Shown: positions 1-37,381 of the stretch, piece by piece | Layout: each line of letters starts with the position of its first letter | How positions within the stretch are numbered: position 1 is the first letter of the stretch | Source: an uncultured Clostridia bacterium | GTDB taxonomy: Bacteria; Bacillota; Clostridia; Lachnospirales; Anaerotignaceae | DNA length: 37,381 nt | Direction of reading: 5' to 3' | Assembly (NCBI GenBank): GCA_944381455.1 | Contig: CALWLF010000037.1 | Span: 1 to 37,381 of the forward strand | The notes under the pieces: model-generated | Databases searched by the model: none | What the model was told of the DNA's origin: nothing | The model's input: the letters and a program-made list of their open reading frames with translations, nothing else | Position numbers and translations under genes: made by a program

Positions 1-26
1 TTGAAAGGAAACCACAAACCTTTCAA
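1..26 (-). promoter_or_regulatory. 5'-terminal mRNA stem-loop (GGTTTGTGGTTT element, copy A)
   Basis: Read on the minus strand, an 8-bp perfect stem (TTGAAAGG with CCTTTCAA) closes a 10-nt loop TTTGTGGTTT. It begins a few bases after the predicted start of the transcript from the promoter at 38-67, so it would be the very 5' end of an mRNA for a gene beyond the left edge. The loop and the flanking GG recur in copy B upstream of the large surface protein (3269-3289), while the stem bases differ. That pattern suggests a structured RNA element rather than chance. Function unknown; an mRNA stabiliser or a regulator/RNA binding site are both possible. Confidence 0.5.
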
Positions 27-37
27 TTACAGTTTGG

Positions 38-67
38 ATTATAGCATTTGCCCTGGAAAACCGTCAA
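38..67 (-). promoter_or_regulatory. sigma-A promoter for a gene off the left edge
   Basis: On the minus strand there is TTGACG (67-62), an 18-bp spacer and a perfect TATAAT (43-38). The start point would be near position 31. The gene it serves lies outside the window. Upstream of the -35 box are TTACA repeats at 11-bp spacing (83-98) that look like a response-regulator site. Confidence 0.7.
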
Positions 68-82
68 GGCGTTTGGCAAAAG

Positions 83-98
83 TGTAACGTGACTGTAA
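83..98 (-). promoter_or_regulatory. OmpR/PhoP-like box, site 1 (TTACA-N6-TTACA)
   Basis: The minus strand reads GTTACA, five bases, GTTACA, an 11-bp period typical of tandem binding by OmpR-family regulators. A further TTACA lies at 114-118. The site starts 16 bp upstream of the -35 box of the left-edge promoter, a position suited to an activator. The same spaced motif is found at 5521, 12470 and 21335. Confidence 0.4.
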
Positions 99-329
99 CA
101 TACGCAACGGGTTTGTAACAAACATCCGTGCGACAGAGACATCTGTGCTCCCATTGTCGTTTTCCAGCCGCCACCTCCCCCTCTGCCGGCTTCGCAGAGC
201 ATTGCAGGGCAATTATACACGAAATACCTGGTTTTTTCAAGTGGATTTGATATTTTCATCACATTTCTGGGAAGATTTAACAAAGAATGACATTGCAAAA
301 CGCAACGCACGCCGCCTGTTGGAGCGTTC

Positions 330-377
330 GTTGCGTTTCGCAACAAAAGAAAGGAAATGGCCGTTGCGTTTCGCAAC
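330..377. repeat. Two identical 15-bp hairpins (GTTGCGTTTCGCAAC)
   Basis: GTTGCGTTTCGCAAC is at 330-344 and again at 363-377. Each is a 6-bp stem with a TTT loop. A third version with a longer loop (GTTGCG, six bases, CGCAAC) is at 543-560. Confidence 0.75.
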
Positions 378-580
378 AGAAACTGCTTCATGCTTCTTCG
401 GCTAAAGGCAAGTCCAAACGCCAAAGGTCCATCGGCCGCTTGCCGCAGGGCGGCAAAGTGGCTGCGGCAGGCAGCCGGGGGCAAGTCCTTGGGCGCAGCG
501 GCGCAAAAGCGTGCCCGAAGGGAGGGGGCTGCAAGGGGGAGCGTTGCGGGCCTTCGCAACACCGAGCCATGCTCCCCCTT

Positions 581-742
581 GCGGTTTCCACGCCTGGCCG
601 CAAGGCGGGAAAAGAAAAGGAAAAGCTTCTTCTTTATTTTTTTCCCCTCGGCAGGGCAGGGCGACCGTGCGCGAGGGGGAAACGCGGCCGGTTGCGACTC
701 TGAGCCTTTCTCCCTCGCGGTTTCCACGCCTAGCCGCAAGGC
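581..742. repeat. Dispersed 26-bp palindromic repeat, two copies
   Basis: Bases 581-606 and 717-742 match at 25 of 26 positions. Each contains CGCCT and AGGC(G) arms that fold on a CCGCA-containing loop. In the first copy the flanking TTTCC and GGAAA extend the stem to about ten pairs. Confidence 0.7.
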
Positions 743-889
743 AAGAAAGAAAAAGGGAGGCTCTCCTCCTTTGGTTTCTCCCCCTTTCCCCCTTTGCCAC
801 AAAAGAAAAAGCCTTCCCTCCTGCTCCCCTTTCGGTGCGGCAGAAGAAAAGGCCTTCTTTCCTCCCACCCATTGGGGCGGTAAGGAAAG

Positions 890-911
890 GGCGAGGACTT
901 TCGTCCTCGCC
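890..911 (-). terminator. Hairpin after the surface-protein gene, probable terminator
   Basis: On the minus strand a perfect 9-bp stem, GGCGAGGAC with GTCCTCGCC, is capped by a GAAA tetraloop and followed by CTTTCCTT. The U-tract is interrupted, so termination may be partial. It lies about 57 bp after the stop codon of the gene at 968-3217. Confidence 0.55.
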
Positions 912-926
912 AAGGTTTGTGGTTTT
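912..926. repeat. Inverted copy of the GGTTTGTGGTTT element in the surface-gene 3' region
   Basis: The plus strand reads AAGGTTTGTGGTTTT, the exact reverse complement of 3272-3286. In the mRNA of the gene at 968-3217 the 5' leader and this 3' segment would therefore be complementary over 15 nt. It directly precedes the terminator hairpin in that transcript. Confidence 0.7.
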
Positions 927-967
927 TTCTATGGTAAGGTTATCTTTTGTATTTTGCTAGCATTCCT

Positions 968-3217
968 TCAGTTCAAGCTTGCGGTCTTGGTTGCGTCATC
1001 CCAAGAAATCTTGCTGTCGTTGAGGCCCAGGGCATAACCCAAGTCTCTCAGAGGAATGAATGCTCTTTCGCCAGTGATTTCAACAGCTGCCTGCATCTGA
1101 ACAGGAACGCCGTTGATCAGCATAGTAGAAGAACCTACGCTCATGCTGATGACTCTGGAACCAAAGGTGATGGTTACAGTTTTGGTTGGATCATCCCATC
1201 TTACGATAGCGGAACCAGACAGAGCTTCGGTTACGGCACGCACTGGCATCATGGTGTAGCCTTTGGAGATGTAAGCAGGCACATCCAGGTCTTTTTTCGC
1301 ATCGCCCACTACCATGGCGTTAGCGCCGATGGTCACCTGCACTTTGGTGGTGAAGGTGGAGTCGTCCTGGTCACGGCCGGCAGTTACAACTTCTACATAG
1401 TCTTTGAGCACAGTCAGGCTTCTGATGTCGAACAAAGTACTATCGCCTACGGAAGCGCCTTTTTCTGCAGAAGTCTGGAAGTAAGCTTCTTTGTTGTCTT
1501 TTTCTGCAGAAGAAGAAACGTCGCCGTTGATCTTGTCGTCGCCTTTACCCAAATCGTTGGTAAATTCGCTGGAGGTATAAGGATCATATGCTACCAGTTT
1601 CAGGGCATAGGTGCCGGCTGGCAAAGAACGATCCAAGAACAGCTGGATGTTGGTTACTTTCAAGGTAGCTGGAGTCTTCGCAGATTCTTTATCGATGGTG
1701 ATGTTGATTCTGCCGTTGTTTGCTTCTACTTTGTCAATCTTGATGTCGCCTTTTACTACTTCTACCTTTGGAGAACCGTCAAATTTAATGCTATCCAGTT
1801 CCAGAGACAGGGTTTTGCCTTTTTGCAGAGCACCTGCAAATGCTTCTTCAATCATGATGTCGCCGATGGAAACATTACGATAGTCGATGGCAACTTTGTT
1901 GCTTTCTGCTTTTACAGTAATCGGTTTTTCTACAGTACCAACTACTACTTTCTGTTCTTTGCCGATACCTGCGCCGCTGAGAGTTGCTTCGATATCGCCG
2001 GTGAAATCAGGAGCGATGGAGAAACGGAATACCATTTCAATTTTTGCTTTTTTGTCTTTGCTTACTTCCACGTTGGTGAATTTCAGCTCGTTGTCATCTG
2101 CTGTATAGTGGAAGGTCACGTTTTCGCTCTTTTTCACATCCACATCCATGATCTTCACACCTGTTGGGAAGGTCAAGGTTGTTTTTCTGCCGGTGATCCA
2201 GCTGTTGGCGATGTTTTCTTTGATCGTCACTTTCAAGGAGTCGGTATCATCGCTTCTGCGGCCAGAGTAGAAGGTTGGCACAGTTTTGTTTTCTGCTGTC
2301 AAGCTTACGCTGTAGTCAGTTGCTGTACCCAGTTCCAAAGTGGTTTTGTTGATGCCTGCGCCAGAAACAGTCAGGTCACAGCGTTCGCCCACTTTCACAT
2401 CGTCAAAATCAGCTCTGATTTTGCCGCCAGTCAGGGTGATGGTCACAGCTTTGGTGCTGGTGCCTTTTACCTGATAGGTCAAAGTTTCGCCTTTCATTTC
2501 TGGTTTTTCAACGGTCAAGCCGCTGTCTGCTGGGTAGATAACAACTTTTGGTTCTTTTGCCCATTCAAAGTCGCTGCTGAGTTTGAATTTCAGTTCGCCT
2601 GCTTTCATGCTGCCGGCAGTGGCTTCTTCCAGGGTGATGGTTTTGATTTCGGTGGTGCCTTCTTTGATGGCAACCGTGTCGCTCAGGGTTACGGTGGCGC
2701 CGCCTTTTACCACGTTGGCAAATTTATAGGTGCCTGCCGAAACAACAGATTCCATTGGATCGATGGAAATCGTTGCATCCCCTTCATCGGTCAAGTCGGT
2801 CAAAATGGGGAAGGAAATTTTGCTGCCAGCTTTTCCGGTGAAGTTTTTCACGGAGAAAATAGCCTGCGTGCTGCTGATCATCTGGAATGACAATTCGTCA
2901 TCATCAATGGCGCCAGATTCATCGTTGGCATCCCCATTGACAGAAGCGCCAGGCATTTCCACAGCGGTTCCAACCTTTGCACCAGTTACATTCCATTCTG
3001 CGTTTTTCAACGTAGCTTTGAATGCAATTTCACCAGTCGCATCTTCCAAGTTCTTTTCTTCAATGGTGAAAACAGGTGCGTTGTCTTTTTTCAGTGTGGT
3101 GTCTGTTGTGCCGTTTGCAATTCGGCTTACGGTGTTTGTTGTGACCGCGAAAGCCGTAGCAGGCAACATGCCCACCACCATCACGGCAGATAACAATAAC
3201 GCAAGTTTTTTCTTCAT
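968..3217 (-). CDS. Secreted surface protein with C-terminal copper-amine-oxidase-N-like (stalk) domain
   Basis: A 749-residue exported protein. Residues 1-24 are a classic signal peptide (KKK, hydrophobic core, ATAFA cleavage site). The middle, about 30-620, is a long beta-rich, Thr/Lys/Glu-rich region without a family I can name, made of blocks that look like repeated extracellular beta-sandwich domains. About 627-749 match the copper amine oxidase N-terminal-like domain (PF07833), with the typical MPVRAVTEAL, VRWDD, FIPLRDLGYALG and ISWDDATKT signatures. In Clostridia this domain is common in S-layer-like and wall-associated proteins and does not imply oxidase activity. The start has a strong site (AAGGAGGAACAAAGA). 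It has its own promoters and leader hairpin, so it is probably an abundant cell-surface structural protein. The function of the central region is unknown. Confidence 0.85.
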   Translation of the reverse strand: MKKKLALLLSAVMVVGMLPATAFAVTTNTVSRIANGTTDTTLKKDNAPVFTIEEKNLEDATGEIAFKATLKNAEWNVTGAKVGTAVEMPGASVNGDANDESGAIDDDELSFQMISSTQAIFSVKNFTGKAGSKISFPILTDLTDEGDATISIDPMESVVSAGTYKFANVVKGGATVTLSDTVAIKEGTTEIKTITLEEATAGSMKAGELKFKLSSDFEWAKEPKVVIYPADSGLTVEKPEMKGETLTYQVKGTSTKAVTITLTGGKIRADFDDVKVGERCDLTVSGAGINKTTLELGTATDYSVSLTAENKTVPTFYSGRRSDDTDSLKVTIKENIANSWITGRKTTLTFPTGVKIMDVDVKKSENVTFHYTADDNELKFTNVEVSKDKKAKIEMVFRFSIAPDFTGDIEATLSGAGIGKEQKVVVGTVEKPITVKAESNKVAIDYRNVSIGDIMIEEAFAGALQKGKTLSLELDSIKFDGSPKVEVVKGDIKIDKVEANNGRINITIDKESAKTPATLKVTNIQLFLDRSLPAGTYALKLVAYDPYTSSEFTNDLGKGDDKINGDVSSSAEKDNKEAYFQTSAEKGASVGDSTLFDIRSLTVLKDYVEVVTAGRDQDDSTFTTKVQVTIGANAMVVGDAKKDLDVPAYISKGYTMMPVRAVTEALSGSAIVRWDDPTKTVTITFGSRVISMSVGSSTMLINGVPVQMQAAVEITGERAFIPLRDLGYALGLNDSKISWDDATKTASLN

Positions 3218-3268
3218 TCTTTGTTCCTCCTTTGGTGTAAATACCAGCCTTCTCTATGTTGCATCAAA

Positions 3269-3289
3269 GGGAAAACCACAAACCTTCCC
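3269..3289 (-). promoter_or_regulatory. 5'-terminal mRNA stem-loop (GGTTTGTGGTTT element, copy B)
   Basis: The minus strand reads GGGAA, loop GGTTTGTGGTT, TTCCC. It starts about six bases after the predicted start of the transcript from the promoter at 3302-3330, the same arrangement as copy A at 1-26. The loop is conserved while the stem sequence differs. Its complement is found at 912-926 beyond the stop codon of the same gene. Confidence 0.5.
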
Positions 3290-3301
3290 GATTGCATTTT
3301 A

Positions 3302-3330
3302 ATTTTACATTGTTCTGCATTTGGAGTCAA
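3302..3330 (-). promoter_or_regulatory. sigma-A promoter of the large surface-protein gene
   Basis: On the minus strand TTGACT (3330-3325), a 17-bp spacer and TAAAAT (3307-3302). The start point would be near 3295, giving a leader of about 80 nt that begins with the stem-loop at 3269-3289. Confidence 0.7.
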
Positions 3331-3424
3331 TATATCCCAAACAAGCTTAATTTTTCCGTAAGAATATTGTCAGAAAAATACAAAAATTCCTCTGGTTACT
3401 TCTAATTTTGGAAAAAAATTGTAA

Positions 3425-3453
3425 AATATAGAGCAATTGCTTAATTCATACAA
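3425..3453 (-). promoter_or_regulatory. Possible second upstream promoter
   Basis: On the minus strand TTGTAT, a 17-bp spacer and TATATT. The region is very A+T-rich, so this may be chance. If real, it would make a longer leader for the surface-protein gene. Confidence 0.3.
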
Positions 3454-3481
3454 TTTGACTTATTTTTCATTTTTTCCCAAA

Positions 3482-3509
3482 TAAAAAACCTCCATCTTCC
3501 GATGGAGGT
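3482..3509 (-). terminator. Intrinsic terminator of the stalk/TolC operon
   Basis: On the minus strand a perfect 9-bp stem ACCTCCATC with GATGGAGGT, tetraloop GGAA, then TTTTTTATTT. It lies about 20 bp after the stop codon of the TolC-family gene and ends the two-gene unit 5400-3531. Confidence 0.9.
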
Positions 3510-3530
3510 AAAGTGTCTGGTTTCTCGTTT

Positions 3531-4649
3531 TTATTGACCGCCGCCTGCTGCACAGGGATTTTCCAGCAAATAGACCGTGTTGGCATGGTTCAGCTTGGCA
3601 GCCTGCAAAGAATTGATGGTGGTGTCCACCTTGTTTTGGGCCTGGTCTACAGCCAGCTGGGTGCCGCTGCCGTTTTGCAGGTTCAGCTGGGCCACTTTCA
3701 AGTTGGACTGGGCCAAAGACAAGTTGGTCTCCAGCATGGCAATGGTGCCTTCCAGCTGCTGCACTGTGGCATAAGTGGTTTCACCCATTTTGGTATAGCT
3801 TTCTTCGGCGCTTTTTACATTGGCATTTGCCTGGCTGATGTTATATTCCAGCTGGTCCCAGGTATAGAGAGCCGTACTGTTGGCCAGATCAAAGCTTTTG
3901 TTGCGTTCCAAAGTTTCTGCACCCAGTTTGGCCCCTTGGAGGGTGGGGTTAGATGCATTCTTAGCTGCCAAAAACGTGCTTAAATCCGTATTGAGCACAA
4001 AGGGTTCATACTCCGGTTCATAAACCACCGAAAAATTGGTATCAGAAATACCCATCAGCCGCGCCAGGTTGGCATATGCCTGGTCCACATCACTTTGAGC
4101 CTTTGCCATATCCGTTTTATACTGCTGAATCTGCGCTTCAGCCTGGTCTACTTCCAGTTCCGTAGCCATTCCCAGCGTTTTTTTGGTATTCACCAGACGC
4201 GCCTGGTCTTCATACAGTTTCAGCTGGCTGTCTGCCATAGCCAAACTGGCTTCATTGGTGATGATGGTCGTCATGGCCGTCATCACAGAATATTCCAGCT
4301 GTTTTTGCAGCGCCTCTTTTTTATACCGGCTGGTTTGGCGCTGGACCATCAAATCGTTCAGCTGGCGCAGCGTTTCATACTGAGGCGTTACATCATAGCC
4401 CGGATCCGAAGGATAGACTTCATTTCCCAACGTCTGCCCCAGAGTTTGGCTTTGTTTGCTCATCAAATCCAGATTTTGTTCCAATAAGGATAGATCTGAA
4501 TTGTTTTTCACTGCTTTTTCCAGCACTTGTTCAAAGGTATAAACGGTGCGCTCTTCCGTCTGCACAGCAGGCGTTGCCGCAAGGGCAGGGCTTGCCAGCG
4601 TCATGGCGCTGACCAGGGCCACAGCCACCGTATTTTTCCAATGCTTCAT
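3531..4649 (-). CDS. TolC-family exported coiled-coil protein
   Basis: A 372-residue protein with a signal peptide (residues 1-24, ALA cleavage). It is almost all helical, with long Gln/Asn/Ala/Leu-rich heptad stretches. The pattern FEQVLEKAVKNNSDL near the N-terminus and a later DQAQNKVDTTINSLQAAKLNHANTVYLL segment are typical of the outer membrane efflux protein family (TolC-like, PF02321), in which two such repeats make the helical barrel. It is somewhat shorter than most Gram-negative TolC proteins. No membrane-fusion or ABC/RND partner is adjacent. It starts 16 bp after the stalk-domain gene upstream with a good site (AAGGAAGGAG), so the two are probably co-transcribed. Other genes here suggest a single-membrane cell, so its job may be structural or wall-spanning rather than classic efflux; this is inference. 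Confidence 0.8.
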   Translation of the reverse strand: MKHWKNTVAVALVSAMTLASPALAATPAVQTEERTVYTFEQVLEKAVKNNSDLSLLEQNLDLMSKQSQTLGQTLGNEVYPSDPGYDVTPQYETLRQLNDLMVQRQTSRYKKEALQKQLEYSVMTAMTTIITNEASLAMADSQLKLYEDQARLVNTKKTLGMATELEVDQAEAQIQQYKTDMAKAQSDVDQAYANLARLMGISDTNFSVVYEPEYEPFVLNTDLSTFLAAKNASNPTLQGAKLGAETLERNKSFDLANSTALYTWDQLEYNISQANANVKSAEESYTKMGETTYATVQQLEGTIAMLETNLSLAQSNLKVAQLNLQNGSGTQLAVDQAQNKVDTTINSLQAAKLNHANTVYLLENPCAAGGGQ

Positions 4650-4665
4650 GGTGTTGCTCCTTCCT

Positions 4666-5400
4666 TTAGTTGTTCACCCGATTGATGAAGTGGAAGGTGT
4701 AGTCTTCCGTTTCGCCGTCGATGGTACGCATCGTAAAGGTCAGATCTACTTTTTCATAGTCGGAAGGAATGGCATTAAAAATCAAAAAGCCTTCCCGTTC
4801 CTCTTCGTATTCAATGTAGCTGGTTTCCCAAGACTGATCCCAATAACGGTAATTGGGGTAAGCGTCAATTTCTTCCCCATCCACCGTCAGTTTGGCAGAA
4901 TTGGTGATCAGCTGGACACCGCCGGCCTGGGACAAGTTTTCCACATTCAAAAATACTTTCGTATAACCTGGGCTTTCATTGCGGGAAATGGAAGTCACCT
5001 GCACTTTATGGTCGTTTTGACGATCGCTGACAGGCAGTTTTTCATAGACAACGTTATCGCCGTCCAGCTCGCCTTTTTCCACGTACACAATTTTTTCCAC
5101 AGGTACTTCTTTCACATACGTTTTTTTGTCGCTGACAATGTCAACCACACGGGAAGCAATATCCCAGTTGACTTCTGCCCGCAGCGCTTCGCTGACAAAC
5201 CGCAGCGGCACATACGTATACCCCTGATAATTTAAAATCGGCTGATCTGACGGCGTTGCCATGGCTTCTCCATCCACTTTGATGATGACATCTTGAAACA
5301 GCGTGGCGGAAATTTTTTCATATGCGCCAAATGCAGTCACCGAAACCATGCACATTGCCCCAGCAACAAACCCAAATGCTGCCTGCTTCATATTTTTCAT
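4666..5400 (-). CDS. Exported stalk-domain (copper amine oxidase N-like) protein
   Basis: A 244-residue exported protein. Residues about 7-25 form a signal peptide or anchor. Residues about 33-90 match the copper amine oxidase N-terminal-like domain (IKVDGE, YVPLRFVSEAL, VNWDIASRVVDI). The rest, about 100-244, is a beta-rich domain with many acidic and aromatic residues that I do not recognise beyond its likely extracellular location. A strong AAAGGAGG site precedes the ATG. It is the first gene of a two-gene unit with the TolC-family gene, driven by the promoter at 5481-5509. A 16-bp TTACA direct-repeat box just upstream suggests control by an OmpR-family regulator. Confidence 0.8.
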   Translation of the reverse strand: MKNMKQAAFGFVAGAMCMVSVTAFGAYEKISATLFQDVIIKVDGEAMATPSDQPILNYQGYTYVPLRFVSEALRAEVNWDIASRVVDIVSDKKTYVKEVPVEKIVYVEKGELDGDNVVYEKLPVSDRQNDHKVQVTSISRNESPGYTKVFLNVENLSQAGGVQLITNSAKLTVDGEEIDAYPNYRYWDQSWETSYIEYEEEREGFLIFNAIPSDYEKVDLTFTMRTIDGETEDYTFHFINRVNN

Positions 5401-5480
5401 TGTATTGCGCCTCCTTTAACCATATTGTCCATTTTGGATGTGTGCAAAGAAACCCATCTCCCTGTTTCCTTGTTTGTTTC

Positions 5481-5509
5481 ATTGTACAGCCGATCGGGGT
5501 AAAATTCAA
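5481..5509 (-). promoter_or_regulatory. sigma-A promoter of the stalk/TolC operon
   Basis: On the minus strand TTGAAT (5509-5504), a 17-bp spacer and TACAAT (5486-5481). The direct-repeat box at 5521-5536 starts 12 bp upstream of the -35 element. Confidence 0.7.
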
Positions 5510-5520
5510 TGAAATTTTCC

Positions 5521-5536
5521 TTACAATGACATTACA
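5521..5536 (+). promoter_or_regulatory. OmpR/PhoP-like box, site 2 (TTACA-N6-TTACA)
   Basis: The plus strand reads TTACAATGACATTACAAC over 5521-5538. It matches 21335-21352, before the VTC operon, at 17 of 18 positions. The two TTACA half-sites are 11 bp apart, about one helical turn. It lies just upstream of the stalk/TolC promoter, so it could recruit an activator. Confidence 0.5.
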
Positions 5537-5581
5537 ACTAACGAAAAGGAATGGAAAATGTCTGGTCCTTTTCCTGTCTGA

Positions 5582-6580
5582 TTATTGTTTTGCAAATTTT
5601 TTCAACAGCCGGATATCGTCGCCAAAAAATTTCAAAGCAGTAAAGCTGCCCATCAGGCGGCTGGCCACCCGGTCCGTATACCGCTCTGCTAAATCGGCCA
5701 AAGATAAATTGGTGGAAATGATGGTGCTTTTCTCCTCCAGCAGCCGGGTGTTGATGAGGGCAAACAGACGGCTGGCCGTAAAGGATGTGAAAAACTCTGT
5801 GCCCAAATCGTCTATGATCAGCAGGTCCACCGACAATAAATCGGCGAAAAACCCATTGGCCTCTGTTTCTTCCTCTTCATGAAACTGCTCTTTTTCCAGC
5901 TGTAAAAACAGCGCCGGCGCTGTGGCATAAAACACCGGAATGCCTCGTTGCAGCAGTTCCTGGGCTATGGCGCTGCATAAAAACGTCTTACCAAGGCCGG
6001 GGCTGCCATACAGCAGCAGATGCTCCGTTTCCTTGGTGAATCGTTTCGTAAAGCGGAGGCAAACGGATAAAATCCGCTCCATATTCTCCCTGGGCGAACC
6101 GTGCTCCCCTGCAAAAGGCTGAGTGGAATAATAGGCCAGGGAAAATTGGTCAAACGTGTCTTCTCCCAGCAGATGGCTTAAATTGGAAGCGGCATAAGCT
6201 TCTTCCACCAGCGCCTGAGAAAAACAGCTGCATGGCCTTCCCTCCACAAAGCCCGTATCTTCACATTTGGGGCAGCGATACTGCACCTGCCATGCCTCTG
6301 GTGCAATTTGATGCTGTTGGCAGAGGGCTTCTTTTTCCAGCTTCAGCTGCTGCTGGGTTTGACGCAGCATTGCCAGTGTTTGTTCCATCTCCTGGGGAGA
6401 AAGAATGGCCTGTTTTGCCATTTCCACCCCCAAAAGCTGTAACTGCCGGTCAATCTCTTCCAGCCGGGGCACCTGCTGATACAGCGCCTGCCGCCGCTCT
6501 TCTGCCTCCCGTTTTGCCTGGGTGCGCCGCAGGTCATAGCGGCGCAGGAGACGGCGGTATACTTCCAAACGGTCTGCCAT
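5582..6580 (-). CDS. dnaI: DnaC/DnaI-type ATPase, helicase loader
   Basis: A 332-residue AAA+ protein of the DnaC/DnaI/IstB family that loads the replicative helicase. The N-terminal part (1-95) is a long charged helix region. A zinc-binding cluster follows with Cys103, Cys106, Cys117 and Cys119. The ATPase domain has Walker A YGSPGLGKT (191-199), Walker B LLIIDDLG (253-260) and a downstream STNLSL sensor-like segment. It starts a few bases after the dnaD-domain gene, whose end carries its AAAGGAG site, so the two form one unit; helicase loading by a DnaD-DnaI pair is the usual arrangement in Firmicutes. A weak 8-bp hairpin after the stop, without a U-tract, may mark the end of the operon. 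Confidence 0.85.
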   Translation of the reverse strand: MADRLEVYRRLLRRYDLRRTQAKREAEERRQALYQQVPRLEEIDRQLQLLGVEMAKQAILSPQEMEQTLAMLRQTQQQLKLEKEALCQQHQIAPEAWQVQYRCPKCEDTGFVEGRPCSCFSQALVEEAYAASNLSHLLGEDTFDQFSLAYYSTQPFAGEHGSPRENMERILSVCLRFTKRFTKETEHLLLYGSPGLGKTFLCSAIAQELLQRGIPVFYATAPALFLQLEKEQFHEEEETEANGFFADLLSVDLLIIDDLGTEFFTSFTASRLFALINTRLLEEKSTIISTNLSLADLAERYTDRVASRLMGSFTALKFFGDDIRLLKKFAKQ

Positions 6581-6584
6581 GGGC

Positions 6585-7565
6585 TTAGTTCTCTCCTTTC
6601 AAGCGAGCCTGCTGCTGTTGTTCAAAGGCCGCATAATCATATTTGCGCTGGGCATAGGTGCCAAAGGCGTTGGCTGAAGGCTTTTTGGCCGGCTGTTTTT
6701 TTTCGGCAGAAGCTGCCTGTTCCTTTTGCTTTTGCGCAAAGGCCTGCTGCTCTTTTTTCACATCTTCTACTGTTTGGATGCCGGCCTTTTCCCAGTTTTG
6801 CAAAATTTTATCTGCATAGGCAAAAGCCGCCTTCCCTGTGGCCTCCACCGTTTTTTCACAAGCCAGCAGCACCAAAGGAAGGGGCATTTCCATCTCCAGC
6901 AGCCATTGCTTCATGTATTTTTCTTCGCTGGCCACCGGCTGACGGCCGCTTTGGCCAAAGGCTGCCATAATCTTCTTAAAATCGCCGCCTGTCAGGCGCA
7001 GCCGTTCTTCGGCCGCCTCCACAGTAAAAATACCGCTTTCCGCCCAATCGATGGCCACCGCCTCAATATAGCGGCAACTGCGGTGGTTTTGTTCTGTGCA
7101 GTGGCGCAGCAGCACCTCAATGACATCCACCGGCAGCTCCAGCCAGTGGCGCAGGGAAAAAATCACCGACAAATCGTTATGGCTTAAATACCGTCCCAAA
7201 TAGCTTTGGGCCATGGCAAACAGACGGCGGATTTCTTCGTTTTTGGCGGCATACATGGAAAGCTCCTGGGGTTCATAGTGGGGACGGGCAGAAAAGTGTG
7301 GCGCCGGCGTCTGCATCAGGGGCAGATACAATTCTCCGTCTTCCACCTGCAGCACCCCTTCTTTTTGCCAAAAAAGCGCCGCCTCCAATACCGTCTGGGC
7401 CGGCTGCCCCAAAAGCTGGGCCGCCTCGGCCACCGGCAGCTTCTTCTGGGGCGAAACAGATTTTAACAATAAATACACCGCCCAATAAACCGGCGGCGTA
7501 TGGGGCAAATATCGTTCTAAAAAAGAGCCGCTGACAGAAACGCTGCTCCAATGTTGTTTTGACAT
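6585..7565 (-). CDS. DnaD-domain replication initiation protein
   Basis: A 326-residue primosome protein. The N-terminal third is a winged-helix-like region (VYWAVYLLLKSV, VAEAAQLLGQPAQTVLEAALFWQKEGVL). The second half holds the DnaB/DnaD C-terminal domain (PF07261-like), with KYMKQWLLEMEMPLPLVLLA and AFAYADKILQNWEKAGI. The tail is a Lys/Gln/Ala-rich linker ending in the YDYAAFEQ segment common in this family. The frame is open further upstream, but the ATG at 7565 has the good AAGGAGA site at nine bases and gives the expected N-terminus. The stop codon is directly followed by the helicase-loader gene, consistent with joint action at oriC or in restart. Whether it matches B. subtilis DnaD or DnaB cannot be decided here. 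Confidence 0.85.
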   Translation of the reverse strand: MSKQHWSSVSVSGSFLERYLPHTPPVYWAVYLLLKSVSPQKKLPVAEAAQLLGQPAQTVLEAALFWQKEGVLQVEDGELYLPLMQTPAPHFSARPHYEPQELSMYAAKNEEIRRLFAMAQSYLGRYLSHNDLSVIFSLRHWLELPVDVIEVLLRHCTEQNHRSCRYIEAVAIDWAESGIFTVEAAEERLRLTGGDFKKIMAAFGQSGRQPVASEEKYMKQWLLEMEMPLPLVLLACEKTVEATGKAAFAYADKILQNWEKAGIQTVEDVKKEQQAFAQKQKEQAASAEKKQPAKKPSANAFGTYAQRKYDYAAFEQQQQARLKGEN

Positions 7566-7661
7566 GGCCGTTCTCTCCTTCCTCGCTACAGCCAGTGTAT
7601 CATAAATGAAAGAAAGAAGAAAGGGGCTGTGCAATCCTCTTTTGCAGCAACCCCTATGGAT

Positions 7662-8696
7662 TTATTCCTTATTGCGTTTGAAATGGTTGAAAAAATAAAT
7701 GACAAAGCTGAGCACAAACACCATCAACAGCGCAATCACCAAAATTTTTTCATCCTTGCAGGCCACAAAAATAGCCAGCAGACCGCAGAGAATGCTGATG
7801 CCGTAAAGCACCATCACCGCTTGTTTTTGGCTTAAGCCCCGATCGATGAGCCGGTGGTGCAAATGCCCTCTGTCCGGTGACATAATGGGTTTTCCGGTAG
7901 CCGCCCGCCGGATCATGGCAAAGGTGGTGTCGAAGATGGGCAGCCCCACGCAAAGCATGGAAACGGCCAAAGCCAAAAAGGCATATCCTTTAAAGACGCC
8001 CATGATACTGGTCACCGCCAGCGTAAAGCCCAGAAAGGTGGAGCCGGTATCGCCCATAAAGATCTGTGCCGGGTTAAAATTCCTTGGCAAAAATCCAAGG
8101 CAGCTGCCAGCCAATGTGGCCGTCAGCACCACCGAAATTTCATCCCCGGTCAAAACGCAAAGCACCATGATGCTCAAAGCCGCAATGGAGCTGACACCGG
8201 CTGCCAGCCCGTCCAGCCCGTCGATGAGGTTGACGGCGTTGGTCACCCCTACAATCCACAGCAGAGTGATGGGAATGCTGAATGTTTTTAACACCGCCGT
8301 AAACGGCCAAAGCACCACATTGATTCTGGTGCCGGTGGCAATGACCACTGCCGCCGCCACCATTTGGATGAGAAACTTCACCCTGGCCCGCAGATTAAAA
8401 CAGTCGTCAATCATGCCCAAAATCACAATAATGGCTGCACCCAAGATAAACCCGATCAGCTGGATGGGGTTATTATGCTCCATAAACCGGTACAGCAGCA
8501 ATAACGTCAGCATAAACCCGGCCACAATGGCAATGCCGCCCATGCGGGGCATGGGTTTTTGATGCATCCCCCGGGCCTTGGGATAGTCGATGGCGCCGGC
8601 TTTGAGGGAAATGGTTTTTGCCACGGGCGTCATGACGTTGCTGATGGCAAAAGCCGTGGAAAATGCCGCAATGTATAAGACCCAATCGTGTTCCAA
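7662..8696 (-). CDS. MraY/WecA/TagO-family polyprenyl-phosphate sugar-1-phosphate transferase
   Basis: A 344-residue integral membrane protein with about ten hydrophobic segments. It belongs to the glycosyltransferase 4 family, which moves a UDP-sugar 1-phosphate to undecaprenyl phosphate. Family signatures are present: MPRMGGIAIVAGF, the NLIDGLDGLAAG aspartate motif, FMGDTGSTFLGF, and GHLHHRLIDRGLSQKQ, a WecA/TagO-type His motif rather than the MraY version. The likely product is lipid-linked GlcNAc-phosphate for teichoic acid or another wall polymer. The start is TTG with GGGAGAGG eight bases upstream. It follows upp by 20 bp in the same operon. The exact sugar and polymer cannot be read from the sequence. 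Confidence 0.85.
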   Translation of the reverse strand: MEHDWVLYIAAFSTAFAISNVMTPVAKTISLKAGAIDYPKARGMHQKPMPRMGGIAIVAGFMLTLLLLYRFMEHNNPIQLIGFILGAAIIVILGMIDDCFNLRARVKFLIQMVAAAVVIATGTRINVVLWPFTAVLKTFSIPITLLWIVGVTNAVNLIDGLDGLAAGVSSIAALSIMVLCVLTGDEISVVLTATLAGSCLGFLPRNFNPAQIFMGDTGSTFLGFTLAVTSIMGVFKGYAFLALAVSMLCVGLPIFDTTFAMIRRAATGKPIMSPDRGHLHHRLIDRGLSQKQAVMVLYGISILCGLLAIFVACKDEKILVIALLMVFVLSFVIYFFNHFKRNKE

Positions 8697-8716
8697 AACA
8701 ATAACCTCTCCCTGTT

Positions 8717-9343
8717 TTATTTCGTTCCAAAAATACGGTCGCCGGCATCGCCCAATCCTGGCACGATATAGCCATGGTCGTTGAGCATTTCATCGTATGC
8801 TGCCGTATAAATATCCACATCCGGGTGCTGTTCTTGCACCAGTTTCACGCCGTCTGGCGCTGCCAAAATGCAAAGCAGAGAAATTTCTTTGGCGCCCCGT
8901 TCTTTTAAGAAAGAAATGGCCGCCTCTGCCGTGCCGCCGGTGGCCAGCATGGGATCCACCAAAAGCACCTTGCTTTGGGCAATGTCAGCAGGCAGTTTGC
9001 AGTAATATTCCACCGGACGCAGCGTCTCCGGATCCCGGTACAGGCCGATATGGCCCACCTTTGCCGCCGGCAGCAGCTGCTGCATGCCGTCGCTCATGCC
9101 AATGCCTGCCCGCAAAATCGGCACAATGGCTATGGGTTTTTTTACTACTTTGCAGCAAGCCACAGCCAAAGGCGTTTCCACCTCACAATCCACCAAAGGC
9201 AGGTTGCGGGTGGCTTCATAAGTCAACAGCAGGGCCACTTCCCCCACCAGCTCTTTAAATTCTTTGGTGCCAGTGTCCTTGCAGCGCAGTAATGTCATTT
9301 TGTTTTGAATGAGTGGGTGTTCCGAAATAAACAGTTTGCCCAT
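8717..9343 (-). CDS. upp: Uracil phosphoribosyltransferase
   Basis: A 208-residue enzyme converting uracil and PRPP to UMP in pyrimidine salvage. The sequence is full length and typical: [12 protein letters not shown] near the start, [13 protein letters not shown], the PRPP loop [14 protein letters not shown] and the C-terminal uracil-site segment [18 protein letters not shown]. An in-frame upstream extension exists, but the ATG at 9343 has an excellent AAAGGAGG site and gives the usual N-terminus. It sits 13 bp after rpiB, in the sua5-phosphatase-rpiB-upp order conserved in Firmicutes. Confidence 0.95.
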
Positions 9344-9356
9344 GGAGCGCCTCCTT

Positions 9357-9785
9357 TTAGTCCTCAATCATCTGGATACGGCGGACGTGTCTTTCGTCAC
9401 CGGAAAACGGTGTATTCAAAAAGTGTTCCACAATGTCAATGGCAAGGCCCGGGCCTACCACGCGGGCGCCCATGGCCAAAATGTTGGCATCGTTATGTTC
9501 TCTGGTGGCCTTTGCCGAAAAGCAGTCGTGGCAGAGGGCGGCACGAATGCCTTTCAACTTATTGGCCGTAATGGAAATGCCAATGCCGGTGCCGCAGATC
9601 AAAATCCCCTTCTCACATTTGCCTTCCTGTACAGCTTGGGCCACTTTTTTGGCAAAAATGGGATAATCGCAGCTTTCGGTGGAATATGTCCCAAAGTTTT
9701 CGTATGCCAGCCCCTGCTTATCCAAATAGGCAATCACTTCCTGCATCAGCGGATAACCGCCATGGTCACAACCCAATGCAATCAC
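9357..9785 (-). CDS. rpiB: Ribose-5-phosphate isomerase B
   Basis: A 142-residue RpiB/LacAB-family isomerase interconverting ribose 5-phosphate and ribulose 5-phosphate. It shows [13 protein letters not shown] at the N-terminus, [12 protein letters not shown], the catalytic [24 protein letters not shown] block, and the C-terminal [16 protein letters not shown]. The length is normal. The start is GTG, preceded by GGAAGGAAAGGAAG, because no ATG is suitably placed. The family also contains galactose-6-phosphate and allose-6-phosphate isomerases; the operon context with upp favours ribose. Confidence 0.92.
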
Positions 9786-9870
9786 AATTCATCTTCCTTT
9801 CCTTCCATCGCTTCTCTATTGCTTCATCCATTTGCAGCTATTATACCTTATTTCTGCCCCCGGGGGCAAC

Positions 9871-10311
9871 TTATTTTGTAATCACCTGGGCGCAGTCGCG
9901 CACCAAAGAAGTGATTTGTTCCAAACAGCGGCGGTATACCTCCAGCGAGCAGCCATAGGGATCCATCACTTCTTCTTCTGGCTTGCCGGCAAATTCGCTC
10001 AGGGTAAACAGAGGCGTCTGGCATTGCTGGCAGACGGCCGAAAGGGCTTGTTTGTGGCCGCTTGTCATGGTCAAAATCAAATCAGCCCCCTGCACATCTT
10101 CCAGGGTAATTTGATGGCTTTGGTGGTTACGCAAATCCAAGCCCACCTCTTCCACCGCCAAGCAGGCGTTTTCGCTGGCGCCAGACGGCTCCATCACCGC
10201 AAGACCCGCAGAAGAAAAGGTATAGCCTTCTTTGGGGAACAATTCCCTTGCCACCGCTTCGGCCATGGGCGAGCGGCAGGTGTTTCCTGTGCAAACAAAC
10301 AACAGATGCAT
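9871..10311 (-). CDS. ywlE: Low-molecular-weight protein phosphatase (YwlE-like)
   Basis: A 146-residue protein of the low-molecular-weight tyrosine/arginine phosphatase family. The active-site loop is at the very N-terminus: FVCTGNTCRSPMAEA, with nucleophile Cys7 and Arg13. The general acid is in the DPYG motif near residue 117. Thr in the loop (GNT) is the feature that selects phosphoarginine in B. subtilis YwlE, so arginine phosphatase activity is plausible, but it is not proven by sequence. Its start is directly after the stop of the Sua5 gene, as in the B. subtilis ywlC-ywlE region. Confidence 0.85.
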   Translation of the reverse strand: MHLLFVCTGNTCRSPMAEAVARELFPKEGYTFSSAGLAVMEPSGASENACLAVEEVGLDLRNHQSHQITLEDVQGADLILTMTSGHKQALSAVCQQCQTPLFTLSEFAGKPEEEVMDPYGCSLEVYRRCLEQITSLVRDCAQVITK

Positions 10312-10312
10312 T

Positions 10313-11368
10313 TCATTTCACCTCGATCACTTCATACCCTGCTGCTTTTTTCAGCCGGTTCATGATAGCCAGCCCCTCTCCGCTTTCGGCAAAGACTTCC
10401 GAATAGATGACATCGGCGCCCAGATAATCCAGCTTTCGCAAAATGGCAAAGAGCCTGGCGCCAATGGTTTTTTCATCCTCTCTGGCCCCGGCCGAAAGAA
10501 CAAAGTCGGCCTCATAAATATCTTTCGTCTCTTCTGTGGCCAATACGCCCACTTTTTTGCCCTGCAAGTGGGCTTCTTTGACCAGTGTATTGATGGCCTG
10601 CACCACTTTCTGCGTCTCTCCCTGCACCAGTGTCACAGGCGCCTTGGGAGAATAGTGGGTATATTTCATGCCCGGCGCTTTGGGCACAGCCTTCTCATCG
10701 CCTTTTCCCAGCACTGCCGGATCCACCGAGGCACTGCCCAAAAGCGATTGCACCATCTCCAGCGTAATGGCGCCGGGGCGCAAAATCACAGCTTCCGGCC
10801 CGGTGGCGTCGATGATGGTGCTCTCCAGCCCAACATCGGCCGCGCCGCCATCCACAATCACATCAATCTTTCCATCCATGTCAAAAAGCACATGGCTGGC
10901 CTTGGTGGGGCTTGGCTTGCCGGAGACGTTGGCGCTGGGGGCTGCAATGGGCAAGGCAGCTGCCCTAATGAGGGCCTGGGCCACTGGGTGGGAAGGAAAG
11001 CGCACCCCAACCGTGTCAAGCCCGCCCGTCACCGACAACGGCACACAGTCTTTTTTTGGCAGAATCAGCGTCATTGGCCCCGGCCAGAAGGCATCCATCA
11101 ATTTCTTTGCCATTTCCGGCACCTGGGAGACAATCTGATCCAGCTGAGAAAGGGATGCAATATGCAAAATCAACGGGTTATCAGAAGGGCGCCCCTTTGC
11201 TTCATAGATTTTTTTGCAAGCGGCAGCATCCAATCCATTGGCGCCCAGCCCATACACCGTTTCCGTAGGAAAAGCCACCAAGCCCCCCTGGCGGAGGACA
11301 TCGGCGGCTTTTTCCATCACAGCCAAATCCACCTGCTGTGGATTGACTTCATATACGATTGTTTTCAT
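10313..11368 (-). CDS. ywlC: Threonylcarbamoyl-AMP synthase (Sua5, long form)
   Basis: A 351-residue Sua5-type enzyme that makes threonylcarbamoyl-AMP from threonine, bicarbonate and ATP for the t6A37 modification of ANN-decoding tRNAs. The YrdC fold occupies about 1-215, with [36 protein letters not shown] and [15 protein letters not shown]. The extra Sua5 domain follows, after the linker [14 protein letters not shown]. The ATG at 11368 overlaps the stop of the SEC-C gene as ATGA, and no strong ribosome site is present, so it is probably translated by coupling. An in-frame GTG 18 bases upstream is a less likely start. Confidence 0.93.
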
Positions 11369-11865
11369 AGATTTGCGCCGCAGCACTTTTTATATTTTTT
11401 GCCGCTTCCGCAAGGGCAAGGATCGTTGCGGCCGATCTTTGCGCCTTTAACCACTGTTCTGGATTTTCTCTGTTCCCAGAACATTTCTTTTCTTTCTTCT
11501 TCGGTGAAAATACCATCCCACTGGGACAGAGAATAAAGGTGTTCTGCATGGTATTCCACCATTTTTTTATACAGCTTGGCAAAATCCAGCACAATATCAA
11601 TCTGGGTTTCTTCTGTGATGGTCTTCATGTCATAGGGCGTATCCAGCACATCATTTAAACCATCCACAAAAGCCACAATGTATTCTTCCGACATATCAAA
11701 GCGTTTTGCCAGTTCCGTTACGGTGCCGTGCAGCTCATTGACTTTATTGCCCAGCAGATATTCGTAAATGGTCTGTTCCTTTGGCATATACTCATTCCAG
11801 ATAGCATCTACCGAACGGCCTTCTTGGGTAAATGCTTTTTTCATCCAATCCTCATAAATACTCAT
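11365..11865 (-). CDS. SEC-C motif protein, unknown function
   Basis: A 166-residue mostly helical, acidic protein ending in a SEC-C zinc-binding motif, [18 protein letters not shown], with Cys150, Cys152, Cys161 and Cys162. The motif is found at the C-terminus of SecA and in many small proteins of unknown role, where it binds zinc and can contact ribosomes or SecB-like partners. Residues 1-140 have no family I can name. It lies between a stress-domain gene and sua5 in one transcription direction, with an ATGA overlap to sua5. Confidence 0.8.
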
Positions 11866-11897
11866 GGGTTTTTGTTCTCTCCTTTATTGACAAGTTC

Positions 11898-12371
11898 TTA
11901 TTTTTCACCGGTTTTCCGGCGTAAAATCACGTTGGGCTGCGCATCATCCCTGGGAATCACCACCAGCTCCACCTGGGGCGGAATGAAACGCACAATTTCC
12001 TTTAGTTTATGTAACAGCTGAGCCGTATCCTGGAGAGAAGCCATTGGCGGCTGCCCCAGCACCATTTTAGTGATCTTTTGCTCTTTGGCAAATCGGCCCA
12101 GAAACTGCGCTACATCGTCTTCACAATGAAAATGAATCATGCCGCCCAGCTGGGAACCATAATTAAACAGCTCCTCCAGCAGCTTGGGCGTGTCGGCGTT
12201 ATGAAAAATATTGTTGCCTTGCTGCACATGGAGAATATGCAATTCCCCATCGGCTTCGTCGGCCAATGCCGCGCCTTTGGCAATCAGGCGGCGGGAATTT
12301 CCCTGGGCCGTGATACAAACGGCAATCCGCTCGATGTGCTTTTTTTCCTCCTGATTGATTTCACGAATCAA
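11898..12371 (-). CDS. KdpD-like universal stress protein domain
   Basis: A single-domain protein of about 157 residues with the alternating alpha/beta pattern of universal stress proteins. The opening, IERIAVCITAQGNSRRLIAKGAALADEADGELHILHV across several elements, resembles the USP domain of KdpD sensor kinases rather than classic UspA. It has no kinase or transmembrane part. The start is uncertain: I chose TTG at 12371 because GGGAGG lies ten bases before it; a GTG at 12407 would add 12 residues but has no good site. A TTTACA direct repeat upstream may be a regulator site. Confidence 0.65.
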   Translation of the reverse strand: MIREINQEEKKHIERIAVCITAQGNSRRLIAKGAALADEADGELHILHVQQGNNIFHNADTPKLLEELFNYGSQLGGMIHFHCEDDVAQFLGRFAKEQKITKMVLGQPPMASLQDTAQLLHKLKEIVRFIPPQVELVVIPRDDAQPNVILRRKTGEK

Positions 12372-12469
12372 ATCCGGCCAGCCTCCCTTCAACCAGCGAC
12401 AATTCACACGTTCTCACTGTTATCCTACAAAAAACTGCAAAACAAGGCATGGACAAGGCGTAAAAAGAT

Positions 12470-12485
12470 TGTAAATTTTTTGTAA
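12470..12485 (-). promoter_or_regulatory. OmpR/PhoP-like box, site 3 (TTTACA-N5-TTTACA)
   Basis: The minus strand reads TTTACA, five A residues, TTTACA, again an 11-bp period. It lies between the stop of pyrG and the stress-domain gene. The area is A+T-rich, so this is the weakest of the four sites. Confidence 0.3.
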
Positions 12486-12495
12486 ACGTTGTTTG

Positions 12496-14184
<1,689 letters not shown>

Positions 14185-14197
14185 TCATGCTCTGTTT

Positions 14198-14226
14198 ATC
14201 ATACCACATTTTTCGCCAAGCCACAA
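14198..14226 (-). promoter_or_regulatory. sigma-A promoter of pyrG
   Basis: On the minus strand TTGTGG (14226-14221), a 17-bp spacer and TATGAT (14203-14198), giving a leader of about 90 nt. Confidence 0.55.
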
Positions 14227-14286
14227 CACTGACTTTCACCAAAACCAGCTCCAGCGGCCCGTTGGTCTTTCGTGATTTTCCACACA

Positions 14287-14331
14287 ACAAAAAACCGTCT
14301 GTTCTTCCCTTTTATGGAAAGAAAGACCAGA
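14287..14331 (-). terminator. Intrinsic terminator of the cyclophilin gene
   Basis: On the minus strand CGTCTG pairs with CAGACG, and an inner TCTTTCTTTCC/GGGAAGA region extends the stem; G and six T residues follow. It lies just after the stop of the cyclophilin gene and isolates it from pyrG. Confidence 0.8.
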
Positions 14332-14349
14332 CGATTTTTCTTCTGTTTG

Positions 14350-15186
14350 TTATGGCACAATATCAATTTGGATGGAAAGAATCTGCACTTCTTCCAGCGG
14401 TTTATCATTTTCGTCCGTTTCCACCTGGGCAATGGCATCTACCACATCCATGCCTTCCATCACCTGACCGAAAATGGTGTATCCATAATCCAATTCCGGT
14501 GTGCCGCCCAATTCTTCATATTTTGCTTTGACGGCGTCGGTGTAGTTTGTGCGGAAAATTTTTCCCGTTTGAGAATTATACAGCAGCGTATCAGAACCGT
14601 ATTCTTCCTTCACCTGATCCACATAGTCAAAATAGCCCTCCTGGATGGCTGGGTTTTGCACAATATAAAACTGGCTGCCATTGGTATCTGCGCCGCTGTT
14701 GGCCATGGCCAGCGCCCCTCGAAAATGATACATCTGCGCGTGGAATTCATCTTCAAAGGTGCCGCCCCAGCAGCTTTCGCCGCCGGTGCCATCGCCATTG
14801 GGATCTCCGCCTTGAATCATAAAATTGTCAATCACACGATGAAATGTCAGCCCGTTATAATAGCCTTCTTCTGCCAGTGTGACAAAATTTTCCACAGCCT
14901 TTGGCGCCTGCTCAGGGCAAAGCTTAATCACCACATCGCCTTTTGAAGTTGTGATGGTGGCCACCTGGTCTCCGCTTTTTGGTTCTTCCAGCTGCGGCAT
15001 TTCATCAGAGCTTTGCAGCAAGCTTTCTGTATACTTTGCCGTTTCTTCATCCACTGAGTTTTGAGTTTCTTCTGTCTGTCCGCTTCCGCTTTCTTCTGCC
15101 GTGGCTGTTGCAGAAGAGCTGGCGCCAGAAGAACAGCCGGCAAACAGCAGCATGGCTGCCATGGCCAAACAAATCCATTTTTTCAT
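14350..15186 (-). CDS. Lipoprotein peptidyl-prolyl cis-trans isomerase (cyclophilin)
   Basis: A 278-residue lipoprotein. The signal peptide ends in the lipobox LFAGC with Cys18 as the lipidated residue. A Ser/Glu/Thr-rich linker follows to about residue 85. The cyclophilin domain then starts (VATITTSKGDVVIKLCPEQAPKAVENF) and keeps the catalytic FHRVIDNFMIQGGDPNGDG segment and FRGALAMANSGADTNGSQFYI. It would help fold secreted proteins outside the membrane. It has its own promoter (15238-15267) and terminator, so it is a single-gene unit. The ATG at 15186 is preceded by AAAGGA. Confidence 0.92.
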   Translation of the reverse strand: MKKWICLAMAAMLLFAGCSSGASSSATATAEESGSGQTEETQNSVDEETAKYTESLLQSSDEMPQLEEPKSGDQVATITTSKGDVVIKLCPEQAPKAVENFVTLAEEGYYNGLTFHRVIDNFMIQGGDPNGDGTGGESCWGGTFEDEFHAQMYHFRGALAMANSGADTNGSQFYIVQNPAIQEGYFDYVDQVKEEYGSDTLLYNSQTGKIFRTNYTDAVKAKYEELGGTPELDYGYTIFGQVMEGMDVVDAIAQVETDENDKPLEEVQILSIQIDIVP

Positions 15187-15237
15187 TGGCTTAAAATCCT
15201 TTCTTTTTGTTCTAACCCACCTGTATTCGATTTTTTT

Positions 15238-15267
15238 ATTGTAACGAAAAAAACTGCTTTTTGTCAA
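15238..15267 (-). promoter_or_regulatory. sigma-A promoter of the cyclophilin gene
   Basis: On the minus strand a perfect TTGACA (15267-15262), an 18-bp spacer and TACAAT (15243-15238), beginning about 10 bp beyond the end of murG. Confidence 0.8.
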
Positions 15268-15278
15268 ACGAAAAGCCC

Positions 15279-16355
15279 TTACATTTTCCTTAAAGTTTTT
15301 TCAATGACAGCCATCACCGCTGCCACACCGTCTTTTTGCGGGCTGTTGGCCATGGCTTCTTTCAGCAAAGGCGCTTTCAAAAAAAGCTGGGATGTCATCT
15401 TCTGTAACGATGCACCGTCCATCTTTTCTTCTTCCAGCACCAGCGAAAATCCCTGGGATGCAAAGCTTTTGGCATTTAAAATCTGGTCTCCCCGGCTGGC
15501 CTTGGCCGAAAGAGGAATCAACAGCGACGGAATTTGCAGCGCCAAAAATTCGGAGATGGAATTGCTGCCGGCCCTGGCAATGACGCCGTCACAAGCGGCA
15601 AACACATGGGCAAGCTCCCCGGAAATATATTCCATCTGCCGGTATCCAGAAAGCGAAGCAAACCTGGCATCCACATTTCCCTTGCCGCACAAATGGGCAA
15701 TTTGATACTGCTCTAATAGCTGGGGCAAAACGCTGCGCAGACAGTTGTTGATTTTCACCGAACCCATACTGCCGCCCATCACCAGCAGCACCGGCTTTTC
15801 TTTCGTAAAGCCCAGAAAACGCAGCCCTTCGTCGCACTTTCCTTCAAACAGCTCCCGCCGGATGGGTGTGCCGGTGCAAATGCCTTTGCCGCCTTTGATG
15901 AAAGCCACTGTTTCCGGAAACGTGGTACAGACGGCCTGAGCAAAGGGCATGGCAATTTTATTGGCCAGCCCCGGCGTCAAGTCCGACTCATGGGCCACCA
16001 CAGGAATGCCCCGTTTTTTTGCCGCCAGCACCACCGGCACGGCCACAAAGCCGCCTTTGGAAAAAACAAGATCCGGCTTAATTTTCTTTAACACCCGGTC
16101 TGCCTCGGCAATGCCTTTCATCACGCGAAAAATGTCTGTGACATTGTCCTTGGATAAATAACGGCGCAATTTTCCGCTGGAAATTCCTTCATAAGGCAAG
16201 CCGGTCTGCTGGACCAGCTGTTCTTCCATGCCGCCTTTGCTTCCCACATAGTACACCGTAAAGCCCGCCTCCTGCAAAGACGGAACAAGGGCCAGGTTGG
16301 GCGTCACATGACCTGCCGTGCCGCCGCCTGTTAAAACGATTGTTTTCTTTTTCAT
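15279..16355 (-). CDS. murG: UDP-GlcNAc:lipid I GlcNAc transferase
   Basis: A 358-residue glycosyltransferase that converts lipid I to lipid II on the inner face of the membrane in peptidoglycan synthesis. It shows the glycine loop LTGGGTAGHVTPNLAL, the second loop LLVMGGSMGSVKINN, and the UDP-GlcNAc site ARAGSNSISEFLALQIPSLLIPL. The frame is open upstream, but the ATG at 16355 has an AGGGAAG site and gives the canonical start. It stands alone rather than in the usual mur/fts cluster, which is common in Clostridia. The gene at 16510 is divergent. Confidence 0.94.
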   Translation of the reverse strand: MKKKTIVLTGGGTAGHVTPNLALVPSLQEAGFTVYYVGSKGGMEEQLVQQTGLPYEGISSGKLRRYLSKDNVTDIFRVMKGIAEADRVLKKIKPDLVFSKGGFVAVPVVLAAKKRGIPVVAHESDLTPGLANKIAMPFAQAVCTTFPETVAFIKGGKGICTGTPIRRELFEGKCDEGLRFLGFTKEKPVLLVMGGSMGSVKINNCLRSVLPQLLEQYQIAHLCGKGNVDARFASLSGYRQMEYISGELAHVFAACDGVIARAGSNSISEFLALQIPSLLIPLSAKASRGDQILNAKSFASQGFSLVLEEEKMDGASLQKMTSQLFLKAPLLKEAMANSPQKDGVAAVMAVIEKTLRKM

Positions 16356-16509
16356 CTTCTGACACTTCCCTATTTCTTTTTTCCATACTGTCCTCATCTT
16401 ACCAGAAAGCAAAGCGATATGCCACAAAAAAATGCAGACTGTTTTCGTTTTCTTTCGCATAGATATGGAAAAAAGCAACCAAACCGCTGCAAAAAAAGGA
16501 GAGAGCGCC

Positions 16510-16950
16510 ATGAACGAAGATTTGAATGCAAACTTGACAGAACTATTGGAAATTGCTGCACAAGAGGAAGCCAACTGGGCTTCCCGCTATGAATCTTTAT
16601 CCGAATTGGTACCAGAAGGCCCGGCCAAAGATGTGCTTTATACCTTGTACCTGGACAAAGTCCAAAATAATAAGCGCATGGTGGAACTGCTGCAAACAGA
16701 AATCTCCAATGCCGATTCCTTTTCCACTGCCAAAGCGCCTTTTTTGGAAGAAACCTATCAAGCCGAAAACATGACCAAATATCTGCAAGAAAACATCTGG
16801 CACGAGGTGGAAAGCGCCCGCTTTTATGGCAGCATCCTGCCGCTGTTTTCGGACCATGCCATTTCTTCTCAGCTGACGCTGCTGTTGGAGGGGGCTCAAA
16901 ATGCCGCCATTTTAAACCAGTATCTTTTCAGCCTTTCTTTTCCCAGCTGA
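16510..16950 (+). CDS. Small all-helical, ferritin-like protein, unknown function
   Basis: A 146-residue protein predicted to be four helices. The segments EEANWASRYESLSELV, YLDKVQNNKRMVELLQ and IWHEVESARFYGSILPLF recall the rubrerythrin/ferritin-like fold, and several Glu and His residues could bind metal, but a full di-iron ExxH pair is not obvious. I cannot assign a family with certainty. The ATG has a strong AAAAAAGGAGAG site; an earlier in-frame ATG at 16432 lacks one and would overlap the control region of murG. It is followed 56 bp later by the HIT gene. Confidence 0.7.
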   Translation: MNEDLNANLTELLEIAAQEEANWASRYESLSELVPEGPAKDVLYTLYLDKVQNNKRMVELLQTEISNADSFSTAKAPFLEETYQAENMTKYLQENIWHEVESARFYGSILPLFSDHAISSQLTLLLEGAQNAAILNQYLFSLSFPS

Positions 16951-17006
16951 ACGTGCTATACTGAAACAAACCAAAGATTGACAAATACAAAGGAGGTCTG
17001 TCAAAA

Positions 17007-17417
17007 ATGAGCGACTGTATTTTCTGTAAAATTATTGCTGGGGAAATCCCCTCTGCCACACTGTATGAAGATGATGTCTACAAGGTGATTTTAGACCGGT
17101 TTCCAGGCAACGAAGGCCATGCGCTGATTCTGCCCAAAAAACATGTTGCCAATTTATTTGAGCTGGACGAAGAAACGGCAGCCGGACTGTTTCGCCTGGC
17201 AGTCAAAGTGGGGAAAGCACAAAAAGAAGCCCTGGGCCTGACTGATTTAAACCTGGTGCAAAATAACGGCCCCATCGCCGGACAGACGGTCAACCATTTC
17301 CACCTGCACCTGATCCCCCGCCACGAAGGCGACAGCGTTACCGTGGCATGGAAACAGCTGGATTTGACAGATGAGCAGATTGCAGCCATGCAGGAAAAAC
17401 TGAAACAAGCACTGTAA
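17007..17417 (+). CDS. hinT: HIT family nucleotide hydrolase
   Basis: A 136-residue histidine-triad protein. The N-terminus CIFCKIIAGEIPS with a CxxC pair, the LILPKKHVANLFEL segment and the triad NHFHLHLIPRHEGD (His-x-His-x-His near 97-101) are all canonical for HinT-type purine phosphoramidases that hydrolyse AMP-linked substrates. A near-perfect AAAGGAGG site precedes the ATG. A TATACT -10-like element is at 16957-16962, but no convincing -35 is seen. The candidate 6S-like RNA follows about 50 bp after the stop. Confidence 0.92.
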   Translation: MSDCIFCKIIAGEIPSATLYEDDVYKVILDRFPGNEGHALILPKKHVANLFELDEETAAGLFRLAVKVGKAQKEALGLTDLNLVQNNGPIAGQTVNHFHLHLIPRHEGDSVTVAWKQLDLTDEQIAAMQEKLKQAL

Positions 17418-17470
17418 AAAGCAGAAGCCGTCTGTCGCGCAAAGATTTCTGCGTAAGCATCTGCCGGAGG

Positions 17471-17650
17471 CGGCAGACTACACTGCCCAGAGCAAGTATA
17501 CCCTCACATGCCCAAACCGGCCCATCTTTGACCTCATTTCAGATTTTGAAGCACTCAACTGAGGAAGCAGCTATACTGGCCCAAGAGCTCTTGTTTCATA
17601 ATAGAGACGATAACTTAGCCGAAGCCTGTACGCCTGGTGCAGTGTGCCGA
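17471..17650 (+). ncRNA. ssrS: Candidate 6S RNA
   Basis: There is no open frame here, but the sequence folds like 6S RNA. A closing stem of about 18 pairs joins ACACTGC (17480-17486) to GCAGTGT (17639-17645), CCAG (17487-17490) to CTGG (17634-17637), and GC plus GTATA (17492-17500) to TGTA(C)GC (17627-17633), with small bulges. The outer CGGC/GCCG pair adds four. A large internal bubble follows (about 17501-17516 and 17594-17626), with the palindrome CAAGAGCTCTTG (17582-17593) able to form a hairpin on its 3' side. The apical arm is closed by CCTCA (17532-17536) and TGAGG (17560-17564), with TTCA/TGAA inside. The length of about 180 nt is right for 6S. A strong terminator follows at once. No clear promoter was found; it may be processed from the HIT transcript. 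The identity is inferred from fold only. Confidence 0.55.
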
Positions 17651-17653
17651 ACT

Positions 17654-17690
17654 AAAATCCGCATGCATGAATGCATGCGGATTTTTTGTA
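17654..17690 (+). terminator. Strong intrinsic terminator
   Basis: AAAATCCGCATGCA (17654-17667) pairs with TGCATGCGGATTTT (17672-17685) around a TGAA loop, and the plus strand continues TTTTTT. It ends the candidate 6S RNA and any HIT read-through. Confidence 0.9.
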
Positions 17691-17874
17691 TGGTGTTCGG
17701 CTGCCGTCACCAAAAGCTTCTGTACTTTTCAGCTGCCATGTTTCCTTGTCTTCCTTATTTTGGCATCGTTTCGCTAAATATTTTACATATTCCATGACGC
17801 AATCCACCCGCTTGCCATTTCTCGAGCCACGATACTTCAGCCGTCCTGTTAGGGGCAAGAAAAAGAGCAGTTGA

Positions 17875-17922
17875 AATAAGCGCAGGCAGCTTCCTATTGC
17901 CAGGAAGCTGCCTGCGCTTATT
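17875..17922. terminator. Perfect 21-bp hairpin, probable bidirectional terminator
   Basis: 17875-17895 and 17902-17922 are exact reverse complements, with the 6-nt loop ATTGCC. The plus strand continues TTATTTGTTTG and the minus strand ends in CTTATTTC. It lies 59 bp after the stop of the HtrA-type gene and marks the left border of the accessory cassette. Between 17690 and 17875 I see no convincing gene. Confidence 0.75.
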
Positions 17923-17981
17923 TGTTTGCATTTTCCAAGGATATCCGCCAGAAATGGCTTCTGAACATGCAATCACCATTG

Positions 17982-19040
17982 TTACACAGCAGGGCGATTT
18001 CCGCGCCAGACTGGTTCTATGATATCAGTCGGCTGGGAAGTGCCGGACCCAGTCTGGGTTAGATCTGTGGTCTGCGTCATAAGCTGGGAGATCAATTCTA
18101 CCACATCAGAGATGGGAATGGAGTATCCCATGCCCTCTACATCTGTGTCCGACACCTTGGCGGTATTAATTCCAACCAGTTCTCCATCCAGATTCAGCAA
18201 GGCCCCGCCGCTGTTGCCAGGGTTGATGGCAGCATCGGTTTGGATGTAGGTGGAAGTGGTGCCGCTGTCGCTGGTGATGCTGCGCTTCAAGGCACTGACA
18301 ATGCCAGTAGTTACAGACTGGCCGTAGCCCAAGGCATTACCAATAGCCACCACCTGCTCTCCGACTTTAAGCGCATCAGAATCACCCACCGCAATAACCG
18401 CAATTTGGGACAATGTGTCAGAAGATAAATCGGACACTGCCACCTTGATCACCGCCAGATCCATCTCTTCATCGGCACCGCACAGCTGAGCCTCATAGAC
18501 CGCGTTGTCCACAAAACCAACGGACAATGTGGTGGCACCCTCTACCACATGGGCATTGGTAACCATATACAGCCAAGTGCCGTCGTTGGCAATGATGATG
18601 CCTGAACCGCAGCTGGTGGTCTCCTGCAGCTGCGGCTGGCCGGCTCCGTTAGGGCCGAAACGATTGAAAAAACTCTGAACCTCCTGAACAGAGATGTTGG
18701 TAATGGACACAACGCCAGGCAGGGCGGCAGCTGCAATGTCAGACACATCCATGCCATAGCGGGTGCTGGAATAGGCAGTGCTGGCCAGATTGGTGAGAGC
18801 CACGCCAGCAGATTCAGTGCTGACAAAATTCTCGTTGCTGTATTGCTGAGAAAGAAAGGTATTGATGCCGTAAAATGTACCCGCTGAAACAGTTCCAAAC
18901 AAAGCCGTGCTCAGTGTCAGCGCTGCCAGCCGCCGAAAAACCCCCTGCTTCTTTTGTCTGGGTTTGCTCCGCTTAGACGTTCCATAGTCCATCTTCTGTG
19001 TACACTCATTCCGCTCCATGTTCTGATTCGTATCATTCAT
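17982..19040 (-). CDS. Membrane-anchored HtrA/DegP-type serine protease without PDZ
   Basis: A 352-residue trypsin-like protease of the HtrA (S1C) family. A short basic cytoplasmic tail precedes one transmembrane anchor (about 37-58). The catalytic triad is intact: His164 in VTNAHVVEG, Asp194 in MDLAVIKV and Ser277 in INPGNSGGALLN. The protein ends about 45 residues after the GYSIPI segment that normally precedes the PDZ domain, and no PDZ domain is present in any frame downstream. The short Thr/Gln/Ser tail is followed by the stop and the long hairpin. The start has AAAAAGGAG nine bases before ATG. It lies 96 bp after the sensor kinase on the same strand, so it is probably part of the two-component operon and acts on proteins at the outer face of the membrane. 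Confidence 0.88.
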   Translation of the reverse strand: MNDTNQNMERNECTQKMDYGTSKRSKPRQKKQGVFRRLAALTLSTALFGTVSAGTFYGINTFLSQQYSNENFVSTESAGVALTNLASTAYSSTRYGMDVSDIAAAALPGVVSITNISVQEVQSFFNRFGPNGAGQPQLQETTSCGSGIIIANDGTWLYMVTNAHVVEGATTLSVGFVDNAVYEAQLCGADEEMDLAVIKVAVSDLSSDTLSQIAVIAVGDSDALKVGEQVVAIGNALGYGQSVTTGIVSALKRSITSDSGTTSTYIQTDAAINPGNSGGALLNLDGELVGINTAKVSDTDVEGMGYSIPISDVVELISQLMTQTTDLTQTGSGTSQPTDIIEPVWRGNRPAV

Positions 19041-19136
19041 ATAGCAAGCTCCTTTTTAGATTGTATTGTTTTGACTTCAGGTTCTTGCTACAAGAATAAA
19101 AAACGAACCATAACTGGAGTTAAAAGAATTAAATTT

Positions 19137-20414
19137 TTAGGCTGGAAAAGAAACGACCACCGATAGGGACATCCTGTCGGAGCTCTCCGCCCGGATCTTC
19201 CCCTTATGCGCCAGCACAATGCTCCGGGCAATAGACAAGCCCAGACCATACCCGCCCGTCCGACTGTTTCTGGACTGATCAGAGCGGTAAAACCGATCGA
19301 AGAAATATGGCAGCTTGTCCTCATCTACAGGCTGAATTGTCGTATTCTTCACCACAAGCAGGATATTCCGCCCCTGTTTTTCCAGCCGCAGTTCCAGCTG
19401 CCCTCCAGCAGGTGAATACTTCAAAGCGTTATCCAGCAAAATGGAGATCAGCTGCCGGATAGCTTTTTCGTCTCCCGTACAAGAAAGCATCGGCTGGATA
19501 TGCAGAGCCAATTCCTTCTCTTGGCTTTTGGCAGGCGCCAGAAAAGGCAGGGCCATTTCTTCCACCACATCGGAGAGCGGAAACTCAATGACCTGAAGCG
19601 GCGGTTTTTCCTCCTCCATGCGGGAGAGATAAATGAGATCGTTGGTGAGGCCGGTAAGCCGCTCCGTCTGTCGGCGGATGTCAATAAGCCATTGGTTTTC
19701 TCCACACTCCATCTCTGCCAGTTCCACATCGGCACTGATGATGGTCATGGGGGTTTTCAGCTCATGGCCGGCATCGGTGATGAATTGCTTTTGCTTTTCA
19801 TAGCTCTCAGCCACAGGACGGACAATCCGGTGGGACAAAATCAACAGCAGCAGCAGTACTGCCAGCAGGCCCAGCAGAGACAATGCTGCACTGGCCAGCA
19901 AAGTCGTACGGAAGGAGGACAAGCTCCGTCCGCAATCCAGGAAAATGACGCGGGTTTTTCCTTCTTCCGCCAACACCAGATAGCGGTAGTCGTCCAGGAA
20001 TCCGGCGGCATGACCAGATTCGACCACCGATTGGGCATACAGCTTTGCCGACGCTTCATCCACAGCAGCAATCTGGCCTGTATCGGTCTGGAGAACCTGA
20101 TCATTTTCATCCAGAAGAATAGAGAAAAAACGAGACTCATAGGGTGTTTCCGGAGACAATCCGTTCTGCCCCAAAAAATCCCGTCTTCCCGGGCCCCGTT
20201 CTATAGGTGCCTCTTTGCCCGGCAGAATCTCCGGTCCATTGCGGATTTTTGGAAATTCCCCGTCGTTTCTTCCCAGCAGAGCCAACACCGTATCGGCATC
20301 GGCAACCACCTTCTGATAGCTCATCAGATTCACACCGCCCAGAATCACAGTAAGGACGATAGTAAGAGAAATCATGCAAGCGGCAATGAGCTTGCGGCGC
20401 AGTCGTTTGATCAT
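19137..20414 (-). CDS. Two-component sensor histidine kinase
   Basis: A 425-residue kinase with two transmembrane segments (about 10-30 and 170-195) around an extracellular sensor region of about 135 residues, for which I see no named domain. The dimerisation box FITDAGHELKTPMTI holds the phospho-acceptor His217. ATPase motifs follow: N box LLDNALKYSPAG (Asn329), F box FFDRFYRSD and G box GGYGLGLSIARSI (386-399). It lacks a clear HAMP domain. The ATG overlaps the response regulator stop as ATGA and has a GGAGG site, so the two are coupled. The HtrA-type gene follows. Confidence 0.93.
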   Translation of the reverse strand: MIKRLRRKLIAACMISLTIVLTVILGGVNLMSYQKVVADADTVLALLGRNDGEFPKIRNGPEILPGKEAPIERGPGRRDFLGQNGLSPETPYESRFFSILLDENDQVLQTDTGQIAAVDEASAKLYAQSVVESGHAAGFLDDYRYLVLAEEGKTRVIFLDCGRSLSSFRTTLLASAALSLLGLLAVLLLLLILSHRIVRPVAESYEKQKQFITDAGHELKTPMTIISADVELAEMECGENQWLIDIRRQTERLTGLTNDLIYLSRMEEEKPPLQVIEFPLSDVVEEMALPFLAPAKSQEKELALHIQPMLSCTGDEKAIRQLISILLDNALKYSPAGGQLELRLEKQGRNILLVVKNTTIQPVDEDKLPYFFDRFYRSDQSRNSRTGGYGLGLSIARSIVLAHKGKIRAESSDRMSLSVVVSFPA

Positions 20415-21088
20415 CTTTGTTCCTCCAGAGAGTAACCGGCGTTCCGGGTGGCTTTGATTTGAATGTCCGCTTTCAAGGCGGCAAGTTTTTTGCGCAGATA
20501 GGAAATGTATACCCATACCACATTCAATTCCACATCGCTGTCATAGCCCCAAATCCGCTCTATAAACCGCTCTGCGGGAATAAGCTGCCGGGGATTGCGC
20601 AGCAGCAGTTCCATCATCTGAAACTCCTTATTGGCCAGACGAAAGCTGCCGTAAGGGGAGGAAAGCTCGAATGTGGCTTGATCCAAGGTAATATTGCCCA
20701 GGGTAAGGCGGCTGGTCACCTGCCCTCCGGTCTGGCTGCGAGTTATGGCCCGTATCCGAGCCATCAGCTCGGCAGTGGAAAAGGGCTTGGTCAGGTAGTC
20801 GTTGGCGCCTGTATCCAAGCCGGTGACCTTGTCCTCTACCTCTGATTTGGCAGTGAGCAGCAACACTGGAATGGGATTACCCGCCTGCCGCAGCCGGCGC
20901 AGCACCTCCAACCCATCCAGCTTAGGCATCATGATATCCAGAATCAAAGCATCATAGTTTCCTGCATCCAAATAGGCCAGGGCCTCTTCGCCATCGTACA
21001 CCGGATCTACGGAGTAGTTGTTCTTTTCTAAAAGGGCCGTTACCGCCCGAGACAGGAAGCGTTCATCTTCAGCAAACAGTATTCGCAT
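20411..21088 (-). CDS. OmpR-family response regulator
   Basis: A 225-residue regulator. The receiver domain (1-118) has the acidic pair in AEDE, phospho-acceptor Asp51 in LILDIMMPK, Thr79 and Lys101 (LTKPF). The C-terminal winged-helix domain (about 128-222) has SRLTLGNITLD, ELLLRNPRQLIPAERFIERIWG and VWVYISYLRKKL, which mark the OmpR/PhoB type. It binds DNA as a tandem dimer on direct repeats of about 11 bp, and such repeats lie in the divergent intergenic region (21277-21292, 21335-21350). It leads the operon with the kinase and the HtrA-type protease. Confidence 0.95.
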   Translation of the reverse strand: MRILFAEDERFLSRAVTALLEKNNYSVDPVYDGEEALAYLDAGNYDALILDIMMPKLDGLEVLRRLRQAGNPIPVLLLTAKSEVEDKVTGLDTGANDYLTKPFSTAELMARIRAITRSQTGGQVTSRLTLGNITLDQATFELSSPYGSFRLANKEFQMMELLLRNPRQLIPAERFIERIWGYDSDVELNVVWVYISYLRKKLAALKADIQIKATRNAGYSLEEQR

Positions 21089-21107
21089 ATGGTTTATCCT
21101 TTCTAAT

Positions 21108-21143
21108 TATCTTTTTGAATCCAGCTATCTTTTTAAAGCCAGC
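21108..21143. repeat. Tandem 18-bp duplication in the regulator leader
   Basis: 21108-21125 (TATCTTTTTGAATCCAGC) and 21126-21143 (TATCTTTTTAAAGCCAGC) are adjacent and match at 16 of 18 bases. They lie 20-55 bp upstream of the response regulator start, within its leader or promoter. Confidence 0.7.
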
Positions 21144-21276
21144 ATACCACCGCTGCCTTAACCTTAATTTAAATAATAGCACAGTATACACAGACTGTCA
21201 CTTATCCTGGGATAAAAGCGCCTATACGCTTGAGAAAACCCGCCCTTCTCTTTGGATACAGAAGTTGAAAAAATCG

Positions 21277-21292
21277 TTCACTTTTTATTCAC
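21277..21292 (+). promoter_or_regulatory. Direct repeat TTCAC-N6-TTCAC, possible regulator site
   Basis: Two TTCAC half-sites are 11 bp apart, with A/T tracts after each. The spacing fits an OmpR-family dimer. A weak promoter-like pair, TTCACA, 17 bp, TAAACT, overlaps its right half and would drive the VTC operon. Confidence 0.35.
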
Positions 21293-21334
21293 AAAAAATG
21301 CCGCCGCAATTAAACTCCAATTATGTTTCAGTTT

Positions 21335-21350
21335 TTACACTGACATTACA
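21335..21350 (+). promoter_or_regulatory. OmpR/PhoP-like box, site 4 (TTACA-N6-TTACA)
   Basis: The sequence TTACACTGACATTACAAC (21335-21352) is nearly identical to 5521-5538 before the stalk/TolC operon. It lies 24 bp before the VTC start codon, close to the ribosome site. That is too close for a classic activator unless the leader is very short, so repression is possible. Confidence 0.5.
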
Positions 21351-21374
21351 ACATCAAACAAGGAGGTTCTGCCT

Positions 21375-22091
21375 ATGAAAAACCAGATGATCTTTCAGCG
21401 ATATGAATTCAAATATTTGATGGATTTTCGCCAGATGAAAGCCGTACAGGCTGCCATGGCTCCCTATATGGTGCCGGACGAATACAGCCATAGTTCCATC
21501 CGAAACCTTTATTTAGACACTCCGGATTACCGGCTGATCCGCCGCAGTCTGGAAAAACCCATCTATAAAGAAAAGCTCCGTGTGCGCAGCTACAGTCAGG
21601 CAGGAGAACACGATCCAGTATTTGTGGAGCTGAAAAAGAAGTATCGCTCGGTGGTGTATAAGCGCCGCATCTCCATCCCGCAGGATCAAGCAATGGCATG
21701 TATCGACGGGAGGCAGACCTGGCAAAACAGCCAGATTGGCAGAGAACTGGCCTACACCATGGATTTTTATCAGTTTTTGCGCCCGGCGGTGTTCCTCTCC
21801 TATGAGCGGGACTCTTTCCGCGGAGTGAAAGACGAGGATCTTCGAGTGACCTTTGACAGCGAGATCCGATACCGCCAAGAAGAACTGACACTGGATTCCG
21901 ATACCTGGGGTACTTCTATCCTGCCGCCCGGCCAGGTGCTCATGGAATTGAAAGTGGCCGGAGGACTGCCCCTGTGGATGGCCCATGTTCTTTCAGAACA
22001 GAGAATCTTTAAGACCTCTTTTTCTAAATACGGCGCTGCCTATCAAAATATTATACTCACCAGACAGAAAGGAGAAAGAAAATATGCTTAA
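21375..22091 (+). CDS. VTC-domain polyphosphate polymerase-like protein
   Basis: A 238-residue cytoplasmic protein that is a single VTC domain, the tunnel-fold catalytic domain of yeast Vtc4, which makes polyphosphate from ATP. The expected tunnel residues can be seen: Lys13 (RYEFKYL), Arg69 and Arg71 (KLRVRSY), the Lys87-89 cluster (VELKKKYR), Arg145 (LSYERDSF), Glu191 (LMELKV) and Lys218 (SFSKYGAAYQ). These match by position the basic and metal-binding residues of Vtc4; this alignment is mine and approximate. AAGGAGG lies nine bases before the ATG. The stop overlaps the next start by 8 bp. Bacterial homologues commonly sit beside DUF4956 and surface proteins, and activity has not been shown for most. 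Confidence 0.88.
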   Translation: MKNQMIFQRYEFKYLMDFRQMKAVQAAMAPYMVPDEYSHSSIRNLYLDTPDYRLIRRSLEKPIYKEKLRVRSYSQAGEHDPVFVELKKKYRSVVYKRRISIPQDQAMACIDGRQTWQNSQIGRELAYTMDFYQFLRPAVFLSYERDSFRGVKDEDLRVTFDSEIRYRQEELTLDSDTWGTSILPPGQVLMELKVAGGLPLWMAHVLSEQRIFKTSFSKYGAAYQNIILTRQKGERKYA

Positions 22092-22779
22092 CACCGTATT
22101 TCGCGGACTGTTTGACACCGCCTTGACCGATACCATCTCCCCTGGAAACTTCCTTCTCTGTGTGGGTGTTTCTCTTGTTCTGGGACTGCTGCTCTGTGTC
22201 ATGACCGGCTGGCAGTCCCGCAGCAGCCGCAGCCTAACCATCACCCTTGCGCTCTTGCCGGCAGTAGTCTGCGTGGTCATCATGATGGTCAACGGCAATG
22301 TGTGCACCGGTGTGGCGGTGGCCGGAGCCTTCAGCCTGGTGCGCTTTCGCTCCGCCCCCGGCACCGCCCGGGAGATCTCAGCCATTTTTGTGGCCATGGG
22401 CACTGGCCTTATCACCGGCATGGGCTACCTGGCCTACGCTGCCCTGTTTTCCCTGATTCTCGGCGCAGCTACCATGGCGTACACCGCATTTAGTCTTCGT
22501 CCAAAAAACGGAGGCCCCGTCTACCGCACTTTGCACATCACCATTCCCGAGGATCTGGACTACATCGGTGTCTTTGAACCGGTGCTTGACCAGTTCACCC
22601 GGCAGCACAGCCTCACCCAGGTGAAAACCACCAACATGGGCAGCTTGTTCAAGTTGACCTATGATGTAACCATAAAAGATGCCGCGCTGGAAAAGAAATT
22701 CATTGATCAGCTACGGCTGCGCAACGGCAACTTGGAGATTTCTTTGGGACACCAAGACAATGCTGTAGCCACTTTATAA
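22084..22779 (+). CDS. DUF4956 membrane protein
   Basis: A 231-residue protein with four or five transmembrane helices in its first 140 residues (NFLLCVGVSLVLGLLLCVM; LTITLALLPAVVCVVIMMV; GVAVAGAFSLVRFRSAPG; GYLAYAALFSLILGAATMAY) and a soluble C-terminal domain of about 85 residues with an ACT-like beta/alpha pattern (YRTLHITIPEDLDY to GNLEISLG). It belongs to the DUF4956 family. The conserved FSLVRFRSAPGTAREISAIF stretch between helices is its most distinctive part. Its start ATGCTTAA overlaps the stop of the VTC gene, so the two are translationally coupled. It may place or move the polyphosphate made by the VTC partner; this is inference. Confidence 0.88.
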   Translation: MLNTVFRGLFDTALTDTISPGNFLLCVGVSLVLGLLLCVMTGWQSRSSRSLTITLALLPAVVCVVIMMVNGNVCTGVAVAGAFSLVRFRSAPGTAREISAIFVAMGTGLITGMGYLAYAALFSLILGAATMAYTAFSLRPKNGGPVYRTLHITIPEDLDYIGVFEPVLDQFTRQHSLTQVKTTNMGSLFKLTYDVTIKDAALEKKFIDQLRLRNGNLEISLGHQDNAVATL

Positions 22780-22798
22780 AAAAGGAGATGATGATAGA

Positions 22799-24574
22799 AT
22801 GAAAAAAACAAAGCGCGGGCTCACCGCGGGTTTGCTGTGTGCCCTGCTGCTTCTCAGCGGCTGCACAGCGCAGAGCGCCGAAGAGGATTTTTCCAATACA
22901 GAAACCGTTTCCTCTGAAAACATTATTACCACCGCAGTATCCACCCTCGATACATCCGGCGTATTCAGCGACCGGGATCTGGCAGGGACCTATGACGAAA
23001 GTGAAGCAATCTCCATTGCGCTTAATGGAGACAGTGCTTCCTGTGATTCCAATTCCGTTGTCATCGACGGCAGCACCATCACTATTGCCGACGAGGGTGT
23101 CTACCTCATTTCCGGCACCCTCACGGATGGACAGATCATCATAAACGCCGGCGATACTGATAAGGTACAGCTGGTGCTGAAGGATGCAGAAATTACCAGC
23201 GCCACCTCTGCTGCTATCTACGCTCTGGAGGCTGACAAAGTATTCCTCACTTTGGCAGAGGGTACGGAGAATACTCTGGCCAACGGCGGCGAGTATATCC
23301 CTATTGACGACAACAACATCGACGCAGTGATCTTCGCCAAAACCGACCTAACTCTTAACGGCTCCGGCAGCCTGACCATCAACGCCCAGGCCGGCCACGG
23401 CGTCGTTTCCAAGGACGATCTGGTCGTCACCGGCGGAAGCTACACCATTACTGCCGCCAGCCATGGTCTCAGCGGTAAAGATAGCATTGCCATCGCCGAC
23501 GGCACCTTTGCCATCACCTCCGGCAAGGATGGCATTCATGCAGAAAACAGCGACGATTCCTCTCTAGGCCAGCTTTATATTAAAGATGGCAGCTTTAGCA
23601 TCATTTCTCAAGGCGATGCCATCAGCGCCATGGGCGCCCTTCAAATCGACGGCGGAACCTTTGATTTGTATACCGGGGAAGGCAGCGCAAGCGTGGAAAT
23701 GATTAGCGGCGACCAATTTGGCGGCCAGAGAGGCAGTTGGACGGATCCAGCCGCGGCTACCGATACCCAAACAGAAGAGGACTCCGTCAGTCAAAAGGGC
23801 ATCAAAGGAGAAAGTTCCTATGCCATCAACGGCGGCACTTTTCATATCGACAGTGCGGATGACTGTCTCCACGCCGGCGGAGAGATGGTCATTGCCGCCG
23901 GAACATTGATCCTAAACAGCGGAGATGACGCCGCTCACTGTGACGACGCCCTCACCATCCAAAGCGGCACTTTTACCATTCCTTACTGCTATGAAGGAAT
24001 TGAGGGACTATCCATCACCATTGATGACGGTGTCTTTGACATCACCTCCAACGACGACGGCCTCAATGCTGCCGGCGGCACAGACAGTTCCGGCTTCGGC
24101 GGCTTTGGCAGCCGACAGCAGGATCACTTTGCCTCCAGTTCCGACAGCTTTATTCTCATCAACGGCGGCACCTTCACCATTGTATCCAACGGCGACTGTG
24201 TGGACTCCAACGGCAGCCTGACCATCAACGGCGGCACCTTGCATCTTACCTGCAACGGCAGCGGCAATACTGCTCTTGACTGTGACGGCACCTACGCCAA
24301 CAACGGCGGCGATATAACCACCAATGACGGCTCAGAAAACAACCCCGGCCAGATGGGCGGAGGAAGCCCCGGCCAGAGAAGCGGAGGAAGCCCCGGTCAG
24401 AGAAGCGAAGGAAGCCCCGGCCAGATGGGCGGAGGAAGCCCTGACCAAATGGGTGACGGAGGCCCTGGCGGAAGGGGGGATCAAACCAATACAAATGGCC
24501 ACAGCAGCGTTCGTGGCCAAGACGGCACGGCAGCCTTGGAAGAACGGGGGCAGACGCTTGAAACCGAATTCTGA
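22799..24574 (+). CDS. Cthe_2159-like carbohydrate-binding lipoprotein
   Basis: A 591-residue lipoprotein with lipobox LLSGC (Cys22). Most of the protein (about 75-510) is a repetitive beta-helix: short turns of the type INGGTFHIDSADDCLHA, ITIDDGVFDITSNDDGLNA and INGGTFTIVSNGDCVDS recur, with many Asp residues suited to calcium binding. This matches the Cthe_2159 family (PF14262), whose founder binds acidic polysaccharides such as polygalacturonate. Residues about 514-561 form six eight-residue Gly/Ser/Pro/Gln repeats, probably an extended spacer. It starts 19 bp after the DUF4956 gene with an AAAGGAG site, so it is the third gene of the VTC operon. It may display or bind sugars at the cell surface; no catalytic residues are evident. 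Confidence 0.85.
   Translation: MKKTKRGLTAGLLCALLLLSGCTAQSAEEDFSNTETVSSENIITTAVSTLDTSGVFSDRDLAGTYDESEAISIALNGDSASCDSNSVVIDGSTITIADEGVYLISGTLTDGQIIINAGDTDKVQLVLKDAEITSATSAAIYALEADKVFLTLAEGTENTLANGGEYIPIDDNNIDAVIFAKTDLTLNGSGSLTINAQAGHGVVSKDDLVVTGGSYTITAASHGLSGKDSIAIADGTFAITSGKDGIHAENSDDSSLGQLYIKDGSFSIISQGDAISAMGALQIDGGTFDLYTGEGSASVEMISGDQFGGQRGSWTDPAAATDTQTEEDSVSQKGIKGESSYAINGGTFHIDSADDCLHAGGEMVIAAGTLILNSGDDAAHCDDALTIQSGTFTIPYCYEGIEGLSITIDDGVFDITSNDDGLNAAGGTDSSGFGGFGSRQQDHFASSSDSFILINGGTFTIVSNGDCVDSNGSLTINGGTLHLTCNGSGNTALDCDGTYANNGGDITTNDGSENNPGQMGGGSPGQRSGGSPGQRSEGSPGQMGGGSPDQMGDGGPGGRGDQTNTNGHSSVRGQDGTAALEERGQTLETEF
24338..24481 (+). repeat. Six tandem 24-bp coding repeats
   Basis: Units 24362-24385, 24386-24409, 24410-24433, 24434-24457 and 24458-24481, plus a diverged first unit at 24338-24361, each encode about GSPGQ(R/M)(S/G)G. 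The copies differ mainly at third codon positions and at the R/M and S/G sites. Such repeats change in number by slippage. Confidence 0.85.
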
Positions 24575-25061
24575 AAAGAGCCTGCCTAACAAAGCAGATC
24601 GACAGACGCTTTGTCCTTCCCAGAAGGGCTGTAAAAAGGAGATAAAAGTACCTGCTCATCAAAAACGTTTCCAAGCAGATGCTTGCAAGCCATAGATATA
24701 TCTTGTCTGCTGGAAAAGCCGCTATTTTTAAAATCGTTTTGCATCAAACACAAACCAAAATCAGCAGCGTTCTATCGTCCTAAAATTCCCCACACACAGC
24801 TTAAGCCCCATAAGTACACATGGTATACTTATGGGGCTTAATACGTTATCTTTCTGGAACATGGATGAAAGAAACATAGCTGCATGCCGCTTTCATGACT
24901 TGCAGCTGTATTTCCCATTTTGTTTTTAGAAATGGCTCTCAAAGCCTCTTTCCATCGGTCGTTCTTAGGTTCATCTTAAGATGTCCCTATGAGCGGCAGA
25001 CTTCTTCTTTCTTTTCCGTTTTCCAAAAGCCAGAAGAACCGGCAGTTTCCCGCCGGTCCTC
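24575..25061. other. Intergenic stretch between the cassette and recO
   Basis: No gene is supported. It holds a ribosome-site-like AAAAAGGAG at about 24635 without a usable start, the long hairpin at 24801-24841, an AGCTGCA/TGCAGCT hairpin at about 24880-24908, and the palindrome CATCTTAAGATG near 24971-24982. A weak stem (ACCGGC 25038-25043 with GCCGGT 25052-25057), followed on the minus strand by a T-rich stretch, may be the terminator of recO. The AGGAG-like sequence without a gene could be the stump of a lost fourth cassette gene. Confidence 0.5.
24801..24841. terminator. Perfect 16-bp hairpin, right border of the cassette
   Basis: TTAAGCCCCATAAGTA (24801-24816) and TACTTATGGGGCTTAA (24826-24841) are exact reverse complements around a 9-nt loop. 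No strong U-tract follows on either strand, so termination is likely but not certain. It lies 226 bp after the stop of the carbohydrate-binding gene. Confidence 0.55.
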
Positions 25062-25793
25062 CTATTCCATTCTCTCTGCAAATTCCAGCGTCCGAAACGC
25101 CCCAAACTCCCGCCAGACCATCTGCTTTAACAGTCCATGCAGTTCTCGATGGGCTTCCTCAGACAGGGTAAAGCCAAAAATCCGCCCCTTTTCTCTCTCC
25201 TGCACAAAGGAAAAGGCCTTGGCCGTTGCCGGCAAAACCGTCCGGCAATCAGGCAGATTCTTAGCACAAGAGGCACACACCAGCCCGCCGGCCGAAAAGG
25301 AAAACGCCGTTATTTCTTTTGCCCCGCAGCTGCTGCAAGCGCCGTTTCCGCCCAAAAGGCCGTTGAGCTGCAAATACTTGATAAGGAAAATATCCGTTGC
25401 CAAATCCGGCGGAAAACTGCCCTTTTCCATCACTGCTAACGTCCGTAGCAATAGCGGCAGCACATCTCCTTCTTCCATCCCCTCTAACACCGTTTTTTCC
25501 ACCAAGTCCAGCAAAAAAACGCCATAGGAAAGCCGCTTGACGTCTTCTCGCAAATGGTAAAAGTTTTCCACCAATTCTGCCCGGTTGACCGATACAAACC
25601 CACGGCCTTCATAGAGAAAAAACCGGCTGTAGCAAAAAGGCTGGGTGGCGGCCAACAGCTTGCTTTTTCCGTTTTTTGCCCCCCGCACCGATAAGCGCAC
25701 TTTGCCGCCTTCCTGGCTTAGGACCACAATCTGCTTGCCGCTTTCGCCGGTTTGGTATTCCTTGAGCACCAGCCCCGTTATATCCTGCGCCAT
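25062..25793 (-). CDS. recO: DNA repair protein RecO
   Basis: A 243-residue protein that loads RecA on SSB-coated DNA with RecR. It has the N-terminal OB fold (ITGLVLKEYQTGESGKQIVVLSQ region), the central helical domain, and a four-Cys zinc site, CSSCG followed by LVCASCAKNLP. The ATG at 25793 overlaps the end of era, and a TTG two codons earlier is the alternative. There is no separate ribosome site, so translation is coupled to era. It ends the long operon that starts after rpoN. Confidence 0.93.
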   Translation of the reverse strand: MAQDITGLVLKEYQTGESGKQIVVLSQEGGKVRLSVRGAKNGKSKLLAATQPFCYSRFFLYEGRGFVSVNRAELVENFYHLREDVKRLSYGVFLLDLVEKTVLEGMEEGDVLPLLLRTLAVMEKGSFPPDLATDIFLIKYLQLNGLLGGNGACSSCGAKEITAFSFSAGGLVCASCAKNLPDCRTVLPATAKAFSFVQEREKGRIFGFTLSEEAHRELHGLLKQMVWREFGAFRTLEFAERME

Positions 25794-25795
25794 GG

Positions 25796-26704
25796 TCAAA
25801 TCCGTTTGGCGTCATAGCCAAAGTTTTTCAGCAAAAAGTCGCTGTCGCGCCAGTCCTTTTTCACTTTCACCCAAAGCTGCAAATGGATGGGGGAACCCAA
25901 GAGCGCCGCAATATCCATCCTGGCCCGGGTGCCGATTTGTTTGAGCATATTGCCGCCTTTGCCGATGATGATGCCCTTGTGGGATTCTCGTTCACAAAAA
26001 ATGGTGGCCTCCACATCCACCAAATCCCGTCCTTCCCGTTTTTTCATGGACGTAATTTCCACGGCAATGCCATGGGGGATTTCATCTTCCAGCAGCTGCA
26101 GCGCCTTTTCCCGGATGATTTCCGAAGCAATCTGCCGTTCCGGCTGGTCGGTGATCATATCTGCCGGGAAATACTGGGGGCCTTCTGGCAAATAGCTTTG
26201 GATGACCGAAAGGAGGGTGTCACAGTTTTCTCCGTCCTTTGCACTGACCGGTACAATTTCCCGGAAGGGATACAAAGAACGGTATTCATCGGTCATGGTG
26301 AGGATATGGCTTTTTTCCACGGTGTCAATTTTATTTAATACCAAAATCACCGGCGTTTTCACCCCGGCCAGCCGCTCCAGCACAAACCGGTCGGCCTCTG
26401 CCCCCCGCTCCGTTGGCTCCACCAGCATCAGCACAGCATCCACTTCGTTTAAGGCCGTTTCCGCCGCCTTTACCATATAGCTGCCCAGCTTATGTTTCGG
26501 CTTATGGATGCCAGGCGTATCAATGAAAATCACCTGAAAGTCCTCTTTGGTCAAGATGGACTGGATTTTGTTTCTGGTTGTCTGCGGCTTTGGGGACATG
26601 ATGGCAATTTTTTCGCCAATGAGCTGATTCATCAGCGTGGACTTGCCCACATTAGGCCGCCCCACCAGCGCCACAAAGCCCGATTGAAATTTCTTTTGTG
26701 CCAA
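25796..26704 (-). CDS. era: GTPase Era
   Basis: A 302-residue essential GTPase that binds the 3' end of 16S rRNA during small-subunit assembly. The G domain has GRPNVGKST (15-23), the switch region SPKPQTTRNKI, DTPGIHKP (62-69) and NKID. The C-terminal KH domain has the IIIGKGGNMLKQIG loop. The start is TTG at 26704, supported by GGAAGGAG eight bases upstream inside the end of the uracil-DNA glycosylase gene and by the expected protein length. The next gene, recO, overlaps its stop. Confidence 0.95.
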   Translation of the reverse strand: MAQKKFQSGFVALVGRPNVGKSTLMNQLIGEKIAIMSPKPQTTRNKIQSILTKEDFQVIFIDTPGIHKPKHKLGSYMVKAAETALNEVDAVLMLVEPTERGAEADRFVLERLAGVKTPVILVLNKIDTVEKSHILTMTDEYRSLYPFREIVPVSAKDGENCDTLLSVIQSYLPEGPQYFPADMITDQPERQIASEIIREKALQLLEDEIPHGIAVEITSMKKREGRDLVDVEATIFCERESHKGIIIGKGGNMLKQIGTRARMDIAALLGSPIHLQLWVKVKKDWRDSDFLLKNFGYDAKRI

Positions 26705-26709
26705 AACGA

Positions 26710-27282
26710 TTACTCCTTCCCTTCTGTTTCCATGGCCCGGTACTTGTCCCGGATTGTTTTCCAATCCTGCCAGGCTTCTTTCTTTTTGCTCTCATCGCGC
26801 AGCAGGGCCGAGGGATGATAGGTGGCAATAAAAAGCACGCCTTTTTTCTCCATCCACTGCCCATGCTGGCGCGTGATGCGAAAATCAGGATCCATCAGCG
26901 TCAGCGCCGCAATGCGCCCCAGGCAGACCACAATCTTCGGCCGCACCAGGGCAAACTGATAGCGCAGATAATTTAAGCACGCCTGCCGCTCCTCTTCCAG
27001 CGGATCCCGGTTATGGGGCGGACGGCATTTGACGATATTTGCAATATACACCTCTTCCAGGGAAAAGCCGGCTGCCTGAAGCATTTTGTCCAGCAGCTGC
27101 CCCGCCGGGCCCACAAAGGCTTTTCCCTGCAAATCCTCCTGTTCGCCGGGGCCTTCGCCCACCAGCATGATCTTGGAGGTGCGGCTGCCCCGGTCGATGA
27201 CCACATGGTGCCGTCTTTGCCACAAGGCACAACGCTGACACCCCTGGCAGGCCGCCTCCAGCTGCTCCCATGATTTTTCCAT
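26710..27282 (-). CDS. Family 4 uracil-DNA glycosylase (iron-sulfur type)
   Basis: A 190-residue uracil-DNA glycosylase that starts base-excision repair of deaminated cytosine. Motif 1, VGEGPGEQEDLQGKAFVGPAG split around residues 41-60, and the C-terminal TYHPSALLR motif with its His are those of family 4 (UDGa). Four cysteines, Cys15, Cys18, Cys86 and Cys102, match the [4Fe-4S] ligands of that family. It lies between the DUF6054 gene and era; most Firmicutes do not carry it at this point of the operon. The end of its coding region carries the ribosome site of era. Confidence 0.92.
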   Translation of the reverse strand: MEKSWEQLEAACQGCQRCALWQRRHHVVIDRGSRTSKIMLVGEGPGEQEDLQGKAFVGPAGQLLDKMLQAAGFSLEEVYIANIVKCRPPHNRDPLEEERQACLNYLRYQFALVRPKIVVCLGRIAALTLMDPDFRITRQHGQWMEKKGVLFIATYHPSALLRDESKKKEAWQDWKTIRDKYRAMETEGKE

Positions 27283-27298
27283 TCCTGTTCCCTGCCTT

Positions 27299-27634
27299 TT
27301 AAGGTTCTTTCGTTAACATTTGTTCCAACAGCGCTACAAAGTCTTCCCCGGCGCCCCAGTCAAACCTGGTAAACAAGCTTTCCGAGCCGCCGCCGGAAAC
27401 GGCATGGACATGGGTTCTGCCTTCCCAGTCATCCAGCACCACCGTCAGCGTCAGGCGGTTGCCCACTCGAAAATAATGTTTTTCCAGCACCAAAACACAA
27501 AGGCTGTTGCCTTGGGGCGTTTTTCTTTCATATTCGCTTAACAGCGTCATCGTCAAGCTGTCTTCCAGACGGCTTTTGATTTGTTCCACTGCTTCTGCTA
27601 TGGTTTTCGATAGATAAAAGTCTGTTTCTTCCAA
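27299..27634 (-). CDS. DUF6054 family protein
   Basis: A 111-residue cytosolic protein that matches the DUF6054 type by length and by the C-terminal VSGGGSESLFTRFDWGAGEDF signature. It is a predicted alpha/beta protein of unknown function. The start is TTG at 27634 with AAAGGAAG nine bases upstream; no ATG fits. Its start lies 1 bp from the stop of cdd, so it is probably translated in step with it. Confidence 0.75.
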   Translation of the reverse strand: MEETDFYLSKTIAEAVEQIKSRLEDSLTMTLLSEYERKTPQGNSLCVLVLEKHYFRVGNRLTLTVVLDDWEGRTHVHAVSGGGSESLFTRFDWGAGEDFVALLEQMLTKEP

Positions 27635-27635
27635 G

Positions 27636-28040
27636 CTATTCTTCCTTTCGTCCCTCCATGGAAGCCTGCAAAAAAGCACCCGGCAGCAGCTGCGCCAAGG
27701 GTTCTATGCAAATGCCTTCCTCCTTGCTCCAAAGGACCACATCGCCCTGCGGCATCCATTCCATCAGCACCTGCCGGCAGATGCCGCAAGGCGGCGTTTT
27801 TGTCTCGGCGCTGGAAACAATGGCAATGGCCGCAAATGCCCGGGCCCCTTCGGAAACGGCCTTCCCCAGCGCCACTCGCTCAGCACAGATGGTGGCCCCA
27901 AAGGAGGCGTTTTCGATATTGCATCCTGTAAAGATGCGGCCGTCTTTGGCCAAGAGCGCCGCCCCCACAGCAAAATGGGAATAGGGGCAATAGGCTGTAT
28001 GGCGCGCTTTTTTGGCCGCTTCCACCAGCGATTCATACAT
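27636..28040 (-). CDS. cdd: Cytidine deaminase
   Basis: A 134-residue tetrameric-type zinc enzyme that deaminates cytidine and deoxycytidine to the uridines. The zinc and catalytic residues are present: Cys52-Ala-Glu54 in ATICAERVAL and Cys85/Cys88 in PPCGICRQVL. The N-terminal AYCPYSHFAVGAALL is typical. The frame extends upstream, but the ATG at 28040 has a GGAGGAG site and the usual N-terminus. It is in the ybeY-cdd-era order common in Firmicutes. Confidence 0.95.
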   Translation of the reverse strand: MYESLVEAAKKARHTAYCPYSHFAVGAALLAKDGRIFTGCNIENASFGATICAERVALGKAVSEGARAFAAIAIVSSAETKTPPCGICRQVLMEWMPQGDVVLWSKEEGICIEPLAQLLPGAFLQASMEGRKEE

Positions 28041-28053
28041 TTGCCTCTCCTCC

Positions 28054-28521
28054 TTACCGGGTAATGCCAAGGCCATCTAAAATTTCCCGCTGTTTTTGAA
28101 ACATCACCGTTTCTTCTTCCGGCGTCATGTGGTCATAGCCCAGCAGATGGAGCATACTGTGGGCCGTCAAAAAAGCCAGCTCCCGTTTGAGGCTATGGCC
28201 ATAGCTTTCGGCCTGTTCCTTGGCCCGCTCTACCGAAAGGATGATATCGCCTAGGACAATTTCGCCCTGTTCGTTTTTTTCCGGCTCTTCCCCTGCTGCA
28301 AAGGTCAGCTGGGGAAAGCTAAGCACGTCCGTTTCCTTATCGATGCGGCGAAACTGGCGGTTGATCTGGCGGATTTCTTCCGGCGTCACCAGCGATAAGC
28401 TTACCTCCGTCTCCAGCGGAAACCCTTCTGCCCGCAGCACCGCCTCTGCCACCTGGCAAAACAGGGCTTCTGTTTCTTCTGTCACATCCTCGCCGCAGCG
28501 ATTATCCATCCACAGCGTCAT
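28054..28521 (-). CDS. ybeY: Endoribonuclease YbeY
   Basis: A 155-residue zinc metallo-RNase that takes part in 16S rRNA 3' end maturation and ribosome quality control. The zinc site is intact: HSMLHLLGYDH with His121, His125 and His131. Upstream is the conserved NRQFRRIDKETDVLSFP segment. The ATG overlaps the pgpH stop as ATGA. Some Firmicutes place dgkA between ybeY and cdd; here cdd follows directly. Confidence 0.95.
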   Translation of the reverse strand: MTLWMDNRCGEDVTEETEALFCQVAEAVLRAEGFPLETEVSLSLVTPEEIRQINRQFRRIDKETDVLSFPQLTFAAGEEPEKNEQGEIVLGDIILSVERAKEQAESYGHSLKRELAFLTAHSMLHLLGYDHMTPEEETVMFQKQREILDGLGITR

Positions 28522-30620
28522 GGCTTTTCCTCCTTTTTTGCCTCTTCCCTGGCCAGGGCTCGCTTCACTTCTTCTTCCTTGGGATAGGCCACCCGATTGT
28601 GGTTCATGCCGTTAAACACTTTCAAAAACGACTGTTTGATGCTTTCCAGTTCTTTTAAATCCAGCCGGCAGTCGTTGAGCTGGCCGTCATCCAGCTTGTC
28701 TTTGATGAGCGTATCAATGAGCGCTTCCACCTCAGCAGCAGTTTTTCCCTGACTGAAACTGCTGCGCACTGCCGCTTCCACCGTATCGGCCAACATCACA
28801 ATGGCCGACTCCTTAAACTGGGGAATGGGGCCTTTATAGCGGAAATCTTCTTCCTTCGTTTCGCCCTCCGGCTTTTCTTTGGTGCTTTTCACATAAAAAT
28901 ATTTCACCAGCGTGGTGCCGTGGTGCTGGCGGATGATATCAATGATCACCGGCGGAATATGATGTTCCTGGGCCAGTTTCACCCCCTGCTCCACGTGCTC
29001 GATGATGGTTTTTGCGCTGATATAGGGATCCAGATGGTCATGGGCATTTTCTCCAAACTGGTTTTCACTGAAATACTGCGGTTTATAAAGCTTTCCAATG
29101 TCATGGTAATAGGCGCCGACACGGGCCAGCGTGCCATTGCAGAAGATGTCATAGGCCGCCGTTTCGGCCAAATTGGCCACAATCAGGCAGTGATGGTAAG
29201 TGCCCGGCGTTTCAATCATCAGCCGCCGCATCAGCTCATTGGCGGGGTTTGCCAGTTCCATCAGCCGGTATTGGCTGTTGATGCCAAAGATGGCCTCCCA
29301 CAAAGGCAGGCTGCCCACCACCAAAAGCAGCAGCAAAAACCCAATGCCGCCGGCCATGGCTCCTTCTTGCAAAATTTCCATCGTCATGGCCTTTTGGAAA
29401 AACAGCTGCACCGTCACATAGGAAACAAAGTGAACCAGTCCTGTCAGCACCGCCGCCATAAACACCCGGCTGCGCTTGGTGGTATATTGGATGAGCAGCG
29501 CCGAAAAGCTGCCTGCCATCAGTGCATAAACCAAATAATCGCCGGTACCGTTAAACACAAACAACGATGCCACCGCCACAAATAAGTTTAAAATGATGGC
29601 CAGTTTCACCCGCACCAGTATGGCAATGAGCATGGCAAACAGTGACACCGGCACCAGATAATACGTGGTGAGGCTGCTGGTGACGCTGAAGAAAAACAGC
29701 GCCAGCAGATAGGCGCAAAAAATCAGCACCACTTTGCCCCTCTCCGCCAGCAGCCGCTGCTGCTGGGTAGCCATAAACAAATACATGGCCAAAAATGCCA
29801 AAAACACCACGCCGCATCCGCCCACCAGCGGCACAAGGCTTGCTGCATAGCTGATGTTAACCAGCCCCAAATCATCTAAAATGGCATAAATTTCTTCCGT
29901 GACAATTTCGCCTTCGTCCACAATTTTTTGGCCTTTGAGCACCATCACCGGTTCCACTTCTGCCAGTTTTTGTTCCTGGGCTGCCGCCATGGCATCCTCA
30001 TCCACCACCAAATTTGGCGTCAATACGGCCACCAGCACATCTTTGCCCATACGCAAAAGGGCATTTTTCCACAGCGTGCCGTCCATTTCCAGCTCCACCA
30101 TTTCCCGCATTTTTTCCAGGTTTTCTTCGGTGATCCGCTCTTCATAGGCACGGTCCAAAATCCCCAGCAGTTCTTTTTCAAACTGGGCGCGGCCGCTTTC
30201 TGTCAGCTCGTAGTACGCCTGCAATTCCGCCGCCGTCACAGCCATGGGAATTTGCAGCGTCAATTCCGGTTCAAAATCCAGCTCCCGCCCTGCTTGTTCT
30301 GCCTCTTCCAGCTCTAAAACGGCTGCGTTGAGTTCTTCAAAGAATCCTTCCACCTGGGCTTCTGTCTGCTCTTTGACCTGGGGATCCATTTTATAGAGCA
30401 GCCCAATTTCTTCCAGCGCTGCCTGCTGCACCTGTTCGGTGGCAATGCGGTTTTCCACACTGCGGGGGGCCACATACCGTTTGCCTGCAATGCCGCCCAC
30501 TTCCACCACTTCGTTGTCGTTGACATAACCGCCGGTGAAGATGGCGGCAGCCGTCACCAAAAAAGCAGCCAGGCACAACAAAGAGCGAAACCAGATTTGT
30601 TTTTGCATTTTTTGCTTCAT
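28518..30620 (-). CDS. pgpH: 7TM-HD family phosphodiesterase (PgpH-type, c-di-AMP)
   Basis: A 700-residue membrane enzyme. An N-terminal transmembrane helix (about 12-30) leads to an extracellular 7TMR-HDED domain of about 240 residues. Seven transmembrane helices follow between about 265 and 455, then a cytoplasmic HD phosphohydrolase domain. The HD pair is His506-Asp507 in GAYYHDIGKLYKP, with a preceding GTYHHCLIVANLAE helix and later IIRQHHGTTL. PgpH of Listeria has this layout and hydrolyses c-di-AMP to pApA; that substrate is inferred here. It sits between phoH and ybeY with minimal gaps. Confidence 0.92.
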   Translation of the reverse strand: MKQKMQKQIWFRSLLCLAAFLVTAAAIFTGGYVNDNEVVEVGGIAGKRYVAPRSVENRIATEQVQQAALEEIGLLYKMDPQVKEQTEAQVEGFFEELNAAVLELEEAEQAGRELDFEPELTLQIPMAVTAAELQAYYELTESGRAQFEKELLGILDRAYEERITEENLEKMREMVELEMDGTLWKNALLRMGKDVLVAVLTPNLVVDEDAMAAAQEQKLAEVEPVMVLKGQKIVDEGEIVTEEIYAILDDLGLVNISYAASLVPLVGGCGVVFLAFLAMYLFMATQQQRLLAERGKVVLIFCAYLLALFFFSVTSSLTTYYLVPVSLFAMLIAILVRVKLAIILNLFVAVASLFVFNGTGDYLVYALMAGSFSALLIQYTTKRSRVFMAAVLTGLVHFVSYVTVQLFFQKAMTMEILQEGAMAGGIGFLLLLLVVGSLPLWEAIFGINSQYRLMELANPANELMRRLMIETPGTYHHCLIVANLAETAAYDIFCNGTLARVGAYYHDIGKLYKPQYFSENQFGENAHDHLDPYISAKTIIEHVEQGVKLAQEHHIPPVIIDIIRQHHGTTLVKYFYVKSTKEKPEGETKEEDFRYKGPIPQFKESAIVMLADTVEAAVRSSFSQGKTAAEVEALIDTLIKDKLDDGQLNDCRLDLKELESIKQSFLKVFNGMNHNRVAYPKEEEVKRALAREEAKKEEKP

Positions 30621-30624
30621 ACAA

Positions 30625-31632
30625 TCACTTCCGTTTTCTCAATAACGTCCGGGACGGACGGCCTTTTTCTCTTGCCATGGTTTCTGATTTTTCATAGGCG
30701 GCAATGATCTTTTGCACCAGAGGATGACGCACCACATCCTGATTGGTCAAAGTGATCATGCCGATGTCGCCAATGCCTTTTAAAATACGGGAAGCCTGGG
30801 TAAGGCCGCTTTTTTTGCCTTCGGCCAGGTCAATTTGCGTCAAGTCGCCGGTGATAACGGCTTTGGAGCCATAACCCAGACGGGTTAAAAACATCTTCAT
30901 TTGTTCCGGCGTAGTGTTTTGGGCTTCATCCAGCACGATAAAGGCATTATCCAGCGTCCGCCCTCTCATATAGGCCAAGGGGGCCACTTCAATGAGGCCC
31001 TTTTCCATGTTAGCCGCAAATTTTTCCGCCCCCATGATTTCATAGAGGGCATCATAGAGCGGCCGCAAATAAGGATCCACCTTCTGCTGCAAATCGCCGG
31101 GCAAAAACCCCAGCTTTTCCCCTGCCTCAATGGCAGGGCGGGTTAAGATGATGCGGTTGACCTCGTTGTTTTTAAAGGCCGTGATGGCCATGGCCATGGC
31201 CAAATATGTTTTGCCGGTGCCGGCAGGGCCGATGCCAAAGACAATGGTATTATTGCGGATCAAATCCACATATTTTTTCTGTCCCAGGGTTTTTGGCTTA
31301 ATGGGGCGGCCGTTGACAGTCAGGCAGATGACATCGCTGTACATTTTTTCCACTTCTTCCGGCAGCACGCTTTCCACCCCGTCCAGCAGATACTGTACCA
31401 CCTGTTCGGTGATTTCTTCTTTTTTTCGGGCAGCCATCAGCAGTTCATACACCACCTTCTGTCCAGCTTCTACGGTGCGCTTATTGGGGCCCTTGATTTT
31501 CACCACATCGCCCCGGTTTACCACCTGCACCCCCAGCTCCTGTTCAATTTTTTTGATATTGGCATCGTACTGTCCAAAGACAGCAGAAATATTTTCGTTT
31601 TCAATGGCTATCACACGTTCTGTTTCACTCAT
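30625..31632 (-). CDS. phoH: PhoH family ATPase
   Basis: A 335-residue PhoH (YbeZ-type) protein with an N-terminal KH-like RNA-binding region (ENISAVFGQYDANIKKIEQELGV, ISGP-like IKGPNKRTVEAG) and a C-terminal P-loop ATPase domain with Walker A FGIGPAGTGKTYLA and Walker B AFIVLDEAQNTTPEQMKMFLTR. It often functions with YbeY in RNA metabolism. The ATG at 31632 lies inside the end of yqfD and has AAGGAG twelve bases before it; an earlier in-frame ATG at 31653 lacks one. The gene then overlaps yqfD by 8 bp. Confidence 0.93.
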   Translation of the reverse strand: MSETERVIAIENENISAVFGQYDANIKKIEQELGVQVVNRGDVVKIKGPNKRTVEAGQKVVYELLMAARKKEEITEQVVQYLLDGVESVLPEEVEKMYSDVICLTVNGRPIKPKTLGQKKYVDLIRNNTIVFGIGPAGTGKTYLAMAMAITAFKNNEVNRIILTRPAIEAGEKLGFLPGDLQQKVDPYLRPLYDALYEIMGAEKFAANMEKGLIEVAPLAYMRGRTLDNAFIVLDEAQNTTPEQMKMFLTRLGYGSKAVITGDLTQIDLAEGKKSGLTQASRILKGIGDIGMITLTNQDVVRHPLVQKIIAAYEKSETMAREKGRPSRTLLRKRK

Positions 31633-32821
31633 CTTTCGTTTCGTCTCCTTCATCCAGTTGTTCTGTCAAGCCGATATCACCTTCCACCGTCCAGGTCATC
31701 TGTAGCGTAAGGCCATCGGATGCCGGCAGAAACTCTGCTTTGCAATCGACAATGCTGCCGGCTGTCTGTCTGATGATTTCTTCTTGCTGCTGCGCCAAAG
31801 ACCACAAGGCGCCTTTCAGCTGCTGCTCCGTTTGTTCCAACGTCTGCAATACCAGCGGTGTATACGTTGTCAGCTGCACCTGCACAAATGGCAAAGACAG
31901 CTGTTTTTGGTCCAACACTTCCATTTTTTCTGCCTGGGCAGCAGGAAAAGAAAAGCTGCCCTGTTTCGTTTTTACCAGAAGCTGGCAGGCTCTGCCGCCT
32001 TGCGGCACCCATTGCTGGCAGATCAAAGGCAGGCTTTTTTCCCACGTCACTTCAAACCGGCCCATCACCTGCCCGGCAGCGTGGGTGACAGTCTCGCCCA
32101 CCGGCGCTTCTCCGTCACGCAATGTCAGATGCCCGTCAATGAGCAAATCTCCCTGCCGCACCACATCGCCCTCTTTCACACAGGCGCTTCCTGCAGAAAC
32201 GGCAACCTCCGTCACCAAGGCATCCACCTTGGCCACCACCTGTGCCGGTGTGCTTTTGTCCACCACCACCGGTTCCGGCAGCCGCTCTTCCACTTCCACC
32301 GTATAACGGGTGCCCGTTTGGTGAATGGAAACAAAGCGCAAAAACGGAAATTCCTCCAACATTGCTTCTGCCACAGCGCCTGTGTCGCAGGAGGGACCAA
32401 AGGCGCCTTCCCGCAGCCCCTCCTGCCGGCAAAATGCCAGCAGTCGGCTTTTGATTGGCTCCTGCACGCCGGAAACTTCCACCTGCCAGACAAACAGCCC
32501 GCTCAAAGAAACGGCCAGCAAAAAAACCAGCAGTCCTCCAGCCATCGCTTTTTTTCGGGCCAAGCGCCACAGCAAAAAAGGAAACCCTTCTTTTTTCAGC
32601 AGCCGAAACCGGCAGCCATACTGGCGGCAAAGCCTTCCAAAGGGGCGCACCTGTCCCACCGGCACCCACAATGTGATGCCCTCTTTTTGCCTTTGCACAT
32701 CGCGCAGCACAACGCCTGCCGCTACGCTGCGGCTCAACAGTCTCTCCGGCATGCCGCCCGTTATTCTTATCATAACATATCCCTGCCGCAAATACCAGAA
32801 CGGAAAGCAAAACTGACTCAC
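31625..32821 (-). CDS. yqfD: Sporulation protein YqfD
   Basis: A 398-residue single-pass membrane protein of the YqfD family, made in the mother cell during sporulation in B. subtilis (SpoIV stage). The N-terminal cytoplasmic domain (1-85) ends in a transmembrane helix (LLVFLLAVSLSGLFVWQVEVSG). The large extracytoplasmic part includes the VEVEERLPEPVV segment and PTQVVAKVDALVTEV-like conserved blocks. The start is GTG at 32821, in a GTGA overlap with the yqfC stop, with GGGAGGAGG upstream; this gives the family's usual length. Confidence 0.92.
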   Translation of the reverse strand: MSQFCFPFWYLRQGYVMIRITGGMPERLLSRSVAAGVVLRDVQRQKEGITLWVPVGQVRPFGRLCRQYGCRFRLLKKEGFPFLLWRLARKKAMAGGLLVFLLAVSLSGLFVWQVEVSGVQEPIKSRLLAFCRQEGLREGAFGPSCDTGAVAEAMLEEFPFLRFVSIHQTGTRYTVEVEERLPEPVVVDKSTPAQVVAKVDALVTEVAVSAGSACVKEGDVVRQGDLLIDGHLTLRDGEAPVGETVTHAAGQVMGRFEVTWEKSLPLICQQWVPQGGRACQLLVKTKQGSFSFPAAQAEKMEVLDQKQLSLPFVQVQLTTYTPLVLQTLEQTEQQLKGALWSLAQQQEEIIRQTAGSIVDCKAEFLPASDGLTLQMTWTVEGDIGLTEQLDEGDETKDE

Positions 32822-33096
32822 CTTGTTTCCTCCTCCCATCCCACCGAGCAAAACACGCCCCGCACCACCATCGTCTGTTCTTTCCATTGGCCAATTTCCA
32901 GCTGCTGCCCTGCAATCGATAAGATTCCATCCCTCGTTTGAATCCGCAGCGACGTGCCGGTGTAAGTGAGCAGCTTTTTCACATTTTCAATCACTGCCTC
33001 CTCCCGCCCCAGAAACGTCAGCACCGGCAAGGACAGCACCGCCTCTTTGGGCAGGGAAAAAAAGTTTGCCAGCGCCCGGCTGAATCTTCTCTCCAC
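32818..33096 (-). CDS. yqfC: Sporulation protein YqfC (YabP/YqfC family)
   Basis: A 92-residue protein of the YabP/YqfC family, a small beta-rich partner of YqfD. It shows LSLPVLTFLGREEAVIEN, the YTGTSLRIQTRDGILSIAGQQLEI core and VVRGVF. The start is GTG at 33096 with AGGAGG seven bases upstream; a GTG six bases earlier is too close to the site. A terminator separates it from rpoN, so yqfC begins the operon that runs to recO. The 40 bp before it are A+T-rich; a sporulation sigma-E promoter is expected but not clearly readable. Confidence 0.9.
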   Translation of the reverse strand: MERRFSRALANFFSLPKEAVLSLPVLTFLGREEAVIENVKKLLTYTGTSLRIQTRDGILSIAGQQLEIGQWKEQTMVVRGVFCSVGWEEETR

Positions 33097-33138
33097 ACCC
33101 ACACCTCCTTTATCTGTTATATATATGTATCCACCCCC

Positions 33139-33172
33139 AAAAAAAGAAGATCCCTGCCCAGAGACCTTCTTT
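33139..33172 (-). terminator. Intrinsic terminator of rpoN
   Basis: On the minus strand GAAGGTCTC pairs with GGGATCTTC (two G-U pairs) around TGGGCA, with AAA/TTT flanks, then a run of T. The G-U pairs favour minus-strand function. It divides rpoN from the yqfC operon. Confidence 0.85.
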
Positions 33173-33191
33173 ATGCTTTCTTTTCTATAAT

Positions 33192-34550
33192 TCAGTTTTT
33201 TCGTCCGCTCATGCCCAAAATGCCTGCCGCCTCCCGGTACTTTGCCACCGTGCGGCGGGAAATATCCACCCCTTGCTCCTGCAAAAGCTCCATGATGCGC
33301 CGGTCACTATAGGGCGCTTTTTTGTCTTCCTGTTCCAAAATGGCGCGAATCAAAAGCGTCACTTTTTCCTGTGTCCAGGCCGTCTCTGCGGCCGAAGAAA
33401 CTTGACTTTGAAAAAAATAGCTGAGCGGAAAAACGCCAAATTGACATTGGATATATTTTTGCTTTACAGCCCGGCTGACAGTGCTTTCGTGCATTTCCAG
33501 CCGGCTTGCCACATCGTTTAGGCACATGGGGCGCACATGACCTTTGCCATGGAAGAAAAAATCCTGCTGAATATCTACAATGATTTCCAATGTCCGCTGC
33601 AGGGTATGATTTCTTTTTTGGATGCAGTCCATCACCCACTGAGCCTGTTTCATTTTATTTAAGATATACGCCTTTGTCTTTGTATCTTCTCCGCTTTGCA
33701 TCATCTGACGGTAATAGGGACTGATGGTGATTTCTGGAAAATACCGGTCATTGAGCACCACTTCCAGCCCTTCGCTTCCCCGCACCACAATGGCGTCCGG
33801 CTCCAGATAAGAACAGTTGCCGCCGGAAGAAAAGCTGTTGCCTGGCTTGGGGTTCAGGCGGCGAATCTGCTCGGCCGCCCTGCGCACTTCTTCCAAGGGA
33901 ACCTTCGTTTTTTTTGCAATGGTGTGCAGCTGATTTTTGGCCAGCAGCTCCAAATGTTCCTCTACCATTTTTTCTGCCAGCGCCGTTTCTTGCCCGCTGC
34001 GGCGCAGCTGCAGCAAAAGACATTCCCGCAGGCATCTGGCCCCAACACCGGCCGGTTCAAACCCCTGGACAATTTCCAGCGCCTGCTGCACCAAAGCAAG
34101 GGGCAAAGAAAGCGCTTCGGCCATTTCCTGCTCTGTTTCTTGCAGATAGCCTTTTTCATCCATGCTTTCCACCAAGTATTTCACCACCGACACAACAGCC
34201 GGGCTTGCTTTGACGGCCGCCGCCTGTTCCATCAGTTCATCTTCCAGTGTAGAGGCGCCGTCTTTAAATTTCCATCCGTCGTTTTCCCCTTCGTCTTCCT
34301 GGTCAATGGCATAAAAAGCCCTGTTTTGCTCATCGGAGGCATCCAGAAAATCCAGCTTTCGTTTCAGCTGGTCAAACCGGTCTTCTTCCGAAGCGCCTTC
34401 TTGCATTTTGGTCTCCACCACCGGGTTTTCTACTGACAATTCTTTCACATACTCCAGCAGGTCTGCCGCACTCATTTGTAAAATTTCCGTCGATTGCAGC
34501 ATTTTTTGCGACAACATGACTTTTTGACTGGTATGTAGCAACAAATCCAT
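33192..34550 (-). CDS. rpoN: RNA polymerase sigma-54 factor
   Basis: A 452-residue sigma-54. Region I is the Gln/Leu-rich SQKVMLSQKMLQSTEILQMSA start, which contacts enhancer-binding ATPases. An acidic region II follows. The core-binding domain holds AVGARCLRECLLLQLR-type sequence (VGARCLREC). The helix-turn-helix is in DVASRLEMHESTVSRAV, and the C-terminal RpoN box is SRRTVAKYRE, which reads the -24 element. Long upstream in-frame sequence exists, but the ATG at 34550 has an AAAGGAG site and gives the normal N-terminus. It is a single-gene unit with its own promoter and terminator. No enhancer-binding protein is encoded in the window. Confidence 0.95.
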   Translation of the reverse strand: MDLLLHTSQKVMLSQKMLQSTEILQMSAADLLEYVKELSVENPVVETKMQEGASEEDRFDQLKRKLDFLDASDEQNRAFYAIDQEDEGENDGWKFKDGASTLEDELMEQAAAVKASPAVVSVVKYLVESMDEKGYLQETEQEMAEALSLPLALVQQALEIVQGFEPAGVGARCLRECLLLQLRRSGQETALAEKMVEEHLELLAKNQLHTIAKKTKVPLEEVRRAAEQIRRLNPKPGNSFSSGGNCSYLEPDAIVVRGSEGLEVVLNDRYFPEITISPYYRQMMQSGEDTKTKAYILNKMKQAQWVMDCIQKRNHTLQRTLEIIVDIQQDFFFHGKGHVRPMCLNDVASRLEMHESTVSRAVKQKYIQCQFGVFPLSYFFQSQVSSAAETAWTQEKVTLLIRAILEQEDKKAPYSDRRIMELLQEQGVDISRRTVAKYREAAGILGMSGRKN

Positions 34551-34590
34551 GGCGCGGCTCCTTTCTTCTGGTTTTTCGTTCCTTGGTATC

Positions 34591-34619
34591 AGTATACACC
34601 CTTCCATGAAAAATTCCAA
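34591..34619 (-). promoter_or_regulatory. sigma-A promoter of rpoN
   Basis: On the minus strand TTGGAA (34619-34614), a 17-bp spacer and a perfect extended TATACT (34596-34591). Confidence 0.7.
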
Positions 34620-34827
34620 CTGTTTTCTAGCAAAAACCTTGCCAAAACCATCCGCCCTTGTGGTTTTTTGCCAAACAAAACAGCCTTTCCCATTGCTTTT
34701 TTCTTTCAAAAACGATAAAATCTTCTTGTGGTCAGGCCAGAAAGATGGCTTTGTTCCAGTGTTTGTCCTGCCAAATCGGACGATTTTCTTTTTTTTCAAA
34801 AATTCTGAAAAAAATTGTGAAATAGTG

Positions 34828-34856
34828 TTGAGAACTTTTTCAATTTGTATTAGAAT
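34828..34856 (+). promoter_or_regulatory. sigma-A promoter of the rnf operon
   Basis: TTGAGA (34828-34833), a 17-bp spacer and TAGAAT (34851-34856). The start would be near 34863, giving a leader of about 135 nt. The region 34620-34827 between the divergent rpoN and rnf promoters holds only A+T-rich sequence and I see no further element in it. Confidence 0.7.
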
Positions 34857-34871
34857 AAATACTGTTAATGT

Positions 34872-34912
34872 AAACTGGCCCTCATATGGTTGAGCGTGCC
34901 AAAGGCCAGTTT
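34872..34912 (+). promoter_or_regulatory. Leader hairpin before rnfC
   Basis: AAACTGGCC (34872-34880) pairs with GGCCAGTTT (34904-34912), a perfect 9-bp stem with a 23-nt loop, within the first 50 nt of the rnf leader. No U-tract follows, so it is not a clear attenuator. It may stabilise the mRNA or bind a regulator. Confidence 0.45.
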
Positions 34913-34997
34913 GTTGTAGTATTATTTAATCCATTATGGACGGGAACAAAGAACTGCTTTTCATTTTTTGATTCCGTCAAAAACAGAGGGGGATATT

Positions 34998-36350
34998 ATG
35001 CAAACGTTGACGTTCAAACGCGGAGTGCACCCACCCGATGGCAAAGCCCTGACCAAGGACGCACCCATCAAGGTGATACTTCCAAAAGAAGATTCAGAAC
35101 TGTTTTTCCCTATGTCCCAACACATCGGCGCTCCCTGTGAGCCCATTGTTGCCGTTGGCGACTATGTGAAAGTGGGCCAGAAGATTGCAGAAGCAAAAGG
35201 CTTTGTTTCTTCTCCCATCTTTTCTTCCATCTCCGGTACTGTGACGGATATCCGTCCCATGCTCACACCGGGCGGCGCCATGAGCCCATCCATCGTCATC
35301 AAAAATGACGGCAAAATGGAAAAATTTGAAGGGCTTGTGCCCAAGGACTACACCAAAATGACCAATGAAGAAATCATTGCCGCCATCAAAGAAGGCGGGA
35401 TTGTTGGTCTGGGCGGTGCAGGGTTCCCAACTCAGGTGAAATTGGCTCCACCTCCGGGCACAAAAATCGACCACATTTTGGTAAACGCCGCCGAATGTGA
35501 ACCTTACCTGACCTGCGATTACCGGCTGATGCTGGAACAAGGCGAAAAACTGGTGAAAGGTCTGCAAATCGTGCAAAAACTCTTCCCTGATGCCAAAGCT
35601 GTCATCGGCATTGAAGACAACAAACCAGATGCCATTGCCCATCTGAGCGAACTTTGCAAAGATGTGCCAAACATGGAAGTGGCTGCTTTGAAAGCCAAAT
35701 TCCCTCAGGGCTCTGAAAAACATCTCATCAAAGCCGTAACCGGCCGCGAAGTGCCTTCTGGTGCTTTGCCTGCGGCAGTGGGATGTATTGTGGACAACGT
35801 CGATACCATCATTTCCATTTATAACGCCATTGCAGAAGGCATGCCTTTGGTGAGAAGAATCTTCACCGTAACCGGCGGCGCCGCTGCAAATCCCGGCAAC
35901 TATGAAATCCGCATCGGCATGACCATCAAAGACCTGATGGATCAAATCGGCGGCTTCAAGGCCGATCCTGCAAAACTCATTGCCGGCGGCCCTATGATGG
36001 GACCAACCATGTACACCTTGGATGCAGCCACCGTCAAAACTTCTTCCGCTTTGATCTGCTTTACGGCAGAAGAAGCTTTCATCCCGGAAGAAAGCAACTG
36101 TATCCGCTGCGGCAAATGTGTGGACCACTGTCCAATGGGCTTGATGCCATTTATGCTGAACCGTCTGATTTTGCAGAAAAACGATGACGGCTTCGTGAAA
36201 GAACATGGTATGGACTGTATCGAATGCGGCAGCTGCTCTTACATCTGCCCGGCCAAACGTCAGTTGGCACAGTCTATCCGTGCACAAAAGAAGATCGAAG
36301 GCGCAAGACGTGCCGCTGCCGCCGCTGCTGCAAAAGCCGCTGCAAAATAA
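34998..36350 (+). CDS. rnfC: Rnf complex subunit C (NADH-binding, iron-sulfur)
   Basis: A 450-residue soluble subunit of the membrane Rnf complex, which couples electron flow between reduced ferredoxin and NAD to sodium or proton transport. The N-terminus (TFKRGVHPPDGK) and GDYVKVGQKIAEA lipoyl-like domain are typical. The nucleotide/FMN region has GIVGLGGAGFPTQVK and LVNAAECEPYLTCDYRLM. Two [4Fe-4S] motifs are Cys368/371/374/378 and Cys407/410/413/417. The Ala-rich tail is common. The ATG follows an AGAGGGGG site. It is the first gene of the operon, as usual in Clostridia. Confidence 0.96.
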   Translation: MQTLTFKRGVHPPDGKALTKDAPIKVILPKEDSELFFPMSQHIGAPCEPIVAVGDYVKVGQKIAEAKGFVSSPIFSSISGTVTDIRPMLTPGGAMSPSIVIKNDGKMEKFEGLVPKDYTKMTNEEIIAAIKEGGIVGLGGAGFPTQVKLAPPPGTKIDHILVNAAECEPYLTCDYRLMLEQGEKLVKGLQIVQKLFPDAKAVIGIEDNKPDAIAHLSELCKDVPNMEVAALKAKFPQGSEKHLIKAVTGREVPSGALPAAVGCIVDNVDTIISIYNAIAEGMPLVRRIFTVTGGAAANPGNYEIRIGMTIKDLMDQIGGFKADPAKLIAGGPMMGPTMYTLDAATVKTSSALICFTAEEAFIPEESNCIRCGKCVDHCPMGLMPFMLNRLILQKNDDGFVKEHGMDCIECGSCSYICPAKRQLAQSIRAQKKIEGARRAAAAAAAKAAAK

Positions 36351-36369
36351 GAAGGGGGATTAACGAAAC

Positions 36370-37338
36370 ATGGACTATCCAAATATTACAATTTCTGCTA
36401 CCCCTCACGTACGCTCGAAAGAGTCTACCCAGTCCATCATGCGCGATGTGATCATTGCGCTGATGCCGGCGACCATCGTGGGTGTGTACAGATTTGGAAT
36501 CAAGGCATTATTGCTGATTATCATTTCCATTGCCTCTGCAGTCATTGCAGAAGCCGTGTACCAGAAAATCACCAAACAGAAAGTGACCATCAGCGACCTT
36601 TCTGCCGTTGTAACTGGCCTTTTGCTGGCCATGAACATTCCTTCCTCGGCTCCTTGGTGGCTGCCGATGGTAGGCAGTGCCTTTGCCATCATTTTTGCCA
36701 AACAGCTCTTTGGCGGCATTGGCCAAAACTTCATCAACCCTGCCCTGGCAGGCCGTGCCTTTTTGCTCTGCTCTTACCCAACCTTGATGACTGCTTGGGT
36801 GGCTCCAGGGCCTGACGCCATTTCTGTGGCAACACCGCTGGCCATCTTAAAAGAAGGCAATGCCGAAGCTTTGGCTTCTCTGCCAAGCCTCACTGACGCT
36901 GCATTGGGCAACATCGGCGGCTGTATCGGTGAAACTTGCGCCATTGCGCTGATCATCGGCGGCATCTATCTGATTGCCAAAGGCATCATCAGCTGGAGAA
37001 TCCCAGTGGTATACTTAGCAACCGTATTTGTACTGTCTTTGCTTCTTCCAAGAGAAGGCAGCAACGCTGTTTATGAATTGATGATCGGCGGCGTGATGCT
37101 GGGTGCATTCTTTATGGCAACCGACTACGCTTCTTCTCCAATCACGGCCAAAGGCCAGATCATCATGGGCCTGGGCTGCGGCATCATCACGGTGCTGATT
37201 CGTGTGTTTGGCGGCTATCCAGAAGGCGTATCTTACTCCATTTTGATTATGAACCTTTGCGTTCCTCTGATTGATCGTTTCACCAAACCTACCATCTTTG
37301 GCGCATTGCCAAAAGCAAAGGAGGCAAAAAAGGCATGA
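36370..37338 (+). CDS. rnfD: Rnf complex subunit D
   Basis: A 322-residue integral membrane subunit with about nine transmembrane helices. It carries a covalent FMN on a threonine in this family; here the motif is ISVATPLA with Thr155. The N-terminal ATPHVRSKESTQSIMRDVIIALMPA and the LFGGIGQNFINPALAGRAFLL block are characteristic. It follows rnfC by 19 bp with an AAGGGGG site and overlaps rnfG as ATGA. Confidence 0.95.
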   Translation: MDYPNITISATPHVRSKESTQSIMRDVIIALMPATIVGVYRFGIKALLLIIISIASAVIAEAVYQKITKQKVTISDLSAVVTGLLLAMNIPSSAPWWLPMVGSAFAIIFAKQLFGGIGQNFINPALAGRAFLLCSYPTLMTAWVAPGPDAISVATPLAILKEGNAEALASLPSLTDAALGNIGGCIGETCAIALIIGGIYLIAKGIISWRIPVVYLATVFVLSLLLPREGSNAVYELMIGGVMLGAFFMATDYASSPITAKGQIIMGLGCGIITVLIRVFGGYPEGVSYSILIMNLCVPLIDRFTKPTIFGALPKAKEAKKA

Positions 37339-37381
37339 AAGAAATCGTTAGACCAGCAGTCATCCTGCTGATTATCACTGC
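37335..37381 (+). CDS. rnfG: Rnf complex subunit G, 5' end only
   Basis: The first 15 codons are present and the window then ends. The ATG overlaps the rnfD stop, with AAAGGAGG upstream inside rnfD. The start MKEIVRPAVILLIIT is an N-terminal membrane anchor, as in RnfG. Identity rests mainly on the conserved C-D-G order. Confidence 0.8.
   Translation, partial: MKEIVRPAVILLIIT

Follow-up and report, generated by a model that had tools for sequence, protein, structure and literature searches.

Why should the two ends of a single bacterial surface-protein mRNA carry perfectly complementary sequences, and do they pair? To our knowledge, few bacterial mRNAs with pairing ends have been described, and these were mostly found singly in model species. 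The window analyzed here, a 37,381-nucleotide stretch of DNA from an uncultured Clostridia bacterium, contains near its left end a gene (gene 1) for which a preliminary description had placed the core of a leader stem-loop, AAGGTTTGTGGTTTT, at 3286-3272 of the minus strand and its exact reverse complement at 912-926, just before the terminator hairpin (911-890). Both elements were confirmed at exactly these positions, and the complementarity between them is perfect over 15 nucleotides (nt). The features of gene 1 are as follows.

968-3217, minus strand: gene 1, encoding a secreted surface protein of 749 amino acids (open reading frame and Pfam)
3302-3330 (read 3330-3302), minus strand: predicted gene 1 promoter, TTGACT-17-TAAAAT (consensus match only; the sister species has the same arrangement)
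3269-3289, minus strand: 5'-terminal leader hairpin of gene 1, GGGAAGG-UUUGUGG-UUUUCCC (from folding; fully conserved in the sister species)
3272-3286, minus strand: 5' copy, AAGGTTTGTGGTTTT, spanning the loop of the leader hairpin
912-926, minus strand: 3' copy, AAAACCACAAACCTT, located in the gene 1 3'UTR and perfectly complementary to the 5' copy
890-911, minus strand: predicted terminator hairpin of gene 1, abutting the 3' copy

The product of gene 1 has a C-terminal PF07833 domain (Pfam E=3e-29) and, as read from the sequence, a signal peptide, and its codon bias is the strongest of those compared (Nc of 38.4 versus 41.8 to 44.6; six neighboring genes compared). Because of the signal peptide, the tandem copies, the order-wide occurrence, and this codon bias, it is probably an abundant S-layer-like protein. 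The promoter at 3330-3302 predicts a transcript start near 3295, about 5 nt ahead of the leader hairpin, in agreement with the leader position given to it in the preliminary description; predicted promoter and terminator together place both pairing elements inside the gene 1 transcript, the ends themselves being predictions. The T-tract of the terminator is weak, with CTTTCCTT as its tail. The Shine-Dalgarno sequence GGAGG (3230-3226) lies about 40 nt downstream of the 5' copy and is left free. The leader also contains, at 3265-3214 on the minus strand, a 16-codon frame (ATG...TGA) that overlaps the start codon and is open in the sister species too; it has no preceding Shine-Dalgarno sequence and may be due to chance.

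The match is rare by every count that we made. The exact 15 nt form the center of a longer inverted repeat (27 nt, 81% complementary), and among 246 genes of the fetched loci, 15 nt of complementarity between 5' and 3' flanks is reached only by gene 1 and its orthologue; the complementarity between the 5'UTR and 3'UTR of gene 1 thus exceeds chance, with the control genes falling short of it. Three 15-mers with at most two mismatches are found in the window, compared with 0.18 expected from 100 dinucleotide shuffles. The 14-mer core AAACCACAAACCTT has three copies in the genome (2.05 Mb, 132 contigs), all within the first 3.3 kb of this contig, and the reversed 14-mer, used as a control, has none in the 2.05 Mb; a dispersed genomic repeat is ruled out, since the copies are only three and all local. 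Rfam gave no match within window positions 1 to 5500. The other GGTTTGTGGTT sites in three genomes searched are mostly within or overlapping coding sequence, and two of them, at L066 and L063, stand after terminator-like hairpins elsewhere; none of these other sites is a surface-gene leader.

The third copy, overlooked by the preliminary description, lies at 8-22; it has one mismatch to the 15-mer and is perfect over 14 nt. In the sister species (G001), the same hairpin runs into ATGAAGAAGAAACTTGC..., the start of a close paralogue, and the left end of the window is therefore the leader of a second gene (gene 2), whose coding region lies past the contig end. The contigs of both species break beside the third copy, as is to be expected where tandem paralogues are near-identical. 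The features of gene 2 are as follows.

1-26, minus strand: leader hairpin of gene 2, TTGAAAGG-TTTGTGGTTT-CCTTTCAA (also written TTGAAAGG-AAACCACAAA-CCTTTCAA), at the contig start, with a counterpart in the sister species
38-67, minus strand: predicted proximal promoter of gene 2, TTGACG-18-TATAAT (consensus match; conserved in the sister species)
240-212, minus strand: second, distal promoter-like site of gene 2, TTGAAA-17-TATAAT, just downstream of the palindromes described below; present in the sister species too

The leader of gene 2 has 14 nt complementary to the 3' copy of gene 1. Between gene 1 and the promoters of gene 2, both species carry three copies of the palindrome TTGCRAAACGCAA (window 293-305, 331-343, and 364-376; about 9613-9708 in L041). 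There are four copies per whole genome, the fourth of which is located in each genome in or beside a small regulator gene amid phage-like genes; the array looks like an operator array for gene 2.

The genus of the window (g1) is represented by three species, the window's genome (G000), the sister G001 (an uncultured Clostridia MAG, record CALWGC010000011.1, 91% identical protein), and G002 (60% protein identity). The conservation check in close relatives, set beforehand as the test by which the pairing could be refuted, found the pair conserved in G001 and G002, with the 3' element present behind a second paralogue as well. In G001, all three copies occur at the same places as in the window; the leader hairpin and its surroundings are identical in the alignment, and the 3'UTR retains one uninterrupted identical block of about 30 nt, CATAGAAAAAACCACAAACCTTGGCGAGGACG, comprising the 3' copy and the terminator stem, the rest having diverged with gaps. 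In G002, where one such gene was detected at the locus, the stem has changed to UGAGAGG/CCUCUCA and the loop UUUGUGGUU is the same, with AACCACAAA at +68 to +76 of the 3'UTR, directly ahead of an unrelated terminator. On contig C20 of G001, the final gene of the array is represented by its 3' end alone, which has AAAACCACAAAC ahead of yet another terminator. Across g1, the loop UUUGUGGUU is thus kept in the leaders of three species and its complement beside the terminator in four genes, and the stems vary. Since the loop is conserved while the stem has changed, and since the complement is kept only against the loop, these patterns argue for an RNA contact and not a DNA inverted repeat. There is no covariation inside g1, because neither side has changed. 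Both loop and complement are missing from the divergent paralogue at G000:C16.

Beyond the genus, a 5'-terminal hairpin following a TTGAC...TATAAT promoter recurs among homologues throughout the family and also in further families of the order; its loop varies between genera and tends toward conservation inside each. In genus g9 (three species), the loop is TGCCGGAA in G010 and G023 and GCCGGAA in G047, and the 3'UTRs contain TTCCGGCA, which matches the g9 loop though unlike the letters of g1. The 3' element of g9 (L150, L151, L152) is itself part of a hairpin loop in the 3'UTR, CTGATATTC...GAATATTAG, and the g9 contact could therefore be a kissing loop. A further pair is seen in a single species, G080 of genus g13, with the loop AGTAGCGA and with TCGCTACT in the 3'UTR ahead of the terminator. 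In the other g13 species and in g12, g15, and g4, neither hand-defined nor automatic comparisons gave a convincing match.

When loops and UTRs were defined by hand, the longest match averaged 6.7 nt in a gene's own 3'UTR and 3.6 nt in the 3'UTRs of other genera. When 3'UTRs were permuted between genera, the observed total was reached in 2 of 720 permutations if scored by length and in 8 of 720 if scored by energy, values to be taken as a guide and not as exact probabilities because there are few genera and each is made up of related species. Single-gene shuffles of the g1 and g9 genes gave p values of 0.0005 to 0.004 by match length; by energy, the 9-nt match of G002 is unremarkable (p=0.09). 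The g9 pair was spotted among 53 genes examined and then tested; independent of that choice is an automatic survey in which a program picked the loops and UTRs of 66 homologues; there, matches of at least 7 nt occur only in two g1 and three g9 genes. The automatic finder took a wrong hairpin in L042 (G002) and L100 (G080), for which hand-defined loops were used. An 8-nt match, AATTTGTA, in four G004 paralogues came from recent duplicates and was counted as one, and a scan of the family for the combination of TATAAT and loop returned mostly chance matches.

Homologous surface genes of other families (L162-L201) have a 5'-terminal hairpin whose loop is conserved, one example being AGAGG-TAAATTATGCTAA-CCTCT, and are without the 3' complement. 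A partner elsewhere in the genome was considered for the conserved loop of family f12 and rejected; in the five f12 genomes that gave a hit, the TTAGCATARTTTAC sites, apart from one in G161 (C26), adjoin surface-gene starts, as leaders would. One f12 gene (L184 of G302) has, at about +32, an 8-nt match, GCTAAGCC/GGCTTAGC, between the leader hairpin and a palindromic 3'UTR hairpin, as a single case. Most genes of other families with a similar 5' hairpin have no 3' complement; since most relatives are without the pair, it is not essential for such genes and, if functional, comes and goes.

Folding of the whole predicted mRNA (about 2.4 kb) of G000 and G001 gave the 15 pairs at probabilities of 0.45 to 1.0, near 1 in the core, and the leader additionally contacts UUCC behind the terminator. 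End-to-end pairs appear at a probability of about 0.3 in G010 and G080. In G002, the nested whole-mRNA fold prefers the hairpin, the loop-to-strand contact being a pseudoknot and thus outside the nested model.

The suggestion in the preliminary description that the two ends of this mRNA pair therewith gains support from the conserved pair, from its renewal with other letters in another genus, and from the predicted folds. On balance, we favor a conserved 5'-3' end-to-end interaction of the surface-protein mRNA that mainly stabilizes an abundant, long-lived message. At the level of sequence, pairing of the ends is well supported; that the ends touch in cells, and that stabilization of the message is the main effect, we infer. 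Several known systems bear on this reading, RNAIII being a precedent in addition to those described here. In the Bacillus subtilis hbs mRNA, a 14-nt pairing between 5'UTR and 3'UTR is reported to protect the message from RNase Y (Braun et al. 2017, reviewed in PMC7821165). The likeness to gene 1 consists in about 14 nt of pairing between the 5'UTR and 3'UTR of one mRNA, but the gene and the sequence are unrelated; in gene 1, the pairing would join the loop of a hairpin at the 5' terminus to an element directly adjoining the terminator, across 2.3 kb. The surface-gene pair has been re-made with other letters in another genus, and its protective role is a proposal. Firmicute RNase J1 requires a few free 5' nucleotides, and pairing of the extreme 5' end blocks its entry, as in the yflS mRNA, whose 5' end is shielded by the small RNA RoxS (PMC5419742). 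Pairing at the extreme 5' end as a block to RNase J1 is the basis of the mechanism that we propose, although RoxS acts in trans, whereas the partner in gene 1 would be the 3' end of its own mRNA. In the type I toxin mRNAs hok and aapA, long-distance 5'-3' pairing holds the mRNA inert until 3' processing (PMC6733600); these stable transcripts likewise pair at their extreme 5' and 3' ends in competition with a metastable 5' hairpin, but they are short toxin mRNAs, unlike the 2.4-kb surface-protein mRNA, which has a free Shine-Dalgarno sequence and for which no antisense RNA was seen. In the Staphylococcus aureus icaR mRNA, finally, a UCCCC motif of the 3'UTR masks the Shine-Dalgarno sequence, so that translation is blocked and RNase III is attracted (PMC3868564). 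There, too, a 3'UTR binds the 5' end of the message that carries it, either in cis or in trans; in gene 1, however, pairing at 3286-3272 leaves the Shine-Dalgarno sequence at 3230-3226 free, some 40 nt away, and translational repression of the icaR type is therefore less likely. Given that 5' pairing blocks RNase J1 and that the hbs pairing is reported to protect from RNase Y, the likeliest consequence is that a long-lived message is protected.

The proposed mechanism would proceed as follows. During transcription, the 5' hairpin would be made first; once the 3' end has been made, its loop would pair with the single-stranded element AACCACAAA immediately ahead of the terminator. In gene 1, the 3' element could open the hairpin, yielding a 15-bp helix beside the terminator stem. 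The two protected ends would thereby be brought together and both locked, and 5'-end-dependent decay (of the RNase J1 type, possibly also RNase Y) would be barred until both ends are complete. A more specific version, which we put forward tentatively and regard as doubtful, holds that this loop-to-tail closure (possibly loop-to-loop in g9), with a sequence that drifts and a match that is renewed, serves as an evolving lock certifying and protecting complete, highly expressed messages.

The same complementarity could instead act between molecules. The 3' element might work in trans on the leader loop of a neighboring paralogue or on a second copy of the mRNA, coordinating expression of the tandem array, with the acting RNA being either the end of a paralogue mRNA or an RNA processed from that end. 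The gene 2 leader carries an identical loop, and its 14 nt of complementarity to the 3' copy of gene 1 would allow this; in the G001 array, the element is found at every 3' end seen and the loop in every leader seen, and hly-prsA2 offers a known trans pairing of a 3'UTR with a 5'UTR (PMC7821165). We nevertheless consider it unlikely, as the G000:C16 paralogue has neither part, and the pair also exists in G002 and in the g9 genomes, where only one such full-length gene was detected at the locus, so that self-pairing is enough to explain its upkeep.

A somewhat weaker alternative, in our estimate improbable, is that independent constraints maintain loop and 3' element, the loop serving, for instance, as a site for a protein or small RNA and the A-rich stretch ahead of the terminator as a site for an RNA chaperone, and that their complementarity in g1 is incidental. 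A-rich stretches are indeed common ahead of terminators, and the presence in other families of the order of a conserved 5' loop with no 3' complement means that the loop must do something apart from such pairing. However, a perfect 15-nt match together with independent matches of 9 to 12 nt at other 3' ends is unlikely by chance, and in g9 and G080 the pair differs and yet matches again.

Inverted repeats at the DNA level, either the remnant of a mobile event raised by the preliminary description or recombination sites that invert gene 1 in phase variation, are highly improbable: the copies do flank gene 1 in inverted orientation, and the contigs of two species do break next to the third copy, but those breaks are accounted for by the near-identical tandem paralogues, order and orientation are the same in the two species that show all copies, the gene occupies the same place in three species (G002 included) with no transposase gene adjacent, no recombinase gene is found in the first 9 kb of the window (open reading frame list and Pfam), and the stems differ between copies with the loop alone conserved, the g9 sequence being different altogether.

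Returning to the end-to-end interaction that we favor, its kind is known, as bacterial 5'-3' UTR pairing; what is new is the setting in tandem surface-protein genes and the unusually good comparative support. If true, it would provide evolutionary evidence for selection on end-to-end closure of bacterial mRNAs, together with a system for testing the effect on message lifetime by compensatory swaps, and the 5' hairpin common to surface-protein genes across the order would be linked to mRNA stability.
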